NCBI GenBank assembly: GCA_003970805.2
Contig: CP051152.1
Span: forward strand, 124,001-188,000
DNA from: Undibacterium piscinae
GTDB taxonomy: Bacteria > Pseudomonadota > Gammaproteobacteria > Burkholderiales > Burkholderiaceae_D
DNA: 64,000 nt
Reading direction: 5' to 3'
Shown here: positions 1 through 64,000 of the stretch, piece by piece
How positions within the stretch are numbered: position 1 is the first letter of the stretch
How the letters are laid out: the number at the start of each line of letters is the position of its first letter
The notes under the pieces: model-generated
The model's database searches: none
The model's input: the letters and a program-made list of their open reading frames with translations, nothing else
Told to the model about the DNA's origin: nothing
Made by a program: the position numbers and the translations under genes

Positions 1-601
1 AGAACTGAGTCACTACGCGTGAGCTACCTTCTTTTGGCGTATGGATGGAATCCAAGCCGGCACCGATCCAGTTAAATGGACGGAACAGGGTGAAATTCAA
101 GCCTTCCATGCCGTAGCCCCAGATAACCCTGTCCATCAATTGCTTGGCGCAGGAGTAAATCCAGCGTGGCTTGTTGATAGGGCCGCAAATGAGTTCAGAT
201 TGTTCAGGATCAAATTCTTCGTCATGGCACATGCCATACACTTCGGAAGTCGAAGGGAATACCAGATGCTTGCCGTATTTGGCGGCGGAACGGACGATAG
301 GCAGATTGGCTTCAAAATCGAGCTCAAACACGCGCAAAGGCTGTTTCACATAAGTTGATGGCGTAGCGATGGCGACCAAAGGCAGGATGACATCACATTT
401 CTTGACGTGATACTCAACCCATTCCTTATTGATGGTGATGTCACCTTCGAAGAAATGCATGCGCTCATGGCTGAGCAAGTCTCCGAGGCGGTCGGTTTGC
501 ATGTCCATACCATAGACGTGCCAGTCTGTAGTTTCCAGAATGCGCTTGGACAGATGGTGACCGATAAAACCGTTCACGCCGAGAATAAGGACTTTTTTCA
601 T
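1..601 (-). CDS. arnA: UDP-glucuronate decarboxylase-type NAD-dependent epimerase (ArnA C-terminal domain equivalent), 3' end outside window
   Basis: Translating the complement from the ATG at 599-601 gives about 200 residues that run off the left edge. The start [17 protein letters not shown] is the Rossmann NAD-binding motif of the extended short-chain dehydrogenases. Further on, PSTSEVYGM and the [10 protein letters not shown] segment carry the Ser/Thr and the Tyr-x-x-x-Lys catalytic residues. Family knowledge: the ArnA dehydrogenase domain oxidises and decarboxylates UDP-glucuronate to UDP-4-keto-arabinose in the cytoplasm. It lies 46 nt behind the separate formyltransferase gene, so the two activities that form one chain in E. 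coli ArnA are two proteins here. The arn neighbourhood supports this role; a related nucleotide-sugar epimerase is the main alternative. Confidence 0.85.
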
Positions 602-647
602 GATAATTTCTTTATTTAAAAATGCTGTTGCTGAGCTAATCAGCGAA

Positions 648-1571
648 TTATTGGGCGGCCAGTTGTTGCTGTAGGCTGGAGGCTGAAACCACTTTGCCAT
701 TCATTAATAGTTCAATTATATGGAGAGCACGACCATCGCCACACCCGCCGAATATGACATTATCCACTACAGACAAGCCTTGCGGCAAATTTGCCGTGTT
801 ATTCGATGTGAGCTTAGTCACTAAACGTGCTTTTCCGATAACGTAAGTGTTGCCGGCCATTTCGGTAAAAGCGCCCGGATAAGGCGGGGCGACTGCCCTA
901 TGCAGGTTATACACTTGCTGCGCCGGTAGGCTCCAGTCTATGCGCCCGTCTTCCGGTTTGCGTCCGCCAAAATAGCTGCCTTTGCTCAAATCATTGGCTA
1001 ATACTTTTGCGCTACCATCGAGCACAGACGGTAAGGCAAACCATAAGATTTGTTCGGCAGCCACCGTCAGTTTGCCAAATACCTCAAAAGCGGTATCGTC
1101 AGGCAGGATAGGTACCGCGGTTTGCGCGATGATGCCGCCGGCATCCGGCTTGGCTGCCATTTCATGCAGTGTGGCACCGGTTTCGGTTTCGCCATGCAAT
1201 ACCGCCCAATTCACCGGGACCCGGCCGCGATACTTTGGTAGCAAGGAGCCATGCAGATTGTAGGCACCGCGCTTGGCCAGCTCCAGCAGGGCGGTTGGCA
1301 ACATGTGGCGATAGTAAAAACTGAAAATGTAATCAGGGGCAATTTGTTTGATGCGTTCCATCAATTCTGGCGCAGCCGGGTCTGATGGGGTGATGGTCTC
1401 GATGCCATGTTCCTTGCACAGATCGACGACTGACTCAAACCAGATGGTTTCTGCCGGGTTGTCTTCATGCGTCACTACTAGGGCAATCTGTACGCCACGC
1501 GCCAATAATGTCTTGATGCAGCGTACGCCTACGCTATGGTAGGCAAATACGACGGCTGTGTGTCGGCTCAT
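648..1571 (-). CDS. arnA: UDP-4-amino-4-deoxy-L-arabinose formyltransferase (stand-alone ArnA N-terminal domain)
   Basis: A protein of about 307 residues of the methionyl-tRNA/UDP-sugar formyltransferase family. The formyl-tetrahydrofolate motif [16 protein letters not shown] is clear, with the catalytic Asn and His of N-x-H, and the catalytic Asp lies in [10 protein letters not shown]. The C-terminal part ([18 protein letters not shown]) matches the family's second domain. Family knowledge: it formylates UDP-L-Ara4N so that ArnC can use it. An in-frame ATG 14 codons upstream exists, but the start [15 protein letters not shown] leaves a 1-nt gap to the arnC stop, which suggests translational coupling, so that start is preferred. 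It is separate from the decarboxylase, unlike bifunctional ArnA. Confidence 0.88.
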
Positions 1572-1572
1572 C

Positions 1573-2526
1573 TCAGTTGCTTTCCGTGTGTTCAAGTATG
1601 GTTTGCACCACATAGCGCGGACGTCCGCGCACTTGCTGGTAGATCCGGCCTACATATTCACCTAGCAAGCCGATGCCAAACAGGATCACCGCCATCAGGA
1701 AGAAGGCAATCGCAAACAGGGTGAACAGACCTTCGGCCTCTGCACCCAGAATGAATCGGCGTATCAGCAATAAGACAACCAAGGCTCCGGATGCGGCCGA
1801 CAAAACCATACCCATCATGGAAAAAAGTTGCAGCGGCACGATAGAAAAGCCGGTCATCAGGTCAAAATTCAAGCGTATCAGGCTGTAAAACGAGTATTTT
1901 GATTCGCCGGCGGCACGTTCCTCGTGTTCGACGATGATTTCGGTGGGCTTGCGGGCGAAGGTGTAGGCCAGTGCCGGCACATAAGTGCTCACTTCCTGAC
2001 ATTGGTTGATCAGGTTGATGACGTTGCGGCCGTAGGCGCGCAACATATTGCCTTGATCGGTAATCTTGATGCGGGTAATTTTTTCGCGTACCCGGTTCAT
2101 CATCTTCGAGGCATAAGTACGCCATGCCGAATCCTGGCGCTTGCGGCGGATCGAACCGACGTAGTCGTAACCTTCACGCATTTTGTCGACCAGCGCGCCG
2201 ATTTCTTCCGGCGGGTTTTGCAAGTCGGCATCGAGGGTGACGACGATTTCACCGCGACTGGCTTCAAAGCCGGCCAGAATTGCCATGTGCTGACCGTAAT
2301 TGCCGTTAAATAAGACCACCCGCGTGACATCGGGCCGTAAACGGAATTGGTCTGCCAGCAGCGCTGCGGTATTGTCGCGGCTGCCGTCGTTGACAAACAC
2401 CACTTCATAGGTGATTCCGCGGTTTGCCAAGGCGTCGAGTGCAGGGTAGAGGCGCGCGTATAACTGTGCCAGCCCCGCTTCTTCGTTGTAGACCGGGATG
2501 ACGACTGAGAGTTCTGGTTTCATCAA
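1573..2526 (-). CDS. arnC: Undecaprenyl-phosphate 4-deoxy-4-formamido-L-arabinose transferase (ArnC-like GT2)
   Basis: This 317-residue glycosyltransferase family 2 protein begins ELSVVIPVYNEEAGL and has the nucleotide-sugar motif TLDADLQNPPEEI. Two hydrophobic helices near residues 235-260 and 270-295 anchor it in the inner membrane, as in ArnC/DPM1-like enzymes. Family knowledge: it moves Ara4FN from UDP to undecaprenyl phosphate on the cytoplasmic face. Neighbours: arnB 13 nt upstream and the formyltransferase 1 nt downstream, so one transcript is very likely. The start could be either of two adjacent Met codons. A generic DPM1-like transferase would look similar; the operon decides the call. 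Confidence 0.88.
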   Translation of the reverse strand: MMKPELSVVIPVYNEEAGLAQLYARLYPALDALANRGITYEVVFVNDGSRDNTAALLADQFRLRPDVTRVVLFNGNYGQHMAILAGFEASRGEIVVTLDADLQNPPEEIGALVDKMREGYDYVGSIRRKRQDSAWRTYASKMMNRVREKITRIKITDQGNMLRAYGRNVINLINQCQEVSTYVPALAYTFARKPTEIIVEHEERAAGESKYSFYSLIRLNFDLMTGFSIVPLQLFSMMGMVLSAASGALVVLLLIRRFILGAEAEGLFTLFAIAFFLMAVILFGIGLLGEYVGRIYQQVRGRPRYVVQTILEHTESN

Positions 2527-2539
2527 GCTATGCTCAAAT

Positions 2540-3694
2540 TCAGGAAAGGCGGGATTTTACAGCAGAGACGACTCTGGCCACATCATTTTCGTTCATCGCC
2601 GGGAATAAAGGCAGGGTGACGATCTGCTTGCCTATACGTTCCGCGATAGGGAACATGCCATCGGTGAAGCCGCGTGCGCGGTAGTAGCTAAACAGGTGGA
2701 TCGCGCGATAGTGGTAACCCAAGCCTATCCCGACATCGATCATCTGCTGCATGAATTCGGCGCGATTGATGCGTTCCGGCAGCACGATATGGAACATATG
2801 CCAGTTACTATTTTCGAAGTCGGCGATCGGTAGTTCGGCACCGGTCTGCGCTTCAAAATCGCTGCCGAACAGTGTGAAATAGTGCTTTGCCAGCGCCATA
2901 CGTTTGGCGTTAAATTCAGCCAGGTGCTTCATCTGACCCAAGCCTATCGCCGCGGCGATATCGGTCATATTGTATTTGCCGCCCAGTACATCGACGTCGA
3001 TACCGTCTAGGCCGGTGCGGCTGACGCCTTGCAGCCGGTATTTCTCGGCCAGCTTGGCTTCCGCTGCATTATTCAGTACCAGGCAGCCGCCTTCACCGGT
3101 CATGATGTTTTTATTGACTTGAAAACTAAATGAGGCGAAATCGCCGAAAGAGCCTATGCGCTTGCCTTTCCAGCTTGAGCCTATGGCTTGCGCCGCATCT
3201 TCGACTACGCGTAGCTTGTATTTGTCGGCCAGCGCATACAGTTTGTCCATATCGCAAGGCAGGCCGCACATATGCACCGGGATAATGGCGCGGGTGCGTG
3301 GCGTGATGGCAGCTTCCAGTTTGTCCAGGTCTATATTGTGACTGCGCGGATCGATGTCGACAAATACGGGGGTCGCGCCGACTTCGATGATGACGTTGGC
3401 GGTGGCTACCCATGAGTTGGGGGTGGTGATGACTTCATCGCCTGCGCCTATGCCGGCAATGCGCAGGGCGATTTCCATGGTGCAGGTGCCGGAGTTGAAG
3501 GTGCGTACCGGACGGCCGCCAAAATATTCCGATAATTGCGCTTCCAGCGCCTGTACGTTCGGACCGCTGGTCAGCCAGCCGGAACGCAGTACATTAGCGA
3601 CTGCGGCAATGGTTTCTTCGTCCATGCCCGGCTTGGTAAACGGCAAGAATGGTAGCGTTGGCTGGGTTGGCTGAGTTTGTCGTGCTGTAGTCAT
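2540..3694 (-). CDS. arnB: UDP-4-amino-4-deoxy-L-arabinose aminotransferase (ArnB-like, DegT/DnrJ/EryC1 family)
   Basis: A 384-residue PLP-dependent sugar aminotransferase. Visible are the N-terminal FTKPGMDEETIAAVANVL, the RVVEDAAQAIGSSWKG segment whose Asp contacts the PLP ring nitrogen, and FSFQVNKNIMTGEGG, whose Lys should form the Schiff base. Family knowledge: ArnB transfers an amino group from glutamate to the 4-keto sugar made by the ArnA dehydrogenase. A gap of 144 nt separates it from arnT upstream, the longest in this operon, so a secondary promoter there is possible though I see no clear one. Related aminotransferases act on other 4-keto sugars; the arn context makes ArnB the best call. 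Confidence 0.87.
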   Translation of the reverse strand: MTTARQTQPTQPTLPFLPFTKPGMDEETIAAVANVLRSGWLTSGPNVQALEAQLSEYFGGRPVRTFNSGTCTMEIALRIAGIGAGDEVITTPNSWVATANVIIEVGATPVFVDIDPRSHNIDLDKLEAAITPRTRAIIPVHMCGLPCDMDKLYALADKYKLRVVEDAAQAIGSSWKGKRIGSFGDFASFSFQVNKNIMTGEGGCLVLNNAAEAKLAEKYRLQGVSRTGLDGIDVDVLGGKYNMTDIAAAIGLGQMKHLAEFNAKRMALAKHYFTLFGSDFEAQTGAELPIADFENSNWHMFHIVLPERINRAEFMQQMIDVGIGLGYHYRAIHLFSYYRARGFTDGMFPIAERIGKQIVTLPLFPAMNENDVARVVSAVKSRLS

Positions 3695-3838
3695 GGGTCA
3701 TCCTAATTTTGATACTAGGGTGGAGTATTTTTCAATTCGCGCTATGAGCGTGCGTGTTAGCGGCGTTTTGATTGATGCTCCCCCTGTGTTGATATGGGCT
3801 AAAGCATAATGCCTCAGCCGAAACAAGGCCAACAGAAA

Positions 3839-5551
3839 TTATTTGGATTTAACTTCAGTTTGATTCGAAACAATAATCCGCTTAGGGTCTTGCGCAATGA
3901 TGCGCATAGGCAGTCCTTGTTGCAGCAATTCCTGATAGATGTGCGGCCGCACGATGGCGATCGCCGCTTTGCCGCTGGCATTATCGGCACGCCATTTTTG
4001 CGTGAAGGTCTCTATTTTTGGCATCCATAGTTCAGGTTGCTGCAATAGTCCGAAACCAAGTTCATCGGTGGCTTCGACCAGCGTCATGGTGCGACCCAGG
4101 TAAAAGGGCAGTGATTGCTCATACAAACCTACGCCATAGATAGGCGTGTCCGGAGTCAGTTCAGCCTGAATTGCAGCCACATGCGGCAAGCCTGCATTGT
4201 AGCGTCCCCATGTGTCGTGGCCTAAAAATAAGGCTTGTCCGGCGATAAAACCGCTAACGGCCAAGGTGATGACTGCCATATCCTTGTAGCGTTTGGCCAG
4301 AAAAATTGCGACGATACCTCCAAGTAAAGTAATGCCCGCCGCTGTCAGCGTCCACGGCACCATCGCTTGGTAAAGCGGAATTTCATACGCAATTTTGCTT
4401 AGCTCGCCGATTTTTGGCGCAAAAAATAAACCCGCCAGACCCATGGCGGCAAACAGGCCTGAGGCTATCCGCATCGATAAGCTTGAGGTTTTTTCCAGTT
4501 GGCAGGCGATCAGTAGGGCGATCGACGGAAAGATCGGCAAGATATACGATGGCAGCTTGGAGCCGGAAATGCTGAAGAAAAAGAAAATGAAGACGGTCCA
4601 GATCAGCAGCATTTTTTTCGGTTGAAAACCGCCTGCCGTATTGCTTGTCTGTCCGGTTGCCGTTTCGCGCAAAGCGCCCCATAAGCCCTGCAATAACAAA
4701 CCCAGCCAAGGTACTATTCCCAGTATCAACAGCGGGAAAAAATAATACCAGGCGCCGCCGCGTTTATGTACGGTGCTGGTGAAGCGCTGAAAATGTTCAT
4801 GGATGAAAAAAAAGTGCGGATGTTCGGGATTTTTTTGCCAGACCAAAATGAACCAGGGTGTCGTGATGGCGAAAAACAGGATCAAACCCTTGCCCATGTG
4901 CAGTCGCGTCCACAGCGCCCAGTCGCGCGTGAGCAAGGTGTACAGCACCAGTGCCGCGCCAGGCAGCACAACGCCGATCAAGCCCTTGGACATCGTGGCC
5001 AGTGCCATGCCGGCCCAGCACAGCAGCATACCGTTGCGTTGCTCAGTGGCACTGGCATTCTGGTGTTGTGCCAGCAGCAGCCCGCATAGCGCCAATGTCA
5101 TCATGCCAGCTAAGCCCATGTCTAAAGTGTTGACGTGGCCGAAGGCCGCCCAGTAAAAGCTCGAACCTAAAATCAGTGCGGTACTGATACCAACGCGAGG
5201 GCTAAATACCTTGGCGCCTGTGTAGGCGCTTGCTGCGATACCGAGTAGCCCGCAAACACCGGTCCATAAACGCGCCTGCCATTCGCCTAAGCCGAATAAC
5301 TCAAAGCTGATGGCGTTCATCCAGTTTTGCAGCGGTGGTTTTTCAAAGTACTTAATGCCGTTCAGACGCTGTGTGATCCAGTCACCGGTGGCGACCATTT
5401 CCCGCGCCATTTCCGCATAACGGCCTTCATCAGTGGGAACCAGGGCACGTGCGCCTAGCATGTAAAACCAGATCAGCAGGAAGCCCAGAGCAATGGCGCC
5501 GAGTAAAAAAACTGATTCGTAAGGTGAGCTGAGCGTGGATTTTGTTTTCAT
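3839..5551 (-). CDS. arnT: Lipid A aminoarabinose transferase, ArnT-like PMT-family glycosyltransferase
   Basis: About 570 residues with many transmembrane helices, typical of the ArnT/PMT family. The first periplasmic loop contains VPTDEGRYAEMAREM and GIKYFEKPPLQNW, where the DEGRYAE acidic site and the YFEKPPL motif are ArnT hallmarks. Family knowledge: it transfers L-Ara4N from undecaprenyl phosphate to lipid A on the periplasmic side, lowering the negative charge that cationic peptides bind. The open frame extends 30 codons further upstream, but the ATG at 5549-5551 overlaps the DUF498 stop as ATGA and the protein then starts MKTKSTLSS, the expected cytoplasmic end before helix 1. No ArnE/ArnF flippase genes are seen in the operon. 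Confidence 0.88.
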   Translation of the reverse strand: MKTKSTLSSPYESVFLLGAIALGFLLIWFYMLGARALVPTDEGRYAEMAREMVATGDWITQRLNGIKYFEKPPLQNWMNAISFELFGLGEWQARLWTGVCGLLGIAASAYTGAKVFSPRVGISTALILGSSFYWAAFGHVNTLDMGLAGMMTLALCGLLLAQHQNASATEQRNGMLLCWAGMALATMSKGLIGVVLPGAALVLYTLLTRDWALWTRLHMGKGLILFFAITTPWFILVWQKNPEHPHFFFIHEHFQRFTSTVHKRGGAWYYFFPLLILGIVPWLGLLLQGLWGALRETATGQTSNTAGGFQPKKMLLIWTVFIFFFFSISGSKLPSYILPIFPSIALLIACQLEKTSSLSMRIASGLFAAMGLAGLFFAPKIGELSKIAYEIPLYQAMVPWTLTAAGITLLGGIVAIFLAKRYKDMAVITLAVSGFIAGQALFLGHDTWGRYNAGLPHVAAIQAELTPDTPIYGVGLYEQSLPFYLGRTMTLVEATDELGFGLLQQPELWMPKIETFTQKWRADNASGKAAIAIVRPHIYQELLQQGLPMRIIAQDPKRIIVSNQTEVKSK

Positions 5552-5925
5552 GCGACTTCCATAATCAATGCCAGTGCCACTTTGCGTCCCTCGGCCATCA
5601 GGATATTGTAGGTGCGGCAAGCCGCCTGGTTGTCCATGCACTCCACGCCTTTGTGTTGCGCTGTCAGTGAGTTAATCAGTTTTGGATGGACGAAGCGTTG
5701 CTTGTTACCGGTGCCCAAGATGACGACATCGGGGATGGTCGCCGCAATTTGTTCGAAATGTTCTGCGCTCAACTGGTCAAAGTGATCGACAGGCCACGGC
5801 GTTGGTGCGGTTTCCGGCAGCACGATCAGGCTGCGCTCAAAGCGTTGCAGGTTGAGTTCCACGCCGCGCTCGTCGTAAGCGGTGACGGTCTGATATTTCT
5901 GGGTCTGGGTAGAATGTAGCTTCAT
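5548..5925 (-). CDS. Mth938/DUF498 domain-containing protein
   Basis: A protein of about 125 residues with the Mth938-like fold signature: FERSLIVLPET, PDVVILGTGNKQRFVHP and ACRTYNILMAEGRKVALALI. The molecular role of this bacterial family is not established. The frame is open up to 6036, but the conserved domain starts with MKLHSTQTQKYQTVTAYDER, so the ATG at 5923-5925 is chosen. Its stop overlaps the arnT start as ATGA, making it the first gene of the arn operon here. In many beta- and gammaproteobacteria a member of this family sits beside unrelated genes, so the arn link may be a local accident or may hint at co-expression. Confidence 0.82.
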   Translation of the reverse strand: MKLHSTQTQKYQTVTAYDERGVELNLQRFERSLIVLPETAPTPWPVDHFDQLSAEHFEQIAATIPDVVILGTGNKQRFVHPKLINSLTAQHKGVECMDNQAACRTYNILMAEGRKVALALIMEVA

Positions 5926-6345
5926 GATGCTGGTATGTGATCTTTCGCAAGGACAGTCCTTGTCAGGTCTAAGCTTAGCTTGGCGAGACTTTGACAAGGC
6001 ATTAAATTCGAATTGCGGCATTGTAGCGTTTTTCATCGAAACCCTACAAAAATGCTTTGCGCTAACTTACTCTAATAAATATTGCGCAAAATTGTCTGCG
6101 CTGGCGTCCGGGATTTTTCTTCAATGCCGATGCTGTCAGTAAGGGCTGGATTAAATGACTGAATTAAAGGCTGTGATTGACGGAAATATCGCTTAAAAGC
6201 AAATAAAATTAGACAATTTTGCAAAACGGATTGATAAAATGGAGCGCATTGGGCAGAATGGGGGAATTCGGCAGTGCAGCATTTTGCTTCCAGATTGCAC
6301 CATGTCTGCCTCATATAGTTATCAGATTAGTTGAAAGATTGCTCA
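5926..6345. other. Divergent intergenic region between arn operon and alaT
   Basis: About 420 nt separating two divergent transcription units, so promoters for both must lie here. A short perfect inverted repeat AAGGAC-A-GTCCTT occurs at 5950-5962, 25 nt upstream of the DUF498 start, and could be an operator. A TTGACA hexamer at 5991-5996 lacks a convincing -10 partner. I found no clear PmrA-type box and no further gene. Confidence 0.5.
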
Positions 6346-7575
6346 GTGCGACCTATACAGAAATCCCAAAAACTTGCCAACGTCTGCTATGACATCCGCG
6401 GTCCGGTGATGGAAAAAGCCAAGCAGATGGAAGACGAAGGTCATAAGATCATCAAGCTCAATATCGGCAATCTGGCGGTATTTAACTTCGGCCCGCCCGA
6501 TGAGATCGTGCAGGACATGATTCTCAATATGCATAATTCTGCTGGGTACACCGATTCCAAAGGCATGTTTGCACCGCGCAAATCCATCATGCATTACACC
6601 CAGGAAAAGTTCATCCGTGGCGTGACGATAGAAGATATTTATATTGGCAATGGTGCTTCGGAGTTGATCGTCATGGGCATGAATGCCCTGCTCAATAGCG
6701 GCGATGAGGTGCTGGTGCCAGCGCCCGACTATCCGCTATGGACTGCCGCCGTGAGTTTGTCCGGTGGCAAGCCCGTGCATTATGTCTGCGATGAAAGTGC
6801 CGACTGGATGCCTGATATCGAAGATATCAAAAGTAAAATTACTGCCAATACCAAGGCGATTGTTGTCATTAATCCGAATAACCCTACCGGCGCGCTGTAT
6901 CCGGTAGAAATCTTGCAGCAAATTGTTGACGTCGCGCGCCAGCATCAGTTGATCGTGTTCGCCGACGAAATCTATGACAAGACTTTGTATGACGAGGCTA
7001 CCCATACTTCTATCGCTTCGCTGGCAGATGACGTATTGTTCCTGACGCTCAACGGCCTTTCCAAGAATTATCGTTCCTGCGGTTACCGTGCCGGATGGAT
7101 GGTGGTGTCGGGTGAGAAAAAACACGCTAAAGATTATATTGAAGGCCTCAATATGCTGGCGTCGATGCGTCTGTGTTCCAATGCGCCAGGTCAGTTTGCG
7201 ATTCAGACCGCGTTGGGCGGTCATCAGAGCATTAATGAATTGGTCGGCCCCGGCGGTCGCTTGCTCAGGCAGCGTGATCTGGCACATAAGTTACTCACGG
7301 CTATTCCGGGCGTTACCTGCGTCAAGCCTAAGGCGGCCTTGTATATGTTCCCTAAGCTGGACCCTGTAATGTATCCGATCAAGGATGATCAGGAGTTCAT
7401 TCATGAGCTACTCACCGAGCAAAAAGTTTTGCTGGTGCAGGGTACCGGGTTTAACTGGGTTAAGCCAGATCATTTCCGCGTGGTATTCTTACCAAACTCG
7501 GATGATTTGACCGAGGCGATCGGGCGTATTGCGACTTTCCTGGAGGGATATCGCAAACGTCACGGCACGAATTAA
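6346..7575 (+). CDS. alaT: Alanine/pyruvate aminotransferase (AlaA/AlaT-type class I aminotransferase)
   Basis: A 409-residue fold-type I PLP enzyme. The N-terminus RPIQKSQKLANVCYDIRGPV is characteristic of the AlaA/AlaT group; NPNNPTGALYP, VFADEIYDK and the PLP lysine in LNGLSKNYRSCGYRAGW are all present. Family knowledge: interconverts pyruvate plus glutamate with alanine plus 2-oxoglutarate in the cytoplasm. The start is read as GTG at 6346, with a GAAAG ribosome site just upstream, because the family begins MRPIQKSQ; a TTG at 6331 in the same frame would add five residues. hom follows after 54 nt on the same strand, a common betaproteobacterial pairing. Confidence 0.9.
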   Translation: MRPIQKSQKLANVCYDIRGPVMEKAKQMEDEGHKIIKLNIGNLAVFNFGPPDEIVQDMILNMHNSAGYTDSKGMFAPRKSIMHYTQEKFIRGVTIEDIYIGNGASELIVMGMNALLNSGDEVLVPAPDYPLWTAAVSLSGGKPVHYVCDESADWMPDIEDIKSKITANTKAIVVINPNNPTGALYPVEILQQIVDVARQHQLIVFADEIYDKTLYDEATHTSIASLADDVLFLTLNGLSKNYRSCGYRAGWMVVSGEKKHAKDYIEGLNMLASMRLCSNAPGQFAIQTALGGHQSINELVGPGGRLLRQRDLAHKLLTAIPGVTCVKPKAALYMFPKLDPVMYPIKDDQEFIHELLTEQKVLLVQGTGFNWVKPDHFRVVFLPNSDDLTEAIGRIATFLEGYRKRHGTN

Positions 7576-7629
7576 ATTGTTGTTATACTTTACTTGTTTT
7601 AATTTTAATCAGCACTTAGCGAAAACATT

Positions 7630-8940
7630 ATGAAACCCATCAAAGTAGGTCTGTTAGGCATAGGCACTGTCGGTTCCGGCACATTTAACGTTTTGAAGCG
7701 TAATCAGGAAGAGATTATGCGTCGCGCAGGCCGTGCTATTGAAATTACGATGGTGGCAGATCTGAATGTGGAACGTGCACGTGAGTTGACTAATGGCGAG
7801 TGTGAAGTGGTCAATGACGCCAATCTGGTGGTAAATCACCCGGATATCGATATCGTGATCGAATTGATAGGTGGCTATGGTCTTGCCAAAGATCTGGTGC
7901 TCAAGGCGATCGCGAATGGCAAGCATGTGGTCACTGCGAATAAAGCCTTATTGGCGACCCACGGCAATGAAATTTTTAAGGCGGCACAAGATAAGGGTGT
8001 GATGGTCGCGTTTGAAGCGGCTGTTGCCGGTGGCATTCCTATCATCAAGGCGCTGCGCGAAGGCTTGACGGCTAACCGCATCGAGTGGATAGCCGGCATC
8101 ATCAATGGCACCACCAATTTCATCCTGTCTGAAATGCGCGATAAGGGTATCGATTTTGCGACCGCATTGAAAGATGCGCAGGCACTTGGCTATGCGGAAG
8201 CGGACCCGACCTTTGATATCGAAGGCGTTGATGCGGCGCATAAAGCGACCATCATGGCATCGATCGCTTTTGGTATTCCTATGCAGTTCGAGAAGGCACA
8301 TGTCGAGGGCATCACCAAACTCGAGGCGATTGACATTCGCTACGCCGAGCAACTCGGGTATCGCATCAAGTTACTGGGCATTACCAAGCGCAGCGAAAAA
8401 GGCGTGGAATTACGCGTACATCCGACCCTGATCCCGGCCAAGCGTCTGATCGCTAATGTGGAAGGCGCGATGAATGCGGTGTTGGTACAAGGCGATGCAG
8501 TTGGCGCAACGCTGTATTACGGCAAAGGCGCCGGTGCCGAGCCGACCGCTTCTGCCGTGATCGCTGATCTGGTCGATATCACTCGCCTGGCAACCGCTGA
8601 CCCTGAACATCGCGTACCGCATCTGGCGTTCCAACCTAATGCGCTCAGTGATTTGGCGATCTTGCCTATGTCGGAAATCATTACCAGTTACTACCTGCGT
8701 TTGCATGTGGCGGATCAGGCTGGTGTTCTGGCCGATGTCACCAGAATTTTGGCTGAATCCTCGATATCGATAGACGCGATGCTGCAAAAAGAGCCTGCAG
8801 AGGGTGAACAACGTACCGATATCGTGATGTTGACCCATAAAACACAGGAAAAAAATCTGTTGGCCGCGATCGCCAAAATTGAAGCCTTGAGTTCAGTGTT
8901 TGGTAGTGTCACTAAATTGCGACTGGAAGAATTGAGCTAA
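7630..8940 (+). CDS. hom: Homoserine dehydrogenase with C-terminal ACT domain
   Basis: A 436-residue protein. The NAD(P) site is VGLLGIGTVGSGTF; the substrate region is GIINGTTNFILSEM with EADPTFDIEGVDAAHK; residues from about 350 (SYYLRLHVADQAGVLADVTRI) form an ACT domain that in this family binds threonine for feedback inhibition. It reduces aspartate semialdehyde to homoserine, the branch point to threonine and methionine. The gene is followed directly by a terminator; thrC, which in many Burkholderiales comes next, is absent here. Confidence 0.96.
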   Translation: MKPIKVGLLGIGTVGSGTFNVLKRNQEEIMRRAGRAIEITMVADLNVERARELTNGECEVVNDANLVVNHPDIDIVIELIGGYGLAKDLVLKAIANGKHVVTANKALLATHGNEIFKAAQDKGVMVAFEAAVAGGIPIIKALREGLTANRIEWIAGIINGTTNFILSEMRDKGIDFATALKDAQALGYAEADPTFDIEGVDAAHKATIMASIAFGIPMQFEKAHVEGITKLEAIDIRYAEQLGYRIKLLGITKRSEKGVELRVHPTLIPAKRLIANVEGAMNAVLVQGDAVGATLYYGKGAGAEPTASAVIADLVDITRLATADPEHRVPHLAFQPNALSDLAILPMSEIITSYYLRLHVADQAGVLADVTRILAESSISIDAMLQKEPAEGEQRTDIVMLTHKTQEKNLLAAIAKIEALSSVFGSVTKLRLEELS

Positions 8941-8969
8941 TACGCTTTAATACGCTTGATTTTCCTGAT

Positions 8970-9008
8970 AAAAAAGCGAGATACCTTAACCGGGATCTCG
9001 CTTTTTTT
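8970..9008. terminator. Strong bidirectional intrinsic terminator after hom
   Basis: AAAAAAGCGAGAT at 8970-8982 pairs with ATCTCGCTTTTTTT at 8995-9008 around a 12-nt loop. There is a T run on the plus strand and an A run that gives a T run on the minus strand, so it can end both the alaT-hom unit and the converging NRDE unit. Confidence 0.92.
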
Positions 9009-9055
9009 ATGGGGAATCCAGTCGTTCTGTGCCGGGCTTAGCTTAGCTTGGCATG

Positions 9056-9091
9056 CTTAGCCCCATACTTAGCCCCATACTTAGTCCTACA
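9056..9091. repeat. 12-bp tandem repeat (two exact copies plus one degenerate)
   Basis: CTTAGCCCCATA occurs at 9056-9067 and 9068-9079, then CTTAGTCCTACA at 9080-9091. It lies between the hom terminator and the 3' end of the NRDE gene. One of several short intergenic tandem repeats in this window. Confidence 0.85.
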
Positions 9092-9099
9092 TTTAAGCC

Positions 9100-9852
9100 T
9101 TAGCGTAATATTTTCTCGATAAATTCCGCCGGTTGAGTCGCGTGAATTTTAACCAGGCTCGATACCCTGGTGCCGTAATTGGGCGATTCTATGCAGGCTG
9201 AGGAGAGTAGGCGTTCCATCTCGAAGCTGACACCGGTATCCGGAAGGCGGCAATCGGGCGCTTGAGTCGTATTGGACAGCATTTCAAAATACGCCTGTTG
9301 CGGTGCCCCCTGACAAATCAGGCTGGCAAATTCCGCCTTGGTTTTGACGACTTTCGGCCATGGCGTATCCAGCGCCGCATTCGAAATGCCATAGATGCCG
9401 GGGGCAAGCGGCACGCCATTGCGGGCGTCTTCCTGATGACGATTGGAGAACCAGATCATGTCGTTTTGATCTGCCACCAGCAGATTAAAACCATTGTAGT
9501 TGCCGGCCAGCGGGCGTATCGATGCGATGTAGTCTTGCGCAGATAGCTGACCGCTCAGGTAATTGGCGACCAACTCACCTCTGGAATGAGCATCGGCGCG
9601 GGTTTCTGATGGTGCGCGAATATTCGTAATTGCCGCGAATTTGACTCCGGCGGCTTGATCTTGGCTGGAATTGGAATTCGCCATCCCCATCCAGGTGCCG
9701 CCTGAGCGCAGATCGCGCCCGGCAAAAACCTGCGGCGAGCTTTCCCAGCAGACCGCGGCTGCGGCCGGCCTGTCATAATATTCATCGCGATTGCTGGCGG
9801 CGATCAGCGGAGTGGCGGGAATTAACTTCCAGGCAAAAACAATCAGGCACAT
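9100..9852 (-). CDS. NRDE family protein (TANGO2-like)
   Basis: A 250-residue protein starting MCLIVFAWKLIPATPLIAASNRDEYYDRP; the N-terminal Cys directly after Met and the NRDE tetrad define the family. FAGRDLRSGGTWMGM and GNYNGFNLLVADQ follow as in other members. Family knowledge: the fold resembles N-terminal nucleophile hydrolases, and eukaryotic TANGO2 relatives are implicated in lipid or heme handling, but the bacterial function is not settled. The frame is open 74 codons further upstream; the ATG at 9850-9852 is chosen because Cys-2 is the expected nucleophile. Its start overlaps the end of the DUF4936 gene by 10 nt, suggesting coupled translation. Confidence 0.88.
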   Translation of the reverse strand: MCLIVFAWKLIPATPLIAASNRDEYYDRPAAAAVCWESSPQVFAGRDLRSGGTWMGMANSNSSQDQAAGVKFAAITNIRAPSETRADAHSRGELVANYLSGQLSAQDYIASIRPLAGNYNGFNLLVADQNDMIWFSNRHQEDARNGVPLAPGIYGISNAALDTPWPKVVKTKAEFASLICQGAPQQAYFEMLSNTTQAPDCRLPDTGVSFEMERLLSSACIESPNYGTRVSSLVKIHATQPAEFIEKILR

Positions 9853-10130
9853 ACAAGGGCATCCATAAAATATTCGGCATGGCGTTCGCCACTGATCAAT
9901 GATATCAGTTTGTGTTGATTGATGAGTTTGGTGAGGCTGGAGTGGAAATCGGCGGGAATGTCGCGGTAAATTTCCATCCACGTCAGTAAGCCTGCGCCGG
10001 CTTCCGGACGACGTTGCAGGCGCATCTGGAGGCCCATAGTCTCGGCTACCGCTTGCTGCAAGAGCTTCGTGCAAGCGATCACCTGAGACTCATGTTCTGC
10101 TGTCGTTTTGTAATAGATGTAGCAATCCAT
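9843..10130 (-). CDS. DUF4936 family protein
   Basis: A small protein of 95 residues beginning MDCYIYYKTTAEHE, with RRPEAGAGLLTWMEIYRDIP in the middle, the pattern of DUF4936 proteins found in Burkholderiales. The fold is probably a ferredoxin-like dimeric alpha-beta barrel; the function is unknown. An ATG ten codons upstream is possible, but neither start has a good ribosome site and the family begins at MDCYIYY. It overlaps the NRDE gene by 10 nt and lies behind ygfZ, from which it is separated by a hairpin-rich gap. Confidence 0.8.
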   Translation of the reverse strand: MDCYIYYKTTAEHESQVIACTKLLQQAVAETMGLQMRLQRRPEAGAGLLTWMEIYRDIPADFHSSLTKLINQHKLISLISGERHAEYFMDALVCA

Positions 10131-10160
10131 CGTATTTTCAGGTGCTCTGCTTTCTTTCAT

Positions 10161-10281
10161 TGAAGGGAGTATCTACGAACTCCCTTCAATTGCGCAATCG
10201 CAGAGCGCGCTCCCAAGTGATTGTTGAATATACTCACTGGGAGTATATTTTGTCGGGTTGTTTGTCAACTGGCCAGTTGAC
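10161..10281. other. Cluster of inverted repeats between ygfZ and the DUF4936 gene
   Basis: Three structures are visible. A perfect 10-bp stem TGAAGGGAGT/ACTCCCTTCA with an 8-nt loop spans 10161-10188. A looser one pairs TCCCAAGTGA near 10211 with TCACTGGGA near 10234. A perfect 18-bp palindrome GTCAACTGGCCAGTTGAC lies at 10264-10281, touching the ygfZ stop. None has the T tract of an intrinsic terminator. They may be operators, RNA stability elements or Rho-related structure. Confidence 0.7.
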
Positions 10282-11301
10282 TTATTGGGTGACGTCCAGC
10301 ATAGGGTAGGGCAGCGCTAGAAAATGCAAACGCACGCCGTTGGCCGATCCCAGATGGACCAAGTTCGCTTCCAGATCTGCGACTTTGAGTTCAACCAGGC
10401 AAATGCTGGCCGCTTCGCCTTCCGGTTCCGCGTTGACTATCATGCCGCAAGGTTGATCCGGATCGCTTTCTGAAAAGACTTCCATGCCCGGCACTACCTC
10501 GGCGCTAGCGATCGTGGCGATTGCCATCCTGCGCTTAAGCTTGCCCAGATATTGGCTGCGCGCCACGATTTCCTGCCCTGGATAACAGCCTTTTTTGAAG
10601 TTGACGCCGCCTATCAATTCAAAATTAATCATTTGTGGCACGAACTGTTCTTGCGTGGCGGCGATGATGCGCGGAATACCCGCCAGTATGTCGGCGCGAC
10701 GCCAGACTGCAGCATTTACCGGCGTGAGTTTTTCTTGTATTGCCGCCCAATGGCTTTCGAGTACGGCAGTCTTGATGATCCATTGATAGCGCGCATGGCC
10801 GAACGCATCACTGACACGTATCAGGCTGCCAGCGTCATTGTCAAGCTTGTCATTGACGGCACCGGGGAGTTGCGGGAACCATTGCTGTAACACCTCAGCT
10901 GCGCCGATGCCGCCGATGCCTAGCGCTACATACTCGGTACTGACGTCAGCCAGTTTTGCTTTGGCGCGCATCACGAACATCTGCAGGCGTTTTTGTATCG
11001 GCGCCTGTATTGAGGCGGAAAGTTGCAGGAATATGCCTTCCGATGTTTTCCATGTCAGAAAGCTGGCCAGCATTCTGCCCTTAGGCGTGCAATAGGCGGC
11101 CAGTCGCGCAGACCCCGTGCCTAAATGCTCGATGTCATTGCTCAGTTGATTGTGCAGGTAGTTTGCCGCGTCATCTCCGCTCACTTGTATCAGGCCCAGA
11201 TCGGTGAGGGCCGTGACGAAGCCTTGTTCTGCCTGTTTTACATCGTATGCTGCGGTGCTGGTGCCGGATGGAGTTTTAAGGAATTGCTGCAAAGTGATCA
11301 T
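10282..11301 (-). CDS. ygfZ: tRNA-modifying folate-binding protein YgfZ
   Basis: A 339-residue GcvT-like protein. The diagnostic motif K-G-C-Y-x-G-Q-E appears as KKGCYPGQEIVARSQYLGKLKRR at about residue 235, and the N-terminal half has GDDAANYLHNQLSNDIEHL. Family knowledge: YgfZ binds tetrahydrofolate and supports assembly or repair of iron-sulfur enzymes such as MiaB. It is divergent from mltG, the usual arrangement in Burkholderiales. The start at 11301 (MITLQQFL) fits the family; a hairpin (AGCCACC...GGTGGCT) sits at about 11398-11431 in the shared upstream region. Confidence 0.92.
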   Translation of the reverse strand: MITLQQFLKTPSGTSTAAYDVKQAEQGFVTALTDLGLIQVSGDDAANYLHNQLSNDIEHLGTGSARLAAYCTPKGRMLASFLTWKTSEGIFLQLSASIQAPIQKRLQMFVMRAKAKLADVSTEYVALGIGGIGAAEVLQQWFPQLPGAVNDKLDNDAGSLIRVSDAFGHARYQWIIKTAVLESHWAAIQEKLTPVNAAVWRRADILAGIPRIIAATQEQFVPQMINFELIGGVNFKKGCYPGQEIVARSQYLGKLKRRMAIATIASAEVVPGMEVFSESDPDQPCGMIVNAEPEGEAASICLVELKVADLEANLVHLGSANGVRLHFLALPYPMLDVTQ

Positions 11302-11481
11302 TATTTTTACTCTTTAAGTTTTGTCGCGTGGATGCTAAGTAAGTCTGGATACGTGTAGCTGCGAGTATCGATAGTCGCTTATGCGGGCCTGGAAAAATAG
11401 CCACCGCAATATCATGCGATTTTTTGGTGGCTTACATTTGTCATTGGCATGTCTGTCAGGAGCAATCTCGCGTTAGCTCCA

Positions 11482-11513
11482 TTTAGCCATTTAGCCGTTT
11501 AGCAATTTACAAT
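11482..11513. repeat. 8-bp tandem repeat upstream of mltG
   Basis: Four consecutive 8-bp units (TTTAGCCA, TTTAGCCG, TTTAGCAA, TTTACAAT) at 11482-11513, about 60 nt before the mltG start. They belong to the same general class of short intergenic repeats seen elsewhere in the window. Confidence 0.75.
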
Positions 11514-11570
11514 AGGCCTAAGTTTCGTAGATTATAATAGTCTCTCAGAAAACACGTTGACCGCTAACAC

Positions 11571-12566
11571 ATGAGTTTCATAAAAAAAACATTTTCCTGG
11601 CTAATTTTGCTGCTGCTGGTAGTTTCTGCCGCATTCGCTTATTGGGCGTTTCAACCCGTGCTTTCTGCCGGGAGTGAGTTAAAAGGCGGGGATTTCAGTA
11701 TTAAGGCCGGAAGCGGGGTGCGTAGCGCGGCGCGGCAAATCCGTGAAGGTGGTGTGCCTATGGATCCTTTCATGTTTGAAATGCTGGCGCGTTTGAGTGG
11801 CAAGGCAAATAAGTTGAAAGCAGGCTCTTTTGAGTTTGAGGCCAATGAAACCCCCATAGACTTGCTGACTAAAATCGTCAATGGCGAATTTTCCCATGCC
11901 AGCCTGGCGATTATCGAAGGCTGGACATTCCAGCAAATGCGCAATCTGATTGACGCACATCCGGGACTTAAGCACGACACAGCGGGGCTGAGCGGGAAGG
12001 AATTGATGGGCAAGATCAATCCCGATTATCAAATGCCTGAAGGCCTGTTTTTCCCGGATACCTATTTGTTTGCCAAGGGTAGTAGTGATTTGCAGATTTT
12101 TCAGCAGGCGCATCAATCCATGCTAAGGCATCTCGATGAGGCGTGGAAGGCTAGAAATACCAGCTTGCCGTATAAAACCGCCTATGAGGCATTGACTATG
12201 GCATCCATTATCGAAAAAGAGACCGGGCGCGCTTCGGAACGTAGCTTAATCGCTGCAGTGTTTATTAATCGCCTAAAGGTGGGAATGTTGCTGCAAACGG
12301 ATCCTACGGTGATTTACGGCATGGGCGAGCAGTATAAGGGCAAGATAAGGAAGATCGATTTATTGACTGATACGCCTTATAACACTTATACACGTGCCGG
12401 TTTGCCGCCGACACCGATTGCGCTACCTGGTATCGCCTCCTTGTCCGCGGCCATGAATCCGGAAAAAAGCGTTTCCTTATATTTTGTTGCCAGGGGCGAT
12501 GGCAGTAGCCAGTTTTCCGATAATTTGACTGAGCATAATCGCGCTGTAAATAAATATCAGCGATAG
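11571..12566 (+). CDS. mltG: Endolytic transglycosylase MltG
   Basis: A 331-residue YceG/MltG protein. One N-terminal membrane anchor (FSWLILLLLVVSAAFAYWAF) is followed by a LysM-like region, then the YceG catalytic domain with SIIEKETGRASERSLIAAVF, whose Glu is the catalytic acid, and LLQTDPTVIYGMG. Family knowledge: it cleaves nascent peptidoglycan strands at the inner membrane and sets glycan length. tmk follows 126 nt downstream, the common gene order. The length is normal. Confidence 0.95.
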   Translation: MSFIKKTFSWLILLLLVVSAAFAYWAFQPVLSAGSELKGGDFSIKAGSGVRSAARQIREGGVPMDPFMFEMLARLSGKANKLKAGSFEFEANETPIDLLTKIVNGEFSHASLAIIEGWTFQQMRNLIDAHPGLKHDTAGLSGKELMGKINPDYQMPEGLFFPDTYLFAKGSSDLQIFQQAHQSMLRHLDEAWKARNTSLPYKTAYEALTMASIIEKETGRASERSLIAAVFINRLKVGMLLQTDPTVIYGMGEQYKGKIRKIDLLTDTPYNTYTRAGLPPTPIALPGIASLSAAMNPEKSVSLYFVARGDGSSQFSDNLTEHNRAVNKYQR

Positions 12567-12567
12567 C

Positions 12568-12591
12568 TTAAGTCGACCATTAAGTCGACCA
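12568..12591. repeat. 12-bp direct repeat after mltG stop
   Basis: TTAAGTCGACCA occurs twice head to tail at 12568-12579 and 12580-12591, starting 1 nt after the mltG stop. Each copy carries a TAA. Confidence 0.8.
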
Positions 12592-12692
12592 TACTTATGC
12601 GGCAGGTAAGGGGTGGCGAGGATAAAATCTGTTTGCGCCACTCATATCAACGATAATATCGATAATTAAATTAAGAATCACAAGCTAGATCT

Positions 12693-13355
12693 ATGCAAAA
12701 AGCAGGTAAATTCATTACATTCGAAGGAATAGACGGAGCCGGTAAGTCCACGCATATCGCTTATGTGGCACAGGCTCTGGCGCAGCGCGGTATCAATGTC
12801 ATTACCAGCAGGGAGCCGGGCGGGACTCCGCTCGGGGAGTCGCTGCGTGAGCTTTTGCTGCGCGAAAAAATGCATCTCGAAACCGAAGCCTTGCTGATGT
12901 TTGCGGTGCGCCGTGAGCATATAGCGCAAGTGATAGAGCCGGCCTTGCAGCGCGGCGACTGGGTTATCTCTGATCGCTTTAGTGATGCCAGCTTTGCTTA
13001 CCAGGGTGGTGGGCGCAAGCTATCGTTGGCTAAGCTTGAGGCACTTGAACAATGGGTGCATCCAAACTTGCAGCCAGATTTAACCTTGTTATTCGACGTG
13101 CCGCTGGCCGTTGCCAGAGAGCGACTCGATGCGACGCGCACTCTGGATAAGTTTGAGCAGGAAAAGACTGAGTTTTTTGCCGGTACGCGTGCTGAATATT
13201 TGCGTAGGGCTGCGCAATTTCCCCAGCGCTTCCGCATTATTGACTCAAGCCGGCCTATTTCTGAAATCAGGAGGGATCTGGATGGCTTGATTGCCGAGTT
13301 GCTGGGTGATAGCGCCGGTGCTAATGTCAATGTCGGCGTCAGCGTCAATGAGTGA
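12693..13355 (+). CDS. tmk: Thymidylate kinase
   Basis: A 220-residue dTMP kinase. The P-loop is [30 protein letters not shown] and the DRF motif in [17 protein letters not shown] follow. It converts dTMP to dTDP for DNA synthesis. The last ten residues are a Val/Asn-rich tail ([11 protein letters not shown]) encoded by a mildly repetitive stretch and look non-conserved. Its stop overlaps the holB start by 8 nt, so the two are translationally coupled. Confidence 0.96.
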
Positions 13356-14385
13356 TTCGCTTTTTCCCTGGCATCGTTCGGCTTGGACGCAGTTACAGTC
13401 ACTGCGTCAGCGCATGCCCCATGCTATTTTGTTGCATGGAGCGGAAGGCACAGGAAAGACCTTGTTTGCCGAGCAGTTTGCGCAATCCCTGCTGTGTGAG
13501 ACGCCCAGGCCGGATGGTCATGCCTGTCTTGAATGTGCTTCGTGCTCTTGGTTTAGCCAGTATAGTCACCCCGACTACCGGCGTGTCAGGCCCGAATTGC
13601 TGGACGAGGAAGAGGGCGCTGCCGGTGAGCTGGAATCTGCCGAGCCGGATAAGAAAACGGCCAAGGCGAGTAAAACTCCTTCCAAGGAAATAGTCATCAA
13701 CCAAGTGCGTGCCTTGGCAGATTTCATGAATATATCCACTCACCGGCAAGGCCGCCGGGTGGTTTTACTTTATCCTGCTGAAGCCTTGAATGTCCCGGCT
13801 GCCAATGCGCTGCTCAAGTCGCTTGAAGAACCCAATGCCAATACCGTATTTATTTTGGTATCAAATAGTTTGGATAAGCTGTTACCGACTATTTTGTCGC
13901 GCTGCCATAAATTCCCACTGGGAATGCCGTCGAAGGCGCAATCCATGGAGTGGTTGGGATCTCAGAAAGTGACTGACGCTGAGGCGTGGTTGGCACAGCA
14001 AGGCGGCGCACCACTGTCTGCCTTGCAGATGTCTCAATCTGAGGGGCGGGCCGATTTGGATGATTTTTTGCGTCAACTGAGTAAGCCTGGTGTGGAAGGC
14101 AGCTTAAAATTGGCGGAGAAAATGCAAAAAATGGATGTGCCAACAACCGTGTCTTGGTTGCAGCGTTGGCTGTACGACATTTTTTCTTATAAACAAAGTG
14201 GCAGAATCCGGTATTATCCTCGGTATCAAAAAGAATTGGCATTGTTGGCCTCCCGTACTGAAACTATGGCCTTGCTGGCTGTCATCAGTAATACGGGTGA
14301 GCGACAGTCAATCGCGAGCCACCCGCTATCGGCCAAGTTATTTATTGAAGATATGTTGTTGGATTATTCTGCACTTTTCCATTGA
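13348..14385 (+). CDS. holB: DNA polymerase III subunit delta'
   Basis: About 345 residues of the clamp-loader AAA+ family. [19 protein letters not shown] is the Walker A region; [12 protein letters not shown] supplies zinc-binding cysteines; [12 protein letters not shown] and the SRC motif in [10 protein letters not shown] follow. It works with the gamma/tau and delta subunits to load the beta clamp. The frame is open upstream, but the ATG at 13348 gives [13 protein letters not shown], the expected start, overlapping tmk by 8 nt. A lysine- and glutamate-rich insert near residues 85-110 is not conserved in shorter homologues. Confidence 0.93.
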
Positions 14386-14394
14386 GAGCGTCTT

Positions 14395-14784
14395 ATGGCT
14401 GATTTACCTGCTGATCTGAGTGTGCCTCTAAATGTGCCGGCGCCGGCGCGCCCTTCTGTATTGTCTTTGGCAATCAGGGAGAAAGCCGCGTTATATTCCG
14501 CGTATATGCCATTTTTAAAAAATGGAGGCATTTTTGTGCCTACGAATAAACCCTATCGCCTTGGTGAAGAGATTTATTTGATCCTGACCCTGCTCGATGA
14601 CCCGAGTAAATACCCGATTGCCGGTAAGGTATCTTGGATTACCCCTGCCGGTGCCGGGAATAATAAATCTCAGGGCATAGGAGTGCATTTCCCCGATGAT
14701 GAAAGTGGCACCCGGATTAAATTGCGTGTGGAAGAGCTACTAGGCGCGGCAATACGTTCTTCCCGTGCCACTCATACTCTGTAA
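14395..14784 (+). CDS. pilZ: PilZ domain protein
   Basis: A 129-residue PilZ-fold protein with SLAIREKAALYSAYMPFLKNGG, FVPTNKPYRLGEEIYLILTL and a closing QGIGVHFPDDE. This is the type IV pilus PilZ subtype, which usually lacks the full RxxxR and D/NxSxxG c-di-GMP signature; I do not see the arginine motif. Family knowledge: PilZ assists the PilB/FimX pilus assembly machinery. It lies 9 nt after holB, the usual context in Burkholderiales, where tatD normally comes next; here a GNAT gene follows instead. Confidence 0.9.
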   Translation: MADLPADLSVPLNVPAPARPSVLSLAIREKAALYSAYMPFLKNGGIFVPTNKPYRLGEEIYLILTLLDDPSKYPIAGKVSWITPAGAGNNKSQGIGVHFPDDESGTRIKLRVEELLGAAIRSSRATHTL

Positions 14785-14786
14785 AT

Positions 14787-15293
14787 ATGTCTATCTCTCA
14801 TCAAACTCACAGAATTGCAGTTTTGCAAGATTTGCCTGAAATCGTCGCAATTTATAATTCAACCATTGCGTCCAGGCAGGTTACCGCCGATACCGAGCCG
14901 GTTAGTGTCGATTCACGGCTTCCTTGGTTTTACGAGCACACCCCGGATGTGCGGCCGCTCTGGGTGGTGGAAGACGAAACAGGAATTATTGGCTGGCTAT
15001 CTTTCTCAAATTTTTATGGCCGTCCGGCATATTCCGGCACCGCTGAACTTTCTGTTTACCTGCATGAAAATGCCAGGGGTAAGGGTTTGGGGCGTTATCT
15101 GCTAAGTCAGGCCATTGCTCATGCGCCGCAAATTAAGGTGCATACTTTACTTGGCTTTATTTTCGGGCATAACACTCCGAGCATGAATTTGTTTGCCTCA
15201 TTTAACTTTGAGATTTGGGCGAATATGCCCCGTGTTGCGACTCTTGACGGCATTGAACGCGACCTCATCATCTTTGGTAAGCGCATCAGCTAA
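14787..15293 (+). CDS. GNAT family N-acetyltransferase (phosphinothricin acetyltransferase-like)
   Basis: A 168-residue acetyltransferase. The N-terminal block DLPEIVAIYNSTIASRQVTAD and the acetyl-CoA loop ENARGKGLGRYLLSQA with R-G-K-G-L-G are typical of the Pat/bar-like subgroup that acetylates small amines such as methionine sulfoximine analogues. The natural substrate cannot be told from the sequence. It begins 2 nt after pilZ, so it is probably cotranscribed with tmk-holB-pilZ. Confidence 0.88.
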   Translation: MSISHQTHRIAVLQDLPEIVAIYNSTIASRQVTADTEPVSVDSRLPWFYEHTPDVRPLWVVEDETGIIGWLSFSNFYGRPAYSGTAELSVYLHENARGKGLGRYLLSQAIAHAPQIKVHTLLGFIFGHNTPSMNLFASFNFEIWANMPRVATLDGIERDLIIFGKRIS

Positions 15294-15393
15294 GTGTAAA
15301 TAGTGCCTAAAGAGAGTAAAATTCCGCTTCTCTTCACTTGGCGATGTTCTTGGATATTGGAACAACGCTGCTATTTTCATAGGAATTCCCATT

Positions 15394-16353
15394 ATGCTGA
15401 GCTATCGCCACGGCTTCCATGCCGGCAATCACGCCGACGTCCTTAAGCATTTCGTCACCATTCAGCTATTGAATTATCTGGGGCAGAAAGATGCTGCCTA
15501 TACGTATATTGATACACATTCCGGCGCTGGTTTATATGCGCTTGATGCAGGATATGCCAGCAAGAATGCTGAGTATGAAACCGGTATTGCGCCGTTGTGG
15601 GATCGTAAGGATTTACCGCCGGCATTGGCTGAGTACGTAAATCTGGTTAAGGAATTAAATCCTAGCGGGAAGATGCGCTATTACCCGGGTTCTCCTTATT
15701 GCGCCGATAAAATCATGCGTGAGCAGGATAGATTGCGTCTGTTTGAATTGCATCCTAGTGAAATCAAGATATTAAGCGAAAATTTTCGCAAGCTTGATGC
15801 GCATGCTGCGGCCCAGGGGCATAGGCCTACCACTCGGGGAAAGCGCGTGATTATTACTGCTGGCGATGGTTTTGAGGGTTTGAAAGCTTTGCTGCCGCCC
15901 CCGTCAAGGCGCGGGATGGTCTTAATTGATCCCCCTTATGAAGTAAAAGATGATTACCGTCGCGTAAAAGAAACCGTGCAGGACGCTGCATTGCGCTTCC
16001 CGACCGGAGTCTATGCGGTTTGGTATCCGATTTTGCAAAGGATGGAGTCCAAGCAATTGCCTGAGCGACTCAAGCGCATTCCTGGTAATGGCTGGCTTAA
16101 TGTGAGTCTTACTATTGGCGGTGTCACTCCGGATGGTTTTGGTTTGCACAGCAGTGGAATGTTTATATTGAATCCGCCTTGGACTCTGGAGGCTACCTTG
16201 AGAGAGGTGATGCCTTATTTGGTTAGCGTATTGGGTAAGGATGCCGCTGCAACTTTCACTCTTGAATCGGGTGAAACGCAAGTTATAGGAAAGGGGCGGG
16301 GTAAGCCAGTTAGTCCTCCGCGCACTCCTGTAGTCAGAACTCGGACGAGATAA
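15394..16353 (+). CDS. rlmJ: 23S rRNA (adenine(2030)-N6)-methyltransferase RlmJ
   Basis: A 319-residue class I methyltransferase starting MLSYRHGFHAGNHADVLKH, the RlmJ signature, with YIDTHSGAGLYAL as the SAM site and the catalytic DPPYEVKDDY motif near residue 180. It methylates A2030 of 23S rRNA. E. coli RlmJ has about 280 residues; this one carries a basic, proline-rich C-terminal tail (GRGKPVSPPRTPVVRTRTR) of unknown role. It stands alone, 100 nt after the GNAT gene and just before the rRNA operon whose product it modifies. Confidence 0.93.
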   Translation: MLSYRHGFHAGNHADVLKHFVTIQLLNYLGQKDAAYTYIDTHSGAGLYALDAGYASKNAEYETGIAPLWDRKDLPPALAEYVNLVKELNPSGKMRYYPGSPYCADKIMREQDRLRLFELHPSEIKILSENFRKLDAHAAAQGHRPTTRGKRVIITAGDGFEGLKALLPPPSRRGMVLIDPPYEVKDDYRRVKETVQDAALRFPTGVYAVWYPILQRMESKQLPERLKRIPGNGWLNVSLTIGGVTPDGFGLHSSGMFILNPPWTLEATLREVMPYLVSVLGKDAAATFTLESGETQVIGKGRGKPVSPPRTPVVRTRTR

Positions 16354-16503
16354 TTTAAAATAGGCTTGCCTTATGTTGGTAAGCCTTGCTATAGTTCGCC
16401 TCCCGCTGAAAGGCGGGGTAAAAAGAGGTAAGTGAATACGGCAGCAACGGCAACCCGACTTGAGTAAAAGAAACATGAATTCAAGTGTTAGTAAAACGAG
16501 GGG

Positions 16504-16532
16504 TTGACGGGGTAGAGTAAATGCCGCATAAT
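16504..16532 (+). promoter_or_regulatory. Main rRNA operon promoter (sigma-70 type)
   Basis: A -35 TTGACG at 16504-16509 and a -10 CATAAT at 16527-16532 with exactly 17 nt between. It sits about 330 nt before the 16S gene, ahead of boxA and the processing stem. The region before it (16354-16503) holds only short hairpins such as GGCTTGCC...GGTAAGCC that may end rlmJ transcription. Confidence 0.85.
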
Positions 16533-16643
16533 CTCGCTTCTGTGCTGCTCACAAACAAAACGCTTTGTGAAAAACGGCCAGACACCAGGCGGTCGGATTC
16601 TTGCAAGAGAGTATCGACAGCGTGGCAGAAAACACCGAATACC

Positions 16644-16655
16644 GATCTTTAACAA
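16644..16655 (+). promoter_or_regulatory. boxA antitermination element in rRNA leader
   Basis: GATCTTTAACAA matches the boxA core (TGCTCTTTAACAA in E. coli). It lies directly before the 16S processing stem. Family knowledge: boxA loads NusB-S10 and makes the elongating polymerase resistant to Rho. Confidence 0.8.
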
Positions 16656-16681
16656 TTAACAGTCAATAAATGTGGGCACTT
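16656..16681 (+). other. 5' arm of 16S RNase III processing stem (3' arm 18413-18438)
   Basis: The 26 nt at 16656-16681 are complementary to 18413-18438 downstream of 16S with only two imperfect positions, both allowing G-U pairs. Folding would enclose the whole 16S gene, the standard substrate for RNase III release of pre-16S rRNA. Confidence 0.85.
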
Positions 16682-16860
16682 GATAAAAAGCGCGGCTAAC
16701 TTACTTCGGTCAGTTAGTGACACTTAAAAAATATCAAATGTTCGCAAAAGTAATAAATAGGATGCTTTGAGGCGTAAGCCGAGAAGTAGCCTGTCAGTTA
16801 TTTGAGTGAGCGACACCGTTCGAAAGAACGGAGTTCAGAAATGAACGCAAAACAGAGATT

Positions 16861-18396
<1,536 letters not shown>

Positions 18397-18489
18397 GAGT
18401 GCGCTTAGAGTTAAGTGTCCACACTTATTGACTGTTAATGATTAAGAACGTAGAGATGAAGCAATTCATCGATACCGAGTTCCCGAATT

Positions 18490-18565
18490 GGGGGTTTAGC
18501 TCATCTGGTAGAGCACCTGCTTTGCAAGCAGGGGGTGAACGGTTCGATCCCGTTAACCTCCACCA
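18490..18565 (+). tRNA. tRNA-Ala (anticodon TGC)
   Basis: A 76-nt cloverleaf. The acceptor GGGGGTT pairs with AACCTCC, the D arm is GCTCATCTGGTAGAGC, the anticodon stem-loop CTGCTTTGCAAGCAG exposes TGC, the T arm contains GGTTCGATCC, and CCA is encoded. It is the first of two spacer tRNAs; in most Proteobacteria tRNA-Ile precedes tRNA-Ala, so the order is reversed. Confidence 0.97.
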
Positions 18566-18582
18566 TTTACCTGGTAAATAGT

Positions 18583-18659
18583 GGGGCTGTAGCTCAGCTG
18601 GTTAGAGCACCGTGTTGATAACGCGGGGGTCGTTGGTTCGAGTCCAACCAGCCCTACCA
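18583..18659 (+). tRNA. tRNA-Ile (anticodon GAT)
   Basis: A 77-nt cloverleaf. The acceptor GGGGCTG pairs with CAGCCCT (one G-U at the end), the D arm is GCTCAGCTGGTTAGAGC, the anticodon loop is TTGATAA with GAT, the T arm is GTTGGTTCGAGTCCAAC, and CCA is encoded. It lies 17 nt after tRNA-Ala. Confidence 0.97.
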
Positions 18660-19053
18660 GTTAAATGCGAAGGGGAAGAAAAAGCAAATGTGAGTGGCGC
18701 GCGCGCTATTGAGATTTGTTCTTTCGAAGCGAAAGCAAAGTATCAAGTATTACCGTTCTTTAACAATTGAGAAGAAGTAAAGTAGAAATAATCAAAATTA
18801 TTTCGTAAAGGACTCAGTGACGACAGTTGCTGATGAGAATTTATGGAAGGGTTGTGATTGTATCAAACAAACATAAAATGTATTAAAAAGAGTTTGAAAA
18901 GCACTGTAGCAATACAGGGTTTTAGAAAATCAAATATCTTGAGATACGGCAAACGCTAAAGTAATACTCATAGTAATAAGAACTATAGCGATTTTTTGGT
19001 GATGAACCTTGGTTTAAGCAATTAGACGAAGACGCCAGAATCTAAAGTTATAG
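18660..19053 (+). other. Internal transcribed spacer 2 (tRNA-Ile to 23S) with second boxA
   Basis: About 390 nt without a gene. It holds a second boxA, GTTCTTTAACAA at 18755-18766, and at 19042-19060 the 5' arm of the 23S processing stem. Confidence 0.85.
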
Positions 19054-21921
<2,868 letters not shown>

Positions 21922-21930
<9 letters not shown>

Positions 21931-21940
21931 ATAACTTTAG
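21922..21940 (+). other. 3' arm of 23S processing stem (5' arm 19042-19060)
   Basis: The 19 nt at 21922-21940 are the exact reverse complement of 19042-19060. The helix closes the 23S gene and is the expected RNase III target. Confidence 0.88.
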
Positions 21941-22219
21941 TGGTTATAGATTATGACAAGTATTGTTTGTGTGTTTGCCTTATGTAGTAGCGTTGGAAAA
22001 CGCCGCGAAGTTTGGTACAAATCACAACCGCCTAAGTCCTGCACTGACCTGCAGGCACGCTACAGCGATGGTCAATCGCTGGGCACACAATGATTATTGA
22101 TGGACAAGTGAACGCTGTTTGCTTGCCTTGGTGGCTTAAACCCGCCCTACGAAGCTTCTTCCCAATTGGACCTTGTGCGACTCACAGAGCAACGTGAGCC
22201 ACACGAAGTCAACAAGTTA
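21941..22219 (+). other. 23S-5S spacer
   Basis: About 280 nt, longer than the E. coli 23S-5S spacer. It contains a small hairpin (AGCGATGGTCAATCGCT near 22062) but no tRNA that I can fold and no gene. Confidence 0.7.
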
Positions 22220-22335
22220 TGCCTGATGACCATAGCAAGTCGGTACCACCCCTTCCCATCCCGAACAGGACCGTGAAACGACTCCGCGCCAATGATAGTG
22301 CTGCAACCAGTGTGAAAGTAGGTCATCGTCAGGCT
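22220..22335 (+). rRNA. rrf: 5S ribosomal RNA
   Basis: TGCCTGATGACCATAGCAAG at the start and GTAGGTCATCGTCAGGC at the end pair to form helix I. CCACCCCTTCCCATCCCGAAC is the conserved loop B/C region. About 116 nt. Confidence 0.95.
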
Positions 22336-22343
22336 TTTATTAG

Positions 22344-22377
22344 AAAACCCCTCAGCAGAATCCTGCTGAGGGTTTTT
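22344..22377 (+). terminator. rRNA operon intrinsic terminator
   Basis: CCTCAGCAG-AATC-CTGCTGAGGG with flanking A and T runs, starting 9 nt after 5S. A stem of about 10 bp with a four-base loop and five T residues. Confidence 0.93.
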
Positions 22378-22865
22378 GCTTTGGAAATTCGAGTTGAAAT
22401 TTGAATTGCAGATTGTCGCGTGGTCTTTCTCGATTCTGCTTTTCTTTCGCTTTATATGAGTAACTGACATTATTTTCTTTCGACCTTGCTTCGAGAGTCG
22501 AGCTTCAATGGATTGTTCTGTGAGTTTCCTGCCGAATTTGGCGGCTTGTGTGACTAGGGGGGGCTAGTGTTATGTGCGGCTCCCGAAGCAGCCTAAAGTG
22601 CTCCCGCTGGCGCGCGCGGCATGTCTTTCTTTGGAGCATACGCCATCCTCTGCTGCGCTATGTGAATCGTAAGCGCAGGTAGATAATAATCCGGCAGAGG
22701 TTTGATGGGGTTGCGGTGTGCATGAAGAGTTGGATATGCACATATTTGAGGGCGGAGTAGGGATATACTCCCCCTGTGTATTTTAAAGAAAATGAGTAGC
22801 GACGGGTGCTGTCAGCTGATTTTTTTAGAATAACGAGGGTGTATATCAGGCATTAATGCGTAAGC
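22378..22865. other. Gene-free region between rRNA terminator and rluF 3' end
   Basis: About 490 nt where two converging units meet. I see no convincing coding frame, tRNA or terminator for the minus-strand gene. A G8 run lies at about 22557-22564. Confidence 0.5.
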
Positions 22866-23612
22866 TTAAAATTGCTCATCATCCTGCAAGTAGCGCCATT
22901 GGCCTTCCGGGAGCTTACCTAACTTCACCTTCCCGATGCGTACCCGTTTTAATCCCAGCACTTCCAAGCCTACCATTTCACACATACGGCGGATCTGGCG
23001 CTTCTTTCCTTCTTTGAGTATGAAGTTAAGTTGGTCGTCATTTTGCCAGCGCACCTTTGCCGGAATGAGTTTCTTTCCATCCAGGCTTAGTCCGTGATTG
23101 AGCAGGCGCAAGTCTTTCTCTGGCAGTCGTCCTGGTTTTGTGTATTGCACGCGTACCAAATATTCTTTTTCAACGGAGGTGTCTTGTCCTATCAGATGTT
23201 TTGCTATGCGGCCGTCTTGAGTTAGTACTAGTAATCCAACTGAGTCGATGTCCAGGCGTCCGGCGGCTACCAAGCTAATGAGCTGGGTGGGGTGGAACTG
23301 ATTATTGACGGCGCATTCAGCCCATCGGTTTTCGGCCTTGACTAGGGCGATGGCAGGCTGATGACCATCCTCCGCCTGTCCGCTGACCAGTCCAACGGGC
23401 TTGTTAATTAGGATGGTGACACGTTTAGACTGCTCTGCGGCTGCCTGACGCTCAACAGATACGCGTTGATGGGGAAATACTTTACTGCCTAGTTCAGATA
23501 CAATCTTTCCGTCGACACGCACCCAGCCTCGTGCTATCCATTCGTCCGCTTCACGGCGGGAGCAAAGCCCTAGTTCTGACATTCTTTTGGAGAGGCGTAA
23601 TAATTCGGTCAT
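22866..23612 (-). CDS. rluF: Large-subunit rRNA pseudouridine synthase, RluF/RsuA family
   Basis: A 248-residue protein. The N-terminal S4 RNA-binding domain (LRLSKRMSELGLCSRREADEWI) is followed by the synthase domain with AAGRLDIDSVGLLVLTQDG, in which the Asp after GRL is catalytic, and GKKRQIRRMCEMVGLEV. Family knowledge: RsuA/RluB/E/F enzymes isomerise uridine in rRNA; similarity to RluF (U2604 of 23S) seems closest but RluB cannot be excluded by eye. It sits 64 nt behind glnD. Confidence 0.85.
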   Translation of the reverse strand: MTELLRLSKRMSELGLCSRREADEWIARGWVRVDGKIVSELGSKVFPHQRVSVERQAAAEQSKRVTILINKPVGLVSGQAEDGHQPAIALVKAENRWAECAVNNQFHPTQLISLVAAGRLDIDSVGLLVLTQDGRIAKHLIGQDTSVEKEYLVRVQYTKPGRLPEKDLRLLNHGLSLDGKKLIPAKVRWQNDDQLNFILKEGKKRQIRRMCEMVGLEVLGLKRVRIGKVKLGKLPEGQWRYLQDDEQF

Positions 23613-23676
23613 GATAATCTGTGCTTACTAAAAAAATAAATGGTATTGTTAATTACTTGGGCGCAATTTTTGAAAT

Positions 23677-26235
23677 CTATATGCGTAAAGCTTCCAATAA
23701 ATCCGTCTCGAATTGGATTTGGGTGCGGGCGCTTTGCAGTGCCGCACCATCGACCAGAAATACGTCTTCAACCCGCTCACCGAGAGTCATAATTTTGGCG
23801 GTGTGTAGATTGATTTTGTATTTAGTTAATACGTTGGCGATCGCATATAGCAGCCCATTTCTATCATTTGCTGAAATTGACAGGAGATAGTATTGTCCTT
23901 TTTCATCGGGACGCAGATCGACGCTAGGGATTAACGGGAAAGTTCTGGAAAGCCGAGACAGACGACCGCGATTGGGCGGTGATAAAGGGGTTTGCAACTG
24001 CAAAATTTCGGCTAATTCATGTTCAATCAGATTGATAATGTCCCGATAATTATTTGCAAATGCGGGTTCGGTTATCAGGAAGGTATCTAAGGCGTAGCCA
24101 CTTTTCGTTGTGTGAATTTTCGCATCAAGAATGCCAAAATTTTTACTGTCAAAATAATTGCAAATGCGTGCAAATAAGTCGGCCTGATCTTTTACGTAAA
24201 CGGTGACTTGCAGGCCTTCGCCTATCGGTGATAATCTGCTTTTGACGACTGGAGATAGGCTGTCGATGCGGTCGTGCAGGGCTCTGGTCTGCCATGCAAT
24301 ATCCGACGCGTCGTGGCGTAAAAAATAGGCCATATCCAGTTGTTGCCATAATTTTTCATGTGCATTACTTGGCAAACCATGTAAGCGAAGAGCTTTCAAT
24401 GCATCTTGTTGGCGATTTTTAAGTTCCCTGTCTTTTGATGGCGGCTCACCGCCAAGGACGCGCAATGTGATGCGATATAAGTCCTCAAGTAACTTGCCTT
24501 TCCAGGCATTCCAGACTTTCGGGCTGGTGCCGCGGATATCTGACACTGTCAATAAATACAAGGCAGTAAGATGGCGCTCATCCTTGACTAAACTGGCGAA
24601 TTCTTGGATGACATCCGGATCGGACAAATCTTGTTTTTGGGCGACATGTGACATCGTCAAATGATTTTTCACCAAAAATATGATGAGTTCCGAGTTTGCT
24701 TTTGAGATGCCGTGGTCATGGCAAAACTTTTTGGCATCAACCATGCCTAGCGTCGAGTGGTCGCCGTTACGTCCCTTGGCGATGTCGTGAAATAGCGCCG
24801 CAATATATAGCACCCAGGGTTGGGTAAAATTGGCCATTAACTGGCTGCAAAACGGATACTCGTGGGCGTGCTCGGTCATCGTAAAGCGACGCAGATTGCG
24901 CACTACCATCAGGATGTGCTGATCGACCGTATAGGCATGAAATAGGTCATGTTGCATCTGCCCGATGATGCGCCGGAAGTTTGGTAAATAGCGCCCCAGA
25001 ATGCTCATCTGGTTCATGTTCCTTAAGGCGTGGGTAATGCCTTGTGGAGATTGTAATATTTGTAAAAATAGCGCCCGGTTAAAAATGTCGTGACGAAAGC
25101 CGGTATCAATCAAGAAACGTGCGTGCCACAAGGCACGTAGTGTCCTGGCGGTCATTCCCTTTAGTTCGCTGTGTTGTGCAAGCAATAAAAACACCTCAAG
25201 CATTGCAGAAGGGGTCGCTTCAAAGGTGTCGTCGTTGGCGATGTCTATGAAGCCATTGACTTCGTTGAATCGCTCGTTGACCTTATGCGCAACTGATGGT
25301 TGCGGAAAGAGGCTGGACTCAATGTTTTGTAGCAAGATGGTGTTGAGTTGCGTTACCGCTTTCGCTGCCCAGTAATAGCGCTGCATCAGATATTCGCTGG
25401 CGCGACGCGATTCAGTGGTTTTGAAGCCAAAGGTCTCCGCTATGGAGGTTTGTACATCAAAAATCAAGCGATCTTCTCGGCGGCCGGCATGGATGTGCAA
25501 ACGTATCCGGATATCCTTGAAGGCGCGTTCATTGCGTTTTAGTTGGTGCGCTTCAGTTGATGTAATTAAGCCCCGTTCCGCTAACTCACGCCAAGAATTG
25601 CCCAGTTTCGCTGCTTTTGCGACCCAGAGTATTACTTGTAAATCACGTAGTCCGCCAGGGCTCTCTTTGCAATTAGGCTCCAGGCTATAAGGGGTATCTT
25701 CATATTTGACGTGCCGTTGCTGTAGCTCCAGTAATTTTGCCTGGAAAAACTGCTGCGGATTTATTTCGCTGTCGTAGCGTTCCTGGAGTTCGCGAAACAG
25801 ATTTCTGCTGCCGGTTAGCAGGCGCGCTTCCAGTAGACTAGTTTTGACGGTGATGTCGGCTGCCGCCTCATTCATGCACTCGTCGACCGTGCGTATGCTA
25901 TGGCCGATATCGAGGCCGATATCCCATAAGATTTGCACCAGACTTTCAAGCTTCTCAGTTAACTCATTATCTGGTGGCGCTGCAAGCAGGATTAAAACAT
26001 CCACATCAGAATAGGGAAATAACTCCCCGCGACCATAGCCGCCAACGGCGACTAAGGCGGTCGTTTTCGGGAAGTCAAAGCTCTTCCATATGCGCCCTAA
26101 GACGCCATCGACGCAACGGCAAAGATTGCGCAGTAAAAGTTCAGCTTTCGAGTTGTCTTTGAATGCCGCGATCGCAAGTTGCTGAGCCGTCTTCAGCTCT
26201 TGCTTGAAGGCCAGCGCAGGGAGAAGCGTAGTCAT
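23677..26235 (-). CDS. glnD: Bifunctional [protein-PII] uridylyltransferase/uridylyl-removing enzyme
   Basis: An 852-residue sensor of glutamine status. The nucleotidyltransferase domain has VGGYGRGELFPYSDVDVLIL with both metal-binding Asp residues. An HD domain around residues 430-510 includes HAYTVDQHILMVV and ALFHDIAKGRNGDHS. Two ACT domains close the protein (VTVYVKDQADLFARI and LLSISANDRNGLLYAI). It uridylylates or deuridylylates PII proteins, controlling glutamine synthetase and the Ntr response. The start lies 12 nt after map, the common betaproteobacterial arrangement. Confidence 0.96.
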   Translation of the reverse strand: MTTLLPALAFKQELKTAQQLAIAAFKDNSKAELLLRNLCRCVDGVLGRIWKSFDFPKTTALVAVGGYGRGELFPYSDVDVLILLAAPPDNELTEKLESLVQILWDIGLDIGHSIRTVDECMNEAAADITVKTSLLEARLLTGSRNLFRELQERYDSEINPQQFFQAKLLELQQRHVKYEDTPYSLEPNCKESPGGLRDLQVILWVAKAAKLGNSWRELAERGLITSTEAHQLKRNERAFKDIRIRLHIHAGRREDRLIFDVQTSIAETFGFKTTESRRASEYLMQRYYWAAKAVTQLNTILLQNIESSLFPQPSVAHKVNERFNEVNGFIDIANDDTFEATPSAMLEVFLLLAQHSELKGMTARTLRALWHARFLIDTGFRHDIFNRALFLQILQSPQGITHALRNMNQMSILGRYLPNFRRIIGQMQHDLFHAYTVDQHILMVVRNLRRFTMTEHAHEYPFCSQLMANFTQPWVLYIAALFHDIAKGRNGDHSTLGMVDAKKFCHDHGISKANSELIIFLVKNHLTMSHVAQKQDLSDPDVIQEFASLVKDERHLTALYLLTVSDIRGTSPKVWNAWKGKLLEDLYRITLRVLGGEPPSKDRELKNRQQDALKALRLHGLPSNAHEKLWQQLDMAYFLRHDASDIAWQTRALHDRIDSLSPVVKSRLSPIGEGLQVTVYVKDQADLFARICNYFDSKNFGILDAKIHTTKSGYALDTFLITEPAFANNYRDIINLIEHELAEILQLQTPLSPPNRGRLSRLSRTFPLIPSVDLRPDEKGQYYLLSISANDRNGLLYAIANVLTKYKINLHTAKIMTLGERVEDVFLVDGAALQSARTQIQFETDLLEALRI

Positions 26236-26247
26236 TAATTATGTGTA

Positions 26248-27057
26248 TTAAACATTTGTGATAAATGCCGGTGGAGGAGGTGATCCTGCGGACAGCGTTA
26301 GTACTTCATAGCCTGTTTCTGTTACCAGAATAGTGTGTTCCCATTGTGCGGAAAGGCTGCGGTCTTTGGTTTTAATGGTCCAGCCGTCACCCATTTCACG
26401 AATTTCCCGGCGACCGGCGTTAATCATAGGCTCAATGGTAAATATCATGCCAGGCGCAAGTTTGTCGAGTGTGCCCGGGCGTCCGTAATGCAGAATTTGT
26501 GGCTCTTCGTGGAAAACCTTGCCGATGCCGTGACCGCAAAATTCCCTGACTACGCTGTAACCGGATTTTTCAGCGTGTTGCTGAATGATGTGGCCAATGT
26601 CGCCAAGATGGTTGCCAGGCTTCACTTTTGAAATGCCCAGCCACATGCATTCGTAGGTGATTTCGCTCAATCTTTTTGTAAGAATAGACGGTTCGCCAAC
26701 TAAAAACATCCTGCTGTTATCGCCATGATAGCCGTCTTTGATAACAGTAATGTCAAGGTTGACGGAGTCACCGCTTTTCAATACTTTATCGCCCGGAATG
26801 CCGTGGCAAATTACATCATTGACGGAAGTGCAAATTGCTTTTGGATAAGGTGTATATCCGGGAGGGCAGTAATTGAGCGGAGCCGGAATGGTTCCCTGGA
26901 CATTCAGCATGTATTCATGGCAAAGCCTATCGATTTCGCCAGTTGTTACGCCGACTTTAACAAATGGGGTAATGTAATCGAGTACTTCAGAGCCGAGTCG
27001 GCCCGCGATACGCATTCCTGCGATATCTTCCGGAGTTTTAATTGAAATAGAGGTCAT
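26248..27057 (-). CDS. map: Methionine aminopeptidase type I
   Basis: A 269-residue type Ia enzyme. The metal ligands are in VNLDITVIKDGYHGDNSRM (two Asp), CGHGIGKVFHEEP (His), FTIEPMI (Glu) and QWEHTILVT (Glu). It removes the initiator Met from nascent proteins. Gene order map-glnD on this strand, divergent from rpsB on the other, is conserved in Betaproteobacteria; the 256-nt gap holds both promoters. Confidence 0.96.
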   Translation of the reverse strand: MTSISIKTPEDIAGMRIAGRLGSEVLDYITPFVKVGVTTGEIDRLCHEYMLNVQGTIPAPLNYCPPGYTPYPKAICTSVNDVICHGIPGDKVLKSGDSVNLDITVIKDGYHGDNSRMFLVGEPSILTKRLSEITYECMWLGISKVKPGNHLGDIGHIIQQHAEKSGYSVVREFCGHGIGKVFHEEPQILHYGRPGTLDKLAPGMIFTIEPMINAGRREIREMGDGWTIKTKDRSLSAQWEHTILVTETGYEVLTLSAGSPPPPAFITNV

Positions 27058-27194
27058 GCTTCGCCAAGTAAAATGAATGTCAATAATGGGAGATTATAGT
27101 CTAGGAGAGCGATGTGCGTTGAGCTTGACGCGAGTCGCGCTCAATGATCGAGCTTGAAGTAAGTCTGATTCTCGTAGTAGAATAGATAGTTGGC

Positions 27195-27223
27195 TTGAAT
27201 AAAATGCTAGTCAATGCTTAAGT
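27195..27223 (+). promoter_or_regulatory. Candidate rpsB promoter
   Basis: TTGAAT at 27195-27200 and TTAAGT at 27218-27223 with 17-nt spacing, about 90 nt before the rpsB start. The -10 matches the consensus at four of six positions, so this is only a candidate. Confidence 0.4.
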
Positions 27224-27241
27224 TTGTAATTTTTTAAACAC

Positions 27242-27291
27242 GAATCAGGTCAAAAAGGGTGTCCTCTATGTAGGATCACTGACTTTGATTC
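27242..27291 (+). promoter_or_regulatory. Structured rpsB 5' leader (possible S2 autoregulatory element)
   Basis: GAATCA at 27242-27247 pairs with TGATTC at 27286-27291. Inside, GGTCA/TGAC and GTGTCCT/AGGATCAC-like arms can continue the stem. It ends 22 nt before the rpsB ATG. Known: in E. coli, S2 represses rpsB-tsf through the mRNA leader. That this hairpin is the equivalent is inference. Confidence 0.5.
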
Positions 27292-27313
27292 AAGACCTAA
27301 CCCTGGAGTTATT

Positions 27314-28060
27314 ATGTCTGTAACAATGCGCGAAATGTTGGAAGCTGGTGTCCATTTTGGTCATCAAACCCGTTTTTGGAATCCAAAAATGGCCCCTTTC
27401 ATTTTTGGTCATCGCAATAAAATCCATATTATCAATCTGGAAAAAACCCTGGGTATGTACCAGGAAGCAATGAAGTATGTTCGTCAATTGTCTTCCAATC
27501 GTGGTACGGTACTTATGGTTGGCACTAAGCGTCAAGCGCGCGAGTTGATCGCAGCTGAAGCGCAACGTGCTGGTATGCCTTACGTTGATCAGCGTTGGTT
27601 GGGCGGTATGCTGACTAACTTCAAAACAGTTAAAACATCTATCAAGCGTCTGAAAGACATGGAAGTAATGATTGAAGATGGTTCTGTAGAGAAGTTGTCA
27701 AAGAAAGAAGCGTTGATGTTTCAACGTGAAATGATTAAATTGCAGAAGTCCATCGGCGGTATTAAAGATATGGCTGGCGTTCCTGATGCTATTTTCGTTG
27801 TGGATGTTGGTTTCCACAAAGGCGCAATCACTGAAGCCGCAAAATTGGGTATTCCAGTTGTTGGTATCGTAGATACTAACCATTCCCCTGAAGGTGTTAC
27901 TTACATCATTCCTGGTAATGATGATTCATCTAAGGCTATCGCTTTGTACGCACGCGGTGTCGCTGATGCTATCTTGGAAGGTCGCGCCAATGCTGTGAAT
28001 GAAGTGCTTGAGGCTGTTAAGCCAAGTGCTGATGAGTTTGTTGAAGTTGAGCAGGCTTAA
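27314..28060 (+). CDS. rpsB: 30S ribosomal protein S2
   Basis: A 248-residue S2 protein: [20 protein letters not shown] at the start, [30 protein letters not shown] and [21 protein letters not shown] are all textbook. A good ribosome site (CTGGAG) precedes the ATG. It starts the conserved translation-envelope cluster that continues to lpxB; a hairpin pair lies between it and tsf. Confidence 0.98.
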
Positions 28061-28102
28061 TAAGTAAAAATTTTCACCGTATTTATCCGGTGAAATTAAA
28101 GT

Positions 28103-28135
28103 AAAAGGGGCAAACTACCGTTCGCCCCTTTTTTT
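28103..28135 (+). terminator. Terminator or attenuator between rpsB and tsf
   Basis: AAAAGGGGC pairs with GCCCCTTTTTTT across a 12-nt loop. Just upstream, TTTCACCG/CGGTGAAA (about 28070-28094) forms a second hairpin. It would reduce read-through into tsf, as known for the E. coli rpsB-tsf unit. Confidence 0.85.
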
Positions 28136-28187
28136 AACAGAATTTATTGACGGCATCTTTGTGATGCAACGTAACTAGGAGAGAAAC

Positions 28188-29069
28188 ATGGCCGCGATTA
28201 CAGCAGCGATGGTAGGTGAATTGCGCGCAAAGACTGATGCGCCGATGATGGAATGCAAAAAGGCATTGACCGAAGCCGAAGGCAATATGGAACGTGCAGA
28301 AGAAATTCTGCGTGTGAAATTGGGCGGCAAGGCTTCCAAGGCTGCATCCCGTATTACTGCTGAAGGTGTTGTTGCTTCAGTAATCTCAGGTAATGTTGGT
28401 GCGCTGATCGAAGTTAACTGTGAAACAGACTTCGTTACAAAAAATGATGATTTCATCGCTTTTGCAAATGCATGCGCCAAGATTGTTGCTGAGCAAAATC
28501 CAGCAGATGTTGCCGCTTTGCTGGCACTTCCATTGAATGATTCTACCGTAGATACAGTTCGCGCTGCTTTGATCGGGAAAATTGGCGAAAACATGTCTAT
28601 CCGTCGCTTCCAGCGCTTTGAGACAAATTCCAAGTTGACATCGTATTTGCACGGCACTCGTATTGGTGTTGTGGTTGAATTTGATGCGGCTGATGAGCAA
28701 GTTGGTAAAGATGTTGCAATGCATATTGCAGCAATGAAGCCAGTTTCCTTATCAGTTGAGCAGGTTCCTGCTGAATTGATTGAGAAAGAGCGCTCGGTAG
28801 CATCGTTGAAAGCCGCTGAATCAGGTAAGCCAGCTGATATCGTGACGAAAATGGTTGAAGGTTCTATTCAGAAGTTTTTGAAAGAAGTTTCACTGTTGAA
28901 TCAAACTTTCGTTAAGAACGATAAGCAAACTGTTGAGCAAATGCTGAAATCAGTTGACGCTTCTGTTAAGGCATTCACTATGTATGTGGTTGGTGAAGGC
29001 ATAGAGAAGAAGCAGGATGATTTTGCAGCAGAGGTGGCCGCTCAGGTTGCCGCTGCGAAGCAAGCGTAA
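28188..29069 (+). CDS. tsf: Translation elongation factor Ts
   Basis: A 293-residue EF-Ts. The N-terminal UBA-like domain has [20 protein letters not shown]; the core has [12 protein letters not shown], the TDFV motif that inserts into EF-Tu. It recycles EF-Tu by expelling GDP. The ribosome site AGGAGAG is strong. It is flanked by terminators on both sides, so some transcripts carry rpsB-tsf only. Confidence 0.98.
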
Positions 29070-29082
29070 TATGGCAAAAGAA

Positions 29083-29107
29083 AACGGGCCGAAAGGCCCG
29101 TTTTTTT
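29083..29107 (+). terminator. Intrinsic terminator after tsf
   Basis: ACGGGCC-GAAA-GGCCCGT followed by seven T. A GNRA tetraloop closes the stem. Confidence 0.94.
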
Positions 29108-29132
29108 AAAGCCAAGCTTTATTGGTAGTGGT

Positions 29133-29164
29133 TGTTTGATTGTTTGATTGTTTGGTTGTTTAGG
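29133..29164. repeat. 8-bp tandem repeat before pyrH
   Basis: Units TGTTTGAT, TGTTTGAT, TGTTTGGT and TGTTTAGG at 29133-29164, in the gap between the tsf terminator and pyrH. Confidence 0.8.
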
Positions 29165-29261
29165 TTGTTTTTGCAAGTGCTTTGAGTTCAAGTGTGGTTA
29201 TAATTTTTGAATCAGAGTGTTCGCAATAATATCTTCATTTAATTTTTAAGGGGCCCAGATC

Positions 29262-29978
29262 GTGACTAAACCTGCATATAAACGTGTGCTTTTGAAACTC
29301 TCTGGCGAAGCATTGATGGGTGATGATGCTTATGGCATCAATCGCTCGACAATTGAACGTATGGTGGCCGATGTCGCCGAAATTTCCAAAATGGGCGTGG
29401 AGTTAGCCATTGTTATTGGTGGCGGCAATATTTTTCGTGGCGTTGCGCCAGGTGCTCAGGGTATGGATAGGGCAACCGCTGATTACATGGGGATGTTGGC
29501 GACAGTAATGAATGCCTTGGCTTTGGGTGATGCGATGCGCCAGGCCGGAGTGGTCGCTCGTGTGATGTCCGCTATCGGGATTGAGCAAGTGGTAGAACCT
29601 TATGTGCGACCTAAAGCATTGCAGTATCTGGAAGAGGGTAAGGTTGTTATATTCGCGGCAGGTACTGGAAATCCATTTTTCACTACTGATACCGCAGCAG
29701 CCTTGCGTGGTTCTGAAATTGGCGCTGAAATCGTCTTAAAGGCTACCAAGGTCGACGGCGTTTACACTGCCGATCCGAAAAAGGATCCAAGTGCGACACG
29801 TTACTCGACAATTTCCTTTGATGAGGCGATTTCTCGTCACTTGCAGGTAATGGATGCAACAGCTTTTGCGCTTTGCAGGGATCAAAAATTGCCGATTAAG
29901 GTGTTTTCTATCGTTAAGCCAGGTGCCTTGAAAAATCTGATTATGGGTGGGGACGAGGGTACCCTTGTCCACGTATAA
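29262..29978 (+). CDS. pyrH: UMP kinase
   Basis: A 238-residue bacterial UMP kinase of the amino-acid kinase fold: [46 protein letters not shown] and [14 protein letters not shown]. It makes UDP from UMP and is a hexamer regulated by GTP and UTP. The start is GTG at 29262, preceded by AAGGGGCC. frr follows after 141 nt, with a weak hairpin (GAGCCAG/CTGGCTC at 29994-30018) between. Confidence 0.97.
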
Positions 29979-30119
29979 TCCGTTTTTCCGATTGAGCCAG
30001 GCTAATTGAGGCTGGCTCTTTGAAGTTTCATGTGTACATTTATTATGGATGCACAAATAACAGTGCCGGAGAATACGTGAGTTATTGTCCGGTAGTATCA
30101 AACAGTACAGGAGAATGGC

Positions 30120-30680
30120 ATGACCATCATTGATGTAAAAAAGAATACCGAGCAAAGAATGCAAAAGTCGCTTGAGACTTTGAAGGTAGACCTTTCTAAA
30201 GTCCGCACCGGGCGTGCGCATACCGGCATTCTTGACCATGTCATGGTCGATTATTATGGTGCACCTACCAATATTACCCAAGTGGCAAATGTAACCCTGA
30301 TTGATGCGCGCACGATAGGCGTACAACCTTGGGAAAAGAAAATGATTACGACCATTGAGAAAGCGATTCGCGATGCCGACTTGGGCTTGAATCCTGCCAC
30401 TCAGGGCGAGATGATCCGTGTGCCGACTCCACCATTGACAGAAGAGCGCCGCAAGGAAATGGTTAAGTTGGTTAAGACCGAAGGCGAAGATGCAAAGATT
30501 GCGATTCGCAATATTCGCCGCGATGCGAATGAGTCCTTGAAAAAACTCGTGAAAGATAAGGCTTGCTCTGAAGATGACGAGCGTCGTGCTCAGGATGAGA
30601 TTCAAAAACTGACCGATAAATTTGTTTCTGATGTGGATAAGGCGCTTGCTGATAAGGAAAAAGAAGTGTTGACCGTGTAG
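30120..30680 (+). CDS. frr: Ribosome recycling factor
   Basis: A 186-residue [51 protein letters not shown] and a final [20 protein letters not shown]. It splits post-termination ribosomes together with EF-G. AGGAGA stands before the ATG. uppS follows 38 nt later. Confidence 0.98.
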
Positions 30681-30718
30681 GTTTGTGTTGATAGTTTTTT
30701 CAATTATTCTGGATATAC

Positions 30719-31471
30719 ATGGTTCACATTAGTTCTACTAAAGAAGTGCCCCTAGTTGGGGCGATTCCAAAACATATTGCGATCATTATGGATGGCAATG
30801 GGCGGTGGGCAACTAAACGGTTCCTGCCGCGAGTGGCTGGCCATGTCAAGGGCGTAGAGGCCGTGCGCGATGTGGTCAAGGCTTGCGTCAGGCGCGACGT
30901 AAAATTCTTGACCTTGTTCGCGTTCAGTTCGGAAAACTGGCGCCGGCCGGCAGAGGAAGTCTCACTCTTGATGCGGCTTTTCGTCACTGCACTTGATAAG
31001 GAAGTCAAACGTATGCACGTCAATGGCATTCGTCTCAAGGTCGTTGGCGACTTATCTCGATTTGACGCAAAGCTACAGCAGACCATACAAGATGCCGAGG
31101 CGCTAACTGCGGGTAATCCCGGACTCACGGTCACTATCTGTGCCAACTACGGTGGTCGTTGGGATATCGTGCAGGCGTTTAATCGTCTTCGGCAAGACCT
31201 TAAGGCGGATGATGTGGTTACTGAAGACCAACTTGCGCCTTATTTGTCTATGGCCTACGCGCCCGAACCCGATTTGTTCATACGTACCGGCGGCGAGACC
31301 CGCATTTCCAATTTTTTACTGTGGCAATTAGCTTACAGTGAACTCTATTTTACCGATACCTTTTGGCCCGATTTTGGCGCTGATGCGTTAGACGAATCGA
31401 TTAAATCTTACCAGGCAAGAGAGCGACGGTTTGGTCGTACCAGTGCCCAGGTAAGCGACCAGTTAAAATAA
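30719..31471 (+). CDS. uppS: Undecaprenyl pyrophosphate synthase
   Basis: A 250-residue cis-prenyltransferase with [16 protein letters not shown] (catalytic Asp), [13 protein letters not shown], and [22 protein letters not shown]. It condenses isopentenyl diphosphate onto farnesyl diphosphate to make the C55 carrier used by peptidoglycan and by ArnC. It precedes cdsA by 16 nt. Confidence 0.97.
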
Positions 31472-31487
31472 TAAACAAGGTAAATCA

Positions 31488-32324
31488 ATGCTTAAAACTC
31501 GTATTATTACGGCTTTGGTGCTGCTGGGCGTACTTATTCCCATCCTCTATTCTGGCTCTATATTGTTGTTTTCACTTGTCGCAACACTGTTTTTTGGTGC
31601 CGCAATGTGGGAGTGTCAGCGACTGTTTAAAAAGCCTGCGCCGTTAATGATGGCCTTGGTGTGGTCGGCATTGTTTCTTTACCTTAGTTTCGGCAGTATG
31701 ACTGTTACTACATCTAGGCCAGATTTCCCCGCGTTGTTTGCTCTTTGTATCGTGTTTTGGTGCGTCAGACTTGTGCCTGCGCTTAGATTCGGCTTGCCCG
31801 TAATGACTGGTCTGTCGAATGGCGTCTTGAGCGGGATGTACGGAGTCGCGATATTCGGTTGTTTTGTCGCCATGGTGACTTTGTTTTTGCATTCGCCGGT
31901 TTTTTTATTATCAGCCATGGCAATGGTTTGGATCGCTGATGTGGGCGCCTATTTTTCCGGAAAAGCGTTCGGCAAACGTAAGCTTGCGCCTAGTATTTCT
32001 CCTGGTAAATCGTGGGAAGGGGCGATAGGCGGTTGGTTGGCACTGTTGCTGATAGGTGCTGCGAGTGCGGTAAGTGCTGGTTTCGCGGATACGTTTCCGG
32101 CCAAGGTGCTGATGGTTGCCGGATGGCCGGGCCTGATTCTGGCGCTCACTGTGGTTTCTATGGCGAGTGTGGTCGGTGATTTATTTGAGTCTTTACTGAA
32201 GCGCAGAGCTGGCATGAAGGATAGTAGTTCATTGCTGCCAGGGCATGGTGGTGTGCTCGATCGTATTGATGCACTGATTCCCGTATTGCCAATTGTTGCC
32301 CTTTTTGATTTTTGGTGGAAATAG
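31488..32324 (+). CDS. cdsA: Phosphatidate cytidylyltransferase
   Basis: A 278-residue integral membrane protein with about eight helices. The CTP-transferase signature near the C-terminus is [20 protein letters not shown] with [31 protein letters not shown] lies before it. It makes CDP-diacylglycerol, the precursor of all phospholipids. It ends 2 nt before the dxr ATG. Confidence 0.95.
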
Positions 32325-32326
32325 CA

Positions 32327-33520
32327 ATGAGCACTACGAAGAGTCGGCTACAAAAAGTTTGTATTTTAGGGTCTACCGGATCTATCGGCGTATCTACTCT
32401 GGATGTGTTGGCAAGGCATCCTGAGCTTTATCAGGTATTTGCCCTGACTGCTCATACCCAGGTAAGCAAGCTGGCCTCTCAGTGCGAGCAATTTAAGCCT
32501 GAGGTTGCCGTGGTCGGGTCCGCGCGCGCGGCGGCGGAGCTGGAAATCTTATTGCGTGGAAAAAATCTGCGCACTACGGTGACCTATGGGCCGCAAGCGC
32601 TATGTGAGGTTGCCGGTTCGCCGGACTGCGATGTCGTCATGGCTGCAATCGTCGGGGCGGCCGGCCTGCCAGCCTCGTTGGCGGCTGCAAAAGCGGGAAA
32701 AAAAGTTTTACTGGCAAATAAAGAGGCGCTGGTGATGTCTGGCCAGTTATTTATTGATGCCGTTCAAGAGAATGGTGCCACGCTGTTGCCTATCGACAGT
32801 GAGCACAACGCGATTTTTCAATGTTTGCCTCGCAACTACAATCGACGCCTGCAAGACCACGGCATCCATAAAATTGTTTTGACCGCTTCCGGTGGGCCAT
32901 TCCTGAATCGAGATTTAACCTCTCTTGAAAAAGTCACTCCTGCCGAAGCCGTCGCTCACCCGAATTGGGTAATGGGTCGAAAAATATCCGTGGATTCCGC
33001 GACGATGATGAATAAAGGATTGGAGGTCATCGAAGCGCATTGGCTGTTTAATGCTCCTGCCGCGAATATCGATGTCTTGATTCATCCGCAAAGCGTGATT
33101 CATTCTATGGTTTCCTATCTTGATGGATCTGTCATCGCGCAATTGGGGAATCCTGATATGCGAACACCGATTGCTTACGGCTTGGCTTATCCTGACCGGA
33201 TTGACTCTGGTGTCGCTCCGCTTGATTTGGCAAAAATCATGCAACTTAATTTTAATGCTCCCGATTTTAAGCGCTTCCCGTGTCTGCAGTTGGCCTATTC
33301 AGCATTGGAAGAGGGGAAATCTGCTGCAACTATATTGAACGCAAGTAATGAAATTGCTGTCCAAGCGTTTTTGGACGGAAAAATCGGCTTTCGAATGATA
33401 GATCAAATTATTGCCCGTGTAATGGATGCCGTTCCTGCGACCGAGGTAAGCGACATGGATGCGATTTTCGACTGTGACGCAAAAGCGCGTGCTTTAGCAA
33501 CGGAGATGGTCGGCGCATGA
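32327..33520 (+). CDS. dxr: 1-deoxy-D-xylulose 5-phosphate reductoisomerase
   Basis: About 397 residues. The NADPH site is [18 protein letters not shown]; substrate and metal binding are in [14 protein letters not shown] and [25 protein letters not shown] is also conserved. It commits DXP to the MEP isoprenoid pathway that feeds uppS. The frame is open a few codons upstream, but the ATG at 32327 with GGTGGA before it and the start [11 protein letters not shown] is preferred. Confidence 0.96.
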
Positions 33521-34885
33521 TGCTGCTTCAGACTATCATCGCCTTCGTTGTCGCACTCGGCAGCTTAGTGACGATACACGAGTTAGGGCATTATCTGGTT
33601 GCGCGCTGGTGCGGCGTGAAAATTTTGCGTTTCTCGGTAGGGATGGGGAAGGTGGTTTACTCACGTAAATGCGGCGTGGATCAGACTGAGTGGGCGATTT
33701 CCATGCTACCGCTTGGCGGCTATGTAAAGATGCTGGATGCCAGAGAGCAAGATGTCACTCAGATGTCAGAGCAGGATTTACAAAGGGAGTTTTCCCGGCA
33801 ATCGGTGTGGAAGCGCATCGCCATAGTGGCGGCCGGTCCTGCCGCCAATTTTCTGTTGGCGATCCTGGTATTTGCCGGACTCTACATGTATGGCATACCT
33901 GAGCCGGTGACAAAAGTTCGAGTTCCCTCGGAAACTTCTACCGCCTATCAATCTGGCTTGCGTCACGGCGATGTGATTAATAGCGTCAATTCGCAAAGCG
34001 TACAGACATGGACCGAGTTGCGCTGGAAATTATTGCAGTCGGGGCTAGAGAAGGCCGATGCCACCGTTGCTGTACAGCGAGTGAATAAGGATAAAACAGG
34101 TAGTTTTGATCAGTTGGAAATAACATTGCCTTTGCATCAGTTAGATGCTCAGCATCTTGAGGGCGACTTTCTTTCTGAACTAGGTTTTTCCTTGTTTCGG
34201 CCCCCTGCAATACTTCAAAAGATATTGCCCGACGGCCCGGGCGCGCGTGCCGGTTTACTTACCGGTGACCAAGTTCTTGAAGTCGATGGCAAGGCTATTC
34301 TTGATGGACTGCAACTGGTAGAAATCATTAATGCTTCTGCAGACAAGCCTTTGTCTTTATTGGTTAGACGTGCCCAGCAAGAGTTTACTGTAATGCTGAT
34401 CCCTGATCTGGATGTGGTCAACGGCCAAAACATCGGACGAATCAAGGTGCAGTTAATGCTCGCTCCGGATATGGTGACGCTAGCGAATGGGCCTTTTGAG
34501 TCGATTCTGAAGGGCGCTGAAAAAAACCTGGGATACCAGCATGCTGACCTTTAAGATGCTGGGGAAAATGGTCTCAGGTGATGTGTCCTGGAAGAATCTG
34601 ACGGGGCCAATCACGATTGCTGATTATGCAGGGCAGACCTCGCGCACCGGATTAATCAGCTATCTCAGTTTTATTGCGCTGATCAGCATCAGTCTTGGCG
34701 TTATGAATTTGCTTCCTATTCCTGTGTTGGACGGTGGACATTTGTTGTATTATTCGCTGGAAGTTTTGACGGGGAAACCCGTATCCGAAAGATTCGGCGA
34801 GATCGCGCAGCGCGCAGGTCTTGCTTTGTTGATGAGTTTAATGGCAGTTGCTTTTTTTAATGACATAGTAAGGCTAATGTCATAA
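33517..34885 (+). pseudogene. rseP: rseP (site-2 protease) split by a one-base frameshift
   Basis: Two overlapping frames together give a full RseP. The first (33517-34554) has the active site TIHELGHYLVARWCG, the LPLGGYVKM motif and two PDZ domains, then loses the frame after SILKGAEK. The second (to 34885) carries MLGKMVSGDVSWKNLTGPIT and the LLPIPVLDGGHL motif with the third zinc ligand Asp. Dropping one A from the A7 tract at 34520-34526 restores GAEKTWDTSMLTFKMLGKM, the family sequence. RseP cleaves RseA and signal peptides in the inner membrane and is essential in E. coli. A sequencing or assembly indel is likely; a real mutation or slippage is possible. The start overlaps the dxr stop. 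Confidence 0.9.
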
Positions 34886-34958
34886 TGCTCAGTCTGATCA
34901 TTTGATCATTTTGATGCGGCATCTTCCCGGTAGAAATATTGAGACTAGATAATACCCA

Positions 34959-37307
34959 ATGAAATTACATATCGAGAACTATACTTTGCCTACTTTACGT
35001 CGCCGTGCGATGGCGCTTGCAGCGTTCGCACTATGCTCAGGACATGCGCTGGCCATTGAGCCATTTAAGGTTAAAGATATTCGCGTGGAAGGTTTGCAGC
35101 GCACTGAAGCCGGAACGGTGTTTAGCTATTTACCGGTTCGCGTCGGTGAAACTTTTGATGATACTAAAAGCATTTCAGCGATTAAATCTTTGTATGCAAC
35201 TGGTTTTTTTAAAGATGTGCAGATAGAAGTGCAAGACGGAGTGCTCATCGTATTGCTGGAAGAGCGCCCGACAATTGCCGGAGTTGAATTTACCGGCACC
35301 AAAGAATTTGAAAAAGACGCTCTGGTCAAGGCGCTGAAAGACGTTGGCGTAGGTGAGACCAAGATTTTTGATAAGGCGACCGTCGATCGCGCCGAGCAAG
35401 AGTTAAAGCGTCAATACCTGTCGCGTGGTTTGTATGGTATGCAGATTACCACCACGATTACTCCTATCGAGCGTAATCGTGTGAATGTCACTTTTGCGGT
35501 TGAGGAAGGTGAAATCGCAAAAATCGCAAAAATCGAGATTATCGGAAACAAGGCTTTTACCGATGGCGAAATATTTGAATTGATGGCGCTGAGTACACCT
35601 GGCTGGTTTAGCTGGTATACCAAAGCCGATCAATATTCTAAGCAGAAACTGGCTGGTGACATAGAAAACCTGAAGTCTTTCTATCAAAATCGCGGCTATC
35701 TTGAAATGCAAGTGGAATCTACCCAGATCTCCATTACACCGGATAAGAAAGAGATTTATATCACCGTTAATATTGCCGAGGGCGATAAATACACGGTCTC
35801 TGATATCAAACTTGAAGGTGAAATGTTTGGCCGTGAGAACGAGTTGGCTGGGCTATTACTGTTGAAGAAAAATGATGTTTACAATGCTGCCAGACTGACC
35901 GAAAGCACGCGCCGGATTTCTGAGCGTATGGGTAATTTCGGTTACGCATTTGCCAATGTCAATGCGAATCCTTTGTTAGACAAAGAGAAGAAGGAAGTCG
36001 CTTTTACCGTGTTTGTGGATCCGGGTAAGCGGGTTTATGTACGTCGTATTAACTTAGCTGGAAACACCAAAACCCGGGATGAAGTGATACGTCGCGAATT
36101 CCGTCAGTTCGAAGGCTCTTGGTATGATGGCGAGAAAATCAAGGTCTCCAGAGACCGCGTTGAACGTCTGGGTTTTTTCAAGGAAGTGACCATAGAAACG
36201 CCGGAAGTGACAACCAGTACCGATCAGGTCGATGTGAATCTGGCGGTAACTGAAAGACCAACCGGTAATATCATGTTTGGTGCCGGGTATTCGCAGACTG
36301 AAAAAGTTACCTTGACCGGTTCGATTCAGCAGGCCAATGTGTTTGGTAGCGGCGATACTGTCGGTCTGGATATTAATACCAGCAGCCAAAATCGCACGAT
36401 TGCGATATCACATACCGATCCTTATTTTACTGATGATGGAATTAGTCGTAGTTTTGATTTGTATCATCGCACCACCAAGCCGATTTCCAGCAGTATTGGT
36501 TATTATAAAATTCTGTCGAGTGGTGGCAATATCCGTTTCGGTGTGCCGTTTTCAGAATTGGATACGGTGTTTTTTGGTGTCGGTGTGGAACGTACCACGG
36601 TTGATACCTATTTCGGCAGTCCTTATCGTTACCTAAAATACGTTGCCGATTTTGGTGATGCGGTAAAAGATCCTACTTCGGTATCGTACGGTGTCGGTAC
36701 CGCCGTAAATACTACAATACCGCTGACAGCCGCATGGCAAAGGGATAGTCGCGACAGTCCTTTAACACCTTCTATCGGTCGTTATCAGCGCGCCAATCTG
36801 GAACTCTCCTCGATCGGTAGCTTTAAGTATTACCGAGGAATTTATAATCATCAGTACTTTACTCCGGTCTATCGTTCCGTGATTCTCGCGCTGAACGGAG
36901 AATTGGATTACGGACACGGCCTCGGTGGTAAGCCTTATCCTTTGTTTAAAAACTTCTATGCCGGTGGTATAGGATCGGTACGTGGTTATGACTCATCCTC
37001 TTTGGGAAGTAAAGATCCTAACGGAGATTCGCTTGGTGGCGCCTCTCGTGTCTTGGCTAATGTAGAATTGCAGGTGCCATTCCCCGGTGCCGATAAATCT
37101 TTGCGTTGGTTTGCTTTCTTTGATGCCGGTAATGTCTTTGACGAAGGTCAGAAAATGCGCTTGCAAGATTTGCGTACATCCGCTGGTATGGGAATAAGCT
37201 GGATATCTCCGGTAGGGCCTTTGAAGTTGAGTTTTGGTAAAGCACTCAACGCCAAGGTCGGAGATAAAAAGCAGACCTTCCAATTCCAAATGGGAACTGG
37301 TTTCTGA
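34959..37307 (+). CDS. bamA: Outer membrane protein assembly factor BamA
   Basis: A 782-residue Omp85 protein. A signal peptide (MALAAFALCSGHALA) precedes IEPFKVKDIRVEGLQRTEAG, the first of five POTRA domains (to about residue 420). The C-terminal 16-strand barrel has the loop-6 motif GGIGSVRGYDSSSL and ends in Phe (FQFQMGTGF), the beta-signal. It folds outer-membrane proteins. It follows rseP and precedes ompH, the conserved order. The 73-nt gap before it has a short ATTTGATCATTTTGATG repeat-like stretch but no clear promoter. Confidence 0.97.
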   Translation: MKLHIENYTLPTLRRRAMALAAFALCSGHALAIEPFKVKDIRVEGLQRTEAGTVFSYLPVRVGETFDDTKSISAIKSLYATGFFKDVQIEVQDGVLIVLLEERPTIAGVEFTGTKEFEKDALVKALKDVGVGETKIFDKATVDRAEQELKRQYLSRGLYGMQITTTITPIERNRVNVTFAVEEGEIAKIAKIEIIGNKAFTDGEIFELMALSTPGWFSWYTKADQYSKQKLAGDIENLKSFYQNRGYLEMQVESTQISITPDKKEIYITVNIAEGDKYTVSDIKLEGEMFGRENELAGLLLLKKNDVYNAARLTESTRRISERMGNFGYAFANVNANPLLDKEKKEVAFTVFVDPGKRVYVRRINLAGNTKTRDEVIRREFRQFEGSWYDGEKIKVSRDRVERLGFFKEVTIETPEVTTSTDQVDVNLAVTERPTGNIMFGAGYSQTEKVTLTGSIQQANVFGSGDTVGLDINTSSQNRTIAISHTDPYFTDDGISRSFDLYHRTTKPISSSIGYYKILSSGGNIRFGVPFSELDTVFFGVGVERTTVDTYFGSPYRYLKYVADFGDAVKDPTSVSYGVGTAVNTTIPLTAAWQRDSRDSPLTPSIGRYQRANLELSSIGSFKYYRGIYNHQYFTPVYRSVILALNGELDYGHGLGGKPYPLFKNFYAGGIGSVRGYDSSSLGSKDPNGDSLGGASRVLANVELQVPFPGADKSLRWFAFFDAGNVFDEGQKMRLQDLRTSAGMGISWISPVGPLKLSFGKALNAKVGDKKQTFQFQMGTGF

Positions 37308-37391
37308 TGGTTTACCGATTCTAGGTGTTTCCCGGCTTTCTTGGTTGTTGTGTACCTTAGTTTATGCTTAGTTTGTATTATGGAGATTATT

Positions 37392-37910
37392 TTGAGTCAA
37401 CTTACTACCCCGTCCAAATTGTTGCAAGGCCTGTTGGTTTGTGCGGCTTGTTGCGCTAGCGTTTCTCAGGTACACGCTCAGGATTCCCGCGTCGCTTATT
37501 TTGATTCTCAGCGTGTGATGCGCGAGTCCAGCCCTTCCAAGGCTGCTGAAGTGAAAATTGAACAGGAATTTTCTAAACGGAATAAAGAATTATTTGACAC
37601 CATAACGAAAATTAAATCGCTGGCTGAAAAACTTGATAAAGATTCAGCCGTGATTACTGATGCCGACCGTATCAAGCGCCAGCGTGATCTGACTGATATG
37701 GATCAGGATTTCAAGCGTAAGCAGCGTATCTATAACGAAGATCTGAATCAGCGCAGAAATGAAGAGATCGCCTCTCTGGTAGAGCGCGCTCAAAAGGTAG
37801 TCAAGCAAATTGCGGAAACGGAAAAATACGATATCGTTTTGCAAGATGCGGTGTATTTCAATCCACGCATAGACATTACTGATAAAGTAATTAAAGCACT
37901 CGCCAAATAA
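37392..37910 (+). CDS. skp: OmpH/Skp family periplasmic chaperone
   Basis: A protein of about 172 residues. The signal peptide (LLQGLLVCAACCASVSQVHA) is followed by SRVAYFDSQRVMRESSPSKAAE and a long charged coiled-coil that forms the tentacles, then EKYDIVLQDAVYFNPRIDIT. Family knowledge: the trimer carries unfolded outer-membrane proteins to BamA. The start is uncertain: TTG at 37392 has GGAG six nt upstream, while ATG at 37380 in the same frame has no ribosome site. Confidence 0.9.
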   Translation: MSQLTTPSKLLQGLLVCAACCASVSQVHAQDSRVAYFDSQRVMRESSPSKAAEVKIEQEFSKRNKELFDTITKIKSLAEKLDKDSAVITDADRIKRQRDLTDMDQDFKRKQRIYNEDLNQRRNEEIASLVERAQKVVKQIAETEKYDIVLQDAVYFNPRIDITDKVIKALAK

Positions 37911-37913
37911 ATT

Positions 37914-38975
37914 ATGACTCTATCCGGCACTCGACTGGGAGAATTGGTCGATCGCTTCGGTGGTCAATTAATTGGTGACCCAGATCTGCTTGTTATCGGC
38001 ATCGCTCCTTTGAGTGACGCCGATGAGCGTCACGCTACTTTTCTCTCTAATTCCAAACTGCGCGCCCAGGCCGAATCTACCCGCGCTGCCCTGTTAATCT
38101 TGACGGAATCCGATCATTTACAGATAGGGGCTGGCTTTGCCGGGGCACGCATCATTACTCCGCAGCCTTACGTTTATTTTGCGCGTGCCGCTCAATACTT
38201 TGCCTCATTGGCAGCGATTGCGCCGCCGCCTGGCATTCACCCTAGTGCCAGCGTCAGTCCGTATGCGGTGATTGCCGCTAGCGCCAGCATAGGGCCGCTG
38301 GTGGCGATTGAGGCTGAAGCGGTGATTGCCGAAAATGTAGTGATTGGTGCCGGCTCGGTGATAGGCCGTGGCGTGAGTATTGATGCCGGTAGCCAGTTGC
38401 ACGCCAATGTCACTATTTACGATTATTGCGTGGTGGGAAAACGCTGCTCTATTCATTCGGGGGCAGTGATAGGCGCAGATGGTTTTGGTTTTGCCAATGA
38501 TGCCGGAAAGTGGATCAAGATTCCGCAAACCGGACGCGTCCTAATAGGTGACGATGTCGATATCGGCGCCAATACCAGCATAGACCGCGGAGCCTTGGCT
38601 GACACCATTATCGAAGAGGGCGTTAAGCTAGACAATCAAATTCAGATCGGCCACAACTGCCACATAGGCGCGCATACCGCCATGGCCGGCTGCGTGGGTG
38701 TTGCCGGTAGTGCCAAAATCGGCAAACACTGCACCTTTGGTGGTGCGGCAATGATATTGGGACATCTCACTATCGTAGATCATGTCCATATTTCCTCCGG
38801 AAGTATGGTCTCCAGATCCATACTGGAAGCCGGACAATATACCGGTTTTTACCCATTGGCAAAAAATGCCGATTGGGAAAAAACCGCCGCTATCGTGCGT
38901 AACCTCAGTGGTATGAGGGAAAAAATCCGCACACTTGAAAAATCAATTAAATTGTTAACAGAAGAAAAATCATGA
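37914..38975 (+). CDS. lpxD: UDP-3-O-(3-hydroxyacyl)glucosamine N-acyltransferase
   Basis: A 353-residue LpxD. The N-terminal uridine-binding domain ([20 protein letters not shown]) is followed by a left-handed beta-helix of hexapeptide repeats, with the catalytic His in [16 protein letters not shown], and a C-terminal helix. It adds the second acyl chain in lipid A synthesis. It starts 3 nt after ompH and its stop overlaps the fabZ ATG. Confidence 0.97.
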
Positions 38976-39454
38976 AGACTCTCGACATCAATCAAATCAA
39001 ACAATATCTGCCGCACCGTTACCCTATGTTGCTGGTTGATCGCGTTTTGGAATGGGAGAGCGGCAAGAGCATTACTGCGATCAAAAATATCACGGCGAAT
39101 GAAGAGTTTTTTAACGGCCATTTTCCGAACAAGCCGGTGATGCCTGGCGTTTTGATGGTCGAGGCGATGGCGCAGACCGCTGCCATCCTGTCCTTCCTGA
39201 CGATGGGAAAAAAACCTGACGAAAATACTATCGTGTATTTCGTTGGTATCGATAACGTCCGCTTCAAGCGTCCGGTAGAGCCAGGTGATCAATTAAAGAT
39301 GGAAATTGAGATTACCCGCGTGAGCAGAGGGATCTGGAAATATAAGGCGAAAGCGACCGTCGACGGTCAATTGGCGGTGGAAGGTGAATTGATGTGTACT
39401 TTACGTACTGCCGACGATGCGGCAGCGGGGGTCACTACGCCAGCAGCGGTGTAA
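38972..39454 (+). CDS. fabZ: 3-hydroxyacyl-[acyl-carrier-protein] dehydratase FabZ
   Basis: A 160-residue hot-dog fold dehydratase. [17 protein letters not shown] and [23 protein letters not shown] include the catalytic His and Glu. It removes water from 3-hydroxyacyl-ACP. It shares an ATGA overlap with lpxD. The last ten residues ([12 protein letters not shown]) look like an unconserved tail. Confidence 0.97.
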
Positions 39455-39456
39455 GC

Positions 39457-40245
39457 ATGGCGATACATCCAACTGCTTTAATTGATGCCAAGGCCTGTCT
39501 CGATAGCTCTGTCGAGGTCGGGGCTTATTCCATTATCGGGCCGGATGTCTGCATTGGCGCCGGTACCAAAATTGGTCCGCATGTAGTGATAGAAGGTCAC
39601 ACCACCATCGGTAGTGACAATACTTTTTTTCAGTTTTCTTCGATAGGAGCGGCGCCGCAAGACAAGAAATATGCGGGCGAGCCTACCCGGCTGGAAATTG
39701 GTGACCGCAATGTGATTCGCGAGTTCTGTACCTTCAATCTCGGGACTACCCAGGATCTGGGTGTGACCCGCTTAGGTAATGACAACTGGATCATGGCTTA
39801 CGTGCATATCGCGCACGATTGCCAGGTCGGGAATCACACGATTTTTGCCAATAATGCTGCACTGGCCGGACATGTGCATATCGGTGACTGGGTAATCCTG
39901 GGTGGCTTCTCGAATATCCACCAGTTTTGCAAGGTAGGGCCGCATGCGATGGTAGGCATGAGCACTAGCCTGACGCAAGACGTGCCGCCGTTTGTCATGC
40001 TCAATGGTAATCCTGCTGCCGCTCATGGGATTAACGTCGAAGGTCTGAAACGGCGCGGATTTAGTCGCGAGCAAATTGCGGCGATACGCCAGTCTTACAA
40101 GCTGCTATATAAATCCGGCCTGACGCTGGAGCAGGCCAAGACCGCGCTGGATCAGCAGATAGCTGGCCTGGCGCCGGAGCAAGTGACGCATGTCCAGGCG
40201 ATACGCGAGTTTCTCGATAACGCCACACGCGGCATCGTTCGCTAG
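39457..40245 (+). CDS. lpxA: UDP-N-acetylglucosamine O-acyltransferase
   Basis: About 262 residues of left-handed beta-helix: [20 protein letters not shown] at the start, the catalytic His in [19 protein letters not shown], and the C-terminal helical part [20 protein letters not shown]. It catalyses the first step of lipid A synthesis. The ATG at 39457 (MAIHPTA) follows the fabZ stop by 2 nt; the frame is open farther upstream inside fabZ but that is not used. Confidence 0.97.
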
Positions 40246-40275
40246 TATTCGCTAGCGCATTAAGTAGACCGAAAC

Positions 40276-41430
40276 GTGAAAAAAAATACCACCATCGCCA
40301 TGGTTGCCGGAGAAACTTCCGGTGACCTGCTCGCCGGTCGCCTGTTGTCCGGACTGCGGCCGCAATTGCCTGATGCCTTGATGCATGGCATAGGCGGACC
40401 GCACATGATGGAGCATGGCTTTGTCAGTGACTGGCCTATGGACAAGTTGTCGGTACGCGGTATCTTCGAGGTGTTGATGCATTACCGCGAGATTTCCGGC
40501 ATCCGTAAGCAACTTTGCCAGCGTTTGCTCGATGAAAAACCCGATGTGTTTATCGGCGTGGATGCGCCCGATTTCAATCTTGATCTGGAAATTCGTCTCA
40601 AGCAGGCGGGTATCCCGACCATCCATTACATCAGCCCTTCGATCTGGGCCTGGCGTGGCGGACGTATCAACAAGATTGCGCAAGCGGTGTCGCACATGCT
40701 GGTGGTGTTTCCGTTTGAAGAGGAAATTTACCGCAAGGCGGGTATTCCGGCCACTTATGTCGGTCATCCGCTGGCGCAAGTGATACCGATGGAACCGGAT
40801 ATGGCGGCGGCGCGCAATGAGCTTGGCATCGCGCAAGACGCCACTGTGGTAGCTATGCTGCCGGGCAGCCGTATTTCTGAAATTAAGTACAATACCGAAG
40901 CGTTTATCGCTACCGCAAAAATTCTTTGCGAGCGAGATCCTCAGCTACAGATATTGGTGCCTATGGTAGGTGAAAAGCAACGTGCCTACTATATTAAACT
41001 GGTGGTGGCCGCGCGTCTCGATGGCGTGCCGGTATTGCTGGTCAATGGTAAGTCACATACCGTGATCGCCGCCGCCAATGTCGTATTGGTGGCATCGGGC
41101 ACCGCATCGCTGGAAGTCGCCTTGTTCAAGAAGCCTATGGTGATAGCCTACAAGATGATGGAAGCGTCGTGGCAGATCTTGAAGCATATGGGGTATCAAC
41201 CCTGGATAGGTTTGCCGAATATTCTTGCCGAAGAATTTGTGGTGCCCGAATTTTTACAATCGGCGGCTATGCCGGAGGCGATGGCAAATGCCTTATGGCA
41301 GCAATTAAATGATCTGTCCTTGCAGTCCAGACTCAGACAGCGCTTCGTCGATATGCACCATAGCCTGCTGCGCGACACCGCCACCATATCCGCGCAAGCG
41401 GTATTGAACGTGATTGCCGCTGCCAGGTAG
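40276..41430 (+). CDS. lpxB: Lipid-A-disaccharide synthase
   Basis: A 384-residue GT19 glycosyltransferase: IAMVAGETSGDLLAGRLL, DAPDFNLDLEIRLKQAGIP, YISPSIWAWRGGRI and VGHPLAQVIP, then LPGSRISEI. It joins UDP-diacylglucosamine and lipid X. The start is GTG at 40276, giving MKKNTTIAMVAGE. rnhB, which often follows lpxB in Proteobacteria, is not here; tatD comes next. Confidence 0.97.
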   Translation: MKKNTTIAMVAGETSGDLLAGRLLSGLRPQLPDALMHGIGGPHMMEHGFVSDWPMDKLSVRGIFEVLMHYREISGIRKQLCQRLLDEKPDVFIGVDAPDFNLDLEIRLKQAGIPTIHYISPSIWAWRGGRINKIAQAVSHMLVVFPFEEEIYRKAGIPATYVGHPLAQVIPMEPDMAAARNELGIAQDATVVAMLPGSRISEIKYNTEAFIATAKILCERDPQLQILVPMVGEKQRAYYIKLVVAARLDGVPVLLVNGKSHTVIAAANVVLVASGTASLEVALFKKPMVIAYKMMEASWQILKHMGYQPWIGLPNILAEEFVVPEFLQSAAMPEAMANALWQQLNDLSLQSRLRQRFVDMHHSLLRDTATISAQAVLNVIAAAR

Positions 41431-41481
41431 TTGGCTTGTCTCCTCTTTTATTATTTTCACCTCGCTGGTATTAATTCATCC

Positions 41482-42261
41482 ATGTATATAGATTCGCACT
41501 GTCATATTAATTTTCCTGAGCTAGCCTCCCGCTTGCCGGAAATTATGCAAAAAATGAGTGATAACGGCGTCACCCATGCCTTGTGCGTCTCTGTTGATTT
41601 GCCGGATTTCCCGCAGGTGCTGGCATTGGCGGAACAGTACCCGCATATCTATGCCTCGGTAGGCGTACATCCGGATTACGAAGACACCGAAGAGCCTAGC
41701 GCTGCGCAACTGGTGCAATTGTCGCAGCACCCGAAAATCATCGCGATCGGTGAAACCGGCCTCGATTACTTTCGCCTCAAGGGTGATCTGGAATGGCAGC
41801 GCGAACGTTTTCGCCAGCACATACGCGCCTCGCGTATCAGTGGCAAGCCTTTGATCATCCATACCCGTGCCGCATCGGAAGACACCATACGCATCATGCG
41901 CGAGGAGGGCGCGGGTACGGATCAGGGTGGTGCAGCCGGTGTCATGCATTGCTTTACCGAATCGCTGGAAGTCGCTTTGGCCGCCATTGAGATGGGATTT
42001 TATATTTCTTTCTCCGGCATATTGACCTTCAAGAGCGCGAAAGATTTGCAGGCGGTCGCCAAGGCGCTGCCTATAGAACGTATTTTGATCGAAACCGATT
42101 CGCCTTATCTGGCGCCAATGCCGCATCGCGGTAAAATGAATGAGCCAGGCTTTGTTAAGCATGTCGGCGAGTATTTGGCGGATCTGAAAGGTTTGCCGCT
42201 GTCACGGGTGCAAGAGGTGACCTCGCAAAACTTTTTCGACCTGTTTAAGATTAGCCGTTGA
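41482..42261 (+). CDS. TatD family metal-dependent hydrolase (YcfH-like)
   Basis: About 259 residues of the TatD amidohydrolase fold. Metal ligands are in YIDSHCHINFPEL (H-x-H), IGETGLDYF (Glu) and ETDSPYLAP (Asp), with IHTRAA and MHCFTES between. Family knowledge: TatD proteins act as 3'-5' DNA/RNA exonucleases or related phosphoesterases. The ATG at 41482 matches the family start; an upstream in-frame ATG at 41431 would add 17 hydrophobic residues and is not supported. In relatives this gene usually follows holB-pilZ. Confidence 0.92.
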   Translation: MYIDSHCHINFPELASRLPEIMQKMSDNGVTHALCVSVDLPDFPQVLALAEQYPHIYASVGVHPDYEDTEEPSAAQLVQLSQHPKIIAIGETGLDYFRLKGDLEWQRERFRQHIRASRISGKPLIIHTRAASEDTIRIMREEGAGTDQGGAAGVMHCFTESLEVALAAIEMGFYISFSGILTFKSAKDLQAVAKALPIERILIETDSPYLAPMPHRGKMNEPGFVKHVGEYLADLKGLPLSRVQEVTSQNFFDLFKISR

Positions 42262-42330
42262 ACTAAGCCATTTAGTCTAGTCATTGAGTCTAGCGATTGA
42301 ATTAAGCGGTTGAACTACGGCGTTGAGCCA
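42256..42330. repeat. Degenerate 12-13-bp tandem repeat after tatD
   Basis: Successive units resembling CGTTGAACTAAG (CCATTTAGTCTA, GTCATTGAGTCTA, GCGATTGAATTAA, GCGGTTGAACTAC, GGCGTTGAG) start at the tatD stop and fill the gap to the ankyrin gene. Decayed, but the period is visible. Confidence 0.55.
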
Positions 42331-42372
42331 GGCACCAGAGTGAACCACCAGAGTGACCCATCAGGAGCGAGC

Positions 42373-43055
42373 ATGAAACACGATAAATTTACGCAGATGC
42401 TGCAGCGGATTGTGCTGTCCTGCATGCTGCTGGTGAGCCTGGGTGCGACCACTAGCCAAGCCCAGGCTGGCGCTTACGATGATTTCATGTTTGCCGTGAA
42501 ATTCAATGACGTACGCACGGTTCAGACTTTGCTGGGCAAGGGCATGGATCCTAATGCGGTCGAGGCGGTACGCGGCGAAACCGTGATGATGATCGATCCT
42601 TGCGCGAAAAATCCATGAAGGTTTTTGATGTATTGCTTGCGCACCCAGATGTCAGGCTGGAGATACGTGCGCACAACGGTGATACGGCATTGATGCTGGC
42701 CGGCTATTTGGCTAATCTTGCGGCCGTGAATAAATTGATTGATGCCGGTGCCGAAATCAATCAGCCCGGATGGGCAGCGCTGCACTATGCGGCGCTGGCA
42801 GGCGATCTGAAGATTATCTCAATACTGCTGGAACATGCCGCATATATCGATGCGCTGTCTCCGAATAAAACGACGCCTTTGATGATGGCAGTGCGCTCCG
42901 GCAAACTGGCGGCGGTTCAACTTCTGCTGGACGAAGGAGCAGACGCAAATCTCATCAATAATATGGGTTTGTCGGCACTGGAATTTGCGATACAGCTGGA
43001 ACAAAAGGAGATCGCTGCGGAGCTGCGGTCACGCTTGAAATTGTCGCTCAAGTAA
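42373..43055 (+). pseudogene. Exported ankyrin repeat protein, frameshifted
   Basis: Frame one starts at ATG 42373 (AGGAGCGAGC before it) with a signal peptide ending SQAQAGA and the first ankyrin unit DFMFAVKFNDVRTVQTLLGKG, then stops at 42618. Frame two carries the rest: LREKSMKVFDVLLAHPD, TALMLAGYLANLAAVNKLI, AALHYAALAGDLKIISILLE and TPLMMAVRSGKLAAVQLLLD. Removing two bases (AT) near 42596-42597 joins GETVMMI to ALREKSMKVFD, as expected for an ankyrin helix. So this is one gene of about 226 codons with a net +2 shift, either mutated or misread. Ankyrin repeats bind other proteins; the partner is unknown. Confidence 0.8.
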
Positions 43056-43530
43056 GGGCGTGACCCAGCCGGAAATGCCCACCAACACTCAGCTTACGCA
43101 TGAGTGACGCCTCATTAGACTTATGTCAAATTTACATTGTTTGCATAGGCTGCCTCGCTGCCGCTGTGCTAAAGTACGCGCTTCTTATTCGCGGAGCGCA
43201 TGCTGTGAACAGTGACGCTTGTCGATTCTTGATTGATCGCATCCTGGCAATGTAAGCGCAGAGTTTCGCTGCTATCTTGCCAATCATGGCGGGTGGTTGC
43301 AAGCAAGGGGTTTATTCAGACTGCTGGTTTTTCTTCCCCCCAATTTCACGCGTGTTTAACGCAATTTCTGTATCCCGTGACGGGTATCGGAATCATGTCG
43401 GCACATACAAATTATTCAATCTAGAGTTGGCGTAAGGTTTCAGCTTGCTATGTTGCTAGGGAAGATTGTTCGTCCTTACACTTTCTTATCCTCGTTATAG
43501 TTGCCGGTCACCGCATTTGGGAGCAGGCTC
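43056..43530 (+). other. Gene-free region before ABC permease gene
   Basis: About 475 nt. A 63-residue frame at 43233-43424 has no recognisable features. The promoter of the ABC transporter operon should be here; I see no hexamer pair with good spacing. A ribosome site GGGAGCAGG precedes the ATG at 43531. Confidence 0.5.
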
Positions 43531-45264
43531 ATGTTTGAACTTTTCAACCTGCAGAGGCGTGAAGATACCTCGCAGAGCCTCGGGCCGAATCGCTGGGACT
43601 GGGCCTTGCTGCCCCTGATTCTGGCCTTGATCGTACTGTTTGCCTTTGCCGCCATGCAGATGAGTCATCCGTTTGCGGTCGGTGAGACGCTGGAGATCTC
43701 GCTTGACCCTAGTTACCTTCCGTATTATCTGCTACGCACGATCTTGCGCATGTTTACGGCGCTGGGTTTTTCTCTGTTGTTTAGCTTGTTGTTCGCCGCC
43801 ATTGCGGTGAAATACGCCGCAGCTGAAAGAGTCATGGTGCCTGCGCTCGACATCTTGCAATCGGTACCTATCCTGGGCTTTCAGGCGATTGCCATCGCGC
43901 CGTTTATCGCTTTATTTTCGGGGAATTTGCTGGGGGTAGAGTGTGCAGCGGTGTTTGCGATCTTTACTTCGCAGGCATGGAATATGGCGTTTAGCCTTTA
44001 CCAATCGATGCGTACGGTGCCACCGGAGCTTAATGAGGCTGCGCGTATTTTTCGGCTATCCGGTTGGCAGCGCTTCTGGCGTCTGGAACTGCCGTTCGCC
44101 ATGCCCGGCCTGCTGTGGAACATGATGATGTCGATGTCGGGTGGCTGGTTTTTTCTGGTGGCGGCCGAGGCGATTTCGGTTGCTGGTCAAGACATCAAAT
44201 TGCCCGGCATAGGTTCGTATATCGCGGTAGCGATTGAGGCTGAAAATGGGATGGCGATTGCCTGGGCGATTACGGCAATGCTGGCGGGGATTTTATTGTA
44301 CGACCAATTGTTTTTCCGTCCTTTGCTGGCATGGGCGGATAAATTTCGTTTTGAAGAATCGCAGGGCGATACTGCACAGCAATCCTGGTTGCTGGACTGG
44401 ATGCGTAGCAGTTACTGGCTCCGCTCCTGGTCTGAGCGCTTGTGGGCGTGGCTGGGTCGTGCGCTGGGTTGGTTTAGCCTGAGCTACGACGGCACTTCCA
44501 GCCAGTCTTTAGTGCGGCAACCTAGCCGGCTGTGGCGGCTGTTCTGGGATGGCGCATTGGTGCTGGCCTGCGTGTGGGCCGTGTATCGGCTGCTAAGTTT
44601 TGTACATGTTGACGTTGGCTGGACTGAAGTGGTGCATGTGGTGGGTTTGGGTTTGATTACCTTGCTGCGCGTGCTGCTGCTGATAGGCTTGGCCTCGCTG
44701 GTGTGGGTGCCGGTTGCGGTGTGGGTGGGTTTGCGACCGGAATACTCGCAGCGGGTGCAAGCGCTGGCGCAGTTTCTGGCCGCCTTTCCGGTCAATTTGA
44801 TGTTTCCGGTCGTGGTGTTTTTTATGGTGTCGCTAAAACTCAATCCGAATATTTGGCTCAGTCCGCTGATGGTGTTTGGTACCCAATGGTACATCCTGTT
44901 TAACGTGGTGGCAGGGGCGGCCGCCATACCCAATGAATTGCGTCTGGCGGCCGATAATCTTGGTCTGAAGGGTTGGCTGAAATGGAAGCGCGTTTACTTG
45001 CCGGCAGTTTTTCCTAGCTATGTGACCGGTGCGATTACCGCCAGCGGTGGCTCCTGGAATGCCAGTATCGTGGCCGAGTACGTTACCTGGGGTAAAACCA
45101 CGCTGGTGGCCGATGGTCTGGGTAGTTATATCAAGCAGATGACGGAGTTGGGGGATTTTCATCGTATCGCGCTCGGTATCGCGGTGATGTGCGTATTCGT
45201 CATGCTACTTAATCGCTTCTTCTGGCGCAGGCTGTATTCGCTGGCCGCAGACCGCAGCAGCTAA
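43531..45264 (+). CDS. ABC transporter permease with two fused BPD_transp_1 domains (nitrate/sulfonate/bicarbonate type)
   Basis: About 577 residues with two homologous permease halves. Each carries an EAA loop: PPELNEAARIFRLSGWQRFWRL near residue 165 and PNELRLAADNLGLKGWLKWKRV near residue 475, the contact sites for the ATPase. Roughly six helices per half. The central linker (about residues 265-340) is cytoplasmic and tryptophan-rich. Family knowledge: NitT/TauT-like importers of small anions; the substrate is unknown. The partner ATPase follows after 124 nt; no substrate-binding protein gene is adjacent. Confidence 0.88.
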   Translation: MFELFNLQRREDTSQSLGPNRWDWALLPLILALIVLFAFAAMQMSHPFAVGETLEISLDPSYLPYYLLRTILRMFTALGFSLLFSLLFAAIAVKYAAAERVMVPALDILQSVPILGFQAIAIAPFIALFSGNLLGVECAAVFAIFTSQAWNMAFSLYQSMRTVPPELNEAARIFRLSGWQRFWRLELPFAMPGLLWNMMMSMSGGWFFLVAAEAISVAGQDIKLPGIGSYIAVAIEAENGMAIAWAITAMLAGILLYDQLFFRPLLAWADKFRFEESQGDTAQQSWLLDWMRSSYWLRSWSERLWAWLGRALGWFSLSYDGTSSQSLVRQPSRLWRLFWDGALVLACVWAVYRLLSFVHVDVGWTEVVHVVGLGLITLLRVLLLIGLASLVWVPVAVWVGLRPEYSQRVQALAQFLAAFPVNLMFPVVVFFMVSLKLNPNIWLSPLMVFGTQWYILFNVVAGAAAIPNELRLAADNLGLKGWLKWKRVYLPAVFPSYVTGAITASGGSWNASIVAEYVTWGKTTLVADGLGSYIKQMTELGDFHRIALGIAVMCVFVMLLNRFFWRRLYSLAADRSS

Positions 45265-45304
45265 GTTGAGCAGCTAAGTTGAGTAACTAAGTTGAGCAAC
45301 TAAG
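45258..45304. repeat. 13-bp tandem repeat at permease stop
   Basis: CAGCTAAGTTGAG occurs at 45258-45270 and 45271-45283, TAACTAAGTTGAG at 45284-45296, and a partial CAACTAAG at 45297-45304. The permease stop codon TAA lies inside the first unit, so each unit repeats a stop. Confidence 0.9.
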
Positions 45305-45388
45305 CATGCTTATTAATGCGAATAATTCAGCGAATGCAGCGGATACATTTAGCTGCGACGAAAAGCCAGGATCAGCAGGAGAATAATT

Positions 45389-46687
45389 ATGAACCAAAAA
45401 TTAATACGACTAAATCAGGTCGCCAAATCTTTCAGGGCGGCCGATGGTCATGCACGTAGCGTACTGGAGAAGCTAGATTTCGAGTTGGCGGAAGGTGAAA
45501 TCGTTGCGCTGCTGGGCAAGTCTGGCTCCGGTAAATCGACCTTGCTACGCATTATGGCGGGCTTGATACCGGCCGATACAGGTCAGCTTGCGTATCGCGG
45601 GCAGGCGATTTACGGGCCGGTGGCCGGGATCGCCATGGTGTTTCAGTCATTTGCCTTGTTTCCATGGTTAACGGTGCAACAGAATGTCGAGCTTGGACTA
45701 GAGGCGCAGGGGGTACCGGTCGATGAGCGCAAAACCCGCGCCGATGCGGTGCTGGAGTTGATAGGCCTGGCTGGTTTTGGCGGTGCCTTGCCACGTGAGC
45801 TATCGGGCGGCATGAAGCAAAGGGTGGGTATCGCACGCGCCCTGGTGACGAATCCCGATGTGCTGTTGATGGATGAGGCGTTTTCTGCGCTCGATGTCCT
45901 GACCGGCGAAACCCTGCGTAACGATATGCTGGAACTCTGGGATGAAAAGCGCATTCCGACCAAAGGGATATTGATCGTTTCGCATAATATCGAAGAAGCG
46001 GTCATGATGGCCGACCGCATCATCATCATGTCCAGTGATCCCGGCTGCATTCGCTGTGAAGTGAAAATCGATCTGGTACGTCCGCGCGATGTCGATGCGA
46101 TTGAGGTCAGGGCGCTGATTGATGAGGTGTATGGCCTGATGACCATGCGTACCCAGCAGGAAGTTGCTACGGGTGCGGCACATGTCAGGCATTTGGGTTA
46201 TCGCCTGCCGCAAACCGAGGTTAGCCGCATAGAAGGCGTGCTTGATCTGTTGGCTGAAGCGCCGTTCAACGGGCGCGCCGATTTACCGCAATTGGCTGGC
46301 GAAGTCGATCTTACCGATGAGCAGTTGTTCCCTACTTATGAGGCACTGAGTTTATTGGGATTGGCGATTCTGGAAAAGGGCGATATTATTCTTACCGCTC
46401 TGGGTCATCACTATGCGGAGGCGGACCAGACCTTACGAAAAGACTTGTTCGGACAGCAGTTGCTCACACATGTACCTTTGGCAGCACATATCCGGCGTAA
46501 TCTGGAGCAAGAGAGTAGCGGTAGCCTGCCTGAGCAACCGTTCATAGAGTTGCTGGAAGAGTTCCTGAAAGCCGATGAAGCCAAGCGCGTATTTGAGGTC
46601 GCGATTGAGTGGGGGCGTTACGGTGAGGTGTACGAGTATGATTACCATACCGGACGCCTGACTTTGCCGGAAGACGATGAAAAATAG
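45389..46687 (+). CDS. ABC transporter ATP-binding protein with C-terminal AAA-associated domain
   Basis: A 432-residue ATPase. Residues 1-240 are an ABC domain: Walker A LLGKSGSGKST, Q-loop VFQSFALFPW, signature LSGGMKQRVGIARAL, Walker B VLLMDEAFSALD and H-loop IVSHNIEEA. Residues from about 275 (TEVSRIEGVLDLLAEAPFNGRADLPQLA) form the AAA-associated domain found in one subset of NitT/TauT-like ATPases, probably a regulatory module. It works with the fused permease just upstream. Confidence 0.92.
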   Translation: MNQKLIRLNQVAKSFRAADGHARSVLEKLDFELAEGEIVALLGKSGSGKSTLLRIMAGLIPADTGQLAYRGQAIYGPVAGIAMVFQSFALFPWLTVQQNVELGLEAQGVPVDERKTRADAVLELIGLAGFGGALPRELSGGMKQRVGIARALVTNPDVLLMDEAFSALDVLTGETLRNDMLELWDEKRIPTKGILIVSHNIEEAVMMADRIIIMSSDPGCIRCEVKIDLVRPRDVDAIEVRALIDEVYGLMTMRTQQEVATGAAHVRHLGYRLPQTEVSRIEGVLDLLAEAPFNGRADLPQLAGEVDLTDEQLFPTYEALSLLGLAILEKGDIILTALGHHYAEADQTLRKDLFGQQLLTHVPLAAHIRRNLEQESSGSLPEQPFIELLEEFLKADEAKRVFEVAIEWGRYGEVYEYDYHTGRLTLPEDDEK

Positions 46688-46738
46688 TGGTGGCTTAGGC
46701 TTAGTTTGAGCTGATCACGTAACTGGAAAACATGTGGC

Positions 46739-47206
46739 ATGAAAATGAGACGCTTGGTATTACTTTGTAGTTGTGTGCTTGCAGCTTGTTCTACGTCTAC
46801 GCCTGGCGGAAAAAAAGGCGATGAGGCCGCAAAAAAGGCCGATGTCGGTTCTTCCAGAGCCTTTACGCTCAACGGTTATAAGCGTGAATTGGCGTTGCGT
46901 ATTTCTGAGATGAATGCCAGCAAAGTGTATACCGACAGGCCGCAAGCCTTGCTGCGTTCGGTGATCGTCTTGAAGTACTCACTTAATGCCGATGGCAAGT
47001 TGTTGCGCAGTGATGTGGTACGCAGCAATCACGATAAAGTGACAGAAAACATCGCCTTGGCCAGTATCAGTAATTCGGCGCCGTTTCCCAAGCCTAGTTC
47101 GTTCTTGGTTAAAAATGGCAAGCTGGAAATCACCGAAACCTGGTTGTTCAATAACGATGGTCGTTTTCAGTTAAGGACCATCGCCCAACCGCAGATGAGT
47201 GAGTAG
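46739..47206 (+). CDS. Lipoprotein with TonB C-terminal-like domain
   Basis: A 155-residue protein. RRLVLLCSCVLAACSTSTPGG is a lipoprotein signal with the lipobox LAAC, so Cys would be lipidated. The C-terminal half (LLRSVIVLKYSLNADGKLLR, then APFPKPSSF) resembles the TonB C-terminal beta-alpha-beta domain, although no TonB helix or proline-rich stretch is present. The function is unknown. A second start (MRRL) two codons later is equally possible. It lies 51 nt after the ABC ATPase and may share its transcript. Confidence 0.75.
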   Translation: MKMRRLVLLCSCVLAACSTSTPGGKKGDEAAKKADVGSSRAFTLNGYKRELALRISEMNASKVYTDRPQALLRSVIVLKYSLNADGKLLRSDVVRSNHDKVTENIALASISNSAPFPKPSSFLVKNGKLEITETWLFNNDGRFQLRTIAQPQMSE

Positions 47207-47245
47207 TTGTTACGCTTGATTACTCCGGTCGCAACCGGCTTGGAG

Positions 47246-50200
47246 TTAGCAAAAATCCCTGCTGACACTGTCTAGTTGTCCCAGTAAATGCGAGAGATCT
47301 ACCAGACGTTTTGCCACCAGATGGCAGACTTCTCCTTCCCGTTGCCAGATTCCGTACACACCTAACAGTCTGGCATTGAGCACTTCCTTACGTTGCTGTT
47401 CGACCAGTGACGGCCAGATAATCACATTGACCGGTCCGGTCTCGTCTTCTATCGTGATGAACAGCACGCCTTTGGCTGTGCCGGGGCGCTGGCGCACGGT
47501 GACCATGCCGCAACCGCGTGCGAACTGGCGATGTTGAAAGCTGTTGAGCAACTCTGCCGGCAGGAAACGCATGGCCAGCAAACGCTGACGCAATAAGGCC
47601 AGCGGATGGCGCCCCAGGGTCAGTCCGGCGCTATGGTAGTCGCTGACTATTTCTTGCGCTTCGCTCGGGGCCGTCAGCGCTGGCGTTAGCTCTTCGAGCG
47701 TGGTCGTATGCAGTAAATCCTTGTCGGGAATTGCCGCTATCGCCTGCCATAAGGCCAGACGGCGATGTCCGCTTAGTGTCGCCAGGGCATTGCCGGCGGC
47801 CAGGGCTTCGATATCGCGCCGGTTCAGTTGGGCGCGTCGTGCCAGATCACTGATGTCGGAGTAGGCTTGCTGCGCACGCGCTTGTTGTATCCGCACAGTT
47901 GCCTCGGCCGACATCCCGCGCAGTAGAGAAAACCCGAGTCGCACCGCGATTTTTCCTGGGCGTGCCGAATTGTCGGTTTCCAGGCTAGATTCCCAGTTGC
48001 TTTGGCTAATTGTCACGGGCCGGACTTCGACGCCATGACGGCGCGCGTCTTGTACCAGTTGCGATGCTGAATAAAAACCCAAAGGCTGGGAATTGAGCAG
48101 GGCGCATAAAAACACCGCCGGCTCATGGCATTTGATCCAACTGCTGGCGTAAGTAAGAATGGCAAAGCTGGCGGCGTGGCTTTCGGGAAAGCCGTAATCG
48201 CCAAAGCCCAGCATCTGATTGAAAATGCTATTTGCAAATGATGCCGTATAACCATTTTTTATCATGCTGCTGGTGATGCGCTCCTTGTAATGCGCCAGGC
48301 CGCCCTTGCGTTTCCAGGCAGCCATGGCGCGCCGTAACTCATCGGCTTCGCCCGGCGTAAAATCGGCCGCAACCATGGCGATACGCATCACTTGCTCCTG
48401 AAAAATCGGCACACCGAGGGTACGCGCGAGTATTTTCTCTATCTCAGGTTTCGGGTAGCTGATGGCTTCTTTGCCCTGTCTGCGGCGTAAATACGGATGC
48501 ACCATGCCGCCTTGTATAGGGCCGGGCCTGACGATTGCCACTTGCACCACCAGGTCATAAAAAGTCCTGGGGCGCAGGCGCGGCAGCATGCTCATTTGCG
48601 CCCGTGACTCGATCTGAAATACGCCTATGGTATCGGCCTGGCAAATCATGTTGTAGGTGGCAGTGTCTTCACGCGGGATGTCCTGCATGCGCGATGGTCG
48701 GCCCGGCAGTGTCGCCATCAGATCAAAGGCACGTTTGAGTGCCGATAGCATGCCCAGTGCCAGCACATCAACCTTGAGTAAGCCCAGTGATTCGAGATCG
48801 TCTTTGTCCCATTCGATCACGCTACGCTCCTTCATTGCCGCATTTTCTATCGGCACCAGGCGTGACAGCTTACCCTTGGCGATCACGAAGCCGCCGCTGT
48901 GTTGCGATAGGTGGCGCGGGAAGCCGAGCAACTGGGTCGCCAGGCTGGCCCATTGCTGCGCCAGGGCAGAATCGGGATCGAGGCCGCTTTCACTGAAGCG
49001 CTGTAATAGCTCGCTCTTGCTGTCAAACCAGTGATGTGCCTTGGCGACCGCATCGACCAGTGCCAGATCCACTCCCAGCGCCTTGCCGGCTTCGCGTAAG
49101 GCGCCTTTGGGTCGGTAGGTGTGTACTGCCGCTGCCAGTGCGGTGCGGTTTCTGCCGTACTTTTTGTACAGGTATTGGATCACTTCCTCGCGCCGCTGGT
49201 GCTCGAAATCAACATCGATATCGGGCGGTTCGCCGCGCTCTTTTGACAGAAAACGTTCGAACAGCAGAGTGTCACTTTCCGGACTGACTTCGGTGATGTG
49301 CAGGCAATAGCAAACCACTGAGTTGGCCGCCGAACCACGGCCCTGGCACAGTATGCCTTGTGAGCGGGCGAATCTGACGATATCGTGCACGGTTAAGAAG
49401 TAGGGCTCGTAAGCGAGGTCGTTGATCAGGTGCAGTTCATAGTCTATTTTCTGCGTGATTTCCGCGCTGATACCCCGGGGGTAGCGCAGCCTTGCGCCCC
49501 GATAGACTTCCTGCTTTAAATAACTGGCCGGTGTTTGGCCGGCGGGCACCAGCTCATCCGGATATTCGTAGCGCAATTCATCCAGCGAGAAGTTGCACAG
49601 ACCGGCTATCTTGATGGTTTCCGCCAACGCCGCCGCAGGATACAGATTGGCCAGTCGCAAGCGTGAACGCAAGTGTTGTTCGGCATTCGGTGCCAGAGCG
49701 TAGCCGCAGTCGGCAATGCTTTTCCCCAGACGGATGGCGCTTAGCGTATCTTGCAAGGGCTTGCGCGAGCGCACATGCATGCAGACCTGACCGATGGCAA
49801 CTAGCGGGAGGCGCTGGTGATGGGCGATCGCATTGACTCTGCCCTGGTGCAGTTCATCCATGGCACGCGTGAGCAAATTGAGACCTATCCAGGCGCGTCC
49901 CGGAAAGCAGGTTTTAATCCATGCCGCTTGGCGGGCTAAAATTTCTATGCTGGCCGGATAATCTGGCACCAGAATGATCAGGCAATCGGGTAAGCCGCGC
50001 AGATGCTGGTATTCGTTTGGTGGTTCCGTAAAATCTTGTGGCGTCAGCAGATAGCTTCCTTTGCTGACCCTGGTGCGTGCCAGCGTGATGAGTTCGCACA
50101 GATTGCCATAGCCTTCACGATTTTGCGCCAGTGCAATCAGCGTGCTAGCGGGTACGGCGGTATCGAGGTCGCCGGCTTGGCTCAACCTGAAATGACTTCC

Positions 50201-50452
50201 TATCAGCAGAGGGAGCGCATGTTTTTTCGCTTCCTGATGCGCGCGCACTACGCCGGCCAGCGAGCACTCGTCAGTCACCGCCAATGCGCTATAAGCTAGC
50301 TGGACGGCGCGTGCAACCAGTTCTTCGGCATGCGATGCGCCCTGCAGAAACGTGAAATTGGACAGGCAAAATAACTCGGCGTAGTCGGGCAGGTAAGTGC
50401 TGGGCTGTATAGCACTCTGAGTTAGCCAAGGCTTAGCGGAGTTCATCGGCAT
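47246..50452 (-). CDS. dnaE2: Error-prone DNA polymerase DnaE2 (ImuC)
   Basis: A 1068-residue C-family polymerase. The PHP domain starts ELFCLSNFTFLQGASHAEEL; CQGRGSAANSVVCYCL and the catalytic triad in EPPDIDVDFEHQRREEV follow; ESRAQMSMLPRLRPRTFYDL and an OB-fold near residue 990 (TIEDETGPVNVIIWP) close it. Family knowledge: DnaE2 does mutagenic translesion synthesis with ImuA and ImuB under SOS control. It is the last gene of the cassette, 216 nt behind imuB, and that gap holds a long inverted-repeat element. The start lies in a 10-bp tandem repeat; ATG at 50452 or 50446 both fit. Confidence 0.94.
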   Translation of the reverse strand: MPMNSAKPWLTQSAIQPSTYLPDYAELFCLSNFTFLQGASHAEELVARAVQLAYSALAVTDECSLAGVVRAHQEAKKHALPLLIGSHFRLSQAGDLDTAVPASTLIALAQNREGYGNLCELITLARTRVSKGSYLLTPQDFTEPPNEYQHLRGLPDCLIILVPDYPASIEILARQAAWIKTCFPGRAWIGLNLLTRAMDELHQGRVNAIAHHQRLPLVAIGQVCMHVRSRKPLQDTLSAIRLGKSIADCGYALAPNAEQHLRSRLRLANLYPAAALAETIKIAGLCNFSLDELRYEYPDELVPAGQTPASYLKQEVYRGARLRYPRGISAEITQKIDYELHLINDLAYEPYFLTVHDIVRFARSQGILCQGRGSAANSVVCYCLHITEVSPESDTLLFERFLSKERGEPPDIDVDFEHQRREEVIQYLYKKYGRNRTALAAAVHTYRPKGALREAGKALGVDLALVDAVAKAHHWFDSKSELLQRFSESGLDPDSALAQQWASLATQLLGFPRHLSQHSGGFVIAKGKLSRLVPIENAAMKERSVIEWDKDDLESLGLLKVDVLALGMLSALKRAFDLMATLPGRPSRMQDIPREDTATYNMICQADTIGVFQIESRAQMSMLPRLRPRTFYDLVVQVAIVRPGPIQGGMVHPYLRRRQGKEAISYPKPEIEKILARTLGVPIFQEQVMRIAMVAADFTPGEADELRRAMAAWKRKGGLAHYKERITSSMIKNGYTASFANSIFNQMLGFGDYGFPESHAASFAILTYASSWIKCHEPAVFLCALLNSQPLGFYSASQLVQDARRHGVEVRPVTISQSNWESSLETDNSARPGKIAVRLGFSLLRGMSAEATVRIQQARAQQAYSDISDLARRAQLNRRDIEALAAGNALATLSGHRRLALWQAIAAIPDKDLLHTTTLEELTPALTAPSEAQEIVSDYHSAGLTLGRHPLALLRQRLLAMRFLPAELLNSFQHRQFARGCGMVTVRQRPGTAKGVLFITIEDETGPVNVIIWPSLVEQQRKEVLNARLLGVYGIWQREGEVCHLVAKRLVDLSHLLGQLDSVSRDFC

Positions 50453-50470
50453 TCATCGGTGTTCATCGCT
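50441..50470. repeat. 10-bp tandem repeat over the dnaE2 start
   Basis: GTTCATCGGC, ATTCATCGGT and GTTCATCGCT stand head to tail. Read on the minus strand each copy contains ATGAA, so the dnaE2 start codon lies inside the array. Confidence 0.8.
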
Positions 50471-50554
50471 TGCATGAGCGCTCAGTGGCACTCATTGACA
50501 TCCCCGCAGGCTTGATGCCGGTTTTGCCGGGGTGGCGTTTAAAAGCTACCAAGC

Positions 50555-50637
50555 GGCAGGCCCAGGACGCAATCGCGCTGCGGCTTTGCCGGCTATCGTG
50601 CCGGTAAGGCGCATGGGGATTGCGTCCTGGGCTTGCC
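50555..50637. repeat. 83-nt palindromic dispersed element, copy 1
   Basis: The outer arms 50555-50574 (GGCAGGCCCAGGACGCAATC) and 50618-50637 are inverted repeats matching at 19 of 20 positions. Between them TTGCCGG...CCGGTAA folds into a second hairpin. An ungapped alignment with 63305-63387 by hand gives 53 of 83 identical positions, so this is a repeated element and not a simple terminator. There is no T tract. It sits between imuB and dnaE2. Confidence 0.8.
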
Positions 50638-50668
50638 ATTATTTGGGTATTGATCGTCATGTGCGCCA

Positions 50669-52297
50669 TTATCCGAACCAGCCATGCAGATACCAGGCAG
50701 CGTCAGCCTCGTTGCGTGCTAATTGTTGGGATGCGCTGACGCGTTCACGGTAGATCCAGCAGCGCAGGTGTTCACTGTTTTCGGCGACAAAGTAATCGCG
50801 GGTCACCAATTGACCGTTCCACCAGCCCGCTTCTATCCGCTCTGCCGGTGAAAGTAGCGTCAGGGTGCTACCGTAACAGGGGCGATGCTGACGTACTTCC
50901 AGCGGAATCGCCGATGCGAGTAACCAGGCCGGGCGGTTCATTATTCCCGGTGGGGGGCGGAATGCGCAGGCTGCCGCTGTTGTTGCCGCTGCCGCTGCAG
51001 CTGTTGTTGCTGATATTGCGTGTTGGCGTGCTGGCATGGCCGAGACCCAGTGGTTTGCCAGTTCCGGCCTATAGTCAGCGCGCGGTGCCGCTTGCAAGAC
51101 GTTTTCAGCCCCTAGGCGGGCGACCAATAATTCCAATAACCTATGCTGGTCCTGCTTGCTGTTGCCAGGTTCAGGGAACAGGCTGGCGCTGGCGGCTTGC
51201 CTCGCGGCGACCTGCGTCGCATGCAGGCTTAAGGCGATGGCCGGGGCTACCAGTGACAGTTGCGCCAGGCGCTCTTTTAATAGTCGCGCCAGATGTTCGG
51301 CCTGATTGCTTGCCTCAGCCAATGTGATGATGATTTCTGTGGGCAGCACTGCAAGGCGCCCCCGTTCGTGCTCAAGCAGCAGTTGTATCTGGCTCACTGC
51401 TAACTGCTTGGCTGATAGCCAGCCGCAAAGTTGTTGTAGCAAAGCATGGGCAAAATTAAATATCGCCTCGGCGTGTTCTATGCGCTCCGGTAACTCGCTG
51501 CGTGCGAAAAATTGCGCTGGTACTGTTAGCCATTGGTGTAATTGAGTCGCCTCGCCATAGGCGTAATCTAGCGTTGACAGTAAGGCTTTGCCGCAGCGTC
51601 GTTGCAGTCCCGCACGCGGTAACTGGCGTAAGCTTTTTAAATCGTGGCAGGCAATGCCATTGAGCCATTCATGCCATGGCGCTGCGGCAGGCAACAGCTT
51701 AAGCGCCAGCGGGTCAAGCTGGCGTGCCAGCTTAGCGGGATTGAGGCAGTATTTGCCGTGCCGGCCGCTTGCTGCAGCGGCCTGCGCCAGCAACCATGCA
51801 GCAGTTGCGTTAGTTGCATAGCCTAAGCTGGCAGTGACGCCTAAGGCCGCCATGCTGGCCGCCACGCGCCGGCGCAATTGGCGCACTCCGCCAAACAGGC
51901 GCAAGCTGGCACCGATATTCATCAGCAGGCTGGCGCGCTCGGCACCGGCCACTTGCGGCGAGTACTGCAGCAAGGCGATTGCCACCTTGTGCAAGAGATC
52001 ATTTTCCAGGGCGACATCATGCTGTTGTAGCGTGGCGCCGGGCAGCAGCATATGTACGCTGCCACTGCGCATACCCACTTGCACTCCGGCAGCCCGGGCC
52101 AGTGCCGAGATCGCCACTACACGATTTTTATCTAGTACGACGGCCCCATCATCAGCCAGCCAGTTCGGCCGAAATGCTTCTGTAGCTAGTTGAGGCAGAT
52201 GTACGGCCAGCCACAGGCTTGCCGGTGGACGTTTTTCCGGCGGGTGATGAGTCGTGGGCCTCGCTGTCTTCGCTGAGGGGGCGGGCGGCATAGTCAT
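50669..52297 (-). CDS. imuB: ImuB, catalytically dead Y-family polymerase-like protein
   Basis: A 542-residue protein with a Y-family polymerase fold. The N-terminal LWLAVHLPQLATEAF replaces the metal-binding DMDAFFA of active enzymes, and LLMNIGASLRLFGG replaces the SxDE motif, so both catalytic sites are missing, as is usual in ImuB. Family knowledge: ImuB is the hub that contacts the beta clamp, ImuA and DnaE2. The start at 52297 lies 146 nt inside imuA; I see no later start in frame before the conserved LWLAV, so the long overlap seems real. It has an alanine-rich stretch near residue 455. Confidence 0.9.
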   Translation of the reverse strand: MTMPPAPSAKTARPTTHHPPEKRPPASLWLAVHLPQLATEAFRPNWLADDGAVVLDKNRVVAISALARAAGVQVGMRSGSVHMLLPGATLQQHDVALENDLLHKVAIALLQYSPQVAGAERASLLMNIGASLRLFGGVRQLRRRVAASMAALGVTASLGYATNATAAWLLAQAAAASGRHGKYCLNPAKLARQLDPLALKLLPAAAPWHEWLNGIACHDLKSLRQLPRAGLQRRCGKALLSTLDYAYGEATQLHQWLTVPAQFFARSELPERIEHAEAIFNFAHALLQQLCGWLSAKQLAVSQIQLLLEHERGRLAVLPTEIIITLAEASNQAEHLARLLKERLAQLSLVAPAIALSLHATQVAARQAASASLFPEPGNSKQDQHRLLELLVARLGAENVLQAAPRADYRPELANHWVSAMPARQHAISATTAAAAAATTAAACAFRPPPGIMNRPAWLLASAIPLEVRQHRPCYGSTLTLLSPAERIEAGWWNGQLVTRDYFVAENSEHLRCWIYRERVSASQQLARNEADAAWYLHGWFG

Positions 52298-52955
52298 AGG
52301 TAGTGATCTCTGGGTTGGCGCTGTACATTGATGACAGCCGGGCTAGCGGAATCGTCAAAGGCGTATGCCCTGGCGCACCACGCCGCTTGATGATTTCTAC
52401 CTGCAAACCCACGGCTGAACTCTTCAGCTTGAGGCGTAAGGGGGCGGGGGAGGGGTTAAACGCCTGTTGCAACGGGCGTATTACGGCAAATAGCGTGTTA
52501 CCGCTCTGTGCCGCCAGATGCAGGCGACGCAGGTTTTCCGTTTTTATTTGATTTGGCCAAAACAACAGGGCGGCGCAACTGCCGCTGCGCAGAATTTGTT
52601 CGGCGGCCCATAGCGCATCGGCATGTTTGCTGCAGCGTAGCCACAACAGGCGCGAAAGATCCATGCCTAGTTCTGCCAGCGCCAACGCTTGCGGTTGATA
52701 GGGGGCTTGCAGAAAAATAATCTGGCCGCCCGTCAAATTGGCTAATGCCGGTTGTAGCAGGCGCAACTCTGCCGTGCCCTGATGCTGAATCAGGATTTCG
52801 GTGAGCGCTCCACCGGGCCAACCGGCCCCCGGCAATTCTGCCGCCAGTGCCGGATAGCCACAAGCCAGATAGTCGCCGACACCGCGTGCCAATTGTGAGG
52901 CACGCCATAACGATGGATGAATACTCTCTGGTGTCGGGGATGAGTTGGATTTCAT
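52152..52955 (-). CDS. imuA: ImuA, SOS translesion synthesis-associated RecA-like protein
   Basis: A 267-residue protein: SLWRASQLARG, LPGAGWPGGALTEILIQHQG, and ALALAELGMDLSRLLWLRC match the ImuA (SulA/RecA-like) family of Burkholderiales. The C-terminal 50 residues, Ser/Thr-rich, overlap imuB. Family knowledge: ImuA inhibits or modulates RecA and is needed for ImuB-DnaE2 mutagenesis. The ATG at 52955 lies 21 nt after a LexA box that overlaps the promoter, so it is the first gene of an SOS operon. Confidence 0.9.
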   Translation of the reverse strand: MKSNSSPTPESIHPSLWRASQLARGVGDYLACGYPALAAELPGAGWPGGALTEILIQHQGTAELRLLQPALANLTGGQIIFLQAPYQPQALALAELGMDLSRLLWLRCSKHADALWAAEQILRSGSCAALLFWPNQIKTENLRRLHLAAQSGNTLFAVIRPLQQAFNPSPAPLRLKLKSSAVGLQVEIIKRRGAPGHTPLTIPLARLSSMYSANPEITTYDYAARPLSEDSEAHDSSPAGKTSTGKPVAGRTSASTSYRSISAELAG

Positions 52956-52976
52956 AGATTGCGGAATAAAAAAAAC

Positions 52977-52996
52977 TACTGTATATAAAATCAGTA
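52977..52996. promoter_or_regulatory. LexA (SOS) box 1, imuA promoter
   Basis: TACTGTATATAAAATCAGTA fits CTG-N10-CAG and matches the 20-nt E. coli consensus at 17 positions. It lies 21 nt upstream of the imuA start. Confidence 0.88.
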
Positions 52997-53021
52997 TAAT
53001 CGCTTATTCAGGGAAATTCAA
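52993..53021 (-). promoter_or_regulatory. imuA-imuB-dnaE2 promoter
   Basis: On the minus strand TTGAAT (53021-53016) and TATACT (52998-52993) are separated by 17 nt. The -10 element overlaps the LexA box, an arrangement that lets the repressor block polymerase directly. Confidence 0.8.
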
Positions 53022-53062
53022 TTTTGTTGTAAAAGCCACGCGAAATAGCTGAAAAATCCAAC

Positions 53063-53082
53063 TACTGATTGCATATACAGTA
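53063..53082. promoter_or_regulatory. LexA (SOS) box 2, facing the small plus-strand gene
   Basis: TACTGATTGCATATACAGTA also fits CTG-N10-CAG with flanking TA on both sides. On the plus strand TTGCAT (53069-53074) inside it and TAAAGT (53091-53096) with 16-nt spacing could be a promoter for the gene at 53186. Confidence 0.78.
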
Positions 53083-53185
53083 GTTTCTGTTAAAGTGTGA
53101 AACATGCAGTACCGCTAGTAATTCATTCATTTACCGAGTTTTCAGAATTTTTGAGACTCCTGAAGTCAACCAGACGGAGATAACC

Positions 53186-53413
53186 ATGACTAACCTTGAA
53201 CAATCTTTCGATGCACGTTTCAGCCTGCAATTTGCGCCTAGGTCTTTTTTGATGCGCCTGGGTAGCCGTGAAATTTTTGTTTGTATGGATTTTCGACGAC
53301 GCAACTATCGCGTCAATCCTGTCATGGAATGCTCTACCGGCGTACAAGCCGGGCATCTGGAAATTTTGGTATTGCGCAAATGGCTGGTGATCTTATCTAA
53401 GGCCAAGTGGTAA
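53186..53413 (+). CDS. Small basic protein of unknown function, divergent from imuA, candidate SOS gene
   Basis: A 75-residue protein starting MTNLEQSFDARFSLQFAP, with about 12 Arg/Lys against 6 Asp/Glu, a basic patch MDFRRRNYRV in the middle, and a hydrophobic end LEILVLRKWLVIL. No signal peptide and no family that I recognise. The ATG has a good ribosome site (ACGGAGATAACC). It lies 104 nt after LexA box 2 and is divergent from imuA. The promoter, ribosome site and position make it likely to be real, but function cannot be read from the sequence. Confidence 0.6.
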   Translation: MTNLEQSFDARFSLQFAPRSFLMRLGSREIFVCMDFRRRNYRVNPVMECSTGVQAGHLEILVLRKWLVILSKAKW

Positions 53414-53769
53414 TTGCTCTGAAGTGGTGATTGGGCTGAGTTGCAGTTACTCAGATTTGCTCAGATTTTTGCTGAGCCTGACGAAAAACATGGTCCACCA
53501 AAAACACGCAAGAACTCGAAACACACGAACGGCACGAATCAAGAATTGCCCAGCTTTATGGCGGGGCGGTTCAAAATGCAGCTTTCGGATATTGTTTCCC
53601 CTATTCCTGTTATTCGCATGTTTCGCCGACAGAATAAATGCTTTTTTAATTTTCTGTCGTTTGATGTAATTGCCTTGGCGGATCGCCAATGAACTAGCGG
53701 GGGGCGTGCTTTTTGTAGGAAGGTTTGGCGGGACTATGCTGGCGCTGCTAGTGCAAAACACTCTCACCC
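53414..53769. other. Gene-free region with a low-complexity CACGAA-rich stretch
   Basis: Several overlapping frames of 80-106 codons exist on both strands, none convincing. The stretch 53491-53545 is rich in CACGAA/AAACAC units and resembles low-complexity intergenic sequence. The PPTase gene ends at 53770. Confidence 0.5.
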
Positions 53770-54390
53770 TTAGTTCGGGTTCACTGAATCTGAGATGGCA
53801 AGCGCCCCCGCATATCCCTCAGGCAAATCGAGTTCGCTGAATGTGCATCCGCTTAGCTCGCGTTCGAGTTGTACCGACCATTCGCTCAATGGCAAGCCAC
53901 GGCACTTAAATGTAGCTTCCAGACGTGCCCAATGGGCGGCGAAATAAGGCGCTTGCTGTGCCAGTGGCGCGCTGGCAATAGAGGCGGTGATTTGCTCGCC
54001 CAGGTACAATCCGGCCACGTCTCGCCAGTCCGGCAGATGTGCTATCCGCAGCAAGTCTATTCCTATCGTGGTGGCTGGCCTGCCATCGCAAATCGCGGCG
54101 ATGGATAGACCTGGTTCATGGCTGATCGACAGCGCGATGTGATGACCTGGTATCGCCAGATGTTGTCCCGGCCGCTTGCCGGGCTCATGATCTAACTGTA
54201 TTTGTCCGGCCGGAATATCAAAGTTGTTGCTCAGTAGGTCTGATAATGCCGATCGTATCCGTTGCCTGGTAAATTCGCGGCTGGCAGCTGGCGGGGTTGC
54301 CACACTCACGAGTACTAAGCCATGTTCGGCTAAAGCCTTGAGTGCGGCTACCAGCTTATCTGGCCAAGGGTAAACGGGGAGTCGTGACAT
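53770..54390 (-). CDS. 4'-phosphopantetheinyl transferase superfamily protein
   Basis: A 206-residue Sfp-type enzyme. IALSISHEPG, TTIGIDLLRI (the metal-binding Asp region, here GIDLL) and WARLEATFKCRG (the W-x-x-x-E-A-x-x-K block) are the three family motifs. It transfers phosphopantetheine from CoA to a carrier-domain Ser. It lies 18 nt behind the Pls-like synthetase, whose carrier domain is its obvious substrate; the pair seems to be a self-contained operon. Confidence 0.85.
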   Translation of the reverse strand: MSRLPVYPWPDKLVAALKALAEHGLVLVSVATPPAASREFTRQRIRSALSDLLSNNFDIPAGQIQLDHEPGKRPGQHLAIPGHHIALSISHEPGLSIAAICDGRPATTIGIDLLRIAHLPDWRDVAGLYLGEQITASIASAPLAQQAPYFAAHWARLEATFKCRGLPLSEWSVQLERELSGCTFSELDLPEGYAGALAISDSVNPN

Positions 54391-54408
54391 TGCCTTGCCT
54401 GAATTTGA

Positions 54409-57400
54409 TTAGATGGCGGCAGCCAGCGGCCTAGCTGCCGGGATTGATGGAGTGGCAGTGGCTATGGCGGCCGGGCAACCGCGCCAGCTCGATTTTGCCG
54501 GTATGAATTCGCCTTTCATCACTAGCGTGAGTGCACCGAGTTTGGCATCGTCACCGACTACCGCACTGTATAGCACTGAACTGCGTGGTCCCATATACAC
54601 GCGTTCGCCAATGTTGACGTGGTCGATTTTCATGACGCGGTCTTCGAATAAATGGGTTTGCGGACAAGCCAGCGCATTGATCTCGCTGTAAGCCCCGATG
54701 CTAACGCAATCGAATTCCGTGATGTCAGTGGTATCCATATACACGCCTTTGCCGATTTTGCTGCCGAGTAGATTGAAAGCCAGTGGCAACCACGGCGTAC
54801 CGCGCAGATAGCGCATGAAATTGGGCACGGCAATGCCTTCGTACAGATTGGTAATGGCTTCCGATAGCCAGACAAAGCGGGTCCACATAGGGGAACTACT
54901 TTTTTGGTAGCGTCCCACCAATAGCCACTTCAACGTCAGGACGAAAGCGAAGCAGCCGACACCATAGCCCAGACCCGCCAATACCAGGTAGTACATCACT
55001 TCTGCCCAGCGGTCTTCACCGGCCAGCGGCATCAGATCAAGCACTATGGTATAGCCGACCGAGATCACCATCGCATGCGGTGCGATGATACGGAAAGTCT
55101 CTACCAGGGTGCGGCCTATCCGGCGCCACACCGAAGGCTTGAAAGTCAGTTCTTCAGGGAAGCCCTTGACTTCTTCGCGCGCTGGCAAATGTATCGCCGG
55201 TGAGCCTAGCCAGGTATCGCCTTCACGCATGGTCTGATTGGCGGGGGCGGTACTGTGCACGCCTATCAGTACGTTTTCGGGCAAGATGGTGCCGTCAGGG
55301 ATATACGCGCCGTTACCGACAAAGCTGCGGCGCGAAATGACCGTGGGTTTCATGCTCATCCAGCCGCCGTCTATCTGTTCATCGCCTAGCAGTACCGCAT
55401 CAGCGATGAAGGTTTCATCACCCAGAGTCAGCATATCCGGCACCACGCCGAGCGCAGTCGAGATCTCGGCGCCTTTACCGACCTTGGCGCCGAGCAGGCG
55501 ATACCAAAAAGGTGCATATACGGTAGCGTAGACGCCATGCAAGACATTCAGGCTAGATTCCTGGATTTGGTTCACCAGCCATTTGGCGCAATAGGTATTG
55601 CCATGGATGGAGTAGCTGCCAGGCCTAAGCTTAGGCAACACGCTCCAGCGTATTCCGGCAGACAATAGCGCGGTGCAGATGATGAGTACCGCGGTGGCAG
55701 GGAAGGCCAGTAAAAAATATTTCGCCAGTTGAAACGGAACCGAATTGCCCTGCAACCATGGAAAAGTCTCGACGTTATCGATTAAATCTATGGTGACAAA
55801 GCTAGGAAATACCGGCAGGAAAAACAGCGCAGCAATCAGGGCGCTGCCAAAAATAAAGAACAGCGCTTCGCCGGCCAGGCGCAACTTACTCACTGCCGGA
55901 CGCGCTGCAATCGACGCCGGATCAAATGCGCCTATGTCATGCGCGGGGGAGCCGCGCCAGATACGTTTGGCCGGGATAGCCTGGCCTTCGCTCAGGGCTG
56001 ATTGTCCTTCCAGATGGCCGAAGGCGGCAATCGAGACGCCGCCTTCGAGTACAGCATAAGAACCAACGCAGGCATCGTTACCTATGCTGATCTTACCCAA
56101 ACGCAGCTCGCCACGTTCGATTCTGGCATTTTCAAAGTTACTGGCATTACCTATGCTGACCTGGTCGCCGATCTCCAGCAGATCGGGAGCGCGCAAGGTC
56201 ATGGAGCCGATATTTACATCACGTCCGATTTTCGCACCCAAGGCGCGCAACCACCATACATACAGCGATGAGCCACTCAGCATATACACCGGTGCTGCCT
56301 CTACCAAGCGGTCAGCCAACCACCAGCGATAATAGGTCAGGCCCCAGAGCGGATAGCGCCCGGCTTTCAGACGTCCGACGATCAGCCATTTGCCGGCGAT
56401 GGCGACCACAAATTCCATGAGTGTCAGCAGTAGAAATACGCCTACCGATAAGGCAATTGCGCGCGTAATCGAGTCGTCCGGTTCGCCGGTAAGGAAGTGA
56501 TAGGCGAAAAACGGCGTCAGCCATTGCATCATGCGCATCGCTACCAGCCAGGGAATGGCGATCGCTTGCGCTGCGCCACAGATCCAGCGTTTCAGGCTCG
56601 ATGGCGGGTTCCAGGCTTCCGCGTTTTCCGTGGTGCTGCTCTGGGATTGCGCCAGCACCATAGCAATCTGGCCGACATGTCTGTGCTGATAAATATCACT
56701 GATCTTGAAGTAGGCAAAACGCGGGTCGGCACGCAAGGCTGATACCAGGCGTGCGGCGAGTAAAGAGTGGCCGCCAAGATCGGCAAAGAAATCGAGTTCC
56801 CTGCGTACCGGCTGTCCGGGAAATAAGCCATGCAAGGCGGTGAACAAGACTTCCTCGGCCGGATTGGCCGCGCTATCGGATTCGGCGGAGCTACTCAGTA
56901 CCGTCAATTTGCGAGCCTTGAGATCCTTGCGGTCTATCTTGCCCGAGGTCAGGCGCGGCATTTCCAGCAGGCTTTCAAAACGGCCTGGCACCATGTAGGG
57001 CGGCAACACCGCCGCCAGCGCAGCCCGGAGTGCCGCACTAGATAGCGTGAGATCGGCTTCAGGTACGATGAAAGCGATCAACTGATCGATGCCGTCTTCC
57101 TGGCGCAAGATCACCGCTACTGTGCCTACGCCCGATTGTTTTGCCAGTACTGCCTCGATTTCACCAAGCTCTACGCGGAAACCACGAATTTTTACCTGAT
57201 CGTCGGACCGGCCCAGGCATTGCACGCTGCCATCTGCGGCAATGCGCGCCAGGTCACCGGTGCGATACAGGCGCTGATCGTAGGCGCCGCTGGCCCAGGG
57301 GTTGGCCAAAAATTTTTCTGCCGTCAGGTCGGGGCGCCCCAGATAACCTTCGGCGACACCGGGGCCGGTGATGCACAACTCACCGGTTTCACCGCGCGGC

Positions 57401-58485
57401 AGTAAGCGTAAGCCGTTTTCCACGGCGACATCTATCACCAGTAAGCCGTAATTGGGTAAGGGTTTACCTATCGTGACCGGTTCGTTTAAATGTAATTCGG
57501 CCAGACTGGCCGAGACGGTTGCCTCGGTCGGGCCATAGGTATTGAATAATCGCCGGCCTGGTTTGACCCAGCGTGCCACCAGGCTTTCCGGGCACATCTC
57601 GCCGCCCAGGTTAATGATGCGCAGAGAAGGTACATCACGGCTAAACAAGGCCAGCAGGGTGGGGACCGCATGCAAGACGGTAACCTGATTCTGGTCTAGC
57701 TCATGCGGTAGCGCATCGGGATCCAGCGCCACTTCGCGCGGCGCGATCCACAGGCAGGCACCGGCCAGATAACTGATCCAGATTTCTTCAAACGACATGT
57801 CAAACGCGACCGAGAAGCCCTGATACACGCGGTCTGTGCTGCATACGCCAAGGACGCTGTTTTCGCTACGTAAAAAGTGGCAGATACTGCCTTGGGTAAT
57901 CGCAATGCCCTTGGGTTTTCCGGTTGAGCCGGACGTGTAAATCACATAGGCAGGGTGGCTGGGCAATGCGCCCTGGCGCCGTAGTAAGGGAGCCTCTGCC
58001 GGCAACAGTAAATTCTCAGAAGTCCAGATGCTGCAGGCTAGTGCGCTTAGTGGTGCGGCAAATGCCTGGCAACTGACGATGCCAAAGGCTTGCGCGTCTT
58101 CCAGGCATACCGCGATACGCTCCACCGGAGTATCGGCATCAAATGGCAACCAGGCTGCGCCGGTCTTGGCGATCGCCGCCTGCATGACGAGTAAATCTAT
58201 GCCGCGCGGCAGCCATAAGCCAATAATTTGTCCGGGGCGCACGCCAGCCTTGATCAGTTGTGAGGCGGCGTTATCAGCCCAGGCATTGAGCTGCCCATAG
58301 CTAACTACCGTGTCGCCTAAAATCAGCGCCGGTTGATCCGGTAACCTGGAAGCACTGGCTTCAAGCAAATCGGCCAGCACTTCATGGAGTATGAGTTCCG
58401 GTTGTTGTGCTCCATAAAGAATGTCCGGAGATGCTTGTGCTGTTGTGGTTTGTTCGGGAGTTACGGGAGCGCTGGTGTGAGGCAT
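54409..58485 (-). CDS. Pls/PosA-family non-ribosomal peptide synthetase (A-T-membrane-embedded acyltransferase-like domains)
   Basis: A 1358-residue protein. Residues 35-525 are an adenylation domain: YTSGSTGKPKG, NTYGPTEATV, YRTGDLA, SGKIDRK. Residues 540-615 are a carrier domain with Ser-574 in DLGGHSLLAARL. The rest has about six helices in three pairs (640-702, 872-945, 1135-1190), each pair followed by a left-handed beta-helix domain (735-850, 980-1095, 1215-1340) ending WRGSPA, WLGSPA, WRGCPA. This is the layout of epsilon-poly-lysine synthetase. Read by hand against GrsA, the A-domain pocket is D-M-E-H-N-G-T-V-S-K (Asp-229, Met-230, Glu-233, His-272, Asn-292, Gly-294, Thr-316, Val-324, Ser-325, Lys-516); Asp-229 would hold the substrate amine. 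No condensation or thioesterase domain of the usual type is seen. The product is unknown. Confidence 0.9.
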   Translation of the reverse strand: MPHTSAPVTPEQTTTAQASPDILYGAQQPELILHEVLADLLEASASRLPDQPALILGDTVVSYGQLNAWADNAASQLIKAGVRPGQIIGLWLPRGIDLLVMQAAIAKTGAAWLPFDADTPVERIAVCLEDAQAFGIVSCQAFAAPLSALACSIWTSENLLLPAEAPLLRRQGALPSHPAYVIYTSGSTGKPKGIAITQGSICHFLRSENSVLGVCSTDRVYQGFSVAFDMSFEEIWISYLAGACLWIAPREVALDPDALPHELDQNQVTVLHAVPTLLALFSRDVPSLRIINLGGEMCPESLVARWVKPGRRLFNTYGPTEATVSASLAELHLNEPVTIGKPLPNYGLLVIDVAVENGLRLLPRGETGELCITGPGVAEGYLGRPDLTAEKFLANPWASGAYDQRLYRTGDLARIAADGSVQCLGRSDDQVKIRGFRVELGEIEAVLAKQSGVGTVAVILRQEDGIDQLIAFIVPEADLTLSSAALRAALAAVLPPYMVPGRFESLLEMPRLTSGKIDRKDLKARKLTVLSSSAESDSAANPAEEVLFTALHGLFPGQPVRRELDFFADLGGHSLLAARLVSALRADPRFAYFKISDIYQHRHVGQIAMVLAQSQSSTTENAEAWNPPSSLKRWICGAAQAIAIPWLVAMRMMQWLTPFFAYHFLTGEPDDSITRAIALSVGVFLLLTLMEFVVAIAGKWLIVGRLKAGRYPLWGLTYYRWWLADRLVEAAPVYMLSGSSLYVWWLRALGAKIGRDVNIGSMTLRAPDLLEIGDQVSIGNASNFENARIERGELRLGKISIGNDACVGSYAVLEGGVSIAAFGHLEGQSALSEGQAIPAKRIWRGSPAHDIGAFDPASIAARPAVSKLRLAGEALFFIFGSALIAALFFLPVFPSFVTIDLIDNVETFPWLQGNSVPFQLAKYFLLAFPATAVLIICTALLSAGIRWSVLPKLRPGSYSIHGNTYCAKWLVNQIQESSLNVLHGVYATVYAPFWYRLLGAKVGKGAEISTALGVVPDMLTLGDETFIADAVLLGDEQIDGGWMSMKPTVISRRSFVGNGAYIPDGTILPENVLIGVHSTAPANQTMREGDTWLGSPAIHLPAREEVKGFPEELTFKPSVWRRIGRTLVETFRIIAPHAMVISVGYTIVLDLMPLAGEDRWAEVMYYLVLAGLGYGVGCFAFVLTLKWLLVGRYQKSSSPMWTRFVWLSEAITNLYEGIAVPNFMRYLRGTPWLPLAFNLLGSKIGKGVYMDTTDITEFDCVSIGAYSEINALACPQTHLFEDRVMKIDHVNIGERVYMGPRSSVLYSAVVGDDAKLGALTLVMKGEFIPAKSSWRGCPAAIATATPSIPAARPLAAAI

Positions 58486-58585
58486 AAAAGCAAGCTTGAC
58501 TTGGTAGGTGGTAGCGTATTCAAACGGCGGTGGATGCAGTAGTGATGGCGATGGTTATCTTGTAGTTTCTTTGCTGCCATTTTTC

Positions 58586-58642
58586 GGTGCACTATCAGGT
58601 GCACTAATTAATTGCACTATTAGGGCAATGTCACTTGCACTT
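58586..58642. promoter_or_regulatory. Repeated GGTGCACTA motifs upstream of the Pls-like gene
   Basis: GGTGCACTATCA (58586-58597), GGTGCACTAATTA (58598-58610) and ATTGCACTATTA (58611-58622), followed by looser TTGCACTT copies to 58642. About 100-155 nt before the start at 58485. It could be a row of operator sites or another short intergenic tandem repeat. Confidence 0.55.
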
Positions 58643-58786
58643 GCATCGCTGGTTTTGCAATCTAATTAACTTCTGCCAGTTTATCATTTAGGTTAGCTCA
58701 TGAGTCAAGATTTACACTTTCAAGACAATTTTGATGTGCTGCCAATGTGCAACCCATATACATGGCATGCTTTCTCCACTGTGTAT

Positions 58787-58813
58787 AAAAAAGCCTCCGT
58801 CAATGCGGAGGCT
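58787..58813 (-). terminator. Intrinsic terminator of the FKBP gene
   Basis: AGCCTCCG at 58792-58799 pairs with CGGAGGCT at 58806-58813. On the minus strand the stem is followed by six T residues. It is about 100 nt after the FKBP stop. Confidence 0.88.
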
Positions 58814-58909
58814 CTTTATACTAGGGGCGAGTATCCATCTTTTGTTCAGTAAGGCGCACGCTGGATCTGCGAAAAACTGAGTCTAGATATGGATACTCCC
58901 CTTATTTCA

Positions 58910-59266
58910 TTACACGCCTAACAATTCAACTTCAAAAATCAAAGTGGCGTTCGCAGGGATCACGCCACCGGCGCCACGCGCGCCGTAGCCCAGTGCTGCC
59001 GGGATAGTCAGGACGCGGGTGCCGCCGATTTTCATCCCTTGTACGCCTTCATCCCAGCCCTTGATGACTTGGCCGGCGCCCAATGCGAAAGAGAACGGTG
59101 TGCCGCGGTCTTTGCTGGAATCAAATTTTTTGCCGGCGCTGCCATCGGCGTTTTGCAGCCAGCCTGTGTAATGTACATCGACATTATTGCCAGCCTGAGC
59201 TTGAGCGCCTGTGCCTTCGACTTTATCTTCGTATTGCAAGCCAGATACGGTAGTGATAGTTGCCAT
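58910..59266 (-). CDS. FKBP-type peptidyl-prolyl cis-trans isomerase
   Basis: A 118-residue single-domain FKBP: VDVHYTGWLQNADG, KFDSSKDRGTPFSFALGAGQVIKGWDEGVQGMKIGG and IPAALGYGARGAGGVIPANATLIFEVELL. No signal peptide, so it is cytoplasmic. It catalyses proline isomerisation. It is monocistronic with its own terminator. Confidence 0.95.
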   Translation of the reverse strand: MATITTVSGLQYEDKVEGTGAQAQAGNNVDVHYTGWLQNADGSAGKKFDSSKDRGTPFSFALGAGQVIKGWDEGVQGMKIGGTRVLTIPAALGYGARGAGGVIPANATLIFEVELLGV

Positions 59267-59662
59267 GTTTCTTCCTTATTCGATTAAAAAACTGGCGCAA
59301 TTGTAGACCAAATTGGCGATTTTCCGCCATTCGCGTGTGTAGATTGCTCGTGCATCACCGTATTGTTGGCATTTTCAGGTCAGGCTAAACGCTACTTAGT
59401 GGCTACTTTATTACCGTAGCTACTGATTTGACGCAAAACATTGTTAAAAGGAGAGGGGCTTTTTTTGTATCAGCTCTCGTACTCTGTCTAGGCGCGGTAA
59501 AATACCTACTGTTATGCTTTTTGCTTTGCCTTTGTGTATTGCTTTGTGTATTGCTTTGTGTATTGCTTTGTGTATTGGTAATGCATTGATCATTGATAGC
59601 CGGTATTTTTTACCAGTATTTTATTTTTCTCGTATCCAACATTTTTTAAGCGGTCATCTTTC
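59267..59662. other. Intergenic region with a 12-bp tandem repeat
   Basis: About 395 nt between divergent FKBP and beta-propeller genes. It contains the GCTTTGTGTATT array at 59529-59576. I see no gene. Confidence 0.6.
59529..59576. repeat. 12-bp tandem repeat, four copies
   Basis: CCTTTGTGTATT followed by three exact copies of GCTTTGTGTATT at 59541-59552, 59553-59564 and 59565-59576. It lies 87 nt before the beta-propeller gene. Confidence 0.95.
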
Positions 59663-60637
59663 ATGCAGCTTCGTTTTTGTGGTGTATCTTTAGTCTTGTT
59701 CTCCTTGTTTTCTGTCATTTTTCCGCAGGCTCAGGCTGGTGTGGTGGTGATCCTTAATTCGCGCGACGCTACCGTCAGTTTGCTGGATCAGGAAAGCTAT
59801 AAAGAGCTCGACAAATTCCCTATCGGTAAAGAGCCGCATCATCTGATGGCAACGCCGGATAATAAGTCGCTGATCGTCGCCAATGCCGTCGGTGATGAAC
59901 TGGTGTTTCTTGATCCCAAAACCGGCCAGATCCAAAAGCGCATCAAGGATGTTGCGGATCCTTATCAGATCGGTTTTTCGCCTAACCAGAAATGGTTTAT
60001 CTCGAATTCACTACGCTTGGATCGCGTCGATTTTTACAAATACGACGGCAAAGACTTTACTTTGGCTAATCGCGTTCCCCTGGCAAAACTACCTAGCCAT
60101 ATGGCGTTTGATGCCGCCAGCAGCACCGTTTTCATTACCCAGCAGGGTAGCGACCAAGTGTCGGCGATTGATCTGGCGACCCAGAAAGTCAAGTGGACTA
60201 TTCCCGTCGGCAAACTGCCGGCCGGTATCGTCATGACACCGGATGATAAGCATTTGCTGGTCGGTATCATGGGTAAGGATTACGTCGAAGTCATCGATTG
60301 GCGCACCCAAAAAACCGTCAAGCGCATTACCGCTGGCGCTGGTACGCACAATTTCCGTTCCATGGGTGATAAGCGCCATGTGTTCGTCTCTAACCGCACT
60401 TCCAATACGATCAATATCATCGATCAAGTGACGCTGGAAAACGTCGGCACTATTCCGGTGCCGGGCGGCCCTGATTGTATGGAACTCAGTGCGGATGGCA
60501 AGACCTTGTGGGCGACGCTGCGCTGGATTAAAAAAGTGGCGGTGATTGATGTCGCCAGCAAAAAGGTCATCAAGCTTATTCCGGTAGGCCGCTCGCCGCA
60601 TGGCGTGTATTTCCATGACCGTGCCGCGACCATGTAA
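59663..60637 (+). CDS. Exported YVTN-type beta-propeller protein
   Basis: A 324-residue protein with a signal peptide (LVLFSLFSVIFPQAQA) and repeated blades such as ATVSLLDQESYKELDKFPIG, DQVSAIDLATQKVKWTIPVG and VAVIDVASKKVIKLIPVGRSPHG, each close to the YVTN pattern of about 40 residues. Such proteins form seven-bladed propellers in the periplasm; ligands vary and the role here is unknown. It is the first of four co-directional genes with short gaps. Confidence 0.88.
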   Translation: MQLRFCGVSLVLFSLFSVIFPQAQAGVVVILNSRDATVSLLDQESYKELDKFPIGKEPHHLMATPDNKSLIVANAVGDELVFLDPKTGQIQKRIKDVADPYQIGFSPNQKWFISNSLRLDRVDFYKYDGKDFTLANRVPLAKLPSHMAFDAASSTVFITQQGSDQVSAIDLATQKVKWTIPVGKLPAGIVMTPDDKHLLVGIMGKDYVEVIDWRTQKTVKRITAGAGTHNFRSMGDKRHVFVSNRTSNTINIIDQVTLENVGTIPVPGGPDCMELSADGKTLWATLRWIKKVAVIDVASKKVIKLIPVGRSPHGVYFHDRAATM

Positions 60638-60649
60638 CTCCCGCTAACG

Positions 60650-61447
60650 ATGAAGCCCGGAAAATCTGCCGTATTCGCAACGCTGTTCAGTCTGGCGGCG
60701 CTGCCTGCGGTTTCAACTGCGGCCGCACCTGCGCCGGCAAACTGCAAGGCCACCGTGTATCTGAGTTTTGATACCGGTAGCCAGTCGCAGGCCGGGCTCA
60801 TTGCCGACACGTTGCGCCGGCACCGCATCAAGGCGACGTTTTTTCTGGCCAATGAAAAAACCGTCAATGGCGATTACTCTCTCGACCAGACCTGGGCGCC
60901 GTACTGGAAGCAATTGGTGCAAGACGGCCATGCCTTCGGCACCCATACCTTTGATCACGTTTACCTGTCGCGCGATTTGCCCGATGGCCGGATTGAAGTC
61001 AAGCCGCAATTCGGTGCGCAAGCCGGTAAAAAACTGGTATGGACGGCGCAGCAGTATTGCGATGAATTACGCCGCGTCGATCAGCGCTTTACGCAATTGA
61101 CCGGCAGCAAACTAGACCCTTACTGGCGTGCGCCCGGCGGCAAACTGAGCCCGAATCTGCAAAAGGCCGCTCTGGCCTGTGGCTATGCCCATGCGGGTTG
61201 GGCACCAGCCGGTTTTTCCGGTGATGAATTGCCCAGTGAAAGTTGGAGTAATCCGGCCTTGCTCAAGCGCGCGCTTGATGGCTTGAAAGACGGTGATATC
61301 TTTATGGCGCACCTTGGCATCTGGTCACGCAAGACGCCGTGGGCACCGGAAAACCTGGAGCCTTTGCTCACCGGCCTGGAGCAAAAAGGTTTTTGCTTTG
61401 CCAGCTTGCGTGAACATCCCCTTTATTCTGTTAAAAAGCATCCATGA
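60650..61447 (+). CDS. Polysaccharide deacetylase-like exported protein
   Basis: A 265-residue NodB-fold protein with a signal peptide (VFATLFSLAALPAVSTAAA). Motif 1 reads YLSFDTGSQSQ instead of TFDDG, so the usual second Asp (a metal ligand) is Thr. Motif 2 HTFDH, motif 3 RAPGG and motif 4 MAHLGI are present. Family knowledge: these enzymes remove N- or O-acetyl groups from glycans. Whether this variant is active cannot be told. It starts 12 nt after the propeller gene and overlaps the next gene by ATGA. Confidence 0.85.
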   Translation: MKPGKSAVFATLFSLAALPAVSTAAAPAPANCKATVYLSFDTGSQSQAGLIADTLRRHRIKATFFLANEKTVNGDYSLDQTWAPYWKQLVQDGHAFGTHTFDHVYLSRDLPDGRIEVKPQFGAQAGKKLVWTAQQYCDELRRVDQRFTQLTGSKLDPYWRAPGGKLSPNLQKAALACGYAHAGWAPAGFSGDELPSESWSNPALLKRALDGLKDGDIFMAHLGIWSRKTPWAPENLEPLLTGLEQKGFCFASLREHPLYSVKKHP

Positions 61448-62448
61448 ATTTTTTAGATTTATTCGCTAACGCGCAAGCCTGGATTTTTGAAGCTATCGTG
61501 CAACCGCTGGTGTTCCAGATTGGCCTGGGCGAGTTTGTTGAAGACGCCTTTCACGGTGTCGAATGGTTTCTGATGGGCGTGTGCGAATTGCTCTTGCTGT
61601 TCATCGTGCTCAGACCGCTGGAAGCCTTGATGCCAGTACATAAAATCAGCGATCCCTATGCGCGCTGGAATGATTTCATCTACACCGCGCTGCACCGTTT
61701 GGGGATATTTTCGGTACTGATTTTTTTGCTGCTAGACCCCATGCTGGACAGCCTGACTGCGCTGGCGCATCTGCAGGGGGTTAATCCGTTTAATCTGGAA
61801 AACCTGTGGCCGGGCATGCTAGAGCATCCGGTGCTGGTGTTTCTGGTGTATCTGCTGGTGCTCGATTTCTTTGATTACTGGTATCACCGTGCCGAACATC
61901 AGTTCAACTGGTGGTGGGCGCTGCACAGCGTGCATCACAGCCAGCGCAACATGAACCTGTGGAGCGACAACCGCAACCACTTATTCGACGATGTGCTGCG
62001 CGATATTTACATGGGCCTGATCGCCATTGTCATCGGCGTGCAGCCGGGTCAATACGTGATGCTGGTGGTGGTCTCGCGCATGCTGCAAAGCCTGCAGCAC
62101 GCCAATGTGCGTATCCATTTCGGTCGCTGGGGCGAGCGTTTGCTGGTTTCGCCGCGTTACCACCGCACCCATCATGCGATAGGCATAGGCCACGAAACGC
62201 ATGGCAAGGGCAGTATAGGCGGGCATAATTTTGCCGTGCTGTTTCCGCTCTGGGATATCTTGTTTGGCACCGCCTTGTTCATCAAGGAATTTTCCCTGAC
62301 CGGTATCCGCGATCAGTTGCCTGCTCCAGAGGGGAGTTCGCGCGACTACGGACACGGTTTCTGGTCGCAACAATGGCTGGGCATACAACGTCTGCTGGGG
62401 CGTGACCGGCAAAGTGCGCGGAATGCGCAACATATCTCAAGCACATAA
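61444..62448 (+). CDS. Sterol desaturase/fatty acid hydroxylase superfamily membrane protein
   Basis: A 334-residue integral membrane protein. The di-iron histidine motifs are HRAEH, HSVHH and HRTHH, with a further GHETHG. About four to five helices, one pair at 45-65 and another near 90-145. Family knowledge: such enzymes hydroxylate or desaturate lipids with O2; bacterial members act on various lipids. It starts in the stop of the deacetylase-like gene, so the two are coupled. The substrate is unknown. Confidence 0.9.
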   Translation: MNFLDLFANAQAWIFEAIVQPLVFQIGLGEFVEDAFHGVEWFLMGVCELLLLFIVLRPLEALMPVHKISDPYARWNDFIYTALHRLGIFSVLIFLLLDPMLDSLTALAHLQGVNPFNLENLWPGMLEHPVLVFLVYLLVLDFFDYWYHRAEHQFNWWWALHSVHHSQRNMNLWSDNRNHLFDDVLRDIYMGLIAIVIGVQPGQYVMLVVVSRMLQSLQHANVRIHFGRWGERLLVSPRYHRTHHAIGIGHETHGKGSIGGHNFAVLFPLWDILFGTALFIKEFSLTGIRDQLPAPEGSSRDYGHGFWSQQWLGIQRLLGRDRQSARNAQHISST

Positions 62449-62465
62449 ACACAGGAGCGGCACGG

Positions 62466-63299
62466 ATGAATTTGCAAGCGATGATAGGTTCCTGGGGTAG
62501 GGCAGTGGTGGCGCAATTCCATTTCCGGATTTTGCTGCTCAGCCTGCTACCGTTCTTTTTATCGCTGATCTTGTGGGGGCTTGCCATGTGGTGGGGTCTG
62601 CAGGATCTGATCGATTTCATCCATGGATTTTTTGCCGCGCATGACGGCTTTAAAACCGCCGGTGACTTATTGGCGAGTACCGGCATGCTGGCATTTAAGA
62701 CCGTGATCGTGCCTTTGATTGCGATGTGGCTGCTGCTGCCTCTGATGGTCCTGAGTTCTTTGCTCATTACTGGCTTGATGGCGATGCCTGTGATCAGCCG
62801 CCATGTCAGTAGCCGCGCTTATCCGCAACTGGAGCAGCGCAAGGGTGGTTCTTTACTCGGTAGCCTCTGGCATTCCTTGTCCTCGTTCGTGATTTTCCTG
62901 TTGTTGTGGCTGCTCAGTTTGCCGCTGGTATTGATACCACCCGTGCATTTTGTGGTGCAACCCTTACTCTGGGGGTGGCTCACTTACCGCGTGATGGCGT
63001 ATGATGCGCTGGCGGATCACGCCGATGCCGAAGAACGCAAAATCCTCACTCGCTCGCATCGCTTGCCTTTTCTGATCATGGGCACAATCTGCGGCGTGAT
63101 AGGTGCCGCGCCTATGGTGTTGTGGATAGGTGGCGTGATGTCAGTGGTGTTCTTCCCGTTTTTTGCCGGCTTGGCGATCTGGCTGTACGTGCTGGTATTT
63201 ATTTTTAGCGGCCTGTGGTTTCAGTACTATTGCATGGCCGCCTTGCAGCAGCTTAGAAGCGCCGTGGCAGCGACCGCAATAACCGCAGCGCCCGTCTGA
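62466..63299 (+). CDS. EI24 domain-containing membrane protein
   Basis: A 277-residue protein with about six hydrophobic helices. The segment LWGWLTYRVMAYDALADHAD near residue 170 is the EI24/CysZ family signature in Betaproteobacteria. The family includes CysZ, a sulfate channel, but many members have no assigned role. It follows the sterol desaturase-like gene by 17 nt. A terminator-like structure lies some 115 nt after the stop. Confidence 0.85.
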   Translation: MNLQAMIGSWGRAVVAQFHFRILLLSLLPFFLSLILWGLAMWWGLQDLIDFIHGFFAAHDGFKTAGDLLASTGMLAFKTVIVPLIAMWLLLPLMVLSSLLITGLMAMPVISRHVSSRAYPQLEQRKGGSLLGSLWHSLSSFVIFLLLWLLSLPLVLIPPVHFVVQPLLWGWLTYRVMAYDALADHADAEERKILTRSHRLPFLIMGTICGVIGAAPMVLWIGGVMSVVFFPFFAGLAIWLYVLVFIFSGLWFQYYCMAALQQLRSAVAATAITAAPV

Positions 63300-63304
63300 A
63301 AAAC

Positions 63305-63387
63305 GGCAGACCTGCAACGCAACAGGGATGCGGCCGCTGGCGGCATCACCTCTGCAAGCCGCATGCAGATTGCCTCCTGGGCATGGC
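63305..63387. repeat. 83-nt dispersed element, copy 2
   Basis: Same length as the element at 50555-50637; aligned without gaps by hand it matches at 53 of 83 positions, best in GGCAG, ACGCAA, TGCGGC, CGCATG and the TCCTGGGC end. Its own arms pair less well. It starts 5 nt after the EI24 stop. Confidence 0.7.
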
Positions 63388-63414
63388 GCTTATCAAGCAT
63401 TAAACGCTGTTTAT

Positions 63415-63482
63415 GAAAGCCCCGAAAGCTAAGAAAAAATCGCTAGCTTTCAGCGCTTGGCATAGCGGGAGCTTTCTTTTTG
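63415..63482 (+). terminator. Candidate terminator after the EI24 operon
   Basis: GAAAGCCCCG (63415-63424) can pair with CGGGAGCTTTC (63466-63476), with an inner AAAGCTA/TAGCTTT hairpin, and a T run follows. The long loop makes this less certain than the others. Confidence 0.55.
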
Positions 63483-63529
63483 TTGATAGCATCTGCTAAA
63501 CATCGTTCATCTTCTTACTGGAGTCAGTC

Positions 63530-64000
63530 ATGGCAATTGGTCTTATCATCATCGGCGATGAAATTTTATCCGGCAAGCGCAGCGACAAGCATTTGCCGAA
63601 AGTGATAGAGCTGCTGGCCGAACGCGGTCTGCAACTCGATTGGGCCGAATATATCGGTGACGACAGGGCGCGCATTATCGCCACGTTGCAGCGCAGTTTC
63701 GCCGGTAACGATATCGTATTCTGTACCGGCGGCATAGGCGCCACCCCCGATGACCACACCCGTCAGTGCGCCGGTATTGCGCTCAATCTGGCCTTGTCTT
63801 TGCACCCGGATGCCAAAACCCTGATACAGCAACGCATTACCGAAACCTGGCCAGAAACCGGCAGTCCGCTCAATCTCGATAGTGCGGAAAACCTGCATCG
63901 CCTGAAAATGGGCGAGTTTCCGCAGGGCGCAGAACTGATCCCCAATCCTTACAATAAGATTCCGGGTTTTGCGATTAACCGCCATTACTTTGTGCCGGGT
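63530..64000 (+). CDS. CinA-like molybdopterin-binding domain protein, 3' end outside window
   Basis: 157 codons to the right edge. IGLIIIGDEILSGKRSDKHLP and VFCTGGIGATPDDHTRQC are the MoaB/Mog fold motifs of the competence/damage-inducible protein A family. A ribosome site (TGGAG) precedes the ATG at 63530. Without the C-terminus I cannot say whether it has the CinA deamidase part or is the short form common in Burkholderiales. Confidence 0.88.
   Translation, partial: MAIGLIIIGDEILSGKRSDKHLPKVIELLAERGLQLDWAEYIGDDRARIIATLQRSFAGNDIVFCTGGIGATPDDHTRQCAGIALNLALSLHPDAKTLIQQRITETWPETGSPLNLDSAENLHRLKMGEFPQGAELIPNPYNKIPGFAINRHYFVPG

Follow-up and report, generated by a model that had tools for sequence, protein, structure and literature searches.

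What does a Pls/PosA-type synthetase gene make in a bacterium where a phosphopantetheinyl transferase (PPTase) gene lies directly behind it, and which enzymes does that PPTase serve? The question is raised by two minus-strand ORFs within a 64,000-nt stretch of Undibacterium piscinae contig CP051152.1 (genome 4.19 Mb on one contig), referred to here as the window. The best-matching precedent is PosA of A. baumannii, a characterised delta-poly-L-ornithine synthetase with a published pocket code (PMC10522769). We consider it highly probable that the two-gene unit of Undibacterium makes delta-poly-L-ornithine by a PosA-type mechanism, with the PPTase priming the carrier domain.

Table 1. Features of the posA-PPTase locus and of a second carrier-dependent system in the same genome (window coordinates unless stated; aa, residues of the synthetase in the domain and repeat rows)
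Feature	Position	Strand	Basis or remarks
posA-type Pls/PosA family non-ribosomal peptide synthetase, 1358 aa	54409..58485	-	profile, pocket and homology
4'-phosphopantetheinyl transferase (PPTase), Sfp/AASDHPPT-like, 206 aa	53770..54390	-	D112, E158 and K162 conserved
Adenylation (A) domain, about aa 20-524	56914..58428	-	K516 near its end
Carrier (T) domain, about aa 545-610, limits estimated	56656..56853	-	sub-threshold Pfam match and Ser conservation
Terminal membrane/polymerisation domain (TIGR02353), aa 639-1339	54469..56571	-	NCBIfam profile
Repeat 1, aa 630-862, helix pair and beta-helix	55900..56598	-	contains invariant R720
Repeat 2, aa 865-1105	55171..55893	-	contains invariant D1029 and N1058
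Repeat 3, aa 1125-1335	54481..55113	-	contains H1278 in Q-[TS]-H (codon 54652-54654)
Hairpin with T tail	58792..58813	-	between FKBP gene (58910-59266) and posA
Siderophore-like cluster	L116 740-10124 (own genome, C1, about 2.70 Mb)		single C-A-T-TE NRPS module

The gene pair and its surroundings

The end of posA and the downstream PPTase ORF are separated by 18 nt; this spacing and the coordinates of both ORFs had been given exactly in the initial annotation. Its assignment to the Pls/PosA family was correct, the synthetase matching TIGR02353 ('Pls/PosA family non-ribosomal peptide synthetase') at 841 bits (cut-off 423.1) over positions 2-695 of 695. Of the adenylation and carrier domains that it had listed, the A domain scored 391.9 bits on TIGR01733 (cut-off 317.4), found its best solved-structure match in the PosA A domain 8G95 (531.9 bits), and aligned to 8G95 without a gap along the 16-residue stretch that distinguishes PosA from the lysine enzyme. 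The carrier domain scored 16.9 bits on Pfam PP-binding, under the 20.8 cut-off, and was recognised by its motif, DLGGHSLL, whose phosphopantetheine serine Ser574 (codon 56764-56766) was kept in 195/195 aligned rows. These rows comprised the query, 120 proteins (among them the protein of the window itself) and ORFs from 74 loci; the other six of the 80 loci were left out because they yielded no clean posA ORF. A Pfam scan of the synthetase returned no thioesterase and no classical condensation domain.

A hydropathy scan of the terminal domain marked stretches at about residues 635-653, 671-706, 868-905, 917-951, 1131-1156 and 1163-1191, which form three pairs. A profile built from 53 terminal domains matched hexapeptide-repeat acyltransferases and gamma-carbonic anhydrases in each region after a helix pair, and the repeats aligned with one another at hhalign probabilities of 99.9% (1-2), 99.8% (1-3) and 99.2% (2-3). 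At the sequence level, then, six transmembrane helices in three pairs separate three homologous beta-helix repeats, as the initial annotation had proposed. The terminal architecture is already described in PMC10522769, whose models led to the proposal that it is one domain of roughly three-fold symmetry. The observed layout of genes and domains can hardly be due to chance; the domain order, pocket identity, carrier serine, PPTase family and gene pairing were all read from the sequence itself.

The downstream ORF had been called an Sfp-like PPTase, and rightly so: it scored 28.9 bits on PF01648 (cut-off 25) and holds the Asp, Glu and Lys of the family motifs. Among 61 aligned PPTase rows these catalytic residues were kept at D112 in 60, E158 in 60 and K162 in 59, the exceptions being one sequence truncated at a contig end and one with Asn for K162. 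A profile of 11 relatives matched human AASDHPPT at E 0.003, its match to Sfp (E 0.087) being not significant. The GID...W..xEA..K signature is shared with Sfp and AASDHPPT, whereas Leu114 stands where the human enzyme has Met and Sfp has a Glu that we take to be a metal ligand. Judged by its sequence, the ORF is thus a diverged Sfp/AASDHPPT-type phosphopantetheinyl transferase with a confident AlphaFold2 model (from 11 sequences; mean pLDDT 87.2, pTM 0.85). It diverges fast, with a mean identity of 37% versus 74% for the posA terminal domain over 58 pairs. Published work applied Sfp and CoA to full-length PosA (PMC10522769), a step that illustrates the function such a PPTase would have.

The hairpin with a T tail between the FKBP gene and posA suggests that posA and the PPTase gene form a transcription unit of their own; terminator-like sites in the region numbered 11, against 7.8 +/- 2.6 in shuffled sequence. 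The pair had no PADLOC match. Upstream of posA, at 58588-58619 (minus strand), lie three direct TAGTGCA repeats about 12-13 bp apart, a pair pattern observed twice against 0.01 expected. A conserved operator was rejected, the repeats being found in the window's own copy only, among 145 loci. Farther upstream, a 12-bp unit (CTTTGTGTATTG) occurs four times in perfect tandem at 59530-59577, just before a tight plus-strand run (59663-63299) encoding a YncE-like beta-propeller (from 59663), a polysaccharide deacetylase, a fatty-acid hydroxylase with a weak match to OlsE, and a CysZ/EI24-like membrane protein. Downstream of the pair, at 47246-52955 (minus strand), are imuA, an imuB-like Y-family polymerase gene and an error-prone DnaE gene, presumably SOS mutasome genes; imuA/imuB/dnaE2-type genes also come next after the pair in about a dozen related loci.

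Recurrence of the pair and the probable clients of the PPTase

Pairing was surveyed in 80 named loci, the best 80 of 472 by similarity to the window and hence a biased set; one ends inside posA, leaving 79 assessable. A PPTase flanks posA in 60/79, directly downstream in 59 (one of these, L093, has its PPTase cut by a contig end and scores 46 bits only) and directly upstream in one (L106), and is absent in 19/79. By record title the paired loci belong to beta-proteobacteria and two Pseudomonas, the genera including Undibacterium, Janthinobacterium, Duganella, Polaromonas, Rhodoferax, Azonexus, Methylotenera, Pseudomonas and others; Collimonas carries posA without an adjoining PPTase in 5/5. 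The local-PPTase profile had no match around A. baumannii posA, where about 4 kb on its downstream side and 2 kb on its upstream side were covered, nor within 3-4 kb downstream in seven other loci of the plasmid collection (alpha-proteobacteria and actinobacteria). Pairing is therefore not essential, given the 19 unpaired loci, the A. baumannii locus and the single-gene operon reported there. In two posA-less genomes (L154, L155) PPTases scored only 47-51 bits on the same profile and had neighbours that differ by ORF size.

A larger conserved biosynthetic cluster was rejected, as only posA and the PPTase are broadly shared among the 80 named loci: clustering of the surrounding families gave 75 posA and 46 PPTase members, the window included, and 12 in the next largest family. 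Candidate posA-PPTase fusions were likewise dismissed. In L088, and similarly in L097, what precedes the PPTase in the long ORF does not belong to posA, and the PPTase sits in another frame whose open stretch crosses posA; in L042 the PPTase lies in the frame of posA, but as a separate ORF. No published report of the pairing was found in a mostly open-access literature, a weak negative, so the steady pairing, like the single-histidine terminal domain described below, may be a detail beyond what was found in print.

A PF01648 search of the U. piscinae genome returned AcpS and the window PPTase only. The same genome holds a siderophore-like cluster (Table 1) with an NRPS module, an ornithine/lysine monooxygenase, a GNAT acetyltransferase, a TonB receptor and a MATE protein; its product would be a siderophore of the hydroxamate type. 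Because this is a second carrier-dependent system in a genome with a sole non-AcpS PPTase, the window PPTase probably serves both posA and the siderophore NRPS. The initial annotation had given the synthetase "its own" PPTase, which is supported in part: the adjacency stands, and a second client is probable.

The same facts lend themselves to a stronger claim, namely that the PPTase is the general NRPS primer of the genome, that its adjacency to posA is incidental and that its main client is the siderophore NRPS. The unpaired loci also favour this alternative, which we nevertheless consider rather unlikely. Adjacency recurs across many genera while the neighbours other than the PPTase change from genus to genus; a possible PPTase start codon overlaps the posA stop in 17/59 downstream cases; and posA and PPTase protein distances correlate (Mantel r 0.81, 0/2000 permutations, 58 pairs with L093 and L106 left out, species relatedness uncorrected). 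A PPTase working for both clients is compatible with the preferred reading, priming of a PosA-type synthetase by its neighbour.

Presence and absence within the genus were compared in 36 genomes, the window's own included, of which 31 carry posA. Twenty-nine entered the comparison: the five that lack posA were set aside, as were one genome cut off at a contig end and one whose gene is split. The local PPTase adjoins posA in 20/29 and is absent in 9/29, and a further non-AcpS PPTase was present in 6/20 genomes with the local PPTase versus 9/9 without it. Second AcpS-like copies were counted as AcpS in this tally, and the only PPTase of one genome (G009), which had no AcpS match, was counted as non-AcpS by default. 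Fisher p values of 0.0007 (29 genomes) and 0.0024 (26 genomes at least 90% complete) are optimistic because the compared genomes are related. The simplest reading is that genomes with another PPTase to stand in can dispense with the local one.

Substrate pocket, terminal domain and predicted polymer

The specificity pocket of the A domain reads DMEHNGTVSK (D229, M230, E233, H272, N292, G294, T316, V324, S325 and K516). Alignment reproduced to the letter the code that the initial annotation had read by hand, and the comparison with characterised enzymes that it had called for found all ten residues identical to the published A. baumannii PosA code, which narrows its broad expectation of a cationic or polar amino acid to L-ornithine. 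The code is kept in 114/121 protein rows, the query included (three have S for T and four lack part of the pocket), and in 73/74 locus rows (one S for T). In PosA two pocket residues, Asp217 and Glu221, are indispensable, the delta-amine is touched by Thr304 and Ser313, and Met218 restricts side-chain length (PMC10522769); the counterparts of all five are preserved in the window protein. PosA favours L-ornithine over lysine more than 160-fold and yields free delta-poly-L-ornithine of 7-12 residues in vitro (PMC10522769). By analogy, delta-poly-L-ornithine is the predicted product of the Undibacterium enzyme.

Use of another diamino acid (lysine or diaminobutyrate), or of a mixture, by the same type of synthetase is improbable. 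PosA itself adenylates lysine weakly, and the pocket codes of ornithine-activating domains are degenerate according to the discussion in PMC10522769; yet PosA gave no lysine polymer, and the fully identical code of the window protein has Met (M230) at position 2, not the Ala of Lys-activating members such as epsilon-poly-L-lysine synthetase or the Phe of the DAP/DAB type (PMC10522769).

Ten histidines occur in the terminal domain and only H1278, in the third repeat, is conserved (105/107 rows, the other two being gapped there). In a small set with actinobacterial members among its nine rows, H1278 is likewise kept in 9/9, as are R720, D1029 and N1058, and the stretches of repeats 1 and 2 aligned to H1278 contain no histidine. 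LpxA and other beta-helix acyltransferases use a histidine at a subunit interface. A sole conserved histidine confined to one repeat suggests that the terminal domain has a single asymmetric active site around H1278, not three condensation domains. Tentatively, and with rather less confidence than we place in the product, we propose a joint reading: the terminal domain of Pls/PosA enzymes may be one intramolecular pseudo-trimer of beta-helix repeats with its single active site on repeat 3 (Q1276-[TS]-H1278, assisted by R720, D1029 and N1058), so that C1-C3 would not be three condensation domains, and in beta-proteobacteria the synthetase and its fast-evolving PPTase may make up a minimal polymer module of two genes.

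In the preferred mechanism the PPTase would load phosphopantetheine onto Ser574, and the A domain would adenylate L-ornithine, D229 holding the alpha-amine and E233, T316 and S325 the delta-amine. The aminoacyl-thioester would be handed to the membrane-bound terminal domain, where the three pseudo-symmetric helix-pair/beta-helix repeats may act as one catalytic unit around H1278, linking residue after residue by a bond between delta-amine and carboxylate, with no thioesterase; the polymer might leave through the membrane helices. Substrate, residue roles, linkage and product length in this scheme are carried over from A. baumannii PosA and would be as they are there. On that precedent it is plausible that the two genes suffice. 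That the locus releases no free polymer, and serves instead to produce a short isopeptide or to modify an acceptor on the cell surface, is the least probable alternative, a slim chance at best, since PosA gave free 7-12-mers in vitro (PMC10522769) and, the PPTase aside, no gene family (families clustered, unannotated) is broadly common around posA, even though the beta-helix repeats resemble acyltransferases acting on fixed acceptors and the accessible text of PMC10522769 describes no product isolated from cells. A biological role of the polymer could be drawn by analogy with PosA: a synthetic 12-mer had antifungal activity, and a posA mutant formed slightly more biofilm (PMC10522769).

Distribution and comparison with known systems

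The family, pocket code and product type have been known since 2023 (PMC10522769). The present locus adds Undibacterium and its beta-proteobacterial relatives to the range of a characterised cationic-polymer synthetase, suggests a compact module of two genes for delta-poly-ornithine, and offers in H1278 a concrete single-residue test of how the polymerisation domain works. Pls/PosA genes above the family cut-off were found in 26/398 sampled genomes of the phylum and 17/399 of the order, and are thus patchy and not rare in these samples. Janthinobacterium is a related genus, in the same family as Undibacterium. An antiSMASH 'NAPAA' cluster was reported in every strain of a five-strain Janthinobacterium study (PMC12618000).

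Among other Pls/PosA loci, three (L149, L148 and L147) have annotated partners other than a PPTase: a diaminobutyrate transaminase (ectB) and an S41 peptidase in Skermanella, an M1 peptidase in Streptomyces, and an N-acetyltransferase-domain protein in Rhodococcus. The A. baumannii locus (L146, NZ_CP104448.1) comes from a 4.09-Mb record that is filed as a plasmid in PLSDB and looks like a mislabelled chromosome.

With Pls (Streptomyces albulus and Corynebacterium; PMC8117764; PDB 7WEW) the window synthetase shares the A-T-TM/C1-C3 layout and the lack of a thioesterase; it differs at pocket position 2, which is Met here and Ala in Pls, and whereas an epsilon-poly-L-lysine-degrading peptidase is described beside pls, no peptidase gene was seen among the scanned window neighbours. 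The likeness to PosA (A. baumannii; PMC10522769; PDB 8G95-8G98) is closer, extending to domain order, full-length homology (55.7% identity over 1,328 residues to the L146 protein, whose code is the same), the ten-residue pocket, the extra A-domain segment and the QTHLFED motif. The two loci differ in gene content: posA of A. baumannii is reported as a single-gene operon (PMC10522769), and posA of Undibacterium is followed 18 nt downstream by a PPTase gene.
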